Assembly (NCBI RefSeq): GCF_900117395.1
Contig: NZ_FPEG01000002.1
Location: 124,001 to 188,000 of the forward strand
Reading direction: 5' to 3'
Origin: Agrococcus sp. Marseille-P2731
Lineage (GTDB): Bacteria > Actinomycetota > Actinomycetes > Actinomycetales > Microbacteriaceae
Length of the DNA stretch: 64,000 bases
Of the stretch, positions 1 to 64,000 are shown piece by piece (within the stretch, counting starts at the first letter, position 1; each line of letters begins with the position of its first letter). The translations under genes and the position numbers were made by a program. The notes under the pieces were generated by a model. It did no database searches. It had not been told where the DNA came from and worked only from the letters and a program-made list of their open reading frames with translations.

Positions 1-345
1 CCGAGCCACGAGTGGCGCTTCGCCGTCGTCTCGAGCGGCAAGCACGCGATCACCCACTACGAGACGCTCGAGGCGTACCGCGGCGGGAGCCTGCTGGAGG
101 TGACGCTCGAGACCGGGCGCACCCACCAGATCCGCGTGCACATGGCCGCCAGGAAGCATCCGTGCCTGGGCGACACCATGTACGGCGCCGACCCGACGAC
201 ATCTGCGCGGCTCGGGCTCGAGCGGCAGTGGCTGCACGCGATGCGCCTCGGGTTCCGGCACCCCGCGACGGGCGAGCAGGTGCTCTACAGCTCCTCCTAT
301 CCGGCGCAGCTCGCGCACGCGCTCGACCTGCTGCGCGAGGACTAG
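1..345 (+). CDS. RluA-family 23S rRNA pseudouridine synthase, C-terminal part
   Basis: The reading frame is open from the first base of the window and ends at a TAG at 343-345, so the N-terminus and catalytic aspartate region lie outside. The visible part holds the family hallmark [11 protein letters not shown] followed by [10 protein letters not shown] and the typical ending in which HPATGE precedes the C-terminus. Enzymes of this family isomerise uridine to pseudouridine in rRNA. In many actinobacteria an rluD-type gene lies just upstream of dnaE, as here. Which uridines are modified cannot be told from this fragment. Confidence 0.9.
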
Positions 346-373
346 CCCGGCACGTCGCGTCGGCGCCGCGACG

Positions 374-379
374 TAGGAT
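374..379 (+). promoter_or_regulatory. -10 promoter box (TAGGAT) for dnaE
   Basis: TAGGAT lies 9 nt before the dnaE ATG. It is followed directly by a GAAGGGA stretch that could serve as a ribosome binding site. The same TANNNT box recurs before many genes of the window. No clear -35 hexamer is visible. Confidence 0.5.
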
Positions 380-388
380 CGAAGGGAA

Positions 389-3300
389 ATGGCAGACTCC
401 TTCGCGCACCTCCACGTCCACACCGAGTACTCGATGCTCGACGGTGCAGCACGCATCAAGGATCTGATGCAGGCGGTGCACGACGAGGGGATGCCCGCGG
501 TCGCGATGACCGACCACGGGAACGTGTTCGGGGCCTTCGACTTCTGGAAGGCAGCGAAGGCGCAGGGCCTGAAGCCGATCATCGGCACCGAGGCCTACAT
601 CACCCCGGGCACCCACCGCTCGGAGCGCACGAGGGTCAAGTGGGGCGACCAGGGCGCTCCCTCCGGCGATGACGTCTCCGGTGGCGGCGCCTACACGCAC
701 ATGACGCTGCTCGCCGAGAACAACGAGGGGCTGCACAACCTCTTCCGACTCTCGTCGTACGCCTCCATGGAGGGCTACTACTTCAAGCCGCGCATGGACC
801 GCGAGCTGCTCGAGCGCTACTCCAGCGGGCTCATCGCCACGACCGGCTGCCCCTCCGGCGAGGTGCAGACCAGGCTGCGCCTCGGCCAGTTCGACCTCGC
901 GCTCGAGGCCGCGGCCTCCTACCGCGACCTCTTCGGCGCCGACAACTACTTCCTCGAGCTCATGGACCACGGCCTCGAGATCGAGCGGCGCGTGCGCGAC
1001 GGCCTGCTCGACATCGGCAAGCAGCTGGGGCTGCCGCTGCTGGCGACCAACGACCTGCACTACACGCGCGCCGAGGACGCCAAGAGCCACGACGCGCTGC
1101 TGTGCGTGCAGTCGGGCTCGACGATGGACGACCCGAACCGGTTCCGCCTCGACGGCGGCGGCTACTACGTCAAGTCGGCCGCCGAGATGCGGCACCTGTT
1201 CCGCGACCTGCCGGAGGCGTGCGACAACACGCTGCTCATCGCGGAGCGCTGCGACGTCCAGTTCGACACCGACGCGAACTACATGCCGCGGTACCCGGTG
1301 CCCGAGGGGCACGACGAGCACTCGTGGTTCCGCCACGAGGTGCACGCGGGCCTCGAGCGCCGCTACCCGAGCGGCATCCCCGACGCGGTGCAGGCGCAGG
1401 CGGAGTACGAGATCGGCGTCATCTCGGGCATGGGCTTCCCGGGCTACTTCCTGGTGGTCGCCGACTTCATCAACTGGGCGAAGGACAACGGCATCCGCGT
1501 CGGCCCCGGGCGAGGCTCCGGCGCCGGCTCCATGGCCGCCTACGCCATGCGCATCACAGACCTCGACCCGCTCGAGCACGGCCTCATCTTCGAGCGGTTC
1601 CTCAACCCCGATCGCGTCTCGATGCCCGACTTCGACATCGACTTCGACGATCGTCGCCGGGGCGAGGTGATCCGCTACGTCACCGAGAAGTACGGCACCG
1701 AGCGCGTCGCGCAGATCGTGACCTACGGCACCATCAAGCAGAAGCAGGCGCTGAAGGACGCGAGCCGGGTGCTGGGCTTCCCGTTCGGGATGGGCGACAA
1801 GCTCACGAAGGCGATGCCCCCGGCGATCATGGCGAAGGACATCCCGCTCGGCGGCATCACCGATCCGACGCACGAGCGCTACAAGGAGGCGGGCGACTTC
1901 CGCGCGCTCATCGAATCGGACCCCGAGGCGAAGACGGTCTACGAGACGGCGCTCGGCCTCGAGAACCTCAAGCGCCAGTGGGGTGTGCACGCGGCCGGCG
2001 TCATCATGTCCTCCGATCCGCTGATCGACATCATCCCGATCATGAAGCGGGAGCAGGACGGCGCGATCATCACGCAGTTCGACTACCCGGCGTGCGAGTC
2101 GCTCGGCCTCATCAAGATGGACTTCCTGGGGCTGCGCAACCTCACCATCGTCTCTGACGCGCTCGACAACATCCGCGCCAACCGCGGCGAGGACATCGAT
2201 CTCGAGACGCTGCCGCTCGACGACCGGGGCGCCTACGAGCTGCTGCAGCGCGGCGACACGCTGGGCGTGTTCCAGCTCGACGGCGGGCCGCTGCGCTCGC
2301 TGCTGCGGCTCATGCGGCCCGACAGCTTCGGCGACATCTCGGCCGTCATCGCCCTCTACCGCCCGGGTCCGATGGGCGCCGACTCGCACACGAACTACGC
2401 GCTCCGCAAGAACGGTGCGCAGCCCATCACGCCCATCCACCCTGAGCTCGAGGAGCCCCTCGCCGAGATCCTGTCGGAGTCGTACGGCCTCATCATCTAC
2501 CAGGAGCAGGTGATGGCGGTCGCGCAGAAGGTCGCCGGCTACACGCTCGGCCAGGCCGACATCCTGCGGCGCGCGATGGGCAAGAAGAAGAAGGAGGAGC
2601 TCGACAAGCAGTTCGAGGCCTTCTCCGGCGGCATGCGCGAGCGCGGCTACTCGGCGGCCGCCGTGAAGGCGCTCTGGGACATCCTGCTGCCATTCTCCGA
2701 CTACGCGTTCAACAAGGCGCACTCCGCCGCCTACGGTGTCATCTCCTACTGGACGGCGTTCCTCAAGGCGCACTACCCGGCCGAGTACATGGCGGCGCTG
2801 CTGACGAGCGTCGGCGACTCGAAGGACAAGATGGCTATCTACCTGTCGGAGTGCAGGCGGATGGGCATCACGGTGCAGCCGCCGGACGTCAACGAGTCGA
2901 CCCTGTACTTCACCGCCGTCGGCGACGACATCCGCTTCGGCCTCGGTGCCGTGCGCAACGTCGGCGAGGGCGTCGTGGACGGCATCGTGGCGGCTCGCAA
3001 GCGCGAGGGCGCGTTCGGGTCGTTCCACGACTTCCTGAAGAAGGTGCCGCTCGGCGTGGCCAACAAGCGCACCGTCGAGTCGCTCATCAAGTCGGGCGGC
3101 TTCGACACCATGGGCGTGACGCGGCGAGCGATGCTCGAGATCCACGAGGATGCGGTGGATGCGGCCGTCTCCATCAAGCGCAACGAGGCGAACGGGCAGG
3201 TCGACCTCTTCGGCGACATGTTCGACGACCTCGATGCGGTCGCCGACCGGGTGCCCGATCGCCCGGAGTGGGGCAAGCAGGACAAGCTGGCCTTCGAGCG

Positions 3301-3895
3301 CGAGATGCTCGGCCTGTACGTCTCGGACCACCCGCTCTCGGGGCTGGAGCTCGAGCTCGCGAAGCACGCGACGCACCAGATCCAGGAGCTGCAGGAGGTC
3401 GAGGATGGCGAGCACGTCTCGCTGGCCGGCCTCATCACGAGCGTGCAGCACCGCGTCGCGCGCAACTCCGGCAACCCCTACGGCATCATCGCCGTCGAGG
3501 ACTTCAGCGGCGAGCTCGAGATCATGGTGCTCGGCAAGACCTACACGGAGTACCGCGTCGCGCTGCAGGCCGATCAGGTGGTGGTCGTGCGGGGCCGCGT
3601 GCGCACGCGCGACGACTCGGTGTCGGTGCACGCGAACGCGATCGACACGCCCGATGTGCAGCCGATCGACGAGACGCGGCCGCTCGAGCTGCGCATCCCG
3701 GAGCGGCGGGCCTCGATGACGGCCATGCGAGAGCTGCGCGGACTGCTCGAGCGCCACGCCGGGCCAACCGACGTGCGCATCGCGCTGCAGCGCCCAGATC
3801 TCGAGCGGGTCTTCGCGCTGCCGCAGCGGGTGCGCGTCTCCTCCGACCTCTTCGGTGAGCTCAAGAGCCTGCTCGGCCCCGCCTCGATCGCCTGA
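389..3895 (+). CDS. dnaE: DNA polymerase III subunit alpha (DnaE)
   Basis: The catalytic subunit of the replicative DNA polymerase III, 1168 residues, the usual length of actinobacterial DnaE1. The N-terminal PHP domain is seen from HLHVHTEYS (residues 7-15) and MTDHGN. The polymerase active site is PDFDIDFDD at about 413-421, carrying catalytic aspartates. A helix-hairpin-helix region and a C-terminal OB-fold (about 990-1080) follow. The start at 389 puts the PHP motif at the expected distance from the N-terminus. The gene is preceded by its own -10 box and ends just before a tandem intergenic repeat. Confidence 0.98.
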   Translation: MADSFAHLHVHTEYSMLDGAARIKDLMQAVHDEGMPAVAMTDHGNVFGAFDFWKAAKAQGLKPIIGTEAYITPGTHRSERTRVKWGDQGAPSGDDVSGGGAYTHMTLLAENNEGLHNLFRLSSYASMEGYYFKPRMDRELLERYSSGLIATTGCPSGEVQTRLRLGQFDLALEAAASYRDLFGADNYFLELMDHGLEIERRVRDGLLDIGKQLGLPLLATNDLHYTRAEDAKSHDALLCVQSGSTMDDPNRFRLDGGGYYVKSAAEMRHLFRDLPEACDNTLLIAERCDVQFDTDANYMPRYPVPEGHDEHSWFRHEVHAGLERRYPSGIPDAVQAQAEYEIGVISGMGFPGYFLVVADFINWAKDNGIRVGPGRGSGAGSMAAYAMRITDLDPLEHGLIFERFLNPDRVSMPDFDIDFDDRRRGEVIRYVTEKYGTERVAQIVTYGTIKQKQALKDASRVLGFPFGMGDKLTKAMPPAIMAKDIPLGGITDPTHERYKEAGDFRALIESDPEAKTVYETALGLENLKRQWGVHAAGVIMSSDPLIDIIPIMKREQDGAIITQFDYPACESLGLIKMDFLGLRNLTIVSDALDNIRANRGEDIDLETLPLDDRGAYELLQRGDTLGVFQLDGGPLRSLLRLMRPDSFGDISAVIALYRPGPMGADSHTNYALRKNGAQPITPIHPELEEPLAEILSESYGLIIYQEQVMAVAQKVAGYTLGQADILRRAMGKKKKEELDKQFEAFSGGMRERGYSAAAVKALWDILLPFSDYAFNKAHSAAYGVISYWTAFLKAHYPAEYMAALLTSVGDSKDKMAIYLSECRRMGITVQPPDVNESTLYFTAVGDDIRFGLGAVRNVGEGVVDGIVAARKREGAFGSFHDFLKKVPLGVANKRTVESLIKSGGFDTMGVTRRAMLEIHEDAVDAAVSIKRNEANGQVDLFGDMFDDLDAVADRVPDRPEWGKQDKLAFEREMLGLYVSDHPLSGLELELAKHATHQIQELQEVEDGEHVSLAGLITSVQHRVARNSGNPYGIIAVEDFSGELEIMVLGKTYTEYRVALQADQVVVVRGRVRTRDDSVSVHANAIDTPDVQPIDETRPLELRIPERRASMTAMRELRGLLERHAGPTDVRIALQRPDLERVFALPQRVRVSSDLFGELKSLLGPASIA

Positions 3896-3910
3896 CCCGC
3901 CCCTGCCCGC

Positions 3911-4087
3911 TGGTCGAGGAGCGCGCGGCGCAGCCGCACGCGTCATGCCCGTTGGTCGAGGAGCGCGCGGCGCAGCCGCACGCGTCATGCCCGTTGGTCG
4001 AGGAGCGCGCGGCGCAGCCGCACGCGTCGCGAGACCCGCCGTTGGTCGAGGAGCGCACGGCGCAGCCGCACGCGTCACGAGACCCGG
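3911..4087 (+). repeat. four tandem copies of a 42-nt intergenic repeat
   Basis: Four units beginning GGTCGAGGAGCGC start at 3912, 3954, 3996 and 4044, so the spacing is 42, 42 and 48 nt. Each unit is self-complementary in part (GCGCGCGGCGCAGCCGC core) and the last two run into a GAGACC end. A related single copy sits near 22500. The element resembles the dispersed GGTCGAGGAGCG...GAGACC intergenic repeats common in Microbacteriaceae. Both strands are open here, but the translations only repeat the unit and I do not regard them as coding. Confidence 0.9.
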
Positions 4088-4154
4088 TCGGCGGCTTGTT
4101 CACGCCTCTCGATCGCCCGCCTCCGATGTCAGTGGTGCGTGATGTGATGCACCC

Positions 4155-5789
4155 ATGAGCGACGATGGCCTCGACCCCCAGGGCACTGACCCTGAGGCCA
4201 TCGACGCCGACGCCTACATCGCCGCGGTCCGTGCTGGCGCGGTCGACCCGTACGGGCAGTCGGCGGATGAGCTGCAGGCCTCGCTCGACGCGTACGACCG
4301 GGAGTGGACGGCGCGGCTGCTGGCGCTGTCGGATGTCGAGCTGGATGCGGTCGTGACGGGCCGGATGCGGGTGCCGCAGCTGCCGGGCCCGGTGGAGTCG
4401 GAGGGCACGGCGCGGCTGCGTGCGGAGGCCGCGTATGTGGGCCGGGTGCGGGCGCTGGAGGCGCAGGCGGCGCGGCTGGAGGCGGCCAAGCGTGAGCTGC
4501 TCGCGGACCGGTTCGCGCGGCTGCTGGCCGAGCCGGGCTCGTTCGAGACGAACCTGCGCGAGGCGGCCTCGGTGCTGGCGGTGGAGCTGCACCTGTCGGA
4601 TCGTGCGATCGAGCGGCGCATGACCGACGCGTGGCAGACGGTCACCGAGCTGCCGCTGGCGCACGACGCGCACCGCGCGGGCCGCATCACGGCCAGCCAC
4701 CTGCGCGCGATCGTGACCGCGACCGAAGCGCTCCGCCTCGACGCTGCGGTCGAGCACGAGCAGCGGGCGCTGGTCGAGCAGGAGCTCGTCGCGGTCGCCG
4801 AGACGACCACGCCCGGGCGGCTGCGCTCCCGCGCACGCCGGATCGTCGACCGTGTCCTGACCGCGCCGCTGCAGCAGCGGTACGAGACGGCCAGTCAGCA
4901 GCGGGCGGTATCGCTGCACGACGCGGGAGACGGCATGGTCGATCTCTGCGCACGCGTGCCCGCGGCGCTCGGCGCGGCCGCGTTCGCGCGGCTGACGGAC
5001 GCCGCCCGCGGCAAGGCGAAGGACGACCCGCGCACCTTCGACCAGTTCCGCGCCGACGCCTACCTCGAGCTCCTCCTCACCGGCCACACCCCGCAGAACC
5101 TCGCCGGCGTCAACGGCATCGCCGCGACGATCATCGTCACCATCCCCGCCACCGCCCTCCTCCACGACGACGCCGACCGCCACGACGGCGCCAACGGCAC
5201 CGGCAACGCCACCGGCAACGGCACCGGCACCGGCAATGGCACCGAGGGCCGCGGCGGTGATGCTGCGCCGGGGCTGCGGTTCCCGGCGATGCTCGAGGGC
5301 GACATCCTCGTCGACGCCGCCACCGTCCGCTCCCTCGCCGCCGACACGGTCACCTGGGAGCGGCTCTTCCTCGACCCCGTCACAGGCGTGCCCGTCACCG
5401 TCGACACCTACCGGCCCAGCCGCGCCATGCGGCGCTGGCTGCGCCGCCGCGACGGCCACTGCCGCTGGCCCGGCTGCAGCAACCGCGTCAGCAGCACCGA
5501 CCTCGACCACACCCAAGACTGGGCCGACGGCGGCCCCACCACCCTGTCCAACCTCGCCAGCCTCTGCCGCCGCCACCACACCATGAAGCACGCCACCCGC
5601 TGGAGCGTCCAACAGCTCGAGCACGGCATCCTCGAATGGACCAGCCCCCTCGGCACCACCCTCCACGACGCACCCCAACCCCAAGGACCACGCTTCACCA
5701 ACACCAGCCACGACGACACCCCCTGGGGCACACCGACCACCGCCGAACCCAACCTCGCCAACGCACCACCAGTGACGCTGCCCTTCTGA
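4155..5789 (+). CDS. DUF222 / HNH endonuclease domain protein (13E12-repeat type)
   Basis: A 544-residue protein with an N-terminal alpha-helical DUF222 region (about 30-320) and a C-terminal HNH nuclease motif. The HNH part shows paired cysteines C436 and C441, LDH at 450-452, then a CRRHH motif starting at C471, which fits a zinc-bound beta-beta-alpha metal finger. A low-complexity Asn/Gly/Thr linker lies at about 345-365. This family corresponds to the 13E12-repeat proteins of mycobacteria and is multicopy in many actinobacteria. Its biological role is not established. Third-base usage switches from G-ending to C-ending codons between the two halves. Four tandem repeats lie directly upstream. 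Confidence 0.88.
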   Translation: MSDDGLDPQGTDPEAIDADAYIAAVRAGAVDPYGQSADELQASLDAYDREWTARLLALSDVELDAVVTGRMRVPQLPGPVESEGTARLRAEAAYVGRVRALEAQAARLEAAKRELLADRFARLLAEPGSFETNLREAASVLAVELHLSDRAIERRMTDAWQTVTELPLAHDAHRAGRITASHLRAIVTATEALRLDAAVEHEQRALVEQELVAVAETTTPGRLRSRARRIVDRVLTAPLQQRYETASQQRAVSLHDAGDGMVDLCARVPAALGAAAFARLTDAARGKAKDDPRTFDQFRADAYLELLLTGHTPQNLAGVNGIAATIIVTIPATALLHDDADRHDGANGTGNATGNGTGTGNGTEGRGGDAAPGLRFPAMLEGDILVDAATVRSLAADTVTWERLFLDPVTGVPVTVDTYRPSRAMRRWLRRRDGHCRWPGCSNRVSSTDLDHTQDWADGGPTTLSNLASLCRRHHTMKHATRWSVQQLEHGILEWTSPLGTTLHDAPQPQGPRFTNTSHDDTPWGTPTTAEPNLANAPPVTLPF

Positions 5790-5999
5790 CGACCGAAGCC
5801 AGCCTCCAACGGGTGACCTGCACGCCTACCGTCCCGGCGTGGATCGGTCGCACTGCGTTCGGTCACCTGTCGTACCCATCGTTCATGGCGCCCGAGCCAT
5901 CCGTCAGTGCGGCACCGAGAGCGATGCCGTGAGGGCTCGTGCGACAGCGCGGGCGCCCCTCGTGGAGACCATCCGCCATCGGCACTCCCGCAAGCGATC

Positions 6000-6005
6000 T
6001 ACGAT
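6000..6005 (+). promoter_or_regulatory. -10 box (TACGAT) for hisD
   Basis: TACGAT lies 7 nt before GTG 6013, the spacing expected for a leaderless transcript starting at the GTG. It overlaps the upstream in-frame ATG (6004), which argues against that ATG as the start. The 5790-5999 stretch holds nothing else I can support. Confidence 0.5.
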
Positions 6006-6012
6006 GGAACCC

Positions 6013-7341
6013 GTGCTCCGACGAATCGATCTGACGACCCTGCCCGGCGACCAGGAGCTCCGTGCGCTGCTGCCGCGCCCCGCGGTCGACGTCTCGGCAT
6101 CCCTGGCAGCCGCAGCAGCGCTCATCGACGCGGTGCGCGAGCGAGGCGCCGCTGCCCTCGTCGAGCAGGCCGAGCGCTTCGACGGCGTGCGCCCCGCCGC
6201 CATCGCCGTGCCCGCGGCAGCGATGACGGACGCGCTGGACGCGCTCGACGCCGACGTGCGATCGGCGCTCGAGACCACGATCGATCGCGTGCGCATCGGC
6301 TCGAAGGCCCAGGTGCCGCCGCCGATGATCGCCCACCTCGGCGAGGGCGCCGAGATCGAGCTGCGCTGGCAGCCCGTCGACCGCGTCGGTCTCTACGTGC
6401 CCGGCGGGAAGGCGGTCTACCCCTCGAGCGTCGTCATGAACGTGGTCGCCGCGCAGGCAGCCGGCGTGCGCTCGATCGCCGTCGCGAGCCCTGCACAGGC
6501 CGAGCACGGTGGCCTGCCGCACCCGACCATCCTCGCCGCGTGCGCGCTGCTGGCCGTCGACGAGGTCTACGCGATGGGCGGCGCAGGCGCGATCGGGGCC
6601 TTCGCCCACGGTGTGCCCGCGATCGGCCTCGACCCCGTCGATGTGGTCACCGGCCCCGGCAACGTCTTCGTCGCCGCCGCCAAGCGGGTCGTCGCCGGCA
6701 CCGTGCGCGTCGATGCAGAGGCCGGCCCGACCGAGATCCTGGTGATCGCCGACCACACGGCGGATGCCGAGCTCGTCGCCGCCGACCTCGTCAGCCAGGC
6801 CGAGCATGACGAGCTCGCCTCTGTCGTGCTCGTGACCGACTCTGCCGACCTCGCCGACCGCGTCGACGCATCCGTCGCCCGTCGCGCAGCAGCCACGCAA
6901 GCAGCCGAGCGAGTGCGCGCCGCGATCACGGGGGAGCAGTCAGCGATCGTGCTGGTCGCCGATCTCGAGGCCGCGGCTCGGGTCAGCGACGCCTACGCGC
7001 CAGAGCACCTCGAGATCATGACGCGCGACGACGACTCGGTGCTCGCCCTGGTTCGGCACGCCGGCGCCATCTTCCTCGGCCCCGACACCCCGGTGAGCCT
7101 GGGCGACTACGCGGCAGGATCGAACCACGTGCTGCCGACCGGCGGCCAGGCCCGCCGGGTGTCCGGCCTCGGCGCCGCGACCTTCCTGCGCGCGCAGCAG
7201 GTCGTGCGCTACGACCGCACCGCCCTCGCCGCCGTGCGCGCCGAGGTGACGGCGCTCGCCGCCGCAGAAGGCCTGCCGGCGCATGGCGAGGCGATCGAAG
7301 CGCGCTTCGACAGCGGCGCCGGCGGCACCGGGGCGCGCTGA
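6013..7341 (+). CDS. hisD: histidinol dehydrogenase (HisD)
   Basis: Catalyses the last two oxidations of histidine biosynthesis, L-histidinol to L-histidine with NAD. The protein is 442 residues from GTG 6013, or 445 from ATG 6004. Visible family motifs are the [12 protein letters not shown] region, [13 protein letters not shown], the zinc-ligand region SQAEHDE, the catalytic EHLEIM and the [10 protein letters not shown] segment. I prefer the GTG because the ATG falls inside a -10 box. The gene overlaps nrdR by one base (TGATG), which suggests cotranscription with nrdR and pyrD. No other his genes are in the window. Confidence 0.95.
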
Positions 7342-7805
7342 TGCACTGTCCCTTCTGCCGCAACCCCGACTCTCGCGTCGTCGACTCGCGCACGAGCGAC
7401 GACGGCACGTCGATCCGTCGTCGCCGCCAGTGCACCGAGTGCGGCCGCCGCTTCACGACGACCGAGACCGCGAGCCTCTCGGTGGTGAAGCGCTCCGGCG
7501 TGCTCGAGCCCTTCCGTCGCGAGAAGGTCATCGAGGGCGTGCGCAAGGCCGTGCGCGGGCGTCCGGTTACCGACGCCGATCTCGCGGGCGTGGCGCAGTC
7601 GGTCGAGGAGACCATCCGCGCGACGGGCGCGAGCCAGATCGACGCCAACGAGATCGGCCTCGCGGTGCTGCCGCCGCTGCGCGAGCTCGACGAGGTCGCC
7701 TACCTGCGGTTCGCGAGCGTGTACAACAACTTCGACTCGCTCGACGACTTCGAGGCGGCGATCGGCGCGCTCCGTGCCGCCCGTCCAGAGGGGGGCGCCG
7801 GATGA
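7341..7805 (+). CDS. nrdR: transcriptional repressor NrdR
   Basis: A 154-residue repressor of ribonucleotide reductase genes. The N-terminus is a zinc ribbon with C3, C6, C31 and C34, and the rest is an ATP-cone domain that senses ATP/dATP. The length matches the family. It starts within the hisD stop (TGATG) and its own stop overlaps the pyrD start (ATGA), so all three are translationally linked. NrdR targets carry NrdR boxes; the nrd genes themselves are not in the window. Confidence 0.97.
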
Positions 7806-8827
7806 GCGCCTACGACCTGCTGTTCCGGCACGGCTTCACCCGCGTCGATCCCGAGCGGGCGCACCACCTCGGCGCGACCGCGATCAGGGCCATCGGCGCC
7901 GCGCGACCCGGCGTGCGCACCGACCCCGCGCTGCGCACCCGCGCGCTCGGCCGCGCGTTCCCCACGCCGTTCGGCGTCGCCGCCGGCTTCGACAAGGATG
8001 CGACCATGATCGCCGGGCTCGGCGCGCTCGGCTTCGGCCACGTCGAGGTCGGCACGCTCACGGCGCAGCCGCAGCCCGGCAACCCGCAGCCGCGGCTCTT
8101 CCGCCTGCCGGAGGACCGCGCGCTCATCAACCGGATGGGCTTCAACAACGGGGGAGCGGCAGCCGCCGTCGACCGCATCGCCGCCGCCCGCGATGCCCGC
8201 TCGCGCCCGGTGATCGGCGTCAACATCGGCAAGAGCCGCGTCGTCGACGCCGAGGACACCGCCGCCGTCGAGCGCGACTACCTGCAGTCGACGCGCCTGG
8301 TGGCCCCGGTCGCGGACTACCTCGCGGTCAACGTCTCGTCGCCCAACACCCCGGGGCTCAGGGGCCTGCAGGATGCCGAGGTGCTCGAGCCGCTCCTGGC
8401 CGCCATCCGCGGGGCGGCCGGCGCCACGCCCGTGCTCGTGAAGATCGCTCCCGACCTCGACGACGAGCAGGTCGAGGGCATCGCCGAGCTGGCCGCGCGC
8501 CTCGAGCTCGCCGGCGTCATCGCCACCAACACCACCATCAGCCGAGCGGGGCTGCGCAGCAGCGCGGATGCGGTGGCACAGGCAGGCGCAGGCGGCCTGT
8601 CGGGCCCACCGGTCGCCCCTCGCTCGCTCGAGGTGCTGCGCCGGCTGCGCGCGGCGCTGCCGGCGACGATCGACGTGATCTCGGCCGGCGGTGTCGAGAC
8701 CGCTGACGACGTGCGCGAGCGGCTCGCCGCCGGCGCGGCGCTCGTGCAGGGCTACACGGCCTTCATCTATCGCGGCCCGGGCTGGGCGCGCGAGATCAAC
8801 CACGGCCTCCTCAACCTGAGCAGCTGA
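7802..8827 (+). CDS. pyrD: quinone-dependent dihydroorotate dehydrogenase (class 2 PyrD)
   Basis: Oxidises dihydroorotate to orotate in pyrimidine synthesis and passes electrons to membrane quinone. The protein is 341 residues. It has the class 2 N-terminal helical extension before the FMN barrel, [10 protein letters not shown], the NRMGFNN loop, and [11 protein letters not shown] with the catalytic serine typical of class 2 enzymes. The start is set by the ATGA overlap with nrdR. It converges on the DUF3043 gene with only 14 nt between. Confidence 0.96.
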
Positions 8828-8841
8828 GCGGCCTCCGCGGC

Positions 8842-9399
8842 CTACTCCGGGTAGCGGAAGAGCTTCGTCTGCGGCTTCGGCATCCGCATGAACGGCAGCT
8901 GCACCGACCGCATGGCCGCGTACCAGCCGTGCCCCTTCGCATCCTTCGCGCCGAACTTGGCGCGCACCGCGCGGCGCAGCTGCCATGCCATCAGCACCGA
9001 GTCGAGGACGACGACCGCGACGAACGCCCAGAGCACGAGGGTGCCGATCAGGCGCCACTGCGGATCGTTGATGAAGGTCAGGATGAGCACGACGACCATG
9101 ACGGGCATCGCGGCGGTGCCGATCGAGAGGCGAGCGTCGACGAAGTCGCGCACATAGCGGCGCACCGGCCCCTTGTCGCGCGGGGGCAGGTACTTCTCGT
9201 CGCCGCGCTCGAAGCCGACGCGCGCCTTCTGCCGCTCGGCGCGCATCTTGTCCTGCACCTGGCGGCGCGCCTCCTTGCGGTCCTCCGGCACGAGCGGACG
9301 GCGGTTGCGGGCGACCTGCTCCGACTGCTTCGGCGTCCTGCGGCCTTCCTGCAGGGGCTCGATCGGAGCCTTGTCGTCAGAACGGCTGAACAGCGCCAC
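8842..9399 (-). CDS. DUF3043 membrane protein
   Basis: A 185-residue protein of unknown function. The N-terminal ~90 residues are highly charged and basic, rich in Arg, Lys and Glu. Two hydrophobic segments follow (MPVMVVVLILTF and GTLVLWAFVAVVVL), then a basic C-terminus. I start at GTG 9399 because a GAAGGA ribosome binding site lies upstream and the longer reading frame has shadow-like composition. The family is common in actinobacteria and often sits near the dipeptidase gene found here. Confidence 0.82.
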   Translation of the reverse strand: MALFSRSDDKAPIEPLQEGRRTPKQSEQVARNRRPLVPEDRKEARRQVQDKMRAERQKARVGFERGDEKYLPPRDKGPVRRYVRDFVDARLSIGTAAMPVMVVVLILTFINDPQWRLIGTLVLWAFVAVVVLDSVLMAWQLRRAVRAKFGAKDAKGHGWYAAMRSVQLPFMRMPKPQTKLFRYPE

Positions 9400-9471
9400 G
9401 GGGAGGTCCTTCTCGAGTCGGTCGCGGGGGATCGCTCCATCGTACTGCCGCGCGGGCGCATGGCGGCCGCC

Positions 9472-9477
9472 TAGGAT
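9472..9477 (+). promoter_or_regulatory. -10 box (TAGGAT) for the dipeptidase gene
   Basis: TAGGAT is 7 nt before ATG 9485, with no Shine-Dalgarno sequence between. This fits a leaderless mRNA. Confidence 0.55.
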
Positions 9478-9484
9478 CGAGCGC

Positions 9485-10921
9485 ATGACTGCACACGATG
9501 CTGACTCCAGTGCGCCCTCGCGCGACGCCGACGCGAGCGCCCTCTCCGAGCGCGACCGCGCCATCCTCGCCGCCGTCGATGCCGGCTTCGACCGCGCGGT
9601 CGAGGATCTGAAGGCGCTCGTGCGCATCCCCTCGGTCGCGTGGGACGCCTACGACCCCGCGCAGGTGCAGGCGAGTGCCGAGGCCGTCGCGGCGCTGGCC
9701 GAGGGCACCGGCGTCTTCGAGCGCGTGTCGATCGAGCGGGCGCCCATCGGCGACTCCGAGCAGCTCGGCCAGCCGGCCGTGCTCGCGGTGCGCGCTGCCC
9801 GCGGTGGCAAGCCGACCGTGCTCCTCTATGCCCACCACGACGTGCAGCCCTGGGGCGACGAAGCGCTGTGGCGCACGAAGCCCTTCGAGCCGACCGAGAT
9901 CGACGGCCGGCTCTACGGGCGCGGCGCCTCCGACGACAAGGCCGGTGTCATCACCCACATCGCCGCGATCCGCGCCCTCGCAGAGACCGTCGACCCCGAG
10001 GTCGGCCTGGCCCTGTTCATCGAGGGCGAGGAGGAGCACGGCTCGCGCTCCTTCCAGCGCTTCCTCGAGCTGCACGCCGATGTGCTGAGCGCCGACCTCA
10101 TCGTGGTCGCCGACAGCGACAACTGGTCGACGGAGATCCCCTCGCTCACCGTCGCGCTGCGCGGCAACGCGGCGTTCAACGTCACGCTCACGACGCTCGA
10201 GCACGCGAGCCACTCCGGCATGTTCGGCGGCGCGGTGCCCGACGCGATGATGGCCTTCGCCAAGCTCGCGGCCACGCTGTGGGCCGATGACGGCTCCGTC
10301 GCGGTGGCGGGGCTCACCGAGGCAGACCTCGACGTGCCGGAGCAGACCGAGGCGCACGTGCGGGCCGAGGCGGGCCTGCTCGAGGGTGTCGACCTCGTGG
10401 GCTCCGGCCCTGTGCTCTCGCGCCTGTGGGCCAAGCCGGCCATCACCATCACGGGCGTCGACGCACCCGCGGTGCCCGACGCGTCCAACACCATCCTGCC
10501 GACCGTCCGGTTCCGCATCTCCGCCCGCATCGCGCCCGGGCAGACGGCGGCCGACGCGTTCGAGGCGCTCCAGCGCCACATCACCGAGCACGCGCCCTTC
10601 GGCGCGCACGTCGGCTACGACAGCATCGACCTCGGCGACCCCTTCCTCGTCGACTCGACGGGCTGGGGCGCCACCGCGGTCAAGCGGGCCATGGCGGATG
10701 CGTGGGGCGCACAGCCGGTCGAGGCCGGCATCGGCGGGTCCATCCCGTTCATCGCCGACCTGGTGCGGCAGTTCCCCGCGGCGCAGATCCTGGTGACGGG
10801 CGTCGAGGACCCGGCGACCATGGCGCACAGCCCGAACGAGTCGCAGCACCTCGGCGTGCTGCGCAGGTCGATCGCGGCCGAGGCGCTGCTGCTCTCGCGC
10901 GTCTCCGAGGGTCGCGAGTAG
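9485..10921 (+). CDS. M20/M25/M40 family dipeptidase
   Basis: A 478-residue metallopeptidase of the ArgE/DapE/carboxypeptidase G2 superfamily. Metal-binding and catalytic segments are visible: YAHHDVQP (His and catalytic Asp), GRGASDDKAG (bridging Asp), FIEGEEEHGS (catalytic Glu pair) and the late SPNESQHL with a metal His nearby. The inserted dimerisation domain lies around residues 200-340 and includes HASHSGMFGG. It most likely cleaves dipeptides in the cytoplasm. No substrate can be deduced. A -10 box just upstream suggests leaderless expression. Confidence 0.92.
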   Translation: MTAHDADSSAPSRDADASALSERDRAILAAVDAGFDRAVEDLKALVRIPSVAWDAYDPAQVQASAEAVAALAEGTGVFERVSIERAPIGDSEQLGQPAVLAVRAARGGKPTVLLYAHHDVQPWGDEALWRTKPFEPTEIDGRLYGRGASDDKAGVITHIAAIRALAETVDPEVGLALFIEGEEEHGSRSFQRFLELHADVLSADLIVVADSDNWSTEIPSLTVALRGNAAFNVTLTTLEHASHSGMFGGAVPDAMMAFAKLAATLWADDGSVAVAGLTEADLDVPEQTEAHVRAEAGLLEGVDLVGSGPVLSRLWAKPAITITGVDAPAVPDASNTILPTVRFRISARIAPGQTAADAFEALQRHITEHAPFGAHVGYDSIDLGDPFLVDSTGWGATAVKRAMADAWGAQPVEAGIGGSIPFIADLVRQFPAAQILVTGVEDPATMAHSPNESQHLGVLRRSIAAEALLLSRVSEGRE

Positions 10922-10933
10922 CATGGAGGGCGA

Positions 10934-10949
10934 CGGGACCGCGGTCCCG
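10934..10949. promoter_or_regulatory. 16-bp perfect palindrome upstream of erpA
   Basis: CGGGACCGCGGTCCCG is perfectly self-complementary and lies 24 bp before the erpA start, after a TAGCAT box at 10919-10924 that overlaps the dipeptidase stop. It could be an operator or a hairpin in the erpA leader. The role is a guess. Confidence 0.3.
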
Positions 10950-10972
10950 GAGAGCTTTCGAGAGGAGCTGAG

Positions 10973-11314
10973 ATGACGGATGTCATGACGCACGGCGTCG
11001 ACCTCACCGACACGGCCGCCGACAAGGTGCGCCGCCTGCTCGACCAGGAGGGTCGCGACGACCTGCGGCTGCGGGTCGCGGTGCAGCCGGGCGGCTGCTC
11101 GGGGCTGATCTACCAGCTCTACTTCGACGAGCGCCGGCTCGACGGCGATGCGATCCGCGACTTCGACGGCGTCGAGGTCATCGTCGACCGCATGAGCGTG
11201 CCCTACCTCGACGGCTCGACCATCGACTTCGAGGACACCATCCAGAAGCAGGGCTTCACGATGGACAACCCCAACGCCGAGGGCTCCTGCGCCTGCGGCG
11301 ACTCGTTCCACTAG
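10973..11314 (+). CDS. erpA: A-type iron-sulfur cluster insertion protein (ErpA/HesB family)
   Basis: A 113-residue carrier that delivers Fe-S clusters to apo-proteins. The three conserved cysteines are present: C42 in QPGGCSG and the C-terminal C106 and C108 in SCACGDSF. A strong GAGGAG ribosome binding site lies 5 nt before ATG 10973. The gene sits just before the cytochrome oxidase operon but is separated from it by a terminator. Confidence 0.94.
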   Translation: MTDVMTHGVDLTDTAADKVRRLLDQEGRDDLRLRVAVQPGGCSGLIYQLYFDERRLDGDAIRDFDGVEVIVDRMSVPYLDGSTIDFEDTIQKQGFTMDNPNAEGSCACGDSFH

Positions 11315-11335
11315 CGCGCGCTATCGCGTCCTCCG

Positions 11336-11376
11336 GCGACACGCCGTCGATCCTCGGATCGGCGGCGTGTCGCTTT
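11336..11376 (+). terminator. rho-independent-like terminator after erpA
   Basis: An 11-bp stem GCGACACGCCG / CGGCGTGTCGC, with a 16-nt loop that can pair partly, is followed by a short TTT. It lies between erpA and the ctaC promoter. Confidence 0.75.
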
Positions 11377-11429
11377 CCACTGCCCCTTGTGGGGAGCGTG
11401 GCAGGGGCCTGAGCGCCGTCTGTGGGTAC

Positions 11430-11435
11430 TAGGAT
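11430..11435 (+). promoter_or_regulatory. -10 box (TAGGAT) for the ctaCDF operon
   Basis: TAGGAT in the context TACTAGGATCGAAGG, about 35 nt before the ctaC TTG start, gives a short leader that contains the ribosome binding site. Confidence 0.55.
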
Positions 11436-11470
11436 CGAAGGCAGACGTTCACAAGAGTCGGAGGAAGACA

Positions 11471-12376
11471 TTGCGCACTCGTCGATCTCGTTGGATCGCG
11501 GCCCCGCTCGCCGTAGTGGTGGCGCTGGCGCTCGCCGGATGCACCCAGGCACAGCTGCAGGGGTACATGCCGTCGGAGTCCGGCCTCACGAACCACGTCG
11601 ACCGCATCATGGGTCTGTGGACGACCTCGTGGATCGTCCTGCTGGGCGTCGGGCTCATCACCTGGGGCCTGATGATCTGGGCAGGCATCGCCTACCGCCG
11701 CCGCCGTGGCCAGAGCGGCCTGCCGGTGCAGCTGCGCTACCACATGCCGTTCGAGATCTTCTTCACGATCGTGCCCGTCATCCTCATCGCCGGCTTCTTC
11801 GCCTTCACCGCGCGTGACCAGGCCGCCATCGAGGAGCCGATCGAGGACCCCGACTACTCGCTGACCGTCTACGGCAAGCGCTGGGCGTGGGACTTCGTCT
11901 ACGAGCGCGAGGGTCAGGACCCGGTCTACTTCCAGGGGCTGCAGGCGCAGGTCGACCCGGAGAGCAACCAGATCGACGCCGAGTCGCTGCCGACGCTCTA
12001 CCTGCCGACCGACTCGAGCATCGAGATCACGCTCGAGGCCCGCGACGTCGCGCACTCCTTCTGGATCGTGGAGTACCTCTACAAGAAGGACATGCTCCCC
12101 GGCCTCACGAACCACATGTACTTCGAGACCGGCTCGCAGGAGGGCACGCTGACCGGCAAGTGCGCCGAGCTCTGCGGCGAGTACCACTCGCAGATGCTCT
12201 TCGACGTCGAGCTCGTCAGCCCCGAGGAGTACGACGCCTACCTCGAGACCCTCGAGGCCGCGGGCAACGTCGGCGCGATCGATGCGTCGATCAACCCGTT
12301 CACGGGCGACGACAACGTCGACACCGAGGCCGACGAGGCCTTCGACACCACCAACGAAGGCGAGAACGACCGATGA
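11471..12376 (+). CDS. ctaC: cytochrome c oxidase subunit II (CtaC)
   Basis: Subunit II of the aa3 oxidase, 301 residues from TTG 11471. It takes electrons from the cytochrome bcc complex through its CuA centre. It has a lipoprotein signal with lipobox LAGC, two membrane helices ([17 protein letters not shown] and [15 protein letters not shown]), then the cupredoxin domain with CuA ligands in [12 protein letters not shown] and an upstream His in DVAHSF. The TTG start is supported by a GGAGG site 7 nt upstream and by the signal peptide that follows. The C-terminus is acidic. It overlaps ctaD by 4 nt. Confidence 0.95.
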
Positions 12377-14097
12377 CGGCCACCGCCACGCGCGGCACGA
12401 CGCAGACGCCGATCAGCCCGAGCGCACAGCGCAAGGGCAACGTGCTCGTCGGCTGGATCACCTCCACCGACCACAAGACCATCGGGTACATGTACCTGAT
12501 CACCTCGGTGCTCTTCTTCCTGATCGGCGGCGTCATGGCGCTGCTGATCCGTGCGCAGCTCTTCGCGCCGGGCCTGGAGGTCGTGCCGACCGAGGAGCAG
12601 TACAACCAGCTCTTCACGATGCACGGCACGGTCATGCTGCTGATGTTCGCGACGCCGCTGTTCGCAGGCTTCGCCAACGTGCTGATGCCGCTGCACATCG
12701 GTGCTCCCGACGTCGCCTTCCCGCGGCTCAACGCGCTCGCCTTCTGGCTCTTCTCGTTCGGCTCGATGCTGGCTGTGGCCGGCTTCCTGACGCCGCAGGG
12801 CGCGGCGTCCTTCGGCTGGACCGGCTACGTGCCGCTCAGCAGCGAGGCCTTCTCGCCCGGCATGGGCGGCGACCTGTGGGTGCTGGGCCTGGCCATGTCG
12901 GGCTTCGGCACGATCATGGGTGGCGTCAACTTCATCACGACCATCATGACCATGCGCGCACCGGGCATGACGATGTTCCGGATGTCGATCTTCACCTGGA
13001 ACATCCTGGTCACGTCGATCCTCGTGATCATCGCGTTCCCGGTGCTCGCGGCCGCATTCTTCGGCCTCGCGATCGACCGCATCCTGGGCGGCCACGTCTA
13101 CGACCCGGCCAACGGCGGCGTCGTGCTCTGGCAGCACCTGTTCTGGTTCTTCGGCCACCCCGAGGTCTACATCATCGCGCTGCCGTTCTTCGGCATCATC
13201 TCCGAGGTCATCCCGGTCTTCAGCCGCAAGCCGATCTTCGGGTACAACACGCTCGTCGGCGCGACGATCGCGATCGCCGCGCTCTCGGTGACGGTGTGGG
13301 CGCACCACATGTACGTCACGGGCACCGTGCTGCTGCCGTGGTTCGCGCTCATGACGATGCTGATCGCGGTGCCGACCGGCGTGAAGATCTTCAACTGGAT
13401 CGGCACGATGTGGCGAGGCTCGATCACGTGGGAATCGCCCATGCTGTGGGCCTTCGGCTTCCTCGTGACGTTCACGTTCGGTGGCCTCACGGGTGTCATC
13501 CTCGCCTCGCCGCCGCTCGACTTCCACGTCTCGGACACGTACTTCGTCGTCGCGCACTTCCACTATGTCGTCTTCGGCACCGTCGTGTTCGCCATGTTCT
13601 CGGGCTTCTACTTCTGGTGGCCGAAGTGGACCGGCAAGATGCTCAACGACCGACTGGGGCACGTGCACTTCTGGATGCTGTTCATCGGCTTCCACGTCAC
13701 GTTCCTCGTGCAGCACTGGCTGGGCGTCGTCGGCATGCCGCGCCGCTACTACACGTACCTCGTCGAGGACGGGTTCACCTGGATGAACCAGCTCTCGACC
13801 GTCGGAGCCATGATCCTGGCGGCGTCGATGATCCCGTTCTTCTGGAACGTGTGGATCACCGCGCGCACCGCGCCCAAGGTCGAGGTCGACGACCCCTGGG
13901 GCACCGGCCGCTCGCTCGAGTGGGCGACCAGCTGCCCGCCGCCCCGTCACAACTTCAACTCGATCCCGCGCATCCGCTCGGAGTCGCCCGCGTTCGACCT
14001 GCACCACCCGAACGCCGGCATGCAGGTGGGCGTCGGCCCGCTGAAGGACGCGCCGGATCGACCGGTCAAGGATCTCTCGAAGGACGAGGTGCGCTGA
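12373..14097 (+). CDS. ctaD: cytochrome c oxidase subunit I (CtaD)
   Basis: The haem-copper catalytic subunit, 574 residues with about twelve membrane helices. It reduces oxygen to water and pumps protons. Diagnostic segments are [12 protein letters not shown] (haem a ligand His), [10 protein letters not shown] (CuB His and the cross-linked Tyr), WAHHMYVTG and [10 protein letters not shown] (haem ligands). Its ATG overlaps the ctaC stop as ATGA. In actinobacteria this subunit works in a bcc-aa3 supercomplex; the qcr genes are not in this window. Confidence 0.97.
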
Positions 14098-14098
14098 C

Positions 14099-14515
14099 AT
14101 GCGGGCGAACATCATCCTGCTGGGGATCATCTCCGTCTTCTTCTACCTGGCTGCCGCCGCGTACACGCTCTGGCACCTCGCCGACCGGGGGACGGTCGAG
14201 TGGACCGGCACGCTCGGCATGGCGCTCACGGGCGTCCTGGCGACGCTGATCGGCTTCTACCTCGTGCTGGTCTACCGCGGGCAGCAGGGAGAGTTCGCGG
14301 CGGATCGCCCGGATGCCGAGCTCGACGACGACGATCCCGAGATGGGGCACTTCGCGCCCTGGAGCTGGTGGCCCATCGGGCTCGCGGCTGCGCTGGCGCT
14401 GCTCTTCCTCGGCTTCGCCGGGCCGACCTTCCTCTTCCCGGTCGGCGGCGGCCTGCTCGCCATCACGATGATCGGCTGGGTCTACGAGCACTACCGAGGC
14501 AACTTCAGCCGCTGA
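14099..14515 (+). CDS. ctaF: actinobacterial cytochrome c oxidase subunit 4 (CtaF)
   Basis: A 138-residue protein with four predicted membrane segments, two near the N-terminus and two after the acidic cytosolic stretch DAELDDDDPEMGH. This is the actinobacteria-specific subunit IV of the aa3 oxidase. It starts one base after the ctaD stop and ends the operon at a strong terminator. Confidence 0.92.
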   Translation: MRANIILLGIISVFFYLAAAAYTLWHLADRGTVEWTGTLGMALTGVLATLIGFYLVLVYRGQQGEFAADRPDAELDDDDPEMGHFAPWSWWPIGLAAALALLFLGFAGPTFLFPVGGGLLAITMIGWVYEHYRGNFSR

Positions 14516-14536
14516 GGCTGACGCCTCGCGCACGAC

Positions 14537-14571
14537 GAAGCGCCCCGCTCCCGTGAGGGACGGGGCGCTTC
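14537..14571. terminator. bidirectional terminator between ctaF and the FAD dehydrogenase gene
   Basis: A perfect 11-bp stem, GAAGCGCCCCG / CGGGGCGCTTC, with a 13-nt loop lies between two convergent genes. A T-rich flank is weak on both sides. Confidence 0.8.
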
Positions 14572-14579
14572 CTCGTGGC

Positions 14580-16229
14580 TCAGATGACGCGACCTGCGCG
14601 CAGGCCCGTGTGGAGGCATCCGCCCAGGAACGTGCCCTCGAGCGCCCGGTAGCCGTGCACGCCACCGCCGCCGAAGCCGGCGGCCTCGCCCACCGCGAAG
14701 AGCCCCGGCACCGGCTCGCCGTCGGCGCCGAGCGCCCGCGAGTCGAGATCGGTCTGGATGCCGCCGAGAGTCTTGCGGGTCAGCGTGCGCAGGCGCACCG
14801 CGATGAGCGGCCAGTGGCGCTCGTCGAGGATGCGGTGCGGGCGCGCGGTGCGCACGAGCCGGTCGCCGATGTACTCGCGGGCGCGGCGGATCTCGACCGC
14901 CTGGGGGTCGGTCGAGTCGGGATCGGCGACGGCGGCGTCGCGCTCCTCGATCGCCGCGACGACGGCGGCGCGATCGATGGTGGTGCCGTCGGCGTTCGCG
15001 CCGAGGCGCTCCATGCCGTCGAGCAGCTCGGTGAGCGAGCCGGCGACGATGAAGTCCTCGCCGTGGTCGAGGAACGCCTGCACGGGCGCGGGCGCGCCGG
15101 GCAGGATGCGCTGCGCGAGCCGGCGCAGGTTGCGCCCGGTCAGGTCGGGGTTCTGCTCGGAGCCGGAGAGAGTGAACTCCTTCTCGACGATCGACTGGGT
15201 CAGCACGAACCACGAGTGCTCCGCGCCGACGGATCGCAAATGCCCGAGGGTCGTCAGGGTGTCGAAGCCGGGGTAGTTGGGGGAGGGGAGGCGGCGGCCG
15301 CGGTGGTCGAGCCAGAGGCTGGAGGGGCCGGGCAGGATGCGGATGCCGTGGTCGGGCCAGATCGGGTCCCAGTTCCCCACGCCCTCGGTGTAGTGCCACA
15401 TCCGGTCGCCGTTGACGAGCCTCGCGCCGGCCTCGCCTGCGAGCGCGAGCCCGGAGCCGTCGACGTGCACCGGCACGCCGCGCACCGCCTGGGTGGGCGC
15501 GGCGCCGAGCGATGCCGGCCAGAGCTCGCGGACGCGCTCGAGCTCGCCGCCGATGCCGCCGGTCGCGACGACGACGCTCTCGGCGCGCAGCTCGAAGTCG
15601 CCGACGACCTCGCGGCTCGAGGGCTCGCCGCGCACGGTCACGTCCTCGGCCAGTCGGTCGCCGGCGACGCCGACGACGCGGCCCTCCTCCACGAGGAGCT
15701 CCGTCACGCGGTGCCGGAACGCGAGGCGCGCGCGGCCCTCGCGCACCGCTTCCCGCAGCTGCCGGGTGAAGGGCGAGACGATGCCGGGGCCCGTGCCCCA
15801 GACGATGTGGAAGCGGGGCACCGTGTTGCCGTGCCCGCCCTCGGTGCGCGCGCCGCGCTCGGCGTGGCCGACGACGGGGAAGAGCGAGACGCCGAGCTCG
15901 CGCAGCCACGGCCGCAGGTCGCGGTGGGCGAAGTCGAGGTAGGCGTCCGCCCATCGGCGCGCCCAGGCGTCGTCCTCGCGGTCGAAGCCCGCGGTGTGCT
16001 CCCAGTCGTGCCAGGCGAGCTCGAGGGAGTCCTCGATGCCGAGCCGGCGCTGCTCGGGGGAGTCGACGAGGAAGAGGCCGCCGAAGGACCAGAAGGCCTG
16101 GCCGCCGATCGACTGCGGTCCCTCCTGCTCGACGATGGTGACCGTCCGGCCGCGGTCGAGCGCCGTGCAGGCGGCGACGAGGCCCGAGAGCCCGCTGCCG
16201 ATCACGAGCGCGTCGGTGTGGTGGGCCAT
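14580..16229 (-). CDS. FAD-binding dehydrogenase (flavocytochrome/KstD-like family)
   Basis: A 549-residue flavoprotein. The N-terminal dinucleotide-binding motif is VIGSGLSGLVAACTA, with EQE at the end of the second strand. SIGGQAFWSFGG follows, and the FAD-binding C-terminus ends with GLFAVGEAAGFGGGGVHGY. This layout fits the succinate dehydrogenase/3-ketosteroid dehydrogenase superfamily, and the nearest characterised-by-name relative I recall is the M. tuberculosis Rv0785 type. The substrate is unknown. It is the last gene of a minus-strand run behind glbO and mscS. Confidence 0.88.
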   Translation of the reverse strand: MAHHTDALVIGSGLSGLVAACTALDRGRTVTIVEQEGPQSIGGQAFWSFGGLFLVDSPEQRRLGIEDSLELAWHDWEHTAGFDREDDAWARRWADAYLDFAHRDLRPWLRELGVSLFPVVGHAERGARTEGGHGNTVPRFHIVWGTGPGIVSPFTRQLREAVREGRARLAFRHRVTELLVEEGRVVGVAGDRLAEDVTVRGEPSSREVVGDFELRAESVVVATGGIGGELERVRELWPASLGAAPTQAVRGVPVHVDGSGLALAGEAGARLVNGDRMWHYTEGVGNWDPIWPDHGIRILPGPSSLWLDHRGRRLPSPNYPGFDTLTTLGHLRSVGAEHSWFVLTQSIVEKEFTLSGSEQNPDLTGRNLRRLAQRILPGAPAPVQAFLDHGEDFIVAGSLTELLDGMERLGANADGTTIDRAAVVAAIEERDAAVADPDSTDPQAVEIRRAREYIGDRLVRTARPHRILDERHWPLIAVRLRTLTRKTLGGIQTDLDSRALGADGEPVPGLFAVGEAAGFGGGGVHGYRALEGTFLGGCLHTGLRAGRVI

Positions 16230-16255
16230 GGTGCCTCCTCGGTGCGGCGGACCGC

Positions 16256-16654
16256 TCAGCGGAAGAGCGGGTTGTGGTTGACCATCGCGGTGGCCGCGCG
16301 GTCGAAGTAGTCCTCGAGCTCTGCCCGGTGCAGGGGCGCGGGGTCGAGCTCGTCGAGGGCGGCGGTCATGCTGGCGATCCAGCGGTTCCGCGCGTCGTGG
16401 TCGATGGGGAACGGCAGGTGGCGCATGCGCAGTCGCGGGTGCCCGCGCTGCTCGCTGTAGGTGCCGGGGCCGCCCCAGTACTGCATGAGGAAGAGGCTGA
16501 AGCGATCCTCGGCGCCGACGCGGTCCTCCTGCGGGTACATCGCGCGCAGCACGTCGTCGGCCCAGACGCGCTCGTAGAACTCGTGCACCAGGCGACGGAA
16601 GAAGGTCTCGCCGCCGACCGCGTCGAAGAGCGTCTGCTCGCGCGAGCCCGTCAC
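16256..16654 (-). CDS. glbO: group II truncated haemoglobin (GlbO type)
   Basis: A 132-residue haem protein of the 2-over-2 globin fold. Visible are the B-helix Tyr in HEFYERV, the CD-region Phe/Tyr in FLMQYWGGP, the proximal His segment RMRHLPFPI and the G8 Trp in RNRWIASM, which marks group II. The start GTG 16654 overlaps the mscS stop as GTGA; a longer frame exists but runs inside mscS. Group II forms bind oxygen tightly and may move oxygen or detoxify NO or peroxide. In M. tuberculosis glbO also lies close to pepN. Confidence 0.93.
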   Translation of the reverse strand: MTGSREQTLFDAVGGETFFRRLVHEFYERVWADDVLRAMYPQEDRVGAEDRFSLFLMQYWGGPGTYSEQRGHPRLRMRHLPFPIDHDARNRWIASMTAALDELDPAPLHRAELEDYFDRAATAMVNHNPLFR

Positions 16655-17625
16655 GCTGCGCCCTCGTCCATGCCCTTGACGACGATCTTCTGCAGCGAGG
16701 GCAGCGTGACGCCCAGGTCGTCGAGACCCTCCTTCACGCGCCGCCGCAGCTCGCGGCCGGCCGCGTACTTCGCGCTCGCGCGGGTCTTGACGACGAGGCG
16801 GATGACCACGGCCTCCGCGGACACCGACTCGATGCCCCACACCTCGGGCTTGTCAATGATGCGGCCGAGCCACTCGACATCCTCGCTCATGTCGGTCGCG
16901 ACCTGCAGCAGCCGATCCGTCACGGCGTCGATGTCGGATGCGTAGGGCACGGCCTGGTCGATCACCACGCGAGCCCAGCCCTGCGACTCGTTGCCGACCC
17001 GGACGATCTCGCCGTTGCGCACGTACCAGAGCGTGCCGTTCACGTCGCGCACCTGCGTCACGCGGATGCCGACCGACTCGACCACGCCGGAGGCCTCGCC
17101 CAGGTCGACGGTGTCGCCGATGCCGAGCTGATCCTCGAAGACCATGAAGAGGCCGTTCAGGAAGTCCTTGATGACGCCCTGCGCGCCGATGCCGGCCGCC
17201 GCGCCCAGGAAGCCGGCCATCGCCACGAGCGATGCCGGCTCGACGCCCAGGATGCTGAGGATCAGGATGAGCGCGAAGGCGCCGATGAGCCACCCGGCGA
17301 GAGTGTTGAGCACGCTGCCGATCGCGCGGGTGCGCTGCACGACGCGCACCTGCGCGAGCGGCGAGTTGACGAGCGCCTCGGTGTCGGCTGCGTCGGCCTT
17401 GCGCTTGACGCCCGTCACGACGCCGTCGACGACGCGGCGGACCACGGTCTTCAGGATCGCGTAGGCGATGAAGGCGCCGACGACCACGAGCAGCACGCCG
17501 ATGGGCGTGTCCCAGGCCTCCCACCAGGCGCCGACCGCCGCCCAGTCGACGCCTTCGCCGGCTGCGCCCGCCCGGGCGACGCCCGAGCCAGCCGTGCTCG
17601 TCGCAGCCGTGCCCGCCTCAGTCAC
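16651..17625 (-). CDS. MscS-family mechanosensitive ion channel
   Basis: A 324-residue small-conductance channel protein that releases solutes on hypo-osmotic shock. It has a short Gly/Ala-rich N-terminus, membrane helices at about 40-60 and 110-130, and the pore-lining TM3 region MAGFLGAAAGIGAQGVIKDF. The cytosolic beta domain with IGDTVDLGEASGVVE follows. The GTG start at 17625 has a GGAGG site 6 nt upstream. The gene lies 12 nt after pepN and overlaps glbO by 4 nt, so the three genes are probably one transcript. Confidence 0.93.
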   Translation of the reverse strand: MTEAGTAATSTAGSGVARAGAAGEGVDWAAVGAWWEAWDTPIGVLLVVVGAFIAYAILKTVVRRVVDGVVTGVKRKADAADTEALVNSPLAQVRVVQRTRAIGSVLNTLAGWLIGAFALILILSILGVEPASLVAMAGFLGAAAGIGAQGVIKDFLNGLFMVFEDQLGIGDTVDLGEASGVVESVGIRVTQVRDVNGTLWYVRNGEIVRVGNESQGWARVVIDQAVPYASDIDAVTDRLLQVATDMSEDVEWLGRIIDKPEVWGIESVSAEAVVIRLVVKTRASAKYAAGRELRRRVKEGLDDLGVTLPSLQKIVVKGMDEGAA

Positions 17626-17637
17626 TCGCGCCTCCGA

Positions 17638-20175
17638 TCAGGCGTCTCGCCGCTGCGCAGCGAGCGCGCGCTCGACGCCGGCGAGGTGCTCGACCATGAT
17701 GCGGCGCAGCGCCGGCACCGGCTCGTTCGCGGCGAGCCAGTCGCGCGTCGCGCTCGCCAGCTCCTCGCTGGCGATGACGGCGGGGTAGAGGCCCACGAGC
17801 AGCGCGTCGGCCACCTGGTACGTGCGCGAGTCCCAGATCTGCTGGATCGCGTCGTGGTAGCGCGTCACGATCTCGGCGAGCGCGGCCGGGTCGTTGACGT
17901 GCTGCAGGCCGAGCCCGGTGTAGCGCACGATCATGTTCGAGGCGCCCGACTCGTCGGCGACCGACGCGAAGGCGGCCTCCTTCGCCTGGGGCGTCGGGAT
18001 GGTGGCCCGGGCCCGCGCCGCGAACTGGCGGCCGGTCGCGGTGTCGTCGCCCGCGAGCTCTGCGGCGATCTCGGCCTCGCCGGCGGCGCCGGTCAGCACG
18101 AGGCCGTCGAGCAGCTGCCAGCGCAGGTCGCTGTCGACCGTGAGGCCGTCGAGCGTGCGCGTGCCGTCGAGCAGCCCGCGGAGGATCTCGGCGTGCTTCG
18201 TGCTCGAGGCGAGCGCGGCGAAGGCGCCGACGAACTGGAACTGCGCGTCCGAGCCGTCGTCGGCCTTGCTCGCGAGCTTCCAGAGGCGGTCACCCACCTT
18301 CTCGATGGTCTCCGCTCGGCGCGAGGGGTGCACGTAGGTGCGCGCCGCCTGCGCGAGCTGTGCGAGGGCGAGGCGGATGGTGGTGGACTCGGTCTCCTCG
18401 TCGATGTTGTCGAGCACGAGGTCGATGTAGTCGCTCGCGGGCGTCTCCGCGTCGCGCGTCGCATCCCAGGCGGCGCCCCAGACGAGGGCACGCGCGAGCG
18501 GGTCCTCGATGGTGCGCAGGCCGGAGAGGGCCGCCGCCATCGAGCGCTCGTCGAGGCGGATCTTCGCGTAGGCGAGGTCGTCGTCGTTGATGAGCACGAG
18601 CGCGGGGCGCACGTGGCCGACGAGCTGCGGCACCTCGGTGCGCGGGCCGGCGACATCGATCTCGAGGCGCTCGGTGCGGCGCAGCGCGCCGCCCTTCTCG
18701 TCGTAGAAGCCGATCGCCAGGCGGTGGGGGCGCAGCGTCGGGTGATCGGCCGGCGCCGTCTGCTCGATCGCGAAGGCGGTGATGATGCCGTCGGGCGTCG
18801 TCTCGATCGTCGGGCGCAGCGTGTTGACGCCGGCGGTCTCGAGCCACAGCTCGCTCCACTCGCCGAGGTCGCGACCGCTCGCGGCCTCGAGCTCCGTCAG
18901 CAGGTCCTTCAGCTCGGTGTTGCCCCAGGCGTGCTTGCGGAAGTAGGCGCCGACGCCCTGCATGAAGGCCGGCAGGCCCACCCATGCCACGAGCTGCTTG
19001 AGCACCGAGCCGCCCTTGGCGTAGGTGATGCCGTCGAAGTTGACCTGCACGTCATCGAGGTCGCGGATCTCCGCGACGATCGGGTGCGTCGAGGGCAGCT
19101 GGTCCTGGCGGTAGGCCCAGGTCTTCTCCATCGCCTGGAACGTCGTCCAGGCGCCCGTCCACTCCGTCGCCTCAGCCGTCGCGAGCGTCGACGCCCACTC
19201 GGCGAAGGACTCGTTGAGCCACAGGTCGTTCCACCACTTCATGGTGACGAGGTCGCCGAACCACATGTGGGCCAGCTCGTGCAGCACCGTCACGACGCGG
19301 CGCTCGCGGATGGCATCGGTCACCTGCGCGCGGAAGACGTAGGACTCGGTGAACGTGACGCATCCGGCGTTCTCCATCGCGCCGGCGTTGAACTCCGGCA
19401 CGAAGAGCTGGTCGTACTTCGCGAAGGGGTAGGCGACGCCGAACTGCGCCTCGAAGAAGGCGAAGCCCTTGCGGGTCGTCTCGAAGATGTAGTCGGCGTC
19501 CATGTGCTCGGCGAGCGAGGCGCGGCAGAAGATGCCGAGCGGGATGGTGCGGCCGTCGCGCGAGGTGAGCTCGGAGCGCGTGACCGTGTAGGGCCCGGCG
19601 ACGAGCGCCGTGATGTAGCTCGAGATGCGCGGGGTCGGCTCGAAGGCCCAGACGCCGGTGTCGCCGTCGATGCTGGGCTCGGGGGTCGGCTGGTTCGAGA
19701 CGACCTGCCAGGCGGCGGGCGCGGTGACGGTGAAGGCGAAGGTGGCCTTGAGGTCGGGCTGCTCGAAGACCGCGAAGACGCGGCGCGAGTCGGGCACCTC
19801 GAACTGCGAGTAGAGGTAGACCTCGCCGTCGACGGGGTCGACGAAGCGGTGCAGGCCCTCGCCGGTGTTGACGTACATGGCGTCGGAGACGACGGTCAGC
19901 TCGTTCTCGGCTGCGAGGCCGTCGAGCTGGATGCGCACCCCGTCGTTCACGGCCGATGCGTCGAGCTCGACGCCGTTGAGCGTCACGGAGTGCACGGTGC
20001 GGGAGATGTGGTCGATGAACGTCGACGCGCCCTCGGTGGCGGTGAACCTGACCGTCGTGGTCGAGCGGAACACCTCGTCGCCGGTGGTGAGGTCGAGGGC
20101 GATGGCATAGCTCTCGACCTGCACGAGCGCCGCGCGCTCCTGGGCTTCGACGCGAGTGAGGTTCTCTCCGGGCAC
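17638..20175 (-). CDS. pepN: aminopeptidase N (PepN, M1 family)
   Basis: An 845-residue zinc aminopeptidase that removes N-terminal residues from peptides. It has GAMENAGCVTF for substrate binding, the zinc motif HELAH at 299-303 and the third ligand Glu in NESFAEW near 322. The length is normal for actinobacterial PepN. I start at GTG 20175 because AAGGAG lies 7 nt upstream; the longer frame would run into the divergent promoter. It is divergent from the Rv2466c-like gene, the same arrangement as pepN/Rv2466c in M. tuberculosis. Confidence 0.95.
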   Translation of the reverse strand: MPGENLTRVEAQERAALVQVESYAIALDLTTGDEVFRSTTTVRFTATEGASTFIDHISRTVHSVTLNGVELDASAVNDGVRIQLDGLAAENELTVVSDAMYVNTGEGLHRFVDPVDGEVYLYSQFEVPDSRRVFAVFEQPDLKATFAFTVTAPAAWQVVSNQPTPEPSIDGDTGVWAFEPTPRISSYITALVAGPYTVTRSELTSRDGRTIPLGIFCRASLAEHMDADYIFETTRKGFAFFEAQFGVAYPFAKYDQLFVPEFNAGAMENAGCVTFTESYVFRAQVTDAIRERRVVTVLHELAHMWFGDLVTMKWWNDLWLNESFAEWASTLATAEATEWTGAWTTFQAMEKTWAYRQDQLPSTHPIVAEIRDLDDVQVNFDGITYAKGGSVLKQLVAWVGLPAFMQGVGAYFRKHAWGNTELKDLLTELEAASGRDLGEWSELWLETAGVNTLRPTIETTPDGIITAFAIEQTAPADHPTLRPHRLAIGFYDEKGGALRRTERLEIDVAGPRTEVPQLVGHVRPALVLINDDDLAYAKIRLDERSMAAALSGLRTIEDPLARALVWGAAWDATRDAETPASDYIDLVLDNIDEETESTTIRLALAQLAQAARTYVHPSRRAETIEKVGDRLWKLASKADDGSDAQFQFVGAFAALASSTKHAEILRGLLDGTRTLDGLTVDSDLRWQLLDGLVLTGAAGEAEIAAELAGDDTATGRQFAARARATIPTPQAKEAAFASVADESGASNMIVRYTGLGLQHVNDPAALAEIVTRYHDAIQQIWDSRTYQVADALLVGLYPAVIASEELASATRDWLAANEPVPALRRIMVEHLAGVERALAAQRRDA

Positions 20176-20263
20176 GCTGGACTCCTTCGGCAGTGGTGTG
20201 CTGGTGCGTCCAGCGTAGTCCGGTCGCCCGGGCCGGTGCTCTCGCCGCGGGACCGCTGGTCGA

Positions 20264-20269
20264 TACGAT
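20264..20269 (+). promoter_or_regulatory. -10 box (TACGAT) for the Rv2466c-like gene
   Basis: TACGAT is 6 nt before ATG 20276 with no ribosome binding site between, so the gene is probably leaderless. Confidence 0.55.
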
Positions 20270-20275
20270 CGACCC

Positions 20276-20929
20276 ATGACGGATGAGGCTCAGCAGCAGG
20301 CTCCGCAGCGCGTGCGGATGTGGTTCGACCCGACGTGCCCGTGGGCATGGATGACCTCCCGGTGGCTCGGCGAGGTCGCGGAGGCGCGGGGCCTCGCGGT
20401 CGACTGGCAGGTGATGAGCCTCGCCGTGCTGAACGAGGGCCGCGACCTGCCGGAGGCGTACGCGAAGCGCATGCCGCGCTCGATGCGCCTCACGCGCCTC
20501 GTCACCGCCGCCCGCGCGGCCGGCGGCGACGCCGTCGTGAAGCCCCTGTACGACGCGCTCGGCGAGCGCATCCACCACCAGGGGCGCAAGGACGACGACG
20601 CGCTCATCGCCGAGGCGCTCGCAGAGGCCGGCGTCGACGCATCTCTCGTGCAGGAGACCGACGAGCACGACGCGAGCCTGCGCGCCTCGCACCAGGTCGC
20701 GATCGACCTCGTCGGCGATGACGTCGGCACGCCCGTGATCGCGGTCGACGACGTCGCCTTCTTCGGGCCGGTCGTGAGCCCCGCGCCCAAGGGGGCGGAT
20801 GCGCTGCGGCTGTTCGACGGCATCGTCGCGGCCGCGTCGATCGACGGCTTCTTCGAGCTCAAGCGCTCGCGCACGCGCGATCCGCAGTTCGACGTCGAGA
20901 TGTCGCCGAGCGACGGAGGATCCGCCTGA
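20276..20929 (+). CDS. Rv2466c-like DsbA-family oxidoreductase with CPWA motif
   Basis: A 217-residue thioredoxin-fold protein of the DsbA/FrnE group. Its sequence follows M. tuberculosis Rv2466c, a mycothiol-dependent nitroreductase, along the whole length: FDPTCPWAW, SRWL-EVA, VMSLAVLNE, GTPVIAVDDVAFFGPV and FFELKRSRT. The active site is CPWA (C21, A24) instead of the CPWC of Rv2466c, and C21 is the only cysteine. A one-cysteine enzyme could still form a mixed disulfide with mycothiol but could not close an internal one. The gene overlaps rpiB by one base. Confidence 0.88.
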   Translation: MTDEAQQQAPQRVRMWFDPTCPWAWMTSRWLGEVAEARGLAVDWQVMSLAVLNEGRDLPEAYAKRMPRSMRLTRLVTAARAAGGDAVVKPLYDALGERIHHQGRKDDDALIAEALAEAGVDASLVQETDEHDASLRASHQVAIDLVGDDVGTPVIAVDDVAFFGPVVSPAPKGADALRLFDGIVAAASIDGFFELKRSRTRDPQFDVEMSPSDGGSA

Positions 20930-21414
20930 TGCGCATCCACGTCGCCACCGACCACGCCGGCTTCGAGATGTCGCAGCGGCTCGTGGAGCACCTGCGGCAG
21001 CAGGGGCACGAGCCCGTGGACCACGGGCCGAGCGCCTATGACGCCGAGGACGACTACCCCTCCTTCTGCATCAACGCCGCCCGCGCCGTGGTCGCCGACC
21101 AGCGCGCAGGTGTCGAGGCGCTCGGCGTGGTCTTCGGCGGCTCCGGCAACGGCGAGCAGATGGCAGCGAACAAGGTCGAGGGAGTGCGGGCGGCGCTCGC
21201 CTGGAGCCTCGCGACCGCGCAGCTCGCCCGCGAGCACAACGACGCGAACGTCGTCGCCGTGGGCGCCCGTCAGCACGAGGAGCAGGAGATGCTCGCGATC
21301 ATCGACGCATTCCTCGGGACCCCCTTCTCGGGTGCGCGGCGGCACGCGCGCCGCATCGCGCAGCTGGGGGAGTACGAGACGACGGGCGCCATCGCCGGCC
21401 ACGAGATCCTCTGA
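20929..21414 (+). CDS. rpiB: ribose-5-phosphate isomerase B
   Basis: A 161-residue isomerase that interconverts ribose 5-phosphate and ribulose 5-phosphate in the pentose phosphate pathway. ATDHAGFEM at the N-terminus and VFGGSGNGEQMAANK are the phosphate- and sugar-binding segments. The glycine-rich loop has Ser where some enterobacterial enzymes use a catalytic Cys, as in the actinobacterial subtype. It starts in the upstream stop (TGATG) and is followed 15 nt later by the glycosylase gene. Confidence 0.95.
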   Translation: MRIHVATDHAGFEMSQRLVEHLRQQGHEPVDHGPSAYDAEDDYPSFCINAARAVVADQRAGVEALGVVFGGSGNGEQMAANKVEGVRAALAWSLATAQLAREHNDANVVAVGARQHEEQEMLAIIDAFLGTPFSGARRHARRIAQLGEYETTGAIAGHEIL

Positions 21415-21429
21415 TGCCGAGGTCCTGCG

Positions 21430-22470
21430 ATGCCTGAGGGCCACTCCGTCCACCGCATCGCGCGGCAGTTCGACGCGAACTTCGTCGGTCGCAGCGCGGC
21501 GGTCTCGAGCCCGCAGGGGCGCTTCGACGTCGGCGCCGCCGAGCTCGACGGTCGCGTGATCGTCTCGTCGCAGGCCATCGGCAAGCACCTGCTGCTGGGC
21601 TTCGCGGGCGACGACGAGGGCGCGCCCGGGCCGACGCTGCACGTGCACCTGGGCATCTATGGCGCCTGGGACTTCGCGGGTGCGATCTCGCTCGACCCGA
21701 CGATCCTCGCCTCGCGCGCCGCCGTCGGCGCTGCGCGCATGGGGCAGACGGGGATGCGCGGGGTCGCGGCTCCGGAGAGCGTCGCGGTGGGCGCGGGCAC
21801 GCGGGGCGAGAACGAGGAGTCGATCGCGTCGATCGGCGCGCCGCGGCTCGCGCGCCTGCGCGCCGGTGAGCACGAGAGCCTCGCCGAGCCGGTCGACTTC
21901 CCGCCGGAGCCGGTGGGGCAGGTGCGCGTGCGGCTCCTGACCGAGACGGCAGTGGCCGACCTGCGCGGACCGACGGTGTGCGAGGTGCTCGAGGCCGCCC
22001 AGGTGCAGGCGCTGGCGCAGAGGCTGGGCCCCGACCCCGAGGCGCCGACCGAGTCGAGGGCGAAGGCGGAGGCGCGGTTCGTCGCGCGCGCCTCGCGGTC
22101 GAACCAGCCGATCGGGCAGCTGCTGATGGATCAGTCGGTCGTTGCGGGCATCGGCAACGTCTACCGCGCCGAGCTGCTGTTCCGCGCGCGCATCGACCCG
22201 CACCGGCCCGGCAGTCGGGTGACGGAGGACGAGCTGCGCGCGCTCTGGCGCGACTGGGTGAAGCTGCTGCGGATCGGCGTCGAGACGGGCCAGATGCTGA
22301 CGATCGACGGCCTGCGCGGCGCCAAGCGCGCTGCGGCGCTCGCGAACCGCGCCGACCGCCACTGGGTCTACAAGCGCGAAGGCCTGCCGTGCCGGCGGTG
22401 CGGCACCGCCGTCGCGCTCGAGACGATGCAGGCGCGCAAGCTCTACTGGTGCCCCGGCTGCCAGCTGTAG
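21430..22470 (+). CDS. Fpg/Nei-family DNA glycosylase (Nei1-like)
   Basis: A 346-residue base-excision repair enzyme with AP-lyase activity on oxidised bases. After removal of Met, the N-terminal P2-E3 (MPEGHSVHRIAR) supplies the catalytic proline amine. The helix-two-turn-helix lies around LLMDQSVVAGIGNVYRAE, and a zinc finger of CRRC/CPGC type closes the C-terminus. MPEGH is the Nei1-like start seen in Rv2464c. The protein has about 60 extra residues, Ala/Gly/Glu-rich, at roughly 100-160 compared with compact relatives. It is the third gene of a cluster conserved with Rv2466c-Rv2465c-Rv2464c. Confidence 0.92.
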   Translation: MPEGHSVHRIARQFDANFVGRSAAVSSPQGRFDVGAAELDGRVIVSSQAIGKHLLLGFAGDDEGAPGPTLHVHLGIYGAWDFAGAISLDPTILASRAAVGAARMGQTGMRGVAAPESVAVGAGTRGENEESIASIGAPRLARLRAGEHESLAEPVDFPPEPVGQVRVRLLTETAVADLRGPTVCEVLEAAQVQALAQRLGPDPEAPTESRAKAEARFVARASRSNQPIGQLLMDQSVVAGIGNVYRAELLFRARIDPHRPGSRVTEDELRALWRDWVKLLRIGVETGQMLTIDGLRGAKRAAALANRADRHWVYKREGLPCRRCGTAVALETMQARKLYWCPGCQL

Positions 22471-22479
22471 CCCGCAGCT

Positions 22480-22541
22480 CGCCCTTCGGCAGGCTCAGGA
22501 CCCGGAGCGCGCGGCGGAGCCGCACGCGTCACGAGACCGAA
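22480..22541. repeat. composite intergenic repeat remnant
   Basis: GCCCTTCGGCAGGCTCAGGA is followed by GGAGCGCGCGGCGGAGCCGC and a CACGCGTCACGAGACC end. The second half matches the fourth unit of the array at 3911-4087. The first half is the CTTCGGCAGGCTCAGG type of dispersed actinobacterial repeat. It separates the glycosylase gene from a convergent lipoprotein gene and may act as a terminator. Confidence 0.7.
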
Positions 22542-22548
22542 GCCCGCC

Positions 22549-23220
22549 TCACCGCCACCGGTACAGCGTCGACGCATCCTGCGTGCTCTGCTCGGGGCTG
22601 ATGACCCACGAGCCCGTGGTCGCCGCATCCTCGCGCACCGCGACCATCACCTGCGCGGTCTGCGTGTCCCCGGGCGCGAACTCCCAGATGCAGCCCAGGT
22701 CGAAGGGCGCCGCAGCGATCGCCGCGGAGTTCTGGTCGGAGATCGGCCCGCCGTCGGGCTGGTAGCCGAAGGTCATGTCGTGCATCGGATGCGTCGTGAT
22801 GACGCCCACGTTGGTGATCGTCAGGTCGAGCATGACGAAGCGCTCGCCCGAGCGCGGCACGGCTGATCCGCCCGTGCCCTGGCAGCCCAGCGAGGCCTGG
22901 CTGTCGGCGGGATCGGTCGACTCGGTCGCCGTGATCTCCCAGGTCGAGCCGTGCGAGGTGTGGATGGTCGCCGCATCTCCGAACGAGAAGTCGCCGGGGT
23001 CGGTGGTCGGCACCGGCGGCTCGGTCGGGCCGTTCGTCGTCGGCGGGGGAGCGAGGTCGGTGAACACCGGGGTCGGCGTCGCGGGGATCGCCGGGTCGGC
23101 GGGCGTCGAGGCGGGCATCGCCACGCAGGCGGCGAGCGACAGCGCCACGGCGGCGACGAGCGATGCGCCCAGCGCGCTGGAACCGCGGCCGCGCGGGCGG
23201 GAGACGAGCCTGGACTGCAC
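22549..23220 (-). CDS. putative lipoprotein of unknown function
   Basis: A 223-residue secreted protein. The N-terminus has arginines, a hydrophobic stretch and a lipobox LAAC, so it is probably anchored to the outer face of the membrane. A Pro/Thr-rich linker follows, then a beta-rich domain of about 140 residues with two cysteines that could form a disulfide. The domain looks like DUF4352-type immunoglobulin-like lipoprotein domains (FVMLDLTITNVG), but I cannot be sure. The GTG start at 23220 is 6 nt after a minus-strand TAGCGT box, suggesting a leaderless mRNA. Confidence 0.75.
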   Translation of the reverse strand: MQSRLVSRPRGRGSSALGASLVAAVALSLAACVAMPASTPADPAIPATPTPVFTDLAPPPTTNGPTEPPVPTTDPGDFSFGDAATIHTSHGSTWEITATESTDPADSQASLGCQGTGGSAVPRSGERFVMLDLTITNVGVITTHPMHDMTFGYQPDGGPISDQNSAAIAAAPFDLGCIWEFAPGDTQTAQVMVAVREDAATTGSWVISPEQSTQDASTLYRWR

Positions 23221-23269
23221 ACCGGCACGCTATCGGACTGCGCTGTCGGCGAGCCGTGGCGGAGGCTGC

Positions 23270-23343
23270 TGGAGCGGGCGACGGGAATCGAACCCGCGTA
23301 ATCAGTTTGGAAGACTGAGGCTCTACCATTGAGCTACGCCCGC
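23270..23343 (-). tRNA. tRNA-Gly (anticodon TCC)
   Basis: Read on the minus strand, a complete cloverleaf is visible. The 7-bp acceptor stem is GCGGGCG/CGCCCGC, the D arm contains AGCTCAATGGTAGAGC, the anticodon loop is CTTCCAA with TCC, and the T arm contains GGTTCGATTCC. The 3' CCA is encoded at 23272-23270. Confidence 0.97.
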
Positions 23344-23402
23344 GCGCCCCGCGAGCGGGACTGCACGAATCTACCGCATCCGCGCACGTGCCGGTGTCGG
23401 GA

Positions 23403-23408
23403 TACCCT
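23403..23408 (+). promoter_or_regulatory. -10 box (TACCCT) for the beta-glucosidase gene
   Basis: TACCCT in GATACCCT is 6 nt before GTG 23415, matching the leaderless spacing seen elsewhere in the window. Confidence 0.5.
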
Positions 23409-23414
23409 CGTGGC

Positions 23415-24836
23415 GTGCAGCGAAGCATCCCTTCAGACCTCATCCTCGGCGGCGCGACCGCCGCCTTCCAGATCGAGGGCGCAGCGGCCGAGGACGGCCG
23501 TCGCCCCAGCATCTGGGACACCTTCGCCCGCGTGCCGGGTGCCGTCATCGACGGGCACACCGGCGACGTCGCGTGCGACCACTACCATCGCATGCCCGAG
23601 GACGTCGCGCTCATGCGAGCGCTGGGCCTGCAGGTCTACCGCTTCTCGACCAGCTGGGCGCGCGTCTGCCCCGACGGCGGTGCGCCGAACGCGAAGGGCC
23701 TCGACTTCTACTCGCGGCTCGTCGACGAGCTGCTCGAGGCCGACATCATGCCCTGGCTGACGCTCTACCACTGGGATCTGCCGCAGGCCCTCGAGGATGC
23801 CGGTGGCTGGCCGCACCGCGACACCGCCCACCGCTTCGTCGACTACGCGCTCGCCGTGCACGATCGGCTCGGCGATCGCGTCACCAACTGGACGACCATG
23901 AACGAGCCCTGGTGCTCGTCCTTCCTCTCGTACACCGCCGGCGCGCACGCGCCCGGGCGCCAGAGCATCTCCGACGGCCTGCAGGCCGCGCACCACCTGC
24001 TGCTCGCGCACGGCATGGCCGTCGGCGCGCTCCGCGACGCTGGCGCAGAGCGTGTCGGCATCACCTTGAACTTCCAGCCGGCCGTGCCGCTCGACGCGAG
24101 CAGCGCATCCGACCGCGAGGCCGCGCGGCGGCTCGACGACCAGTACAACCGCTTCTTCGTGCACCCGATCATGCGCGGGGAGTACCCCGAGTCGCTGCTC
24201 GCCGACGTCGGCCACCTCGGCCTCGACGAGGTCGTGCTGCCGGGCGACCTCGACATCATCGCGGCGCCGATCGACGTGTTGGGCGTGAACTACTACCACG
24301 ATGACGCCGTCTCCTACGAGGCGCCCGTGGTGCCGGTCGTCAACGACGCCCCGACCGATCGGCCGATCGCGAGCCCCTACCCGGCGGCCGAGGGCGTGTG
24401 GGCGCACCCGCGCGAGCTGCAGACGACGAACATGGGCTGGGAGATCAACCCGGCCGGCCTCACCACGCTGCTGCGCCGCCTGCACGACGAGTACACCGGT
24501 GCCGCGGGCATCGAGCTGTGGGTGACCGAGAACGGCGCTGCCTTCGACGACGAGGTCGTGCACGAGCAGGCGGATGCGGGGGCCGGCGAGGCGCGCGTGC
24601 ACGACACCGAGCGCCGCGAGTTCCTGCGCGGCCACGTGGGCGCGGTGCTCGACGCGATCGACGCCGGGGTGCCCGTCAAGGGCTTCATGTACTGGTCGCT
24701 GCTCGACAACTACGAGTGGGCCTGGGGCTACCACAAGCGCTTCGGCATCGTGCGGGTCGACTACGACACGCAGGAGCGCACGGTCAAGGACTCAGGGCTC
24801 GAGCTCTCGCGCATGATCCGCGAGCGCACGCTCTAG
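23415..24836 (+). CDS. GH1 family beta-glucosidase
   Basis: A 473-residue retaining glycosidase that hydrolyses beta-glucosides. The acid/base Glu is E164 in TMNEPW and the nucleophile is E372 in TENGA. The N-terminal FQIEGAAAEDGR and late YWSLLDNYEWAWGY are standard GH1 sugar-binding segments. No signal peptide is seen, so the enzyme should be cytoplasmic and needs an importer, which is not adjacent. GTG 23415 is chosen for the -10 box 6 nt upstream. Its stop shares a CTAG with the stop of the opposite gene. Confidence 0.95.
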   Translation: MQRSIPSDLILGGATAAFQIEGAAAEDGRRPSIWDTFARVPGAVIDGHTGDVACDHYHRMPEDVALMRALGLQVYRFSTSWARVCPDGGAPNAKGLDFYSRLVDELLEADIMPWLTLYHWDLPQALEDAGGWPHRDTAHRFVDYALAVHDRLGDRVTNWTTMNEPWCSSFLSYTAGAHAPGRQSISDGLQAAHHLLLAHGMAVGALRDAGAERVGITLNFQPAVPLDASSASDREAARRLDDQYNRFFVHPIMRGEYPESLLADVGHLGLDEVVLPGDLDIIAAPIDVLGVNYYHDDAVSYEAPVVPVVNDAPTDRPIASPYPAAEGVWAHPRELQTTNMGWEINPAGLTTLLRRLHDEYTGAAGIELWVTENGAAFDDEVVHEQADAGAGEARVHDTERREFLRGHVGAVLDAIDAGVPVKGFMYWSLLDNYEWAWGYHKRFGIVRVDYDTQERTVKDSGLELSRMIRERTL

Positions 24837-25834
24837 GCCGGGTCCCGCTCCAGCTCGAGCGCCGCCGGGTTGAGCGCGTGCACCGGCGCCTCGCCGCGCG
24901 ACACCGCGATGATGTCGTCGTTGGCGGCGCGCGTGACCGCGGCGGTGAACGCGTCCGTCCAGCACAGCGAGTGCGGCGCGAGCGTCACGTTCGGCAGCGA
25001 CAGCAGCGGGTCGTCGGGCGCGGGCGGCTCGGGGTCGAACACGTCGAGCCCCGCTGCCCGGATCGTGCCGTCGCGCAGCGCGTCGACGAGCGCCGGCTGA
25101 TCGATCAGCCCACCGCGGCCGATGTTGACGAGCACGGAGTCTGCGCCCATGAGGGCGAGCTCGCGCGCGCCGATGAGCCCGCGCGTCTCCGGGGTGAGCG
25201 CTGCGCACAGCACCACCACATCCGCCGCCCGCAGCAGCGCGTCGAGGTCCACGAGCTCGACGCCCAGCCGGCTCGCCGCCTCGCTCCTGCCGGAGCGATT
25301 GGTGCCGATCACGGTGAAGCCGACCCCCTGTGCCAGCGCTGCGAGCTCGGCCCCGACGCTCCCGAATCCGACGACGCCGAGCGTGGCGGCCTCCGTGGCC
25401 GTGCCTCGCCACGCCTCGCGCTCGCCCCAGCGGCTCTCGACCGTGAGCCGGTGCTTCTGCACGAGGTTGTGCGTCGTCGCGAGCACGAGCGTCAGCCCGG
25501 CGAGCGCGAGCGGCCGCCGCACCGCCGCCGGCGTGTTCGTCACCACGACGCCCGCCGCCGTGCAGGCGTCGAGGTCGATGGTGTCGTAGCCGGCGCCGAA
25601 GCGGGCGACGTGCCGCAGTCGCGGCGCCGAGCGCAGCACCTCGGCGTCGAAGGGGCGGTGCCCGAGCGCGTAGACCGCGTCGAGCTCGGCGAGGTCGTCA
25701 TCGTTCTCGGGGTGGGCCTCGATGATGCGCCACTCGATGCCAGCCGCCTCGAGCTCGTCGAGCCGCAGGTCGCCGTGCACGCTCGAGCCGTCCGCCTCGA
25801 TCGCGTCGTCGGTGATGCCGAGGAGGTAGCTCAC
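24833..25834 (-). CDS. NAD-dependent D-2-hydroxyacid dehydrogenase family protein
   Basis: A 333-residue oxidoreductase of the D-isomer-specific 2-hydroxyacid dehydrogenase family. It shows FGAGYDTIDLDA, the NAD motif GVVGFGSVGAELA, NIGRGGLIDQPALVDAL with the substrate-binding Arg, DVFDPEPP with the catalytic Glu, and the catalytic His in LAPHSLCW. The start GTG overlaps the stop of the upstream transporter gene (GTGA), so both are one operon. The partner transporter suggests that it oxidises or reduces an imported hydroxy acid or sugar acid. The substrate is not known. Confidence 0.88.
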   Translation of the reverse strand: MSYLLGITDDAIEADGSSVHGDLRLDELEAAGIEWRIIEAHPENDDDLAELDAVYALGHRPFDAEVLRSAPRLRHVARFGAGYDTIDLDACTAAGVVVTNTPAAVRRPLALAGLTLVLATTHNLVQKHRLTVESRWGEREAWRGTATEAATLGVVGFGSVGAELAALAQGVGFTVIGTNRSGRSEAASRLGVELVDLDALLRAADVVVLCAALTPETRGLIGARELALMGADSVLVNIGRGGLIDQPALVDALRDGTIRAAGLDVFDPEPPAPDDPLLSLPNVTLAPHSLCWTDAFTAAVTRAANDDIIAVSRGEAPVHALNPAALELERDPA

Positions 25835-27138
25835 GCGAGCGCCTGCTGGTTGAGCGGCTTGCGCACGAGCACCGTGTAGGCGACCGCGGCGAGCGCCGCG
25901 ATGATGCCGCCGATGATGAACGACGGGGCGTAGGAGCCGGTCGCGTCGGCGATGATGCCGGTCAGCAGCGGCGCGAAGGCGCCGCCGAAGTAGCCGCCGA
26001 AGTTCTGGATGGCGCCGACCGAGGCGACCTGCTTGGTGTGCACGACGTCACCGGGCATGGCCCATGCCGCCGCCTGCATGGTGGCGACGAAGCCGAGCGC
26101 GACGGTCATGACGATCATCGCGAGCCACAGCTCTGCCACGAGCGGGATGAGGCAGATCAGCACGCCGGCGACGATGGCGGCGACCGACATCACGTGGCGC
26201 TTCGCGGTGAGCGCGTCGAGGCCGGAGCGCTTGGTGTACTTGGTCATCACCCAGCCGCCGGTGATGCCGAGGATCGCGGCGCCGAGGTAGGGGATGGCCG
26301 CGAGCCAGCCGGAGCCGGCGATCGATGCGCCGCGCTCCTCCTGCAGGTAGAGCGGCAGGAACACGATGAAGATGTTCCAGATCCAGATGACGCAGAAGAA
26401 GCCGGCCATCATGCCCCAGATCTGGCGGTGCTTGAAGAGCGAGAGCCACGAGACCTGCGCGGTGCCGGTGTCCTGCGCCTGCTCCTGCGACTTGATGAGG
26501 TCGAGCTCCTCCTGCGAGATCGAGGGGTGCAGCTCTGGCCGGCGGTAGAAGATGAAGAAGGCGACGGCGAGGACGAGGCCGAGCACGGCGAGGAAGACGA
26601 AGATCGCCTGCCAGCCGAAGGTGATCATGATGCCCGTGAGGATCGGGGGAGCGATCGCCGGGCCCCACTTCGAGCCGGAGTCCCAGATGGCTGTGGCCTG
26701 CCCGCGCTCGTGGCGCGGGAACCAGTCGGCGGTGAGGCGGGCGCTCGCGGGGCCGTTGGGCGCCTCGGTGACGCCGAGCAGGAACCGGAAGGTGATGAAG
26801 TGCCACAGCGTCGAGCCGATCGCCATGAGCCCGGTCGCGATGGACCAGCCGGCGATGGCGAGGAAGTACATGCGGCGCGCGCCGAGCTTGTCGACGAGCC
26901 AGCCTGCGGGCAGCTGCGCGAAGGCGTAGGTCCAGCTGAAGACGGTGCCGAGCAGACCGATGTCGGTGCGGGTGAGGCCGAGCTCGTCGATCAAGTAGGG
27001 CGCAGCCACCGAGATGGCGCTGCGGTCCATGTAGTTGACGATGCCCGCGATGAGGGCCCAGCCGAGGATCCACCACCTGAGGTTCTTGATGGTGCGCCGC
27101 GCTGCGCTCTCGCGCACGGGTGTCGTCTCAGTGCTCAC
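25831..27138 (-). CDS. MFS transporter, anion:cation symporter type (sugar-acid uptake likely)
   Basis: A 435-residue permease with twelve predicted helices. NYMDRSAISVAAPYL in helix 1, the loop WLVDKLGARRMYFLA and FRFLLGVTEAPNGPAS are typical of the ACS family that includes galactonate, glucarate and hexuronate transporters. The GTG start at 27138 has GAAGGAG about 6 nt upstream. A TAGGAT -10 box and an inverted repeat lie before it. It is cotranscribed with the 2-hydroxyacid dehydrogenase gene. The exact substrate is open; a carboxylate is likely from family membership. Confidence 0.85.
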   Translation of the reverse strand: MSTETTPVRESAARRTIKNLRWWILGWALIAGIVNYMDRSAISVAAPYLIDELGLTRTDIGLLGTVFSWTYAFAQLPAGWLVDKLGARRMYFLAIAGWSIATGLMAIGSTLWHFITFRFLLGVTEAPNGPASARLTADWFPRHERGQATAIWDSGSKWGPAIAPPILTGIMITFGWQAIFVFLAVLGLVLAVAFFIFYRRPELHPSISQEELDLIKSQEQAQDTGTAQVSWLSLFKHRQIWGMMAGFFCVIWIWNIFIVFLPLYLQEERGASIAGSGWLAAIPYLGAAILGITGGWVMTKYTKRSGLDALTAKRHVMSVAAIVAGVLICLIPLVAELWLAMIVMTVALGFVATMQAAAWAMPGDVVHTKQVASVGAIQNFGGYFGGAFAPLLTGIIADATGSYAPSFIIGGIIAALAAVAYTVLVRKPLNQQALA

Positions 27139-27182
27139 GTCTTCACTCCTTCGTGAAATTGCCCGGCTGCGATGCCGATGAG

Positions 27183-27209
27183 CAAGATCCTATAGGAAAC
27201 AGAATCTTG
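27183..27209 (-). promoter_or_regulatory. promoter with overlapping inverted-repeat operator for the transporter operon
   Basis: An AT-rich island in GC-rich surroundings carries arms CAAGAT and ATCTTG, extending to 7 of 8 matched pairs, around CTATAGG. On the minus strand TAGGAT forms the -10 box, with CTTGCC 17 bp upstream as a weak -35. A repressor bound here would block the promoter. Inverted repeats with a CTATAG centre are known for GntR/FCD-type regulators; no regulator gene lies beside it. Confidence 0.6.
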
Positions 27210-27227
27210 GGCAAGTCGTGCGCACAG

Positions 27228-27264
27228 CGAAGGGGCCGGCCTCATGATGAGACCGGCCCCTTCG
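27228..27264 (-). terminator. terminator after the fasciclin gene
   Basis: A 14-bp GC-rich stem, CGAAGGGGCCGG / CCGGCCCCTTCG plus inner pairs, with a short loop lies 20 nt past the stop of the fasciclin lipoprotein gene and before the transporter operon promoter. Confidence 0.8.
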
Positions 27265-27283
27265 GGAGTGGACAGAGGCTGGA

Positions 27284-27976
27284 TCAGCCCATCGACGGCG
27301 GCATCAGCACCGAGTCGATCAGGTAGACCGTGGCGTTGGCCGTCTGGACGCCGCCGCAGAGCACAGTGGCGTCGCCGACCATCAGCTCGTCGCCGGAGCC
27401 GGTGACCTCGACGTCCTCGCCCTGCACGGTGGTGTGCATGCCCTCGATCGCGTCAGGCGCGATCTGGCCGGGCACCACGTGGTAGGTCAGCACACTGCTG
27501 AGCGTCTCGGCGCCCTCAGGCGTGCCGAGCGTCTCGACGGTCTCGGCCGGCAGGGCCTCGAAGGCCTCGTCGACCGGTGCGAAGACGGTGAACTCGTCGC
27601 CGTTCAGGGTGTCGACCAGGTCGACATCCGGGTTCAGCTGGCCGGAGACGGCCGCGACGAGCTGCGTGAGCATCGGATTGTTGGAGGCCGCGACCGCGAC
27701 CGGGTCCTGCGACATGCCGACGATCGAGCCTGCGCCATCCGGCACCTGCTCGTCGTACATCGCGCACGCTGCGCCGACGAGGTTCGCGTAGGCCGGGTCC
27801 ATCTCGGCCGACTCGGTCTCCATGGGCTCCTCGGTCATCGGCGCCTCTGCCGACGGAGCGGTCGTGCCCTCGGTCTCGGCGTCGGTGGTGCCGCCCATGG
27901 AGCAGCCGGCGAGCACGAGCGTGGCGGCGCCGACGAGCACGAGGCCAGCCATCTTGGGGTTCTTCTTGGTGAGCAT
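27284..27976 (-). CDS. MPT70/MPT83-like fasciclin-domain lipoprotein
   Basis: A 230-residue surface lipoprotein. The signal ends in LAGC with C25 as the lipid-modified residue. An acidic Thr/Glu/Met-rich linker (26-60) and one FAS1 domain follow. It is unusually close to mycobacterial MPT70/MPT83: [28 protein letters not shown]-type, TVFAP, TYHVV and [14 protein letters not shown] all match from memory. The disulfide pair of MPT70 is kept (C71 and C207). A GGAAGGAG site precedes ATG 27976, and a SigK-type promoter lies about 65 nt upstream. It is divergent from dipZ, as expected for the mpt83-dipZ-mpt70 cluster. Confidence 0.93.
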
Positions 27977-28042
27977 CGCTGCTCTCCTTCCGGTCGTCTT
28001 CCTCGGTGGTGTCCCGACCCGTGCGAGTCGGTGATGCAGGGG

Positions 28043-28069
28043 CTTCGGAGCCCCGACACCGGCGGATTG
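28043..28069 (-). promoter_or_regulatory. SigK-type promoter for the fasciclin gene
   Basis: On the minus strand CAATCC (28069-28064) is followed after exactly 15 bp by CCGAAG (28048-28043). It resembles the CCATCC...CCGAAT promoter described for mycobacterial SigK. The same layout and spacing occur upstream of dipZ and sigK in this window. Confidence 0.7.
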
Positions 28070-28094
28070 GAACCGGATCTCGGACGGCTCCGAC

Positions 28095-28121
28095 CCATCC
28101 GCATCGCCCTTCGTGCCGAAC
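28095..28121 (+). promoter_or_regulatory. SigK-type promoter for dipZ
   Basis: CCATCC (28095-28100), a 15-bp spacer and CCGAAC (28116-28121) lie about 55 nt before the dipZ ATG. The -35 hexamer is identical to the mycobacterial SigK consensus as I recall it. Confidence 0.72.
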
Positions 28122-28176
28122 CCAGAGCACGTCGAGGCCACGATCGCGGGCACGGCGCTGCTGCCAAGGAGGCACC

Positions 28177-29982
28177 ATGCTCGCCCTCATCGGATTGCTC
28201 GGTGGATTCATCACCGGCATCTCGCCATGCATCATCCCCGTGCTGCCCGTCATCCTCTTCTCCGGCGGCATGCAGTCGGCGCGCGACGAGCGCAGCACGC
28301 CCGAGGGCGGGGATGCTGCTGCCGACGCGGGCGGATCGGGCGGCGGGCAGGGCGCGGTCGCCACTGCCGTGAAGCCGAAGCCCGTGCGCACCATCTCGCG
28401 CTGGCGTCCCTACCTCGTCATCTCCGGCATCGTCGTGAGCTTCACGCTCATGACCCTCGCGGGCAGCCTCGTGCTGAGCCTGCTCGGCCTGCCGCAGGAC
28501 GTGCTGCGCTGGGCGGGCATCATCGTGCTGAGCCTCATCGGCATCGGCCTCATCGTGCCGGCCTTCCAGCACCTGCTCGAGAAGCCGTTCGAGCGGCTGC
28601 CGTTCCTGCAGCGCGCGGGCGAGAGGTCGAGCAAGCTGCAGGGCTTCCCGCTCGGCCTCGCGCTCGGCGCCGTGTACGTGCCCTGCGCCGGTCCCGTGCT
28701 CGCGGCCATCACCGTCGCCGGCTCGACCGGCCAGATCGGCGCCGACACCATCGTGCTGACCGTGTCGTTCGCGATCGGCGCCGCGCTGCCGCTGCTGTTC
28801 TTCGCGCTCGCGGGCCGCCGGCTCGCCGAGCGCATCGCCGCCTTCCGCAAGCGACAGGGCGTGATCCGCATGGTGTCCGGCGCGCTCATGATCCTGCTCG
28901 CGCTCGGCCTCGTGTTCGACCTGCCCGCCCGCCTGCAGCGCCTCGTGCCCGACTACACCTCCGCCATCCAGGGCGCCATCGCCGACAACGACGAGGTGCA
29001 GGAGGCGATCTCGATCGGTGGCCTCGAGAACGACGAGAACGCCGACCTCGACCTGTGCGACCCGGGCGCGACCGAGCTGCAGGAGTGCGGCACGGCGCCG
29101 AGCATCCGCGGCATCGACTCGTGGTTCAACACGCCTGGCGACGCGCCGATCGACCTCGCGTCGCTCCGCGGCGAGGTCGTGCTCGTCGACTTCTGGGCCT
29201 ACTCCTGCATCAACTGCCAGCGCTCGACCCCGCACATGAACGCCTGGTACGACACCTATGCGGACGCGGGCCTGAACGTCATCGGCGTGCACAGCCCGGA
29301 GTACGCGTTCGAGAAGGAGGTCCAGAACGTCGTCGACGGCGCCGAGGCGCTCGGCATCGAGTACCCGGTGGCGATCGACAACCAGCTCTCGACCTGGACG
29401 AACTACCGCAACGCCTACTGGCCCGCGCGCTACCTGATCGACGCGGAGGGCACCGTGCGCAACGTGCACTTCGGTGAGGGCCAGTACGCCGAGGGCGAGC
29501 AGATGCTGCGCGAGCTGCTCGAGCAGGCGAACCCCGGCGTCGAGCTGCCGCCGGCCACGGAGACGGGCGACGAGACCCCCGACAACGCCGACATCACGCC
29601 CGAGTCCTACCTCGGCACCACGAAGGTGCAGAACTTCGGCGGCGACGAGCGCTACTCGACGCAGACCGAGTCGTTCGCCTTCCCGGCCGAGCAGCCGCAG
29701 GACACCTTCGCGCTCGACGGCGACTGGCAGCTCGAGACGCAGTTCGCGACGCCGCGCGGCGACTCCGCGCGCATCCGCCTCGACTACCGGGGGCAAGAGG
29801 TGCGGATGGTGCTGGCCGGCTCCGGCACCGTGGTCGCGGACGTCGACGGCGAGCGCGTCGAGCTCGACGTCTCTGGCACGCCGCGGTCGTACCGCCTGCT
29901 GCTGGCCGACGGCCTGCAGGCCGGGACCATCGAGGTCACCGTGCCCGCCGGCGTCGAGGCCTACTCGTTCACCTTCGGGTGA
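28177..29982 (+). CDS. dipZ: DipZ-type protein: CcdA membrane domain, thioredoxin-like domain and C-terminal beta domain
   Basis: A 601-residue three-part thiol-redox protein. Residues 1-260 are a CcdA/DsbD-like membrane domain with cysteines C18 (SPCIIP) and C170 (VPCAGP). Residues about 315-445 are an extracytoplasmic TlpA/thioredoxin-like domain with CINC at 344-347. The C-terminus (about 480-601) is a beta-rich carbohydrate-binding-like domain. It carries electrons across the membrane to reduce exported proteins. An extra pair, C294 and C304, lies in the linker, and a Gly/Ala-rich cytoplasmic loop is inserted near 40-65. GGAGG precedes ATG 28177. The partner substrate may be the neighbouring fasciclin lipoprotein. 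Confidence 0.93.
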
Positions 29983-30014
29983 TCGGCGGGCGCCGTGGCA
30001 GTTGCGACCCCATG

Positions 30015-30076
30015 CCCGACCCCTTCTGCCAAGCTCGACCCGGTGCACCGGGTCGCCCTTGGCGGAGGGGGTCGGG
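30015..30076. repeat. 62-bp near-perfect palindrome (hairpin) between dipZ and tRNA-Pro
   Basis: Two 30-nt arms (30015-30044 and 30047-30076) pair at 26 positions, plus two possible G-U pairs, around a 2-nt centre. It lies 32 nt after the dipZ stop, so it could end dipZ transcription, though no T-run follows. It may also be a palindromic dispersed element. Confidence 0.75.
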
Positions 30077-30119
30077 CTCTCGCGCTGGCGGCTCGTAAGA
30101 GCAGGGCCCCTGGCGCCGG

Positions 30120-30125
30120 TAGACT
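30120..30125 (+). promoter_or_regulatory. -10 box (TAGACT) for tRNA-Pro
   Basis: TAGACT lies 26 nt before the mature tRNA 5' end. No good -35 hexamer is visible. Confidence 0.4.
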
Positions 30126-30151
30126 CGCAGGTCGTACGGGAGCGATCCCTA

Positions 30152-30229
30152 CGGGGCGTAGCTCAGCTTGGCTAGAGCGCCCGCTTTGGGGGCGGGAGGT
30201 CGCAGGTTCGAATCCTGTCGCCCCGACCA
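30152..30229 (+). tRNA. tRNA-Pro (anticodon TGG)
   Basis: A complete cloverleaf has acceptor stem CGGGGCG/CGCCCCG, a D arm with AGCTCAGCTTGGCTAGAGC, an anticodon stem CCCGC/GCGGG around TTTGGGG with anticodon TGG, a T arm with GGTTCGAATCC, and an encoded CCA at 30227-30229. Confidence 0.97.
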
Positions 30230-30273
30230 CGGATGGCGCTGTGTTGCCGGCGCCGTGCAGTCCGGTGTCGTGC

Positions 30274-31128
30274 TCAGGCCGGTTGCGGCTCCTGATGCCG
30301 CACCCGCAGCGTCAGGTAGAGCCGGTGCGCGGTGATGATGAGCGCCACCCAGGCCGCACCGAGCAGCCAGCCTGCCACCACATCCGTCACCCAGTGGTGA
30401 CCGAGGTAGACGCGGCTCGCGGCGACGAGCAGCGTGAAGGCGACCGTCGTCGCGATGATCACGACCCGCGCCCCGATCGTGCGGCGGCGCAGCACCAGCA
30501 GGTAGGCGACGATGCCGAGGATGGCGACCGCGTTCAGCGTGTGGCCGCTCGGGAACGACGCCGAGACCTCGAACGGCGGCACCGCGTCGGCCACCGGCGG
30601 CCGGTCGCGCCCCACGACGACCTTGCCCGCGATCGTCATCAGCAGCGAGCCCGCGCCCGCGGCGACGATGAGCACGAGCGGCGTCCACGAGCGACGGCGG
30701 ATGCTGAGGATCAGGAGCGCGGAGATGGCGATGAGCGGCATGCCGACCGTGCCGGCCAGATCGGTGAACCCCGTGATCAGCGCCGCAGCCTGCGGATCGC
30801 GGATGGTCAGGATCGCATCGAGCACCGGGCGGTCGATGCCGGCGACGCCATCCTCATCGGTGACCGCGTCGTAGACCTCTGCGGCGAGGATCGCGAGCCC
30901 GGCGGTGATGGCGAGCCCGATCGCGAGGATGATGAGCAGCGCCGCGTGCGGACCGAGCGCCGCACCGATCCGCTCTGCGATCGAGGCCAGCGCTCGCCCG
31001 GGCGGCGTGCGCCAGCGCGTCAGCTCGACGCCGCCGACCGTCGTGTCCTCGCGGCGCTCGCCGGACGCGCCGTGCTCGGGCCTCGACGCGGCGGCCGCGG
31101 CTCGCAGTCGGTCGCTGATGGGCTCCAT
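30274..31128 (-). CDS. PAP2-family membrane phosphatase
   Basis: A 284-residue membrane protein with about six helices. The three PAP2 signature parts are present: KVVVGRDRP, FPSGH and SRVYLGHHWVTDV, with the catalytic histidines. Such enzymes remove phosphate from lipid phosphates such as phosphatidic acid or undecaprenyl pyrophosphate. The N-terminal 45 residues are polar and unstructured. I start at ATG 31128, 8 nt after a minus-strand TAGCGT box; the longer frame runs inside the upstream EamA gene. Confidence 0.9.
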   Translation of the reverse strand: MEPISDRLRAAAAASRPEHGASGERREDTTVGGVELTRWRTPPGRALASIAERIGAALGPHAALLIILAIGLAITAGLAILAAEVYDAVTDEDGVAGIDRPVLDAILTIRDPQAAALITGFTDLAGTVGMPLIAISALLILSIRRRSWTPLVLIVAAGAGSLLMTIAGKVVVGRDRPPVADAVPPFEVSASFPSGHTLNAVAILGIVAYLLVLRRRTIGARVVIIATTVAFTLLVAASRVYLGHHWVTDVVAGWLLGAAWVALIITAHRLYLTLRVRHQEPQPA

Positions 31129-31139
31129 GGCGAGCGACG

Positions 31140-32081
31140 CTATCGCGGTGGGCTCGACCGCCGCTGAGCGACCAGCACGATCGCGACGCCGACCGCGGCC
31201 ACCGCCATGCCGGCGATGCCGAGCACCGAGACCGGCACCCCGAACACGAGCCACACCCACAGCATCGTCGTCGGCGGCGTCAGGTAGAGCAGCGTCGACA
31301 CGAAGGTCGCGCCGTGCGAGCGCGTCACCGTCACGTAGAGCAGGTAGCCGCCCAGGCTCGCGAACGCCACGAGCCACAGGATCGCGCCCCACACCTCCAG
31401 CGTGGCAGGGGGAGCGGCGTGCCCGCGCACGAGCGCCACGAGCATGAAGGCCGCCGCCGCGACCACCGCCTGCATCAGCAGCGTCTGCAGCAGGTCGTCG
31501 TGCATGTGCCAGCGCCGCTGCAGCACCGTGCCGCTGCCGAGGCAGACGACGCCGATGAGCGGCAGCAGGTGCGCCCACGGTGGCGCGCCGGTCGCGCCGA
31601 TCTGCCCCGAGACGACGAGCGCCACGCCCCCGAGCCCCACGAGCATGCCCAGCCACATCCACCGGTTCGCGCGCTCGCCGAGGAAGCGCCCGGCGAGGGT
31701 CGCGACCAGCATCGGCTGCAGGGCCGCGATCAGCGAGACGGTGCCGCCGTCGACGCCGAAGCGGACGCCCTCGAACACCATCAGCAGGTAGCCGAACTGG
31801 CTCAGCAGCGCGATCGCGCCCTGCCGCAGCCAGCTGCGCCATCGCGGCCAGCGACGCCGCACGACGAGCATCGCCAGCGCCAGGATGCCTGCGAGCACCG
31901 CGAAGCGCCACGCGAGCACGGTGACGGGCTCGCCGCCGGCGCGGTCGGCGAGCTCGGCGCCGACGAAGCCGGAGCTCCAGGTGATGACGAGCGCGACCGA
32001 TGCCACGACGATCGCGGTCGTCCCGAGCCGCGTCGAGCGGCGGCCACCGCCGGCAGGCTCCGGACGCGAGGGATCTGACAC
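31140..32081 (-). CDS. EamA-type DMT superfamily permease
   Basis: A 313-residue membrane protein with ten predicted helices in two EamA repeats. The first repeat begins VALVITWSSGFVGAELA, typical of this family, and the second around LLPLIGVVCLGSG. It is probably a metabolite exporter; the substrate cannot be inferred. The GTG start at 32081 lies 6 nt after a CAGGAT box, a weak -10, suggesting a leaderless mRNA. It is 11 nt upstream of the PAP2 gene. Confidence 0.88.
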   Translation of the reverse strand: MSDPSRPEPAGGGRRSTRLGTTAIVVASVALVITWSSGFVGAELADRAGGEPVTVLAWRFAVLAGILALAMLVVRRRWPRWRSWLRQGAIALLSQFGYLLMVFEGVRFGVDGGTVSLIAALQPMLVATLAGRFLGERANRWMWLGMLVGLGGVALVVSGQIGATGAPPWAHLLPLIGVVCLGSGTVLQRRWHMHDDLLQTLLMQAVVAAAAFMLVALVRGHAAPPATLEVWGAILWLVAFASLGGYLLYVTVTRSHGATFVSTLLYLTPPTTMLWVWLVFGVPVSVLGIAGMAVAAVGVAIVLVAQRRSSPPR

Positions 32082-32134
32082 CGCTCGATCCTGTCAGGTC
32101 GAAGCCCCGCGCGCGCGACGACGGGGCGGATGCG

Positions 32135-33067
32135 TCAGGTCTGGACGACGAGGAAGGGCTCGGTGGTCGGTGCCTCGGAACCGCCCTCGGGCTCGACCGT
32201 CACACCCACGGCCATCCCCGCATCCATCTCGCCCTCGAGCAGCACCGCGGTGCTGGCGCCCTCGGCGTCGAAGACGCCGGCGCTGTGCGGGCCGGCCTCG
32301 TCGATGTACCAGGCCTGGTAGGCGTGCCCGTGAGGCGCGGCATCGAGGTCGTCGAAGAGCAGGACGGACTGCCCGAGCTCCGCCGACCAGATGGCGGTCG
32401 CGCTCGCGCCGCCGTCGAGCTCGACCTCGGCGCGCTGCGCATCTGCGGCCGCGACGACAGCGCCGAGCGCCTGCTGCTGCGGGTCACCGGTCAGCTGCGA
32501 TCCGATCGCGACGCCGCCGGCGAGCAGCGCTGCGCCGGCCGCCACGCCCGCGAGCATCCGCAGGGGGCGCCAGCGCGCCTGAGCGCGACGCTCGGCCGGC
32601 CCCGGCTGTCGGGTGACGGGTGCTGATGCGTCCACCGGGCTCGCATCCGTCGCCGCCGGCTCCTGGCGGGGCACCGCTCGGAGCGCGGGCGCCGCAGGCG
32701 CTGCGGACTCGCCGCGGTCGACGGTCTCGGCGTGGCGGGGCGCGCGGTCCTGCGGCTCGGCGCGGATCGCGTCGAGGATGCTCGCGCGCAGGCTCGGTGG
32801 GGGAGCGATCTCGTCGGCGGCGAGCAGCGCAGCGGTGTCCGCGAGCTCCGCGGCCTCGCGGCGCGCGGCGGGGGAGGCCTGCGCCTCGAAGCGCACGCGA
32901 TCCTCTGGCGAGAGCGCGTCGAGCGCGTACGCGGCGGCGAGGTCGTCGATGGCCTGCTGATCGTCCTGCATCTCGTCACCCCCGTTCGTCTCGAAGTCGT
33001 TGTCGCTCGCGCCTCGCTCACCCGAGCCGGCGCCGTGCCCGCCTGGGCGCGTGTCGTCGCCGCTCAT
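32135..33067 (-). CDS. rskA: anti-sigma-K factor RskA
   Basis: A 310-residue membrane-bound anti-sigma factor. An acidic Gly/Asp-rich N-terminus precedes the cytoplasmic anti-sigma domain (about 38-90, DLAAAYALDALSPEDRVRFE). A long Ala/Pro linker leads to one membrane helix (about 169-192), and the extracytoplasmic RskA domain follows (WYIDEAGPHSAGVFDAEG). It binds and silences SigK until proteolysis releases it. Its ATG overlaps the sigK stop (ATGA). The N-terminal extension before MQDDQQ could be an alternative start region; MQDDQQ itself has an in-frame ATG. Confidence 0.92.
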   Translation of the reverse strand: MSGDDTRPGGHGAGSGERGASDNDFETNGGDEMQDDQQAIDDLAAAYALDALSPEDRVRFEAQASPAARREAAELADTAALLAADEIAPPPSLRASILDAIRAEPQDRAPRHAETVDRGESAAPAAPALRAVPRQEPAATDASPVDASAPVTRQPGPAERRAQARWRPLRMLAGVAAGAALLAGGVAIGSQLTGDPQQQALGAVVAAADAQRAEVELDGGASATAIWSAELGQSVLLFDDLDAAPHGHAYQAWYIDEAGPHSAGVFDAEGASTAVLLEGEMDAGMAVGVTVEPEGGSEAPTTEPFLVVQT

Positions 33068-33612
33068 GCCGTCACCCCCAGCAGCTCTCGCAATCGCCGC
33101 ATGCCGTCGCGCATCCTCGTCTTGACCGTGCCGAGCGGCGCGCCGATCCGCTCTGCGATCTCTGTCTGGGTGAGACCGCCGAAGTAGGCGAGCTCGATCG
33201 CCTCGCGCTGCGCGGCGCTCAGCTCGCTGAGGGCGCGCCTGGCTCGCGCCGACTCGAGGGAGGTCTCGACGCGCTCCGCGACGTCATCGATCGGCACCGC
33301 GGTGTCGCGGAGGCCGATGCGGGCGTCGCGATCCCGCTGCGCCTGCGAGGAGCGGACGCGGTCGACAGCCCGGGCGTGCGCGATCTGCAGCAGCCAGCTG
33401 ATGGCGGCGCCGCGCGCAGGATCGAAGCGCTCCGCACGTCGCCACGCCTCGAGGTAGACCTCCTGCGCGACCTCCTCGGCCTGGGCTCGGTCGACGAGGA
33501 TCCGCAGCACGAGGCCGAACACGCGCGGCGCTGATGCATCGTAGAGCTCTGCGAACGCCCGCTGGTCACCGCCCGCGGCGCGGACGAGGCACTGCTCGAG
33601 GTCGGGTGACAC
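33064..33612 (-). CDS. sigK: RNA polymerase sigma factor SigK (ECF type)
   Basis: An ECF sigma factor of 182 residues from GTG 33612. Region 2 is AFAELYDASAPRVFGL...AQEVYLEAWR and region 4 is LSAAQREAIELAYFGGLTQ...GTVKTRMRDGMRRLR. It matches mycobacterial SigK closely, including SWLLQIAHARAVDRVR. Only one cysteine (C8) is present, so the disulfide redox switch reported for M. tuberculosis SigK is not conserved. GTG 33612 follows a GATACT box by 7 nt. ATG 33696 is an in-frame alternative that coincides with the start point predicted for the SigK-type promoter. Confidence 0.92.
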   Translation of the reverse strand: MSPDLEQCLVRAAGGDQRAFAELYDASAPRVFGLVLRILVDRAQAEEVAQEVYLEAWRRAERFDPARGAAISWLLQIAHARAVDRVRSSQAQRDRDARIGLRDTAVPIDDVAERVETSLESARARRALSELSAAQREAIELAYFGGLTQTEIAERIGAPLGTVKTRMRDGMRRLRELLGVTA

Positions 33613-33703
33613 GATCCCGAGTATCGCAGGCCAACGCGGCACGGCGCGCAGGATGCGCGGATGCGGCGTCGGCGTGGCGAGCAGGAGGGCGGTCATGCCG
33701 GTG

Positions 33704-33730
33704 GTTCGGCGCCGAGCCGCGGTCGGATTG
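33704..33730 (-). promoter_or_regulatory. SigK-type promoter for sigK-rskA (autoregulation)
   Basis: On the minus strand CAATCC (33730-33725), 15 bp and CCGAAC (33709-33704) give the same motif and spacing as the fasciclin and dipZ promoters. The predicted transcript start is within a few bases of ATG 33696. Confidence 0.7.
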
Positions 33731-33766
33731 CCGACGGGAGATTGCGACGCGCAGGCGCGCGGCCGG

Positions 33767-33772
33767 TAGACT
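33767..33772 (+). promoter_or_regulatory. -10 box (TAGACT) for tig
   Basis: TAGACT lies about 100 nt before the tig start, with a possible TTGCGA -35 at 33742-33747 (19-bp spacing). It faces the sigK promoter region on the other strand. Confidence 0.45.
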
Positions 33773-33870
33773 CGGGCGGTGGTCCGCCCTCTCGCGGCGG
33801 ATCTGGCGCGCCACAGCGTCGCAGGCCGGCATTGCCGGCACATCCCACGAACCCCTCAGGAGACCACCTC

Positions 33871-35232
33871 GTGAAGACCACGGTCGAGAAGATCGAGAAC
33901 ACGCGCGCCAAGCTCACCATCGCGGTGGAGCCTGAGGAGCTGCGCCCCGCGATCGACCAGGCGTACAAGACCGTCGCCGAGCAGATCAGCGTGCCCGGCT
34001 TCCGCAAGGGGAAGGTGCCCTCGGCGATCATCGACCAGCGCATCGGCCGCGGCGAGATCCTGAACCAGGCCGTCTCCGAGTCGATCGACGACTTCTACCG
34101 CCAGGGCGTCGCCGAGGCCGGCGTGCGCCCGATGGGTCGCCCGCAGGCGGACATCGCCTCGCTGCCCGAGGTCAAGGACTTCTCCGGCCAGCTCGTGCTC
34201 GAGATCGAGGTCGACGTGCGCCCCGACTTCGACCTCCCCGAGGTCGCAGGCCGCACCATCACGGTCGACGCCATCGAGGTCGGTGACGACGCCATCCAGA
34301 AGGAGCTCGACGAGCTCCGCGGCCGCTTCGGCACACTCGTGACCGTCGAGCGCCCCGCCACCAAGGGCGACTTCGTGCAGCTCGACCTCATCGCGACGAT
34401 CGACGGCGAGACCGTCGACTCGGCCAGCGGCATCTCCTACGAGGTCGGCTCCGGCGAACTCATCGACGGCGTCGACGAGGCCGTCGAGTCGCTCACCGCG
34501 GGTGAGGAGACCACCTTCACCTCGACGCTCGTCGGTGGCGACCACGCCGGCAAGGACGCAGAGGTCAGCGTCACGGTGCAGGCCGTCAAGGAGCGCGAGC
34601 TGCCCGAGGCCGACGACGACTTCGCGCAGATGGCGAGCCAGTTCGACACGATCGACGAGCTCAAGGCCGACCTCGCGGAGCAGGCTGGCCGCTCCGGCCG
34701 CCTCGGCCAGGCGGAGCAGGCGCGCCAGCGGCTGCAGGACGAGCTGATCGAGGCCGTCGAGATCGAGGTCCCCAGCGCCGTCGTCGAGGACGAGGTCGAG
34801 CGCCACCTCGCGGCCGAGAACCGCGCGGAGGACACCGAGCACGGCGAGGAGGTGCGTCAGGAGACCAGCAAGCTGCTCAAGCAGCAGATGCTCTTCGACC
34901 GCTTCGCCGAGGAGGAGAACCTGCAGGTCTCGCAGCAGGAGCTGACGCAGATCATCGTGCAGCAGGCTGCGCAGTACGGCATGGGCCCGCAGGAGCTCGT
35001 GCAGGCGCTCGAGCAGAACGGCCAGCTGCCGGTGCTGCTCGGCGACATCCTCCGCGGCAAGACGCTCTCGACCCTGCTCGGCCGCGTCACCGTCGTCGAC
35101 GACAAGGGCGAGACGGTCGACCTGAGCGACTTCCTGCCGCCGGCGGAGTCGGACGAGGTCGGCGAGGACGACGTCGAGGCCGCGATCCGCGACACCGAGC
35201 AGAAGCTCGCGGCGCAGCACGCCGAGGACTGA
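33871..35232 (+). CDS. tig: trigger factor
   Basis: A ribosome-associated chaperone and peptidyl-prolyl isomerase of 453 residues. The N-terminal ribosome-binding domain includes GFRKGKVP near residue 50. The FKBP-type PPIase domain runs about 160-245, and the helical C-terminal domain has an acidic tail. GTG 33871 has an AGGAG site upstream and gives the normal MKTTVEK-type N-terminus. It precedes clpP1-clpP2-clpX as in M. tuberculosis. Confidence 0.97.
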   Translation: MKTTVEKIENTRAKLTIAVEPEELRPAIDQAYKTVAEQISVPGFRKGKVPSAIIDQRIGRGEILNQAVSESIDDFYRQGVAEAGVRPMGRPQADIASLPEVKDFSGQLVLEIEVDVRPDFDLPEVAGRTITVDAIEVGDDAIQKELDELRGRFGTLVTVERPATKGDFVQLDLIATIDGETVDSASGISYEVGSGELIDGVDEAVESLTAGEETTFTSTLVGGDHAGKDAEVSVTVQAVKERELPEADDDFAQMASQFDTIDELKADLAEQAGRSGRLGQAEQARQRLQDELIEAVEIEVPSAVVEDEVERHLAAENRAEDTEHGEEVRQETSKLLKQQMLFDRFAEEENLQVSQQELTQIIVQQAAQYGMGPQELVQALEQNGQLPVLLGDILRGKTLSTLLGRVTVVDDKGETVDLSDFLPPAESDEVGEDDVEAAIRDTEQKLAAQHAED

Positions 35233-35241
35233 TCCACCAGT

Positions 35242-35270
35242 GAGGGGCCGGGCGGGAGCCCGGCCCCTTC
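35242..35270 (+). terminator. terminator after tig
   Basis: A 12-bp stem GAGGGGCCGGGC / GCCCGGCCCCTT (with one G-T pair) and a 4-5 nt loop are followed by TTC. Confidence 0.8.
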
Positions 35271-35323
35271 TCGCTACCCTCCGCCTGCGGCGAACACGGC
35301 CCGATCGGGGCCACCCGCTCGCC

Positions 35324-35329
35324 TAGGGT
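35324..35329 (+). promoter_or_regulatory. -10 box (TAGGGT) for clpP1-clpP2
   Basis: TAGGGT is 27 nt before the GTG start, giving a short leader with the AGAAGGAG ribosome binding site. Confidence 0.5.
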
Positions 35330-35356
35330 TGAAGCAATCGAGAGAAGGAGTCACCT

Positions 35357-35968
35357 GTGGCTGAACCCGTCTTCGCACAGTCGGTCTTCGACCGCCTGCT
35401 GCGCGACCGCATCATCTGGCTCGGCGAGGAGGTGCGCGACGACAACGCGAACGAGATCTGCGCGAAGATCCTGCTGCTCGCCGCTGAGGACCCGACGAAG
35501 GACATCTTCCTCTACATCAACTCGCCCGGCGGCTCCATCACAGCCGGAATGGCGATCTACGACACCATGCAGTTCGTGCAGAACGACATCGTCACCGTCG
35601 GCATCGGCATGGCTGCGTCGATGGGCCAGCTGCTGCTGACCGCGGGCACGGCGGGCAAGCGCTACATCACGCCGAACGCTCGCGTGCTGCTGCACCAGCC
35701 GCACGGCGGCTTCGGCGGCACCTCGAGCGACATCCAGACGCAGGCGCAGCTGATCCTCGACATGAAGAAGCGCCTCGCCGAGATCACGGCGGCCCGCACG
35801 GGCAAGTCGGTCGAGCAGGTCAACGCCGATGGCGACCGCGACCGCTGGTTCTCTGCGGAGCAGGCGCTCGAGTACGGCTTCGTCGACCACCTGCGCGCCT
35901 CGGCAGCAGACGTCGTCGGCGGCGGCGGCACGGAGCAGGACGACAGCGGCCAGGAGGGCAGCAACTGA
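35357..35968 (+). CDS. clpP1: ATP-dependent Clp protease proteolytic subunit ClpP1
   Basis: A 203-residue serine protease subunit. The catalytic Ser is in [10 protein letters not shown] and His in LLHQPHG, with the Asp in the [11 protein letters not shown] region. It starts at GTG 35357 with AGAAGGAG upstream. The tail after residue 185 is Gly/Asp-rich. It overlaps clpP2 by one base, so the two are cotranscribed; actinobacterial ClpP1 and ClpP2 form a mixed 14-mer that works with ClpX or ClpC. Confidence 0.96.
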
Positions 35969-36639
35969 TGGAGACCCCCACGTTCCAGGCAGGCGGCAAC
36001 GCCCTGCAGATGCCCGGCTCGCGCTACATCCTGCCGAGCTTCGAGGAGCGCACGGCCTATGGCTTCAAGCGCCAGGACCCGTACGCGAAGCTGTTCGAGG
36101 ACCGCATCATCTTCCTCGGCGTGCAGGTGGACGACGCATCCGCGGACGACATCATGGCGCAGCTGCTCGTGCTCGAGTCGCAGGACCCGGATCGCGACAT
36201 CGTGATGTACATCAACTCGCCCGGTGGCTCGTTCACGGCCATGACGGCGATCTACGACACGATGCAGTACATCCGCCCCGCCGTGCAGACGGTGTGCCTC
36301 GGCCAGGCGGCCTCCGCCGCGGCCGTGCTGCTCGCCGCCGGCGAGCCCGGCAAGCGCCTCGCGCTGCCGAACGCGCGCATCCTCATCCACCAGCCCGCCA
36401 CGTCGGACGCCGGTCGCGGCCAGGCATCCGACATCGAGATCCAGGCGCGCGAGGTGCTGCGGATGCGCGGATGGCTCGAGGAGACGCTCTCGAAGCACTC
36501 GAACCACGACGTCGAGAAGGTGTCGAAGGACATCGAGCGCGACACCTTCCTCTCTGCGGAGGAGGCGTTCCAGTACGGCCTGATCGATCAGGTGCTGACG
36601 AGCCGCAAGCTGGCAGCGCAGGCGCAGCTCAGCAGCTGA
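35968..36639 (+). CDS. clpP2: ATP-dependent Clp protease proteolytic subunit ClpP2
   Basis: A 223-residue partner subunit with catalytic Ser in GQAASAAAVLL and His in LIHQPAT. The N-terminal 20 residues before SRYILPSFEER may be a propeptide or docking loop. It starts within the clpP1 stop (TGATG) and ends at a strong terminator, so clpX is a separate transcript. Confidence 0.96.
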   Translation: METPTFQAGGNALQMPGSRYILPSFEERTAYGFKRQDPYAKLFEDRIIFLGVQVDDASADDIMAQLLVLESQDPDRDIVMYINSPGGSFTAMTAIYDTMQYIRPAVQTVCLGQAASAAAVLLAAGEPGKRLALPNARILIHQPATSDAGRGQASDIEIQAREVLRMRGWLEETLSKHSNHDVEKVSKDIERDTFLSAEEAFQYGLIDQVLTSRKLAAQAQLSS

Positions 36640-36651
36640 CGTCGCACCACG

Positions 36652-36692
36652 AACGAGGGCCGGCTCCCCGCCAGGGGGAGCCGGCCCTTCGT
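36652..36692. terminator. bidirectional terminator between clpP2 and the CopC-like gene
   Basis: A stem of about 15 bp, GAGGGCCGGCTCCCC / GGGGAGCCGGCCCTTC, with a 4-5 nt loop lies between convergent genes, with AACGAG/TTCGTCG on the flanks extending the pairing. Confidence 0.85.
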
Positions 36693-36702
36693 CGTGCAGC
36701 TC

Positions 36703-37395
36703 TCAGGCGCCGCCGGTGCCGTCGGTGCCGTCGCGCCCGACGTCCTTGCGGAGTCGGTTGGCCCGGTAGGCGATGAACGCCAGCACGGCGAGCACCGCGA
36801 GGATGCCGACGGTCAGGAACGGGAACGGCGCGGCCTCCTCCTCGGTGCCGTCACCCTCGACGCCAGCGCCCTGGTCGGAGGAAGCGGTGGCGGGAGCCGC
36901 GTCCTCGCCGGCGGGCGCGCCGGTCTCGGCTGCGCCGCCCGGCTCGGTCGCCGCGGGCTCGGTCGCCGCGGGCTCCGACGCCGCGGGTGCCGCCTCACCG
37001 CACACCGGCGCAGCCTCGGCGCCGGGCTCGCCCGCCTCGCCCTCCGCCGGCTCGAAGGCGAAGGCGATCGTGTCGGAGACCGGGTGGCCATCGGCCGAGA
37101 CCACCTGGAAGGTGAGGGTGTAGTCGCCCGCCTCGCCGAGCTGCGCCTCGGTCGAGGCGGTGTCGCCGTCGACCGCGACGCATCCGTCACCGTAGAAGCG
37201 GCCATCGGCGTCGGTGATCTGCAGCGCGTTCGAGCTGTCGGCGCCGTCGACCGACAGGATCTCCTCGTTCATGACGACGCTGATCGTGCCGGGCTGCTCG
37301 GTCAGCGTGTCGCCGTCGCTCGGCGTCGACCCGATGAGGGAGGCGTGGGCGGGCAGGAGCACGACGGCCGAGAGCACGGCGAGGGTGGGGAGCAT
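36703..37395 (-). CDS. CopC-domain copper-binding membrane-anchored protein
   Basis: A 230-residue exported protein. A short signal peptide ends before H17 (AHASLIGSTPSDG), so the mature N-terminus would be the copper-binding His typical of CopC. SADGHPVSDTIAF holds the second conserved His. A long Ala/Glu/Pro/Thr-rich linker leads to one C-terminal membrane helix (FPFLTVGILAVLAVLAFIAY) and a basic tail, so the CopC domain sits outside the cell. ATG 37395 is 6 nt after a minus-strand TACGCT box. No CopD partner is adjacent. Confidence 0.88.
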   Translation of the reverse strand: MLPTLAVLSAVVLLPAHASLIGSTPSDGDTLTEQPGTISVVMNEEILSVDGADSSNALQITDADGRFYGDGCVAVDGDTASTEAQLGEAGDYTLTFQVVSADGHPVSDTIAFAFEPAEGEAGEPGAEAAPVCGEAAPAASEPAATEPAATEPGGAAETGAPAGEDAAPATASSDQGAGVEGDGTEEEAAPFPFLTVGILAVLAVLAFIAYRANRLRKDVGRDGTDGTGGA

Positions 37396-37401
37396 GCTCT
37401 C

Positions 37402-37407
37402 AGCGTA
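37402..37407 (-). promoter_or_regulatory. -10 box (TACGCT) for the CopC-like gene
   Basis: TACGCT on the minus strand lies 6 nt before ATG 37395, which fits leaderless expression and rules against the longer upstream start. Confidence 0.55.
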
Positions 37408-37462
37408 GCGAGGTGATGCGCGCCCCACCGGCGTGGGCGGTGGCCGTGTCAGCGGCCGGGGC

Positions 37463-37468
37463 TAGGCT
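37463..37468 (+). promoter_or_regulatory. -10 box (TAGGCT) for clpX
   Basis: TAGGCT lies 48 nt before the clpX ATG in the gap shared with the divergent CopC-like gene; a GGGAGA site precedes the ATG. Confidence 0.45.
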
Positions 37469-37516
37469 CTTCACGACGGGCGCAGCCTGCGTTCGACGAC
37501 GATCGGGAGATGCAAG

Positions 37517-38794
<1,278 letters not shown>

Positions 38795-38852
38795 TGCTCC
38801 CGCAGCTCCGCGACCAGGAGCCGCGGAGTGCAGCTCGAATTGCACCGGAGCC

Positions 38853-38874
38853 AAGGTAAGGCTACCCTTACCTT
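38853..38874 (+). promoter_or_regulatory. DtxR/IdeR-type iron box overlapping the promoter of the siderophore importer
   Basis: AAGGTAAGGCTACCCTTACC plus TT is an imperfect palindrome close to the TTAGGTTAGGCTAACCTAA consensus of iron-dependent DtxR/IdeR repressors. It covers a TACCCT -10 box (38863-38868), 7 nt before the GTG start of the ATPase gene. Iron-loaded repressor should shut off the operon. Confidence 0.88.
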
Positions 38875-38875
38875 C

Positions 38876-39691
38876 GTGAACCCCGGCTTCCAGGCGCTCC
38901 GCGCGACCGACGTCTCGCTCGCCTACGGCCGCGAGGCCATCGTGCACGACGCCGACATCGCGCTGCGCGCCGGAGCCGTCACCGCGCTCGTCGGTCCCAA
39001 CGGCAGCGGCAAGTCGACGCTGCTGCGAGGCCTCACCGCGCTGCACCGCCCGACGGGCGGCACCGTGGTGTTCGCCGATGGCGCTGACGCCTCGGCGCTG
39101 GGGGAGCGCGACCTCGCGCGCCGCATCGCGATGCTCGCGCAGTCGCACCCGGAGCCCTCCGGCGTCAGCGTGCGCGAGGTCGTCGGCTACGGCCGCTTCG
39201 CGCATCGCGGCCGGTTCCGCGCCGGTGACGTCGACGGCCCGGCCGTCGTCGACCGCGCGATGGCCGCGACCGGCATCGGCGACCTCGCCGACCACGCCGT
39301 CGCGCAGCTCTCCGGCGGGCAGCGCCAGCGCGTCTGGCTCGCGACGTGCCTCGCGCAGCAGACCGGCATCGTGCTGCTCGACGAGCCCACGACGTACCTC
39401 GATCTGCGCTACCAGCGCGAGATCCTCGAGATCGTGCGCGACCTCGCCGACGAGGGCGTCGCTGTCGGCATCGTGCTGCACGACCTCGAGCAGGCCGCAG
39501 AGATCGCCGACGACGTCGTGCTGCTCGTGCGCGGTCGCATCGTCGCGACGGGGAGCCCTGAGGAGGTGCTGACCGCCGAGCGGCTCAGCGCTGCCTACGA
39601 GGTGCCCGTCGAGGTCGAGGCCGTCGCCGACGGCCTGCGCATCCGGCCGACGCGGCTCCGCCGCCGGCTCCCCGTCTCACGCGCCGCGTGA
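38876..39691 (+). CDS. iron-siderophore ABC transporter ATP-binding protein
   Basis: A 271-residue FecE/FepC-type ATPase. Walker A is GPNGSGKST (40-48), the signature is LSGGQRQR, and Walker B is IVLLDEPTTYLDL. GTG 38876 is chosen because it sits 7 nt after the -10 box inside the iron box; the longer frame would start upstream of the promoter. It is the first gene of the importer operon, followed by the binding protein and a fused permease. Confidence 0.93.
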   Translation: MNPGFQALRATDVSLAYGREAIVHDADIALRAGAVTALVGPNGSGKSTLLRGLTALHRPTGGTVVFADGADASALGERDLARRIAMLAQSHPEPSGVSVREVVGYGRFAHRGRFRAGDVDGPAVVDRAMAATGIGDLADHAVAQLSGGQRQRVWLATCLAQQTGIVLLDEPTTYLDLRYQREILEIVRDLADEGVAVGIVLHDLEQAAEIADDVVLLVRGRIVATGSPEEVLTAERLSAAYEVPVEVEAVADGLRIRPTRLRRRLPVSRAA

Positions 39692-39746
39692 TCCCCACCC
39701 CCATCAGGCCCGCAGGCATCAGCGCCCGGGCCGAGGAAGGCTGACC

Positions 39747-40772
39747 ATGACCGACTCCCTCCGCTCCACCGCGCGCTCGCGCGCGACGCGACCGCTGCTC
39801 GCCGGCGCCGCCGTGCTGACCGCGCTCGCGCTCGCCGCCTGCGGCACCACCGAGGCCCCGGCCGAGAGCACCGAGCCCGATGCGGCCACCGCATCCGATG
39901 TCATCACCGTGACGGATGCCCGGGGCGAGCAGGTCGAGATCCCCGCGGGGGTGGAGGACGTGGTCGCGCTGGAGTGGAACGTCGTCGAGCACCTGCAGAC
40001 CGTGGGCGTCGAGCCCGTCGGCGTCGCAGACGTCGCCGGCTACACCGACTGGGCGGGCCTCGGCGCGCCGCTGCAGGGTGAGCCGACCGACGTGGGCACG
40101 CGCACCGAGCCGTCGATCGACGCGATCGCCGGCCTCGCGCCCGACCTCATCGTGGCGACCTCTGGCCGCGACGCGGGCGCCTACGCAGACCTCGAGGCGA
40201 TCGCACCCGTCGTCGTCGTGCAGGGGGCTGACGCAGCGTCGCCCATCGAGACGATGTTCGCCGACCTGCGGCTCGTGGGCGAGGCGGTCGGCAACCAGGC
40301 GGCGGCCGACGAGGCCATCGAGGCCTACGAGGCGCACGTCACCGAGGTCAGCGCGATGGTCGAGGAGCGCGGCCTCGCCGGCACCGAGCTCGCGCACATG
40401 GACGGCTGGGAGGCCGGCGGCCAGGTGTCGATCCGCCCCTACGCCGAGGGTGCACTGCTGCCCGCCGCCTTCGAGTCGGTCGGCTTCGTGAACGGCTGGC
40501 CCGGCGAGGGCGACCCGCAGTACGGGCTCGGCAGCACCGACGTCGAGGGCCTGACGGAGCTCGGCGACGAGACGCACATCCTCTACACGACCGGCGGCGA
40601 CGTGGACGTGTTCGAGACGCTGCTCGGCGACAACGCGATCTGGAACGGGCTGCCCACCGTGCAGGCGGGCAACGTGCACCGACTGCCCGACGGCATCTGG
40701 CTCTTCGGCGGCGTCGACTCGCTGACCGCCTACCTCGACGCGATCGTCACCACCCTCGCACCCACCCCGTGA
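39747..40772 (+). CDS. iron-siderophore ABC transporter substrate-binding lipoprotein
   Basis: A 341-residue FepB/FecB-type binding protein. The signal peptide ends in lipobox LAAC, and the mature part begins with a Glu/Thr/Ala linker. The domain starts ITVTDARGEQVEIP and contains APDLIVATSGRD, typical of class III binding proteins. It captures ferric siderophore outside the membrane. The siderophore type is not known and no synthesis genes are nearby. It overlaps the permease gene by 4 nt. Confidence 0.93.
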   Translation: MTDSLRSTARSRATRPLLAGAAVLTALALAACGTTEAPAESTEPDAATASDVITVTDARGEQVEIPAGVEDVVALEWNVVEHLQTVGVEPVGVADVAGYTDWAGLGAPLQGEPTDVGTRTEPSIDAIAGLAPDLIVATSGRDAGAYADLEAIAPVVVVQGADAASPIETMFADLRLVGEAVGNQAAADEAIEAYEAHVTEVSAMVEERGLAGTELAHMDGWEAGGQVSIRPYAEGALLPAAFESVGFVNGWPGEGDPQYGLGSTDVEGLTELGDETHILYTTGGDVDVFETLLGDNAIWNGLPTVQAGNVHRLPDGIWLFGGVDSLTAYLDAIVTTLAPTP

Positions 40773-42799
40773 CGCGGGTGCGGCCGGGAGGGCTCGCGCT
40801 CGGCGCGGCCCTCCTCGTCGCCCTGGTCGTGCTCGCCGCGTGGCACACGACGCAGGGCACCACGGCGCTCGGGCTGTCGGAGCTGCTCGGCTGGCTGGGC
40901 GGCGATGCCGGCGACAGCGCCGTCATCGTCGAGAGCCGCCTGCCGCGCGTCGCCGCGGCGATCGTCGTCGGCCTCGCGCTCGGCGCGGCCGGCTACGCGA
41001 TGCAGACGCTCACCGGCAACCCGCTCGCCTCGCCCGACACGCTGGCCGTGAACGGCGGCGCGAGCGCGGCCATCGCGCTCGCCGCGGTCCTCGGCGTCAG
41101 CCTGCCGGGCATCGGGGGCGCAGGCCTCGCCTTCGCCGGCGGCCTGGTCGCGGCGCTCGCCGTCGTCGCGATCGGGCGCGGGCGCGGCTCGACGACCCAG
41201 ATGGTGCTCGTCGGCACCGCGCTCGCGCTCGCGCTGCAGTCGGTCACGACGGTCACGATCATCCTGAACGAGCAGGCGACCAGCGGGCTCTACGCGTGGG
41301 GGGTCGGCCAGCTGTCGCAGAACGGCATGACCACCGTCGCCCAGCTCGCGCCGCTCGTGCTGGTCGGCATCGCGGTGCTGCTCCTGCTCGCACGGAGGCT
41401 CGACGTGCTGGCGCTCGGGGAGGAGGCTGCGACGACGATGGGCGTCGGCGTCAGTCGCCTGCGCCTTGGCACCCTCGTCGCGTCCGTCGCGCTGGCCGCG
41501 ACCGCCGTCGCCATCGCCGGCCCGATCGGCTTCGTGGGACTCGCGGCGCCGATCGTCACTCGACTGCTCGTGCGCCGCATCCGCGGAGCATCGCGACACC
41601 TCGTCGCGATCCCGCTGGCCGCGCTCGCCGGCGCCGTGCTCGTGGTCGGCGCCGACGTGCTCCTGCGCGCCGTGCTGCCGGGGCGGGCGTCGCTCGACGT
41701 GCCCACCGGCGTCGTCACGAGCCTGATCGGCGCGATCTGCATCATCGTGCTCGCCCGCACGATGGCCGGGGCCGCCGAGACCGAGTCGATGTCGGTGCTC
41801 GGAGCGCGCACGATCGCGACGCGCGCCTGGCTGCCCATCGTCGTCGCCGCCGTCGTGCTCGCGGTGCTCACGGTGGCCGCCGTGCTCCTGGGCGATCGGA
41901 TGCTGCTGCTCGGTGACGTCGGCAACTGGCTGTCCGGGCGCGCGGGCGATGCCGTGCGGCTGACGCTCGACGCCAGGGCGCCGAGGGTCGTCGCCGCGGT
42001 GCTCGCGGGCGTCGCGCTCGCGCTCTCGGGCGCGCTCGTGCAGGCGGTGGCGCGGAACGCCCTCGCCGAGCCCTACCTGCTGGGCGTGGCGGGCGGCGCG
42101 GGGCTCGGCGCCGTCGGCGTGATCACGCTCGTGCCGGTCGCGACCGGCTGGGCGGTGGCCGGCAGCGCGCTCGCGGGCGGCGGGCTCGCGGGCCTGATCG
42201 TGCTGCTGCTCGTCGGGTGGCGCAGGCTCGGCTCGCTGCGGCTCGTGCTGACGGGGCTCGCGATGTCGGCCGCCACCGCGGCGATCACGAGCCTGCTGAT
42301 CGTCACCACCGACCCCTTCAACCAGGGCAAGGCGATCGTCTGGCTCGCCGGCTCGACCTACGGGCGCGGCTTCGAGGATGCCGTGCCGGTCGCCGTCGTG
42401 CTCGTGATCGCCGGTCTCGGCATGGTGTGGATGCACCGCGACCTCGACCTCGCGCAGCTCGACGAGTCGACACCGCGGCTGCTCGGCGTGCGGCTCACCG
42501 CCGTGCAGGTCGTGGCGCTGGCGCTCGCCGTCGCGCTCGCGTCGACCGCGGTCGCCGCGATCGGCGTCGTCGCCTTCGTCGGGCTCGTCGCGCCGCACGC
42601 CGCGCGCGCGCTCGTCGGTGCTCGGCACCGCGTGCTGCTGCCGCTCGCGGCGGTGCTCGGCGGCACCCTGACGCTCCTCGCCGACACGCTCGGGCGCTCG
42701 CTCATCGCGCCGGCGCAGCTGCCCGCCGGCATCATGACGGCCCTCGTCGGCATCCCCTACTTCATCTGGCTCGTGCTGCAGGCCGGCCGCGCCCGCTGA
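40769..42799 (+). CDS. fused FecCD-type iron-siderophore permease (two permease domains in one chain)
   Basis: A 676-residue membrane protein made of two FecCD repeats, residues about 1-335 and 345-676. Each repeat has LPR(V) near its start (SRLPRVAAAIVVG; APRVVAAVLAGVAL), a middle LxGxA motif and a GxIxFVGL-type loop that contacts the ATPase (GPIGFVGLAAP; GVVAFVGLVAP). This is the FhuB-like fused form, so one chain replaces the usual two permeases. GTG 40769 overlaps the binding-protein stop (GTGA). The importer is complete with the ATPase and binding protein. Confidence 0.92.
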   Translation: MTRVRPGGLALGAALLVALVVLAAWHTTQGTTALGLSELLGWLGGDAGDSAVIVESRLPRVAAAIVVGLALGAAGYAMQTLTGNPLASPDTLAVNGGASAAIALAAVLGVSLPGIGGAGLAFAGGLVAALAVVAIGRGRGSTTQMVLVGTALALALQSVTTVTIILNEQATSGLYAWGVGQLSQNGMTTVAQLAPLVLVGIAVLLLLARRLDVLALGEEAATTMGVGVSRLRLGTLVASVALAATAVAIAGPIGFVGLAAPIVTRLLVRRIRGASRHLVAIPLAALAGAVLVVGADVLLRAVLPGRASLDVPTGVVTSLIGAICIIVLARTMAGAAETESMSVLGARTIATRAWLPIVVAAVVLAVLTVAAVLLGDRMLLLGDVGNWLSGRAGDAVRLTLDARAPRVVAAVLAGVALALSGALVQAVARNALAEPYLLGVAGGAGLGAVGVITLVPVATGWAVAGSALAGGGLAGLIVLLLVGWRRLGSLRLVLTGLAMSAATAAITSLLIVTTDPFNQGKAIVWLAGSTYGRGFEDAVPVAVVLVIAGLGMVWMHRDLDLAQLDESTPRLLGVRLTAVQVVALALAVALASTAVAAIGVVAFVGLVAPHAARALVGARHRVLLPLAAVLGGTLTLLADTLGRSLIAPAQLPAGIMTALVGIPYFIWLVLQAGRAR

Positions 42800-42816
42800 G
42801 GGTGCGACCGGCCTGC
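42778..42816 (+). terminator. possible terminator at the end of the importer operon
   Basis: A 9-bp stem GCAGGCCGG / CCGGCCTGC spans the last codons and stop of the permease gene. The loop is long (21 nt) and no T-run follows, so this is weak. Confidence 0.35.
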
Positions 42817-42844
42817 AGGCGGGCGGGAGCTGGGCGCCTGGGCG

Positions 42845-44878
42845 TCAGCCCTCGAGCCCGCGGCGCTTGAGCAGCGGGGCGATGTCAGCGTCGCGGCCGA
42901 GGAAGTCGCGGAACGCCTCGAGCGGGTCCTTCGAGCCGCCGACGCCCAGCAGCCGCTCGCGGAAGCGATGCCCGGCCTCGCGGATCGACGGCTGCTCCTT
43001 GAACCACTCGACGGTGTCGGCGTCCATGACCTCGGACCAGATGTAGGAGTAGTAGCCGGCCGAGTAGCCGCCGGAGAAGACGTGCTGGAAGTAGCCGGTC
43101 GAGTAGCGCGTCGGCACCGTCTCGCTCAGCAGCCCCACCTGGTCGAGCGCGTTGCGCTCGAAGGCCGCGACATCCGTCACCTCGTCGCCGGCCGTGCGCG
43201 CGTGCCAGGCCTGGTCGAGCAGCGCCGCTGCGAGGTACTCGCTCGTGTCGTGGCCCTGGTTGAACGACTCCGAGGCCTGCAGGCGCTCGATCACGTCGGC
43301 CGGCAGCGGCTCGCCGGTCTCGATGTGCTTGGCGTAGTTGTCGACGATGCCGGGCCACAGCATCCACATCTCGTTCACCTGGCTGGGGAACTCGACGAAG
43401 TCGCGGAAGACGTTCGTGCCGCCGAGCGAGGGGTAGGTGACCTGGGCGAACAGCCCGTGCAGCGCGTGGCCGAACTCGTGGAAGAGCGTGTTCGTCTCGT
43501 CGAAGGTCAGCAGCGTCGGCGTGCCGGCCGGAGGCTTCGGCACGTTGAGGTTGTTCATCACGACCGTCGGGTGGCCGAGCAGCGCGTTCTGCTGGATCAA
43601 GGGGTTCATCCAGGCGCCGCCGCGCTTCGAGTCGCGCGTGTAGAGGTCGAGCAGGTAGAGCCCGACCTTGCTGCCGTCCTCGTCGCGCACCTCGAACACG
43701 CGCACGTCGGGGTGGTAGCCGACGAGGTCGCCGCGCTCCTCGAAGGTCACGCCGTAGACCTGCGTGGCGGCGTGGAAGACGCCGTCCCAGAGCACGCGCT
43801 CGGCCTCGAAGTAGGGGCGCAGCGCCGCGGTGTCGACGTCGTAGCGCGCCGTGCGCTCCTTCTCCGTCCAGAAGTCCCAATCCCACGCGGCGAGCTCGTA
43901 GTCGTGCCCGGCTGCCTCGATCTGCGCCTGCAGCGCGGCGGCCTCGGCCTTCGCGTTGGCGGCTGCGGGCGCGGCGAGCCGGGTGAGCATCGCCATGACG
44001 CGGTCGGGCGAGCCGGCCGTCTCGTCGGCGGTGATCGCGTGCGCGTGGGTGGCGAAGCCGAGCAGCTGCGCGCGCTCTGCTCGGGCAGCGGTGAGCTCGA
44101 GCACCGTGGCGCGGTTGTCGTGCTCGTTGCCACGGGTGCCGCGGGCGAGGGATGCCTCCAGCACGCGCCGGCGCACGTCGCGGTCGGTGAGCGACGCGAG
44201 CCACGGGTGGCCCGAGAACAGAGGCAGGGTGATGAGCCACTTGCCCTCGAGACCGCGGTCGGCGGCGGCAGCGGCGGCCGCCTGGATCTCGCCGTCGGCG
44301 AGGCCGTCGAGCTGCGCGGCATCGTCGATGACGACCGCCAGGTCGTTGGTGTCGGCCTGCAGGTGCTTGTCGAAGCGCGTCGTGAGCGTCGCGATCTGCT
44401 GGTTGAGCTCCTTCAGGCGCTCGCGCGCGGCGTCGTCGAGGCCGGCGCCGGCGACGGTCATCTCGGTGAAGCGGCGCTCGACGAGGTAGCGCTGCTCGTC
44501 GCTCCAGTGCTCCTGCGGCTGCTCGTGCAGCGTGCGGATGCGCGCGTACAGCATCGGGTCGAGCGTGATGGAGTCGGAGTGGGCGGCGAAGCGCGGCGCG
44601 TAGCGCTCCTCGAGCTGCTCGAGGAACGGCGAGGAGTCGGTCGAGGTCATGCTGAAGAAGACGTGCGCGACGCGGGAGAGGATGCCGCCGGAGCGCTCGA
44701 GCGGCTCGATGGTGTTCTCGAACGTGGGCGCCGAGCGAGCGACGACGATGGCGCGCACCTCCTGCGCCTGCTCGGCGAACCCGGCCTCCAGCGCCTCCTC
44801 GTAGTGCTCGTCGCGGATCTCTGCGAACGGGGGCAGCTGGTAGGGGAGCGCGCTCGGCGCGAAGAAGGGATTGGTCAT
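42845..44878 (-). CDS. M3-family zinc peptidase (Dcp-like oligopeptidase)
   Basis: A 677-residue metallopeptidase, the usual length for peptidyl-dipeptidase Dcp and oligopeptidase A. The zinc motif HEFGH is at 467-471 (FHEFGHALHG), with the third ligand Glu in FVEFPSQVNE. It hydrolyses short peptides in the cytoplasm; no signal peptide is present. ATG 44878 lies 7 nt after a minus-strand TAGGGT box; the longer frame would include the promoter. Confidence 0.95.
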   Translation of the reverse strand: MTNPFFAPSALPYQLPPFAEIRDEHYEEALEAGFAEQAQEVRAIVVARSAPTFENTIEPLERSGGILSRVAHVFFSMTSTDSSPFLEQLEERYAPRFAAHSDSITLDPMLYARIRTLHEQPQEHWSDEQRYLVERRFTEMTVAGAGLDDAARERLKELNQQIATLTTRFDKHLQADTNDLAVVIDDAAQLDGLADGEIQAAAAAAADRGLEGKWLITLPLFSGHPWLASLTDRDVRRRVLEASLARGTRGNEHDNRATVLELTAARAERAQLLGFATHAHAITADETAGSPDRVMAMLTRLAAPAAANAKAEAAALQAQIEAAGHDYELAAWDWDFWTEKERTARYDVDTAALRPYFEAERVLWDGVFHAATQVYGVTFEERGDLVGYHPDVRVFEVRDEDGSKVGLYLLDLYTRDSKRGGAWMNPLIQQNALLGHPTVVMNNLNVPKPPAGTPTLLTFDETNTLFHEFGHALHGLFAQVTYPSLGGTNVFRDFVEFPSQVNEMWMLWPGIVDNYAKHIETGEPLPADVIERLQASESFNQGHDTSEYLAAALLDQAWHARTAGDEVTDVAAFERNALDQVGLLSETVPTRYSTGYFQHVFSGGYSAGYYSYIWSEVMDADTVEWFKEQPSIREAGHRFRERLLGVGGSKDPLEAFRDFLGRDADIAPLLKRRGLEG

Positions 44879-44885
44879 GTCGACC

Positions 44886-44924
44886 ACCCTAAGCGGCCGG
44901 CCCCTGCGAGGCCGCTCGTAGACT
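44886..44924. promoter_or_regulatory. divergent leaderless promoters for the M3 peptidase and methyltransferase genes
   Basis: TAGGGT on the minus strand (44891-44886) is 7 nt before the peptidase ATG. TAGACT on the plus strand (44919-44924) is 6 nt before the methyltransferase ATG. Both genes lack a Shine-Dalgarno sequence. Confidence 0.55.
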
Positions 44925-44930
44925 CGCGGC

Positions 44931-45725
44931 ATGCCCGAAGCCGAGTACTCCCACGGCCATCACCCTTCGGTCGTCGGCGCGCACGCCGCGCGCACGGTCG
45001 CCAACTCCGCCGCCTACCTCGTGCCGCAGCTCGTGCCCGGGATGCGCATCCTCGACGTCGGCTGCGGGCCGGGCTCGATCACGATCGACCTGGCGCGCAT
45101 GGTCGGCAGTGGTGGCCTCGTCGTCGGCATCGACGCGAGCGCCGAGGTGATCGAGACGGCACGAGCCGCTGCGGCTGCTGCGGGCGTCGCGAACGTGGAG
45201 TTCCGCGTCGGCGACGCCTACGACCCGACGCCGGGGGAGCGGTGGGATGTCGTGCACGCGCACCAGGTGCTGCAGCACCTCGGCGAGCCCGTCGCCGCGC
45301 TGCGAGCGTGGCGCGCGGTGAGCGAGCTCGTGGCGGCCCGCGAGGTCGTCTACTCGGCGACAACGATCGAGCCGCTGACGCCGCCGCTGGCGCGCTGGCG
45401 CGAGCTCATGGGCCAGCTGCAGTGCGCGAACGGCGGCGACGGCGACGCGGGTGCGAAGCTGAAGCGCTGGGCGCGCGAGGCCGGGTGCGCCTCGATCGAG
45501 ACGGGCGTCGAGACGTGGTGCTTCGAGTCGCCGGAGGGGCGTGGGTTCTGGGGCGGCCAGTGGGTGCAGCGGGCGCTGCACTCGGCCTTCGCCGAGGGCA
45601 CCGAGCGGCACGGGCTGGCGGATGCGCGCCAGCGGCAGGAGATCTCGGATGCGTGGGCCGCCTGGTCGCGCGACGAGGACGGCTGGATGGCCATGCTGCA
45701 CGGCTGGGTGCTCGCGCGCGGCTGA
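44931..45725 (+). CDS. class I SAM-dependent methyltransferase
   Basis: A 264-residue methyltransferase with the SAM-binding motif I LDVGCGPGSITIDLA, acidic strand-2 end VGIDAS, and motif HAHQVLQHL. The N-terminus HGHHPSVVGAHAARTVANSAAYL and C-terminal aromatic-rich part are typical of the UbiE/COQ5-like subgroup. The methyl acceptor is unknown; nothing around it points to a pathway. Confidence 0.85.
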   Translation: MPEAEYSHGHHPSVVGAHAARTVANSAAYLVPQLVPGMRILDVGCGPGSITIDLARMVGSGGLVVGIDASAEVIETARAAAAAAGVANVEFRVGDAYDPTPGERWDVVHAHQVLQHLGEPVAALRAWRAVSELVAAREVVYSATTIEPLTPPLARWRELMGQLQCANGGDGDAGAKLKRWAREAGCASIETGVETWCFESPEGRGFWGGQWVQRALHSAFAEGTERHGLADARQRQEISDAWAAWSRDEDGWMAMLHGWVLARG

Positions 45726-45739
45726 CGCCTGCTCGCCGA

Positions 45740-45840
45740 GCCGCTCCGCACGCGGAGCGCGCTGAGCGTGTCGAAGCGCTGGCTGGGCGGCCTTCGACTC
45801 GCTCTGGCGCCTGCGGCGCCGGAGCGGCTCAGGCGGCGGT
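45740..45840. repeat. imperfect inverted pair of dispersed actinobacterial repeats
   Basis: GCTCCGCACGCGGAGCGCGC then CTGAGCGTGTCGAAG on the left face CCTTCGACTCGCTCTGGCGC and GGAGCGGCTCAGG on the right. The GAGCGTGTCGAAG and CTTCGACTCGCTC ends are roughly complementary. The element fills the gap between two convergent genes and may end transcription of both. Confidence 0.65.
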
Positions 45841-45845
45841 GAGCG

Positions 45846-46076
45846 TCAGTCTTCGCGGGTGACGAGCACGTCGGCGCCGTCGAGGCGGATCGTCGTGCCG
45901 TCGTCGAGCTCGACGACGGGCAGGCCCTCCAGGAAGGTCAGCGTCCAGCGCCAGCTCGAGGTGTCAGCGCCCAGCTCGACGAGCGTGCGCTCCTCGTCGT
46001 CGATCGCCGCCCGCATCTCGACCGGCACCGCCGACGGCGGCTCGCCGCCGACCGCCCAGCGGGTGCCGATCTGCAT
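45846..46076 (-). CDS. small conserved protein downstream of valS
   Basis: A 76-residue protein of unknown function. It looks like a single beta-rich domain: WRWTLTFLEGLPVVELDDGT and TIRLDGADVLV would form strands, and the first third is charged. ATG 46076 overlaps the valS stop by one base, so translation is coupled to valS. The reading frame extends further upstream inside valS but that part is a shadow. Confidence 0.7.
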   Translation of the reverse strand: MQIGTRWAVGGEPPSAVPVEMRAAIDDEERTLVELGADTSSWRWTLTFLEGLPVVELDDGTTIRLDGADVLVTRED

Positions 46077-48694
46077 CAGGACTCCTCGAGCGCGATCTCG
46101 CGCACCGCGAGCTCGTCCGCGTCGACGAGCGTCAGCTCGCGGATGCGCCCGACCGCCCGCAGGTCGCCGGCCGCCGCCTCGAGGTGCTCGCGCAGCGCCG
46201 ACGGCACCGCGATGACCGCGGAGGCGACCGGCGTCTTCTGGCTGGCCTTCGCATCCGTCTTCGCCCTGCGGATGCCGATGAGCGCCTGGCCGACCGATGC
46301 GAGCATCCCCGTCGAGCCGATGCTGATCGCGCCTGTGGCGAGCGCCCCTGCACCCATCGCGTCGCTGCCGTTGCCGAGCTCGTCGGGCGTGGGCCACGCG
46401 GCGACGTGGATCGAGTCCTCGTGCGACCAGGACCAGACCTCCTCGGTCGCGAAGGGGAGGAAGGGCGCGAGCAGGCGCAGCTGCACGTCGATCGCGAGGC
46501 GCAGCGCGCCGATCGCCGAGCCGCGGCCGGGCTCGTCACCGGTGTAGGCGCGCTCCTTCACGAGCTCGAGGTAGTCGTCGCAGAAGGTCCAGAAGAAGCT
46601 CTCCGTGACCTCGAGCGCCTTCGCGTGGTCGTACGCCTCGAACGCTCGGGTGGCGGTGCGCACGACCTGCGCGAGCTCGCCGAGCATCTCGCGGTCGAGG
46701 CGCTCGGTCACCTCGCCCGGCGCGCCCTCCATCGAGAGCACGAACTTCGCGGCGTTCAGCACCTTCATCGCCAGGCGGCGCCCGATCTTGACCATCTTCG
46801 GGTTCTGCGGGTCGAGCGTCGCATCGACGCCGAGCCTCGACGACGCCGCCCAGTAGCGCACGCCGTCGGAGCCGTGGTCCTCGAGCATGCCGAGCGGCGT
46901 GACGACGTTGCCCTTCGACTTCGACATCTTCTTGCGGTCGGGGTCGAGGATCCAGCCCGAGAGCGCCGCGTGCTTCCAGGGCGCACCGCCGTCCTCGAAC
47001 ATCGAGCGCAGCAGCGTCGAGAAGAGCCAGGTACGGATGATGTCCTGGCCCTGCGGGCGCAGGTCGAAGGGCGTGATCTGCTGCCAGAGCGCCGAGTCGG
47101 CGGCCCAGCCGCCCGCGAGCTGCGGGGTGAGCGACGAGGTCGCCCAGGTGTCCATCACGTCGACCTCGCCGACGAAGCCGCCGGGCTGCCCGCGCTGCGC
47201 CTCGTCGAAGCCCTCCGGCACGTCGCTCGTCGGGTCCAGCGGCAGCTGCTCGGGCGTCGGCAGCAGCACACCGCCGGGCACGCGCTCACCCTCCGAGTCG
47301 AGCTGGTACCAGACGGGGATCGGCACGCCGAAGAAGCGCTGGCGCGAGATGAGCCAGTCGCCGTTGAGCCCGTGCACCCAGTTCTCGTAGCGCGTGCGCA
47401 TGTGCTCGGGGTGCCACGCGATCTCGCGGCCGAGCGACACGAGCCGCTCCTGCAGGCCCTCGTCGCGGCCGCCGTTCTTGATGTACCACTGCAGCGTCGA
47501 GACGATCTCGAGCGGCTTGTCGCCCTTCTCGAAGAACTTCACCGGGTGCGTGATCGTGCGCGGCTCGCCGACCATGCGGCCGGCGGCCTGCAGCAGCTCG
47601 ACGATCGTCTTCTTCGCGCTGAAGACCGTCTTGCCGGCCAGCTCTGCGTAGGCGGCCTTCGCCGCATCGCTCTCGAGCGCCTCGGGAGCCTCGGCCACGA
47701 AGCGGCCGTCGAAGCCGATCACCGAGCGGCTGGGCAGCTGCAGCTCGCGCCACCAGATCACGTCGGTGAGGTCGCCGAAGGTGCAGATCATCGCCACGCC
47801 CGTGCCCTTGTCGATCTGGGCGAGCTCGTGCTTGACGAAGGGCACCTCGACGCCGAACACCGGCGTGGTCACGGTGGTGCCGAACAGGTGCTGGTAGCGC
47901 GCGTCGTCCGGATGCGCGACCACGGCCACGCACGAGGCGAGCAGCTCCGGGCGCGTGGTGTCGATCCGCAGCTCGCCGTCCGCGCTCTCGAAGAGCAGCG
48001 TGTGATAGGCGCCCGGCTGCTCGCGGTCCTCGAGCTCGGCCTGGGCCACCGCCGTCCGGAACGTCACGTCCCACAGCGTCGGCGCATCCGCCTGGTACGC
48101 CTCGCCGCGCTCGAGGTTGCGCAGGAAGGCGAGCTGCGAGGTGCGCCGGGCGTCGTCGGAGATCGTGCGGTAGGACTGCTGCCAGTCGACCGAGAGGCCG
48201 AGGGTGCGCCAGAGGTGCTCGAACTTCTCCTCGTCCTCCTCGGTGAGGCGCTCGCAGAGCTCGATGAAGTTGCGGCGCGAGACGGGCAGCTGGTCCGCGG
48301 CCTTCGAGCCCTTGTTGTCGCCGCCCTCCTGCGGAGGCGTGAAGCCCTCGACGTAGGGGAGCGTGGGGTCGACGCGCACGCCGTAGTAGTTCTGCACGCG
48401 GCGCTCCGTCGGGAGGCCGTTGTCATCCCATCCCATGGGGTAGAAGACGCGCTTGCCGCGCATCCGCTGGTAGCGCGCGACGAGGTCGGTGTGCGTGTAG
48501 GAGAACACGTGGCCGACGTGCAGCGAGCCGGAGGCGGTCGGCGGGGGCGTGTCGATCGAGTAGATCGCCTCCCGGTCGAGGGCGGCGCCGTCGGCGTCGG
48601 TGCCGGCGAAGCGATAGGTGCCGGCCTCCTCCCATCGCTGCCCCCACTTCTGCTCGAGTCCTTCGAGGGCGGGGCGTTCGGGCATGGCGCTCAT
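46076..48694 (-). CDS. valS: valyl-tRNA synthetase
   Basis: An 872-residue class Ia synthetase. The HIGH signature is HVGH at 59-62 and KMSKS is at about 589-593 (KMSKSKGN). The editing domain lies about 200-340 and includes DTTRPELL. The C-terminus ends soon after the anticodon-binding domain and I see no long charged coiled-coil arm, unlike bacterial ValRS such as E. coli. ATG 48685 (MPERPAL) is an alternative start 3 codons downstream. In M. tuberculosis valS precedes folC and ndk, which here lie 12 kb away behind ileS. Confidence 0.96.
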   Translation of the reverse strand: MSAMPERPALEGLEQKWGQRWEEAGTYRFAGTDADGAALDREAIYSIDTPPPTASGSLHVGHVFSYTHTDLVARYQRMRGKRVFYPMGWDDNGLPTERRVQNYYGVRVDPTLPYVEGFTPPQEGGDNKGSKAADQLPVSRRNFIELCERLTEEDEEKFEHLWRTLGLSVDWQQSYRTISDDARRTSQLAFLRNLERGEAYQADAPTLWDVTFRTAVAQAELEDREQPGAYHTLLFESADGELRIDTTRPELLASCVAVVAHPDDARYQHLFGTTVTTPVFGVEVPFVKHELAQIDKGTGVAMICTFGDLTDVIWWRELQLPSRSVIGFDGRFVAEAPEALESDAAKAAYAELAGKTVFSAKKTIVELLQAAGRMVGEPRTITHPVKFFEKGDKPLEIVSTLQWYIKNGGRDEGLQERLVSLGREIAWHPEHMRTRYENWVHGLNGDWLISRQRFFGVPIPVWYQLDSEGERVPGGVLLPTPEQLPLDPTSDVPEGFDEAQRGQPGGFVGEVDVMDTWATSSLTPQLAGGWAADSALWQQITPFDLRPQGQDIIRTWLFSTLLRSMFEDGGAPWKHAALSGWILDPDRKKMSKSKGNVVTPLGMLEDHGSDGVRYWAASSRLGVDATLDPQNPKMVKIGRRLAMKVLNAAKFVLSMEGAPGEVTERLDREMLGELAQVVRTATRAFEAYDHAKALEVTESFFWTFCDDYLELVKERAYTGDEPGRGSAIGALRLAIDVQLRLLAPFLPFATEEVWSWSHEDSIHVAAWPTPDELGNGSDAMGAGALATGAISIGSTGMLASVGQALIGIRRAKTDAKASQKTPVASAVIAVPSALREHLEAAAGDLRAVGRIRELTLVDADELAVREIALEES

Positions 48695-48802
48695 GGCGTC
48701 TCGCTTTCGCTGTGCGCGGCATCGTGTCTGCGCCGGTGGTTCCGGCGTGATGCCTGGTTGTTCTCGGGGGAGTCTACTGCGGTGCCGCGGTCGCGGGCGG
48801 GC

Positions 48803-48979
48803 CTAGCGGTCGCGGCGCTGCATGCGCCACTGGAGGAGGGCGGTGAGGCCGAACAGCACGGCGGCGACGGCCATGAGCACGCGCGAAAAGGTGTCCTGCT
48901 GCAGCACGGCCGCGATGCCGAGGCAGACGGCGGCGACGATGGGCAGCCAGAGGGGCATGGGCTTGCGGGTGCGGGCCAT
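48803..48979 (-). CDS. small two-helix membrane protein
   Basis: A 58-residue protein with a basic N-terminus (MARTRKPMP), two hydrophobic segments (LWLPIVAAVCLGIAAVL and LMAVAAVLFGLTALL) and a basic C-terminus. It has no recognisable family. ATG 48979 follows a minus-strand TACCGT box by about 6 nt, which supports it as a real leaderless gene. Confidence 0.6.
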   Translation of the reverse strand: MARTRKPMPLWLPIVAAVCLGIAAVLQQDTFSRVLMAVAAVLFGLTALLQWRMQRRDR

Positions 48980-49007
48980 GCGACCACGGTACCGGGGCGG
49001 GGCGGCT

Positions 49008-49091
49008 GCGCTGGGAGGCTGGGCGGATGCGCTCGAAGGCGGGGCGGGTGCGCTGGCAGGCGCAGCGGATGCGCTCGTAGGCTCGGCGCAT
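49008..49091 (+). repeat. four degenerate 21-nt tandem repeats ending in a start codon
   Basis: Units GCGCT(C/G)NNAGGCNNGGCGNN(T) start at 49008, 49029, 49050 and 49071. The last unit holds a TAGGCT -10 box (49078-49083) and the first two bases of the next gene's ATG (49090). Confidence 0.75.
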
Positions 49092-49890
49092 GGATGTCGA
49101 GAAGACGGCGCCGGGCGGGCGCGCGGCGCTCGCGATGGAGGCAGCGGGGCTCGCGTGGCTCGCCGAGGCGGAGGCCGACGGAGGCACGCGGATCGCGCGG
49201 GCGCGGCTGGAGGGCGAGGTGCTGCGCGTCGTTCGCGTCCAGCCGGCTGCTGCGACGGATGCGCGCGCAGAGGCGCTCGGACGCAGCCTGGCGCTGCTGC
49301 ACGCCAGCGGCGCCGCGTGGCACAGCTGCCCGCCGCCGAGCGCGGCGGCGCCGTTCGAGGTCGGGTCGTCGCGCACGCCGCTCGCGCCTGCGCCGGTGGG
49401 CGACGGGCGGCGCTGGGGCGAGGCGTGGGCGGCGACGGCCGTGCGCCCGATCGTCGAGCGCTGCGCGGCGAGCGGCCGCCTCGACGGCGACGACGCCCGC
49501 ACCGTGCTGCGCGCGGTCGACCGGATGGCGGCAAGCGACTTCGACGCGCCGCAGCCTGCGCTCGTCGCGAGCAGCGCGCACGATGTCGCGCGCATCCACG
49601 GTGACCTGTGGAGCGGCAACGTGCTGTGGAGCGACGTCGACACGGGTGCCGTGCTCATCGACCCGCACGCGCAGGGCGGGCACGCCGAGACCGACCTCGC
49701 GATGCTCGCGCTCTTCGGGCTGCCGCGGCTCGAGCGGGTGCTCGCCGCATACGACGAGCGCTCGCCGCTCGCCGACGGCTGGCGGGAGCGCATCCCGATG
49801 CAGCAGCTGCAGCCGTTGCTCGTGCACACGCTGCTGTTCGGCGGCGGCTACGCGGAGCAGGCGGTGGCGGTCGCTCGCGCCCTCGCCTGA
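49090..49890 (+). CDS. fructosamine kinase-like protein
   Basis: A 266-residue protein of the fructosamine/ketosamine-3-kinase family in the aminoglycoside phosphotransferase fold. The catalytic loop HGDLWSGN begins at H170 and the metal-binding DPHAQGGHAETD follows. These kinases phosphorylate sugars attached to protein amines and so remove glycation. The N-terminus is short and the glycine-rich loop is weak (LAEAEADGGTRIA), as in bacterial members. A TAGGCT box 6 nt before the ATG suggests a leaderless mRNA. Confidence 0.88.
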   Translation: MDVEKTAPGGRAALAMEAAGLAWLAEAEADGGTRIARARLEGEVLRVVRVQPAAATDARAEALGRSLALLHASGAAWHSCPPPSAAAPFEVGSSRTPLAPAPVGDGRRWGEAWAATAVRPIVERCAASGRLDGDDARTVLRAVDRMAASDFDAPQPALVASSAHDVARIHGDLWSGNVLWSDVDTGAVLIDPHAQGGHAETDLAMLALFGLPRLERVLAAYDERSPLADGWRERIPMQQLQPLLVHTLLFGGGYAEQAVAVARALA

Positions 49891-49924
49891 GCGCTTGCGC
49901 CCGGCGCAGGTCGAAACCGCAGGG

Positions 49925-50060
49925 CGTTCACCGCATCGGGAGCGAGCGCGACACCGGTCGACGCCGGGGCGCTGACCGCATCGGGACCGACCGCGACACG
50001 GGTCGACGCCGGGGCGCTGACCGCATCGGGACCGACCGAGACGCGTCCAACCGGAGCGTT
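49925..50060. repeat. three 45-nt tandem repeats
   Basis: ACCGCATCGGGA recurs at 49930, 49975 and 50020, an exact 45-nt period. The first two units are nearly identical across their length; the third decays after about 25 nt. The array fills the gap between two convergent genes. Confidence 0.8.
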
Positions 50061-50085
50061 GGCCCGCCCCCGGCGCCAGCCGACC

Positions 50086-50706
50086 TCAGCACGCGAGCCG
50101 CTCGATGATGCGGCCGCCGCTCGCCTGGTGCTCGACGCCCAGCTGCGCGAGCAGCGAGGCTGCCTCGGCGAGCGCCGCGTCGGCGACCGTGAGCCGCACG
50201 ATGGCGCCGCTCGCCGCGTACTCGACCGTCGGCGCGTGGCCGGCCGAGCGCAGCGCGTGCTCGATGCGCTGCGCGTCGGCGAGCGGCAGCTGCCCGCGCA
50301 GCTCGCTCGCCTCCAGCCGGTCGAGCCTGCCTGCGGCGTCCAGTGCATCCGCGGCGATGCCGCCGTAGGCGCGCACGAGCCCGCCGGTGCCGAGCTTCAC
50401 CCCGCCGAACCACCGCACGACGAGCACCGCGACATCGCTCAGGTCGCGGCCGGCGATGGCCGCGAGCATGGGCGAGCCCGCCGTGCCGGCCGGCTCGCCG
50501 TCGTCGTTCGAGCGGCTCGACTCGCCGAGGCCGCCTGCGACAGCAGCGCTGCAGACGTGCCTGGCATCCGGATGCGCGCGGCGCGTCGCGCGCACGAGCT
50601 CGGCCACGTCGTCGAGCGAGCCGATGCGGTGGGCCGTCGCGAGGAACCGCGAGCGCGAGATCTCGACCTCGGCGCTCGCGGTGCGCGCGATCGTCGGCTT
50701 CCCCAT
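50086..50706 (-). CDS. YigZ/IMPACT family protein
   Basis: A 206-residue protein of the UPF0029/IMPACT family. SRSRFLATAHRI at the N-terminus, DDGEPAGTAGSPML and VVRWFGGVKLGTGGLVRAYGG are the family signature, and a ferredoxin-like C-terminal domain (DUF1949 type) follows. In eukaryotes IMPACT tunes Gcn2; the bacterial role is unclear. I start at ATG 50706 (MGKPTIAR). A (GCGGC)6 tract lies 15 nt upstream. Confidence 0.88.
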   Translation of the reverse strand: MGKPTIARTASAEVEISRSRFLATAHRIGSLDDVAELVRATRRAHPDARHVCSAAVAGGLGESSRSNDDGEPAGTAGSPMLAAIAGRDLSDVAVLVVRWFGGVKLGTGGLVRAYGGIAADALDAAGRLDRLEASELRGQLPLADAQRIEHALRSAGHAPTVEYAASGAIVRLTVADAALAEAASLLAQLGVEHQASGGRIIERLAC

Positions 50707-50720
50707 GCCTGCATCCTCTC

Positions 50721-50750
50721 GCGGCGCGGCGCGGCGCGGCGCGGCGCGGC
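50721..50750. repeat. (GCGGC)6 pentanucleotide microsatellite
   Basis: Six perfect copies of GCGGC occupy exactly 30 bases, 15 nt upstream of the YigZ-family start (minus strand). On the coding strand the tract sits between a possible TTGCCG -35 and a GAGGAT -10-like box. Confidence 0.9.
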
Positions 50751-50764
50751 AACTCGGCGCCACC

Positions 50765-50856
50765 GCACAACGCAAGCCCGCGCCGCGATCTGCGCGGCCC
50801 CGCTGGAGATGATGCGAGAAGCGCTGCTGATCCGATCCTGCGGGCTTGCGTTGTGC
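50765..50856. repeat. 92-nt palindromic element, copy 1
   Basis: Terminal inverted arms GCACAACGCAAGCCCG and CGGGCTTGCGTTGTGC are perfect 16-bp complements around a 60-nt centre. A second copy lies 119 nt further on. With the next copy it fills most of the gene-free stretch 50707-51009. Confidence 0.88.
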
Positions 50857-50883
50857 GCAGTGGGCGTGACGCTCGCAGCCACC

Positions 50884-50975
50884 GCACAACGCAAGCCCGC
50901 GCCGCGATCTGCGCCGTACCTCTGGAGATGATGCGGGAAGCGCTGCTGATCGGGTCCTGCGGGCTTGCGTAGTGC
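50884..50975. repeat. 92-nt palindromic element, copy 2
   Basis: It has the same arms as copy 1 with one change (CGTAGTGC for CGTTGTGC), and a centre that differs mainly in one 10-nt block and a few single bases. Both copies are in the same orientation. No reading frame or transposase is inside, so it looks like a non-autonomous palindromic element. Confidence 0.88.
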
Positions 50976-51009
50976 GCAGCGGCCGGTGGAGCGCCGCGTC
51001 GGGATGCGG

Positions 51010-52386
51010 TCAGGCGGGCTCTGGCACCAGTTCGCGGGTGACGGCCTGCGCGGCGTCGATGCCCTCGTCGCCGAGCCGGCGCATCCGCATCGCCATGACC
51101 GCGCCGACGAGCGTGAGCGCCGACAGCGCCGCGAGCACGACGCCGGGGTGCCACCAGGCGCCGCCGGTGGCAGTGCCGAGCGCGCCGGTGAGGTAGGGGA
51201 TGAAGCCCGACAGCACCGCTGCCAGCGCATAGGCGACGGAGAGGGCCGAGTAGGCGTGGCGGCCCTGGAAGAGCTCCTGCATGGTGCCGCCGAGCGCCGC
51301 CCACGACGCGGTCGGCAGGATGCCGCCGACGATCATGAGCGTGACGAGCACCCCGAAGGTCGCGTCGCTCAGCAGCAGGTAGACCGGGAAGGCGATGAGC
51401 AGCGTGCCGAAGGCGCCGAGCGCCACGACGCGCGCCGAGCCGATCCGGGTCGCGAGCCAGCCGAATCCCGGCACCGTGATGAACTGCAGCAGGCCGCCGA
51501 TGGTCGCGGCCGCGAGCAGCTGCATCTCGTCGAAGCCGAGCGAGGCGACGCCGTAGCCCATCGTGTAGGTGTTCATGAGCGAGTAGGAGCCGATGCCGAG
51601 CAGCGCCACGAGGATGGCGACGCCGAAGGCCGCGGGCTGCGTGCGGATCGCCGCCCACACCGGGTTCTTCTCGCGCGCGCCGCTGGCCTGCAGCTCCTTG
51701 AAGACGGGGGTCTCGTCGATCGACCAGCGCAGGTAGAGCGAGACCGCGATGAGCGGGAGGGCGAGGAGGAACGGGATGCGCCAGCCCCACGCCGCCATCG
51801 CCTCGGGCCCCAGGCCGAAGAACATGATCAGCATGAGGCCACCGGCCGCCACCGAGCCGATGGGGGAGCCGAGCTGCGGCAGCGAGGCGAAGAAGGGGCG
51901 GCGGCGGGCGTCGGCGTGCTCGGTCGCGAGCAGCACGGCACCGCCCCACTCGCCGCCGAGCGAGAGGCCCTGCACGATGCGCAGGATGACGAGCGCGACG
52001 GCGCCGAAGGCCGCCCAGCCCTCGCCGGTCGGCAGCAGTCCGACGAGCCCCGTCGCGACGCCCATGAGCGCGATCGTGATGAGCAGCGTCGACCTGCGGC
52101 CGATGCGGTCGCCCAGGTGCCCGAAGAGCACGGCGCCGATCGGGCGCACGACGAACGCGATGCCGATCGTGGCGAACGAGGCGAGGAGCGCGCCGGCGGG
52201 CCCCAGCGCCGAGAAGAAGAACGGCCCGGCGAAGAACGCCGCGAAGTAGGAGTAGGCGTAGAAGTCGTAGGACTCGAGCGCCGTGCCGACGGTCGCGGCA
52301 GCGGCGACCCTGCGGGTCGCCGTGTGCCGACGCGCGGGCGCGGATGCCGGCGGGCCGGCCGGGGTGGGCGCAGGATGGGTGGTCAC
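51010..52386 (-). CDS. MHS-family MFS transporter
   Basis: A 458-residue metabolite:proton symporter with twelve helices. TVGTALESYDFYAYS in helix 1, HLGDRIGRRSTLL in the 2-3 loop and RIVQGLSLGGEWGGA in helix 5 are typical of the ProP/ShiA/KgtP-like MHS family. Substrates in this family include organic acids and betaines. GTG 52386 has a GAGGAGC site 5 nt upstream. It is divergent from a TetR gene, which may be its regulator. Confidence 0.92.
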   Translation of the reverse strand: MTTHPAPTPAGPPASAPARRHTATRRVAAAATVGTALESYDFYAYSYFAAFFAGPFFFSALGPAGALLASFATIGIAFVVRPIGAVLFGHLGDRIGRRSTLLITIALMGVATGLVGLLPTGEGWAAFGAVALVILRIVQGLSLGGEWGGAVLLATEHADARRRPFFASLPQLGSPIGSVAAGGLMLIMFFGLGPEAMAAWGWRIPFLLALPLIAVSLYLRWSIDETPVFKELQASGAREKNPVWAAIRTQPAAFGVAILVALLGIGSYSLMNTYTMGYGVASLGFDEMQLLAAATIGGLLQFITVPGFGWLATRIGSARVVALGAFGTLLIAFPVYLLLSDATFGVLVTLMIVGGILPTASWAALGGTMQELFQGRHAYSALSVAYALAAVLSGFIPYLTGALGTATGGAWWHPGVVLAALSALTLVGAVMAMRMRRLGDEGIDAAQAVTRELVPEPA

Positions 52387-52469
52387 GGTCGCTCCTCGGG
52401 ATGGCGGTGACGCGATGGCGGCACGGATATCAGTACCGAGTGCAACAATAGCCGTCGGGAAGGGATTCC

Positions 52470-53078
52470 ATGGCGACGTCACGACGGCCGGGCCGGCCGA
52501 GGTCCTCGAGCGCTGCGACCATCCACGAGGCGGCGCTCGAGCTGTTCCTCGAGCGCGGCTACGACGCGGTCAGCATCGACGACATCGCCCGCCGCGCCGG
52601 GGTCTCCCGCGGCACCGTCTTCGCCTACTGCGACTCGAAGGCCGACGCCCTGTGGGCGAGCCTCGACGCGGCGATCGATCGTGCAGGTGCCGCGCTCGCC
52701 GCGGGCGGTGGCCCGGGCGATCCGGGCGCGCTCGACCGGCTCGTCGACGCGCTCGCGCTCGCGGTCGAGCCGTGGGGCACCGCGCCGCCCGCAGCGCTGC
52801 GCGACGCCCGCGCGATGGGTGCGGTGGCGGCGCTGCGCGACGGCGCCCCTGCCAGGCTGCAGCCGCTCGTCGACCGCGCGGCGCTCGCGCTCGCGCTCGA
52901 GCGCGACGTGCTGCCCGAGTCGGCGGATGCCTCGGTCGAGCCGGTCGCGATCGTCGCCGCCGCGTGCGCGGCGCTCGTCGCGTGGACGGGCACGCCCGGA
53001 CGGCCGAGCGCGGCGACAGCCGTGCGCGTCGCGGTCGAGCCGTTCGCTGCTGCGGCCCGCGCGGCGGGTGGTCGCTGA
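52470..53078 (+). CDS. TetR/AcrR-family transcriptional regulator
   Basis: A 202-residue regulator. The N-terminal helix-turn-helix is ALELFLERGYDAVSIDDIA...VSRGTVFAYCDSKADAL (about 20-60). The C-terminal ligand domain is Ala-rich and has no known type. ATG 52470 has a GGGAAGGGA site upstream. The 83-nt gap to the divergent MHS transporter contains the AT-richer GATATCAGTACCGAGTGC, a possible operator site, but I cannot define arms with confidence. Confidence 0.9.
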   Translation: MATSRRPGRPRSSSAATIHEAALELFLERGYDAVSIDDIARRAGVSRGTVFAYCDSKADALWASLDAAIDRAGAALAAGGGPGDPGALDRLVDALALAVEPWGTAPPAALRDARAMGAVAALRDGAPARLQPLVDRAALALALERDVLPESADASVEPVAIVAAACAALVAWTGTPGRPSAATAVRVAVEPFAAAARAAGGR

Positions 53079-53108
53079 GTCGGCCCGGCTGACGCCCACC
53101 CAGCCGCC

Positions 53109-53963
53109 TCAGACGTCGAGCAGCCTGCGCAGGGTGGGGTCGAGCGGCGACGCCGGCAGCTCGCGCCCGTCGACGCTCGTGATGCGCGCGAGCAGGCGAC
53201 CGGAGGACAGCAGCCACGCGCCGTCGCTCGCCAGCAGGTCGTCGGGCACGAGCGAGGCGAACGCGACCGACAGGCCGGCAGCAGGCGCCTGATCCATCAG
53301 GTGCTCGAGGGTGATGGACGCGAGGATGCCCTCCTGCTGCGGCGTGAGCAGGCTGCCGCCCCGGTCGATCACGAGGGTCGAGGTCGGCCCTTCGAGCAGC
53401 AGCCCGGCGGGCGAGACGAACACCACGTCGTCGAAGCCCTGCTGCGCGGCATGCCGCTTCGCCGCCATGTTGATCGAGTACGACAGGCTCTTGGCACCGG
53501 GCAGCAGCCACGGCATCGCAGCGACATCGTCGCCGTCGTGCCCACGCCCGAGCAGCGTGACCGAGACGCCCTGCTCGCGCTCGCGGACGACGGATGCGCC
53601 GAGCGCCGCCATGAGGGCGAAGGCCGTCGGGTCGCCGCCGGCCTCTGGCCCGCGGGTGAGCACGAGGCGGATGACGGCCTCCGGATGCGCGGCGAAGTCC
53701 CACGCGGCGCAGAGCGCGTCGATCGCACGCCCGTAGCCTGCGCGGTCGGGGGCGGGCAGCTGCAAGATTTCGGCGCTGCGCTCGAGCCGGTCGAGGTGCG
53801 ACTCGCGGTCATGCACCTGCGGAGCGCCGTCGGCGCCGGCGCGCACGAGCGTGGCGTCGAAGACACCGTCGCCCCGCACGACGCCGAGGTCGTCCGCCCG
53901 CACGATCGGGTGGGTCACGTCGACGATCGAGCCGTCGAGGAGTGCGAGCAAGGGCGCGCTCAT
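53109..53963 (-). CDS. class IV aminotransferase, aminodeoxychorismate lyase-like
   Basis: A 284-residue PLP enzyme of fold type IV. RADDLGVVRGDGVFD near the N-terminus, PGAKSLSYSINMAAKRHA with the PLP lysine, and EGPTSTLVI fit 4-amino-4-deoxychorismate lyase (PabC) or a branched-chain/D-amino acid aminotransferase. PabC would supply p-aminobenzoate for folate, and folC is 7 kb away, but the call is by family only. The ATG overlaps the stop of the upstream lipoprotein gene (ATGA). Confidence 0.85.
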   Translation of the reverse strand: MSAPLLALLDGSIVDVTHPIVRADDLGVVRGDGVFDATLVRAGADGAPQVHDRESHLDRLERSAEILQLPAPDRAGYGRAIDALCAAWDFAAHPEAVIRLVLTRGPEAGGDPTAFALMAALGASVVREREQGVSVTLLGRGHDGDDVAAMPWLLPGAKSLSYSINMAAKRHAAQQGFDDVVFVSPAGLLLEGPTSTLVIDRGGSLLTPQQEGILASITLEHLMDQAPAAGLSVAFASLVPDDLLASDGAWLLSSGRLLARITSVDGRELPASPLDPTLRRLLDV

Positions 53964-54496
53964 GCGTTGCCCGCGCAGAACTCCTGGAGCGCGGTGACCT
54001 GCTCGCCCAGCTCGCCGATGCCGGCGATCGCGCGATCGATGCCGCTGGTGTCGCCCGCCTGCAGCGATCCCTCGGCGTCGGCGACCAGGGCGGTCCAGCC
54101 TGCCTGGATGGCCTCGATGCGCTCGATCAGCGCAGGGTCGGTGACGCGTGCCTGCAGGTCTCCCACGCGCGTGGAGATGCTGCCCAGCAGCACGGCCCCA
54201 CCGAGGAGGTCTCCGCTGCCGAACCGCTCGCCGAGGAGGGCCACGTCGACCGCGATGCCCTGCATGTCGGTCACCAGCTGCGCGCACTGCTCGGCCTGGG
54301 CCGAGCTGCCGCTGGGCTGCGGGGCGTCGCCGGGAGCGGTCGGCGCCGGCGCTGCGGTCGGTGCTGCCGCGCTCGGCACCGGCGGCAGCGACGGCGAGGG
54401 CATCAGTCCGCAACCGCTCACCGCGAGCCCCAGCGCCAGCGCGATGACGGCGCTCGCGGTGCGGATCCTGCGGGTGGACGATCGCGGGGAGGGCAT
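53960..54496 (-). CDS. putative lipoprotein
   Basis: A 178-residue exported protein with a lipobox VSGC, a Pro/Ala-rich linker (about 30-65) and a helical domain of about 110 residues with two cysteines. I do not recognise the family. The helical repeats LLGERFGSGDLLGG and RVGDLQARVTDPAL resemble small surface lipoproteins. It is cotranscribed with the aminotransferase gene through a 4-nt overlap. Confidence 0.75.
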   Translation of the reverse strand: MPSPRSSTRRIRTASAVIALALGLAVSGCGLMPSPSLPPVPSAAAPTAAPAPTAPGDAPQPSGSSAQAEQCAQLVTDMQGIAVDVALLGERFGSGDLLGGAVLLGSISTRVGDLQARVTDPALIERIEAIQAGWTALVADAEGSLQAGDTSGIDRAIAGIGELGEQVTALQEFCAGNA

Positions 54497-54600
54497 GCCT
54501 CGAGGGTAGCGCCGGGTCCCCCGCGGAGGGGGCTGGCAGGTGGGGGTTAACCCCCGTGGAACTTCCGGGGATCCGCCGGGTGCGGGCGCGCCCCGCGGCC

Positions 54601-54606
54601 TAGCGT
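54601..54606 (+). promoter_or_regulatory. -10 box (TAGCGT) for the two-component operon
   Basis: TAGCGT is 6 nt before ATG 54613 with no ribosome binding site, again a leaderless spacing. Confidence 0.5.
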
Positions 54607-54612
54607 TGAGGC

Positions 54613-55851
54613 ATGCACCGCATCCGCCCCCTGCTCGCCACCGTCGCGCACCTCGCGCTCCTCGGTGTCGTCGGCATCCCCGTCCTCTCCCTCGTGCTGA
54701 CCGTCGCGGCGACCGGCATCGCCACGCTCGTCGTGCTCGTCGGCGTCGTGCTGCTGGCGCTCGCCCTGCTCGGCATCGTCGCCCTCGCCTGGCTCGAGCG
54801 CGAGCGCGTCGCGGGCCTCTACGGCGTCGACGTGCCGCCGGCGGTCTTCCGGCACTCGCACCGCACCGACTGGCTGCGCCTGCCGCACCGGCTGCTGCGC
54901 ATCGTGACCGACGGACAGCACTGGCGCGCGATCCTCAGCCTCTTCCTGGCGAGCCTCTTCGGCGCCTTCACGCTGCCGCTCTTGTCGCTCGTCGGCCTGG
55001 GCATCCCGCTGGCGCTCGCGGGCCTCGGCGACGCAGAGACGATCACCATCCCGCTCACCTCCATCCCCGTGCCCGTCGAGTGGGCGCCGCTCGTCGGCCT
55101 CCTCGCGCTCGCGGCAGGCATCGCCGGCACCATCGGGCTGGCGCTCGCGCACCGCAGCGTCACCACCGGCCTGCTGGTGCCCGACGACCGCGCCCGCCTC
55201 GAGCAGGAGGCGCGCGACGAGCGCGAGCGCCGCCACGGCGCCGTGCGGGCGGCCGACTTCGACCGGACCCGCATCGAGCGCGACCTCCACGACGGCGTGC
55301 AGCCCAGGCTCGTGTCGATCGCGATGCAGCTGGGCATGGCCCGCGACAAGATCGAGCACGACCCGGCCGCCGCGATGCGACTGATCGACGAGGCACACGC
55401 CTCCTCGAAGTCGGCGGTCACCGAGCTGCGGCAGGTCGCGCGCGGCATCCACGTCGCCGTGCTCGACGACCGCGGGCTCGACGCAGCGGTCTCTGCGCTC
55501 GCCGGGCGCAGCGTCGTGCCGGTCGAGGTCGACGCGCGCATCGAGGGGCGCTGCAGCCGCGACGCCGAGACCGCCGTGTACTTCGCGATCGCCGAGGCCA
55601 TCACCAACGCCCAGAAGCACGCCCGCGCCAGCCGCATCCGGGTGGCGATCCGCACCCGCAGGCCCCAGGGCGGCCCCGCGTCGCTCTGGGCCCGCATCGA
55701 GGACGACGGCGTCGGCGGCGCCGAGCGCCAGGCCGGTGGCGGCATCGACGGCCTCGCGCACCGCGTCGCGGGCGTCGGCGGCACGCTCAGCGTCTCCAGC
55801 CCCGCAGGCGGCCCGACCGCGATCGAGGTGGACGTCCCGTGCGCATCCTGA
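54613..55851 (+). CDS. sensor histidine kinase (DesK/NarX-like, HisKA_3)
   Basis: A 412-residue membrane kinase. The N-terminal 200 residues have four hydrophobic segments in two pairs, the layout of the putative sensor domain family. The dimerisation helix carries H226 in RIERDLHDGVQPRL, the HisKA_3 signature. The ATPase domain has EAITNAQKHA (N box) and a shortened GGGIDGLAHRV (G box). It should phosphorylate the next gene's product. The signal is unknown. Confidence 0.9.
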   Translation: MHRIRPLLATVAHLALLGVVGIPVLSLVLTVAATGIATLVVLVGVVLLALALLGIVALAWLERERVAGLYGVDVPPAVFRHSHRTDWLRLPHRLLRIVTDGQHWRAILSLFLASLFGAFTLPLLSLVGLGIPLALAGLGDAETITIPLTSIPVPVEWAPLVGLLALAAGIAGTIGLALAHRSVTTGLLVPDDRARLEQEARDERERRHGAVRAADFDRTRIERDLHDGVQPRLVSIAMQLGMARDKIEHDPAAAMRLIDEAHASSKSAVTELRQVARGIHVAVLDDRGLDAAVSALAGRSVVPVEVDARIEGRCSRDAETAVYFAIAEAITNAQKHARASRIRVAIRTRRPQGGPASLWARIEDDGVGGAERQAGGGIDGLAHRVAGVGGTLSVSSPAGGPTAIEVDVPCAS

Positions 55852-56561
55852 TCTGCGAGGACAGCGTCCTCCTCCGCGAGGGCATCGCCCGCCTGCTCAC
55901 CGACGCCGGCCACGACGTCGTCGCGCAGCTGCCCGACGCCACGGCGCTCGAGGCCGCGATCGCCGCGCACGACCCCGAGCTCGCCATCCTCGACGTGCGG
56001 ATGCCCCCGACCCGCACCAACGAGGGCATCCTCGCGGCGATCGCGATCCGCTCCCGCGCGGCGCAGCCCGGCAGCCCCCGACCCGGCGGCGACCGACCCC
56101 GCGTGCTCGTGCTCTCGCAGTACGTCGAGGAGCGATACGCGGCCGACCTGATCGCGAGCGGCCCCGCCGGCTTCGGCTACCTGCTGAAGGATCGCGTCGC
56201 CGACGTCCGCGACTTCCTCGCCGCGGTCGAGCAGGTCGCCGCCGGCGGCACGGTGCTCGACCCCGAGGTCGTCAGCCAGCTGCTCGCCCGTCGTCGCCGC
56301 GACGCCCGCATGGAGCGGCTCACGCCGCGCGAGCGCCAGGTGCTCGCCCTGATGGCCGAGGGCTCGTCGAACCAGACGATCGCCGACCGCCTCTACGTCT
56401 CTGCCGGCAGCGTCGAGAAGCACATCTCTGCCGTGTTCCAGAAGCTCGAGCTCGAGCCCGAGGACGGCAACCGCCGCGTGCTCGCGGTGCTCGCCCACCT
56501 CGAGGCCCCCACCTCTCCCGACCCGACCAGCGCGCCCGGCGCGACCGGAGGCATCCGATGA
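55839..56561 (+). CDS. NarL/LuxR-family response regulator
   Basis: A 240-residue regulator. The receiver domain has the phospho-acceptor D52 in [11 protein letters not shown] and the conserved Lys in LLKDRV. The C-terminal LuxR helix-turn-helix is [28 protein letters not shown]. It starts at GTG 55839, 13 nt inside the kinase gene, so translation is coupled. The insert [16 protein letters not shown] in the receiver is longer than usual for NarL regulators. Confidence 0.92.
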
Positions 56562-57430
56562 CCACCATCACCCCCAACCCCGCACCCGCCGGAGGGCCCG
56601 CGCCCGCCGGAAGCCTGGCCGGCCGCCCCGGCCGCTGGATCAGCATCCTCATCATCGTGCTCGGCACGATCGGCATCGTCTACGGCATCGGCAGCGGCGT
56701 CGTGCGCGGTGTCTCTGCCCACGCGGCCACCGCCCACGAGTACACGGCGGATGCCGCGGGCCTCGGGGAGCTGCGGATCGACAGCTCTGCAGCCGCGTTC
56801 GAGATCCGCTTCGGCGACGTCGACGAGGCGCAGCTGTCGGTCGCGACCGATGGCGGCCCCGCACAGCAGTGGCGGCTCGAGCGGGAGGGCGACGCGCTCG
56901 TGATCGACACCGGCCGTCAGTGGCGCTGGTTCGGCCTCGGCATCGTGCTCGGCGACCGGGTCGGCGAGGAGCGCGCGATCCTGACCCTGCCGGCAGCCCT
57001 CGAGCGCAGCGAGCTCGGCCTCGACGTGGGCGTCTCGGCGGGCAGCCTCGACGCCGCAGGCGACTGGGGCGCAGTGCTCGTCGACCTGAGCGCCGGCAGC
57101 ATCGACCTCTCCGGCAGCGCGGCGTCGCTCGACGTCGAGGTCTCCGCGGGGGAGGCGCGCATCGACGTCGCCACCGACGGCGCCGTCGACCTGGGCGTCA
57201 GCGCCGGCCGCGTCATCGGCGCCCTGACGGGCGAGCAGCCGGCGTCGATCACGGCGCAGGCGAGCGCCGGCAGCATCGAGCTGGACATCCCGGACGGGGC
57301 GTACGCCGTGACCGAGCGCACCTCGGCCGGCGACAGCGACGTGCGGGTCGTCGACGACCCGAGCGCCGCATCCACCATCGACGTCGACGTGAGCGCCGGC
57401 AGCGTGCTGCTGCGCGGCAGCACGCGCTGA
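56558..57430 (+). CDS. membrane-anchored DUF4097-like beta-helical protein
   Basis: A 290-residue protein. A Pro/Ala/Gly-rich N-terminus and one membrane helix ([17 protein letters not shown]) precede a repetitive domain in which SAGSL/SAGSI/SAGE turns recur about every 18-25 residues, as in DUF4097/DUF2807 single-stranded beta-helix proteins. It overlaps the regulator stop as ATGA. Similar proteins accompany LiaS/DesK-like systems and may act as feedback sensors at the membrane; the role here is inferred from position. Confidence 0.8.
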
Positions 57431-57484
57431 TCCCCGGATGCGGCCAGCAGTGCCCAGGCAGTGACGGTGGCCGGATCGGCGCGG

Positions 57485-57490
57485 TAGGAT
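57485..57490 (+). promoter_or_regulatory. -10 box (TAGGAT) for the ileS operon
   Basis: TAGGAT lies about 7 nt before the start of the T-box leader. It implies a leader of about 220 nt before ileS. Confidence 0.55.
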
Positions 57491-57496
57491 CGACCT

Positions 57497-57714
57497 ACAC
57501 GCACCGATCCGGCCATCACCGGGGAGCGGTCGGGAGAACGGCTCTTCGGCACCGAGAGGTGCAGGGGCGCTCAGTAGATCCGAACGGGGCAGGCCCGTCA
57601 CAGCCGTCGCACGAAGCGGTGACCTGCCGGGGAGACCCGACAGGTCGCAAGCGGGGTGGTACCGCGCGAGAGCGTCCCCGCATCCGAGAACCACGAGGAT
57701 GCAGGAGACCCAGC
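57497..57714 (+). promoter_or_regulatory. T-box riboswitch, isoleucine-specific, ultrashort stem I type
   Basis: The T-box core GGGGTGGTACCGCG is at 57653-57666. Upstream, a very short stem I, CCGG/CCGG, carries the isoleucine specifier ATC (57515-57517) in its loop. CTCAGTAGATCCGAACGGGG, the conserved stem II region, follows at 57570. The sequence around the start, GCAGGAGACCCAGCGTG, can be sequestered, which fits the translational actinobacterial ileS T-boxes. Uncharged tRNA-Ile should open the ribosome binding site. Confidence 0.93.
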
Positions 57715-60700
57715 GTGACCGAGACCCAGCGCTATCCGCTCGACGCCGACCGACCGGTGGTGGCCAGCCCCGACCTGCCCGCGATCGAGACGGGCATCCT
57801 CGCCTTCTGGAAGGGCGACGATACCTTCCGCGCCTCGGTCGAGCAGCGCCAGGGGTGCACCGAGTGGGTGTTCTACGACGGCCCGCCCTTCGCCAACGGC
57901 CTGCCGCACTACGGCCACCTCCTGACCGGCTACGCGAAGGACGTCTTCCCGCGCTTCCAGACCATGCGCGGCAAGCAGGTGCCCCGCGTCTTCGGCTGGG
58001 ACACCCACGGCCTGCCCGCGGAGCTCGAGGCGATGAAGCAGCTCGGCATCACCGAGAAGGCAGAGATCGAGGCGATGGGCGTCGACGTCTTCAACGAGAA
58101 GGCGCGCGAGTCGGTGCTGCAGTACGTCGACGAGTGGCAGGACTACGTGACCCGCCAGGCCCGCTGGGTCGACTTCGACGGCGGCTACAAGACGCTCGAC
58201 CTGAGCTACATGGAGAGCGTCATCTGGGCGTTCAAGGCGCTGCACGACAAGGGCCTGGCCTACGAGGGCTACCGCGTGCTGCCCTACTGCTGGCGCGACG
58301 AGACGCCGCTGTCGAACCACGAGCTGCGCATGGACGACGACGTCTACCAGGATCGCCAGGACACCACGCTGACCGTCACCTTCCCGCTCACGGGCGAGCG
58401 AGCGGATGCGCTGCAGCTGTCGGGCGTCAAGGCCCTGGCCTGGACGACGACGCCGTGGACGCTGCCCACGAACCTCGCGCTCGCGGTCGGCCCCGAGATC
58501 GCCTACGCGATCGTGCCCGCGGGGCCGAGCGGCACGACGGCCCCCTCCGCCGACGGCTCCGAGGGCTCCTTCCTGCTCGCGGCCGACACCGTCGCGGCGC
58601 ACGCGAAGGATCTCGGCTACGCCTCCGCCGAGGAGGCGGTCGCCGCCGTCGAGCGCACGCTGCCTGGCAGCGAGCTCGCAGGCGTCACCTACGAGCCCAT
58701 CTTCGACTTCTTCGCCGACGCATCCGTCTGGGGCACCGAGCACGCCTTCCAGATCCTGGTCGACGCCTACGTCGCCACCGGTGAGGGCACCGGCATCGTG
58801 CACCAGGCGCCCGCCTACGGCGAGGACGACCAGCGGGTCACGAACGCCGCCGGCATCCCGACGATCCTGTCGGTCGACGACGGAGGCCGGTTCCTCGACG
58901 TCGTCGCACCGGTCGCGGGGCAGCAGGTCTTCGACGCCAACAAGCAGCTCTCGAAGCTGCTGAAGGATGCCGGTCGCGTGCTGCGCCAGGCGAGCTACGT
59001 GCACTCCTACCCGCACTGCTGGCGGTGCCGCAACCCGCTGATCTACAAGGCGGTCTCGAGCTGGTTCGTGAAGGTCACCGACATCAAGGCCGATCTGCTC
59101 GCCGCCAACGAGCAGATCACCTGGGTGCCGGAGAACGTCAAGCACGGGCAGTTCGGCAAGTGGCTCGAGGGCGCGCGCGACTGGTCGATCAGCCGCAACC
59201 GCTACTGGGGCAGCCCCATCCCGGTGTGGAAGAGCGACGACCCCAACCACCCGCGCATCGACGTCTACGGCTCGCTCGACGAGCTCGAGCGCGACTTCGG
59301 CGTGCGCCCGACCGACCTGCACCGGCCGGCGATCGACGAGCTCACGCGACCGAACCCCGACGACCCGACGGGGCGCTCGACGATGCGCCGCATCCCCGAC
59401 GTGCTCGACGTCTGGTTCGACTCGGGCTCCATGCCCTTCGCGCAGTTCCACTACCCCTTCGAGAACGAGCAGTGGTTCGAGGAGCACAGCCCCGCCGACT
59501 ACATCGTCGAGTACATCGGGCAGACGCGCGGGTGGTTCTACGTCATGCACGTGCTCTCGGTCGCGCTCTTCGGCCGGCCGGCGTTCGAGAACGTCATCAG
59601 CCACGGCATCATCCTCGGAGACGACGGCTTCAAGGCCTCGAAGTCGCGCCGCAACTACCCCGACGTGAACGAGTCCTTCGACGCCTACGGCTCGGATGCG
59701 GTGCGCTGGAACCTGATGCAGGGCTCGATCCTCAGGGGCGGCAACTTCGTCGTCTCCGAGGAGGGCATCCGCGAGGCGCTGCGGCAGTTCCACCTGCCGC
59801 TGTGGTCGACCTGGTACTTCTTCTCCACCTACGCGAACCGCGCCGCCGACGGCGCGCCCTACCTCGCCGAGCGCTCCACCGCATCCGCCGACGTGCTCGA
59901 CCGCTACATCCTCGCCAAGCTGCGCGAGACGGTCGAGACGGTGACGGCTGCGCTCGAGCGGCTCGACGCGACGGGTGCGACCTGGGCGGTGCGCGAGTTC
60001 CTCGACGTCCTGACCAACTGGTACGTGCGGCGCTCGCGCGACCGGTTCTGGGCTGGCGTGCGCTCCGACGGCTCGGGAGCCGAGGCGTTCGACACGCTCT
60101 TCACGGTGCTCGAGACGCTCACGCGCATCGCCGCACCGCTCTCCCCGCTCGTGACCGAGGAGGTCTGGAAGGGCCTGACCGGCGGTCGCTCGGTGCACCT
60201 GACCGACTGGCCCGCAGTGGCCGATGGCGGTGCGGACGAGCTGCCGGCCGACCCCGCGCTCGTGGCGCAGATGGATGCGGTGCGCGCGATCGCGAGCGTC
60301 GGCAACGCGCTGCGCAAGCAGGCGAAGAAGCGCGTGCGCCTGCCGCTGCCGCGCCTGACGGTCGTCGGCGCTGTCGACGTCTCGGCGTTCACCGGCGTGC
60401 TCCGCGACGAGCTGAACGTGCGAGAGGTCGCGCTGGAGGCCGCGGGCGACGACGCGCTCGAGCGCTACGGCATCTCGCGCCGCCTGCAGGTCAACGCGCG
60501 CGCCGCGGGGCCGCGACTCGGCAAGGACGTGCAGCGGGCGATCCAGGCGGCGCGCGCCGGCGACTGGTCGGTGGATGGCGACACGGTGACGGCGGGCGGC
60601 ATCGCGCTCGTCGAGGGGGAGTACGAGCTCGCCCTCGAGGTCGCCGACGAGAGCGCGGCGGTCGGGTTCCTGCCCGCTGGCGGCTTCGTCGTGCTCGACA

Positions 60701-61005
60701 CCGCGACGACCCCCGAGCTCGAGGCCGAGGGCCTCGCGCGCGACGTCGTCCGCGCCGTGCAGTCGGCGCGGAAGGACGCCGGGCTCGACGTGAGCGACCG
60801 CATCCGCCTCACCCTCGGCTCCGACAGCCACGGCGTCGCAGCGCTCGAGGCGAACGCCGAGCTCGTCAAGGGCGAGACGCTCGCCGTCGACCTCGCCGTC
60901 GAGCGCGTCGACGACGCCGCTGGCGAGCTCGCCGACGGGCGCACCGCGCACCGCGTCGGGGACGGCTCGCCGCTGGCCATCACGATCGAGAGGGCAGGCG
61001 CATGA
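57715..61005 (+). CDS. ileS: isoleucyl-tRNA synthetase (eukaryotic-like type)
   Basis: A 1096-residue class Ia synthetase. HIGH is represented by HYGH at 65-68 and KMSKS by KASKS at 640-644. The order of editing domain (about 190-400), [14 protein letters not shown] and a long C-terminal domain is that of the eukaryotic-like IleRS usual in actinobacteria. This type is often mupirocin-resistant. GTG 57715 lies 7 nt after a CAGGAG site within the T-box leader. It overlaps folC by 4 nt. Confidence 0.96.
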
Positions 61006-62558
61006 GCGACGAGCTCGCGGGCGAGACGCCCGACATCGACGACCGCATCCTCGCCTCGCTCGAGCACGCCGAGGCGGCGGAGGCCGCCTATCAGGCGCTG
61101 CTCGAGCGAGCGGGGGAGCAGGCGGTCGAGCCGCGCATCGAGGCGACCCGGCGCGCCGTCGAGCTGCTGGGCGACCCGCAGCGGGCGTTCCGCATCATCC
61201 ACATCACCGGCACCAACGGCAAGGGCTCGACGGCCCGCATCGCCGATGCGCTGCTGCGCGCGCACGGCCTGCGGACGGGCGTGCTCACGAGCCCGCACCT
61301 CGAGCGCGTCAACGAGCGCATCACGATCGACGGCGAGCCCGTCTCCGACGAGGCCTTCGCGCGCGGCTACGAGGACATCGAGCCGTTCCTCCAGATGGTC
61401 GACGCAGAGCTGGCCGAGCGGGGTGAGCGCCGGCTGACGTTCTTCGAGGCGTTCACGGTGCTCGCCTTCGCGATCATGGCGGATGCGCCGGTCGACGTCG
61501 CGGTGCTGGAGGTCGGCATGGGCGGCACCTGGGATTCGACGAACGTCGCCGACGGCGACGTCGCGGTCATCACGCCAATCGCCCTCGACCACACGAACCG
61601 GCTCGGCTCGACGGTCGAGGCGATCGCGCGCGAGAAGGCCGGCATCATCAAGCCCGACGCGATCGTCGTCTCTGCAGCCCAGGCGCCGGAGGCGCTCGCC
61701 GTGCTCGAGGCCCGCGCCGCGGAGGTGGGCGCGCGGCTGCTGCTCGACGGGCGCGACTTCTCGCTCGTGGAGCAGTCGGTCGCGGTCGGCGGCCAGCTGC
61801 TCACCGTGCGCGGCCTCGCGGCCGAGTACATCGACCAGCTCGTGCCGCTCATGGGCGCGCACCAGGGGCGCAACGCCGCCCTCGCGCTCGTGGCGGTCGA
61901 GGCGTTCCTCGGCGGCGGCTCGCAGCCGATGACCGCCGAGGTGCTCGCCGACGGCTTCGCGGCGGCGACCTCGCCCGGCAGGCTCGACACCATCGGCGCG
62001 GACCCCCTCGTCATCGCCGACGCCGCGCACAACCCGCACGGCGCCGCCTCGCTGCGCGCCGCGCTCGGGGAGTACTTCGGGCTCGAGCGCGTCACGCTCG
62101 TGCTCGGCGTGCTGGTCGGGAAGGACGCGACGGGTGTGCTCACGGAGCTCGAGAGCGTGATCGACGAGGTCGTCGTGACGCAGTCGACCTCCGAGCGCGC
62201 GCTCGACGCCGACGAGCTCGCCGCGCAGGCGGTCGCGGTGCTCGGCGCCGAGCGCGTGCTCGTCGAGACCGACCTGGCGACCGCGGTCGAGACCGCGCGC
62301 GACGCGGCGGCCGACCGCCAGGGCGCCGTGGTCGTGACCGGCTCGGTCACGCTGCTGGGCGACGTGATCGGTCACGCCCGTGAGGCGGGCTGGTTGCTGC
62401 GGCCGGATGCGCGCCGGCAGGCGGCGACGGTGCAGCTGGATGCGCCGGAGCTGGAGGCCGAGGGCTTCGGTGGTGCCGGCATCGCTGCGGCCGGCCTCGA
62501 CGCGGGCGACATCGACGGTGTCGGAGCTGCCGAAACCGGCGAGGAGGACGACCGATGA
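61002..62558 (+). CDS. folC: folylpolyglutamate synthase / dihydrofolate synthase
   Basis: A 518-residue Mur-ligase-like enzyme that adds glutamates to folates. The P-loop is [10 protein letters not shown] (68-77), and [23 protein letters not shown] and DAAHNPHG are the other active-site segments. The C-terminus extends about 40 residues beyond the family core and is Ala/Gly/Glu-rich. It overlaps ileS and the DUF4233 gene by 4 nt each, so it falls under the T-box. Confidence 0.95.
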
Positions 62559-62959
62559 GCGACGAGACCCCGACACCCGCGCGGGCCCGCAAGCCCCGCC
62601 CGCAGCGCGGCGCCATGGAGGCGCTGCTGCGCATCGTGCACACCCTCGAGGTGTGCGCGCTCGCCTTCGGCGCGCTGGCCGCCTGGGGCGTCTCGCGCGA
62701 CTGGCCGCAGCCGGTGGCGTTCGGGGCCGTCGCGCTGCTGCTCATCCTCAGCATGCGCGTGCTCGGGCGGCCGTGGGGCTGGATCGTCAGCCTCGTCGCG
62801 CAGATCGCGGTGGGCCTGCTGGTGCTCGTCGAGGTGGTCTGGGGCCTCGTCGCGCTCGTGTTCATCATCCTGTGGATCTTCTGCTTCGTGAAGGCGCGCG
62901 GCATCGAGCACCGCCGCCTCGCTGCAGGCCTCGACCCGCGCGGAGCCCCCGGCACCTGA
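62555..62959 (+). CDS. DUF4233 membrane protein
   Basis: A 134-residue protein with a basic N-terminus and four hydrophobic helices. The family has no known function and usually lies between folC and ndk in actinobacteria, as here. The ATG overlaps the folC stop as ATGA. Confidence 0.88.
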
Positions 62960-63025
62960 CCCGCGCCTCCGCCCTTCCGGCCGGCGCCGCGCGCAGTCGC
63001 CCGGAGATTCTCCGGACCCGAGAGG

Positions 63026-63050
63026 CGCCGGCTGGACCATCCAGCCGGCG
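63026..63050. terminator. hairpin between the folC operon and ndk
   Basis: A perfect 10-bp stem CGCCGGCTGG / CCAGCCGGCG has a 5-nt loop ACCAT. No T-run follows. It may end the ileS-folC transcript. Confidence 0.5.
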
Positions 63051-63130
63051 ACCCGCTCCGGTGTGGAAGCTCCGGGCGGTCGCGCGAGACGGCACGCTCG
63101 GCCGCGGTCGGGGCGGGTCGACGTGCTCGG

Positions 63131-63136
63131 TACGCT
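63131..63136 (+). promoter_or_regulatory. -10 box (TACGCT) for ndk
   Basis: TACGCT is 7 nt before ATG 63144, with no ribosome binding site. An in-frame GTG at 63138 is directly next to the box and less likely. Confidence 0.5.
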
Positions 63137-63143
63137 GGTGAGC

Positions 63144-63554
63144 ATGCAGAGCACCCTCGTCCTCATCAAGCCCGACGGCGTCCAGCGACAGCTGACGGGC
63201 ACCATCCTCGCCCGCATCGAGGCGAAGGGCTACGTCATCGCCGACCTGCGCCTGGTGCAGCCCGACAAGGCGCTGCTCGAGGAGCACTACGCCGAGCACC
63301 AGGGCAAGCCCTTCTTCGAGCCGCTCGTCGAGTTCATGCTCTCCGGTCCCTCGGTGGCGATCCGCCTCGAGGGCGACCGGGTCATCGAGGGCTTCCGCTC
63401 GCTCGCCGGCACGACCGACCCGACCACGGCCGCGCCCGGCACGATCCGCGGCGACCTGGGCCGCGATTGGGGCCTCAAGGTGCAGCAGAACCTCGTGCAC
63501 GGCTCCGACTCCGAGGAGTCGGCGGCGCGCGAGCTCGCGCTCTGGTTCTCCTGA
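63144..63554 (+). CDS. ndk: nucleoside diphosphate kinase
   Basis: A 136-residue kinase that equalises nucleoside triphosphate pools. [14 protein letters not shown] at the N-terminus and the phospho-His H119 in [12 protein letters not shown] are diagnostic. The start at ATG 63144 gives the standard family length. Confidence 0.97.
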
Positions 63555-63571
63555 GCTGAGACGACGGGACG

Positions 63572-63599
63572 ATGCGGGCCGGCCTGAGGGCTGGCCCGC
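63572..63599. terminator. possible terminator between ndk and the VKOR gene
   Basis: TGCGGGCC / GGCCCGCA form an 8-bp stem with a 12-nt loop between two convergent genes. No T-run is present. Confidence 0.45.
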
Positions 63600-63608
63600 A
63601 GCCGTCGC

Positions 63609-64000
63609 CTAGAAGCCCGCGAGCAGGTAGCGCGGGATGCCCGGCAGCACGACCATGATCGTCACGACCATGATCACCGCGAGCGCGAGCGAGAGCACCC
63701 AGCCCCACGACTGCACCTTCGCGAGCGAGCGGCGGATGCCGGCGGGCGCGGGCAGCGCCCCGGAGCCGAAGCCCCACACCCAGAGGGGGAACGCCATCGC
63801 GTACATCCCCATCCACACCAAGAAGCACCACGGGCATACGAAGCCCAGCACGAAGATCGACTGCTGCGCGAGCCACAGCACGAACACGAGGCCGACGAGC
63901 ACGCCGATGGAGAAGACCGTCCACACCCAGCGGGGCAGCGGCACGCGAGCGAGCGCGAGCACACCCACGAGGATCGGAGCCGGGAACGCCATGAGCCCGA
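63609..64000 (-). CDS. vitamin K epoxide reductase family protein (N-terminus missing)
   Basis: A membrane protein cut by the window edge; the frame stays open past 64000. At least four helices are visible, and the quinone-reactive CPWC motif is in GFVCPWCFLVW. Bacterial VKOR reoxidises DsbA-like proteins with quinone, forming disulfides outside the membrane. ATG 63992 would be an internal start; the upstream loop cysteines are outside the window, so function is inferred from CPWC alone. Confidence 0.8.
   Translation of the reverse strand, partial: GLMAFPAPILVGVLALARVPLPRWVWTVFSIGVLVGLVFVLWLAQQSIFVLGFVCPWCFLVWMGMYAMAFPLWVWGFGSGALPAPAGIRRSLAKVQSWGWVLSLALAVIMVVTIMVVLPGIPRYLLAGF

Follow-up and report, generated by a model that had tools for sequence, protein, structure and literature searches.

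A probable translational T-box riboswitch ahead of ileS, and its linkage to folC, in Agrococcus sp. Marseille-P2731

The window (the whole 64,000-nt stretch of Agrococcus sp. Marseille-P2731 DNA that was analysed) carries ileS, folC and a gene for a DUF4233 protein in that order, with a 218-nt leader (57497-57714) 5' of ileS. The closest match to its IleS was that of A. baldri (91% in the best segment). The ileS stop overlaps the folC start by 4 nt (ATGA, 61002-61005), as does the folC stop with the DUF4233 start (62555-62558); both 4-nt overlaps named in a preliminary description of this DNA are thus real in the sequence. The features are:

57461-57490, plus strand: likely promoter, GTGACG-N18-TAGGAT (conservation among Agrococcus leaders; below the threshold of a consensus scan)
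57509-57522, plus strand: stem I, ultrashort at 4 bp, with CCATCA as its apical loop (compensatory changes in other families)
57530-57583, plus strand: stem II, base 57530-57533 with 57580-57583 (covariation, helices 2 and 3)
57584-57606, plus strand: stem IIA hairpin (57584-57598) and IIB pseudoknot (covariation, helices 4 and 5)
57614-57650, plus strand: stem III, 57619-57626 with 57641-57648 (covariation, helix 6; Rfam alignment)
57651-57681, plus strand: antisequestrator with the UGGUACC T-box bulge at 57657-57663 (Rfam alignment; covariation, helices 7 and 8)
57677-57705, plus strand: sequestrator, 57677-57685 with 57697-57705, one mismatch (fit to its own partner; computed energies)
57703-57707, plus strand: ileS Shine-Dalgarno AGGAG (read in the sequence)
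57715-61005, plus strand: ileS, isoleucine--tRNA ligase, GTG start (NCBIfam TIGR00392, 791.7 bits, cut-off 621.4; also Pfam)
61002-62558, plus strand: folC (TIGR01499, 363.3 bits, cut-off 162.65; also Pfam)
62555-62959, plus strand: DUF4233 gene (PF14017, 34.4 bits, cut-off 27; Pfam alone, no NCBIfam match)
46076-48694, minus strand: valS, alt_ValS type (NF000540, 1396 bits, cut-off 900)

This alt_ValS-type valS of the host genome sits away from folC.

The analysis confirmed that 57497-57714 is the T-box leader of ileS: stem I is ultrashort, at 4 bp, the specifier is AUC, and stems II, IIA/B and III are present. Its elements follow in the order stem I, stem II, IIA/B pseudoknot, stem III, T-box bulge with antisequestrator and, last, a sequestrator that reaches the Shine-Dalgarno and covers its first Gs. 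The strands of stem I (CCGG at 57509-57512 with CCGG at 57519-57522) enclose a loop with the specifier ATC (AUC) at 57515-57517. As in class II T-boxes, stem I is short, a 4-bp stem and an apical loop, without the elbow-binding double T-loop. Within the stem II region, CAGTAGAT (57572-57579) was read as the S-turn strand, a label taken from PMC7778990. In the IIB pseudoknot, GG (57592-57593) pairs with CC (57604-57605); the third IIB pair is absent here and broken in 29 of 42 aligned leaders, this one included. Stem III is flanked by AAGCG and AA, the same motif as in PMC7778990.

The likely promoter lies just upstream. It consists of a -10-like box, TAGGAT (57485-57490), and, 18 nt from it, GTGACG (57461-57466), which resembles a -35 box weakly; together they place the probable transcription start near 57497. 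Among 24 aligned Agrococcus leaders, TAnnAT occupied the -10 place in 22 and GTGACG was present in 11.

The structure was supported by covariation in an alignment of 42 leaders (the window's and 41, chosen without a fixed rule, of 59 filtered family leaders). These came from 80 family loci, three of which were lost to the search pattern (L007, L048 and L066), 59 of the other 77 passing a length and redundancy filter. In the alignment 92.2% of cells paired, against 82.6% in shuffled and 35-50% in slid alignments, a percentage that leans towards the structure since the pairs counted were set by the analyst, partly from the consensus fold and known anatomy. Covariation was 0.291 against 0.124 in shuffles, none of 500 of which reached it. 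Helices 5 (76.0%) and 6 (78.9%) were the weakest.

Stem I hardly varies within the family leaders. It was absent from the unconstrained fold of the whole leader and from the consensus fold, where stem IIA takes up its 3' strand. Evidence for it comes from 14 leaders (13 from other families), whose stem I is paired in 95.5% of cells. Two of its pairs have changed on both sides; both changes are from L119 and L122, members of one family, and may therefore be a single event. A compensated pair was also seen by eye in L067. Covariation of stem I in the 14 leaders was 0.309 against 0.066 shuffled (1 of 500 shuffles reached it), while 107 of 500 did as well on measures based on counts of pairs or pair types. 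Because stem I of L123 needs a shift, the set was also scored without it, giving slightly higher values: 100% paired, covariation 0.327 against 0.049 (0 of 500), and 53 of 500 for the counting measures. Anatomy and covariation agree with the preliminary description, which had proposed an ultrashort stem I T-box reading ATC from a 4-bp stem.

That description had also proposed a covariance search with T-box models. Rfam RF00230 gave the leader 25.8 bits, far below its gathering score of 93, and aligned only the 3' part (57614-57679). On the 64,000-nt window Rfam reported two tRNAs and no T-box above cut-off, and the T-box search of the host genome returned no match at E 0.001, although it was positive for 5 of 14 genomes run as controls. 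In TBDB, RF00230 serves for class I while class II has a model of its own (PMC7778990), so the low score lowers only a claim of a class I T-box. Our own covariance model, built from the 42 leaders, gave 123.9 bits and no second match in the genome at E 1, with scores computed for 150 of the 4364 candidates from a first look; the 123.9 bits are not independent because the leader is one of the training sequences. Strong matches of this model before ileS in other families provide independent support. MicroRNA and radC matches from the Rfam search of the leader were dismissed as chance.

The same model matched in 75 of the 79 genomes of the host's order and, at E 0.001, in 78 of 198 genomes of the phylum, many of these matches being weak. 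An IleS-like gene lay beside the match in 25 of 30 inspected loci (29 from the phylum and the window); for three of the 25 the likeness was only about 34%. Among 104 ileS loci, in which some genomes are counted twice, 94 had the strict stem I pattern with a T-box; nine more had T-boxes with a slightly changed stem I (by eye) and one (L066) had none. The specifier was ATC in all but L066, though the search pattern largely demanded ATC. Chance pairing of GC-rich sequence instead of a T-box, for which one could cite the lack of an Rfam T-box call, can practically be dismissed given the covariation in 42 leaders, which speaks strongly against it, and a T-box in 103 of 104 ileS loci and 75 of 79 order genomes.

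In L066, no T-box was seen by eye in the 420 nt upstream of ileS (upstream of position 1909 in that locus); a -10-like box lies just before the start, and this ileS is possibly leaderless. T-box-like matches with no IleS match alongside occurred in distant members of the phylum (L131, L134, L136, L139 and L140).

The anatomy of the leader is established; tRNA binding, switching, co-transcription of the genes and an influence on folC, if any, are inferred. The leader is very probably (about 0.93) a class II, translational T-box riboswitch that controls ileS, with folC and the DUF4233 gene probably co-transcribed and at most partly coupled. Uncharged tRNA-Ile(GAU) would pair at two places, through its anticodon to the AUC of stem I and through its ACCA end to UGGU, stabilizing the antisequestrator and freeing the Shine-Dalgarno; with charged tRNA the sequestrator would remain and translation of ileS would drop. 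The specifier matches the downstream ileS, and the UGGU bulge, the UGGN expected of a T-box, matches the ACCA end of the tRNA-Ile(GAU) of the host genome, which has A before CCA (10 stretches examined, not all tRNA genes). Antisequestrator and sequestrator share 57677-57681 and are thus mutually exclusive; their computed energies are nearly equal (-12.7 and -12.3 kcal/mol). The exchange of the two over the Shine-Dalgarno, as in class II, is read from sequence and computed energy only.

Sequestration was scored in 75 leaders (the window's and 74 of the 80 family loci; start codons were set by rule and at least one, in L004, looks wrong). The score of leaders with their own start region was 15.6, compared with 14.26 for partners swapped between species (sd 0.28; none of the 200 swaps exceeded 15.06) and 12.3 for shuffled letters. 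As the leaders are related and not independent, this fit is support and not proof. Transcription attenuation is the mode of most annotated T-boxes (PMC7583486), but it is very improbable here: the alternative hairpin base-pairs to part of the Shine-Dalgarno, and no terminator-like site was found in 57300-63300, which is weak evidence since 0.7 would be expected in shuffles. The leader thus most likely acts on translation, as had been suggested from the lack of a visible terminator.

The leader belongs to the known class of actinobacterial translational T-boxes and is not new in kind. An actinobacterial translational ileS T-box was reportedly described by Sherwood in 2015, and Leifsonia is a member of the host's family. 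T-boxes before ileS with hairpins sequestering the Shine-Dalgarno were described for several Actinobacteria in 2005 (PMC1262725, a paper whose genome list includes Leifsonia), and the same class is covered by PMC7583486. Compared with those of PMC1262725, the present leader is alike in its ileS target, absence of a terminator and Shine-Dalgarno-sequestering hairpin, with no difference of kind seen; its GCATCC/GGATGC sequestrator is a local trait, shared by most Agrococcus leaders. The ileS T-boxes of Nocardia farcinica and Mycobacterium tuberculosis, with structures 6UFM and 6UFG (PMC7583486), have in common with it, as described, ileS, stem II with IIA/B and the translational class. How such T-boxes work, their structures and a model for class II are treated in PMC7583486, PMC10651847 and PMC7778990. 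The T-box itself is an ordinary switch, one more translational T-box confirmed that Rfam's T-box model leaves uncalled; its linkage to folC is mildly interesting.

Overlapping stop and start codons, as found here, are expected of a translationally coupled ileS-folC-DUF4233 operon. If ribosomes that terminate on ileS reinitiate at the folC start overlapping its stop, the T-box would also set FolC and DUF4233, and isoleucine starvation would raise folate glutamylation. This extension is tentative, its chances somewhat below even. A folC match lay 3' of ileS in 80 of 80 family loci, with the 4-nt overlap, in the overlap frame, in 70; the DUF4233/folC overlap was present in 54 of the 62 loci that allowed the test, leaving 18 aside. 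On the other hand, folC has signals of its own. In 72 loci whose ileS stop reads ATGA or GTGA (L009 and L035 being without folC in frame), a Shine-Dalgarno-like run of at least 4 nt preceded folC in 65 (90%), against 20% in the ileS interior; for runs of at least 5 nt the values were 46% and 9%. Around its start, folC was also more open than background (unpaired 0.43 against 0.37; 72 and 438 stretches; p ~1e-5, relatedness ignored). No folC promoter was found by the consensus scan, which also missed the likely ileS promoter and so leaves room for one.

Staphylococcus aureus offers a parallel: in its valS-folC operon (PMC5094136) a T-box precedes a gene for a branched-chain synthetase, with folC next, which lends the coupling some precedent. 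That operon differs in having valS and not ileS, in transcript attenuation and in additional promoters of folC itself; these promoters count against coupling. As judged from sequence, the evidence favours folC initiation that is at least partly independent, against strict coupling; control by the T-box of folC, the gene behind ileS, is plausible. Of the proposal that starvation alters folate glutamylation through coupled translation, the conserved overlap stands; the folC Shine-Dalgarno and accessible start weigh against the rest.

Across the order, the folC alignment starts 3.2-3.7 kb past the T-box, and so within 4.2 kb, in 46 of 79 genomes, the gene between being verified as ileS solely for those order genomes that fell into the phylum sample (5 of 5). 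In the other 33, no folC close behind the T-box was found, which weakens the case for coupling: folC lies 4.3-22 kb past the T-box in 18, four have no T-box match, two no folC match, and in nine the two are apart or on separate contigs. An Ile/Val-type synthetase was found upstream of folC in 28 of 30 folC loci, the exceptions being L156 (little upstream sequence) and L163. Outside the order, folC follows valS in all seven loci classified (of 23), six with an ordinary ValS and one with alt_ValS; ValS is the best fit to these seven pieces, but they are fragments below the curated cut-offs. Nine genomes of the same class but of other orders had a T-box match, and in none of them was folC beside it (far away on one contig in five, on other contigs in four).

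It is conceivable, though unlikely, that folC came behind T-box-led ileS instead of valS across the order and was kept because isoleucyl-tRNA charging usefully sets folate glutamylation. If so, capture of folC by T-boxes that read branched-chain tRNAs would have happened twice, the other case being the S. aureus valS-folC operon. In the literature searched, with subscription papers mostly outside its scope, we found no report of an ileS-folC linkage and no paper on a T-box in Microbacteriaceae. The widely kept linkage poses the question of whether an amino-acid starvation signal reaches folate metabolism.

An inverted repeat (57468-57483 with 57500-57515) spans the -10 box and stem I. Its left arm is present in 6 of 24 Agrococcus leaders and occurs in the genome exactly once, with one further match at three mismatches; the 6 of 24 leaders and the single exact copy rule the repeat out as a regulon site or a general part of the switch. 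RNA reading through from upstream could pair with the specifier stem.
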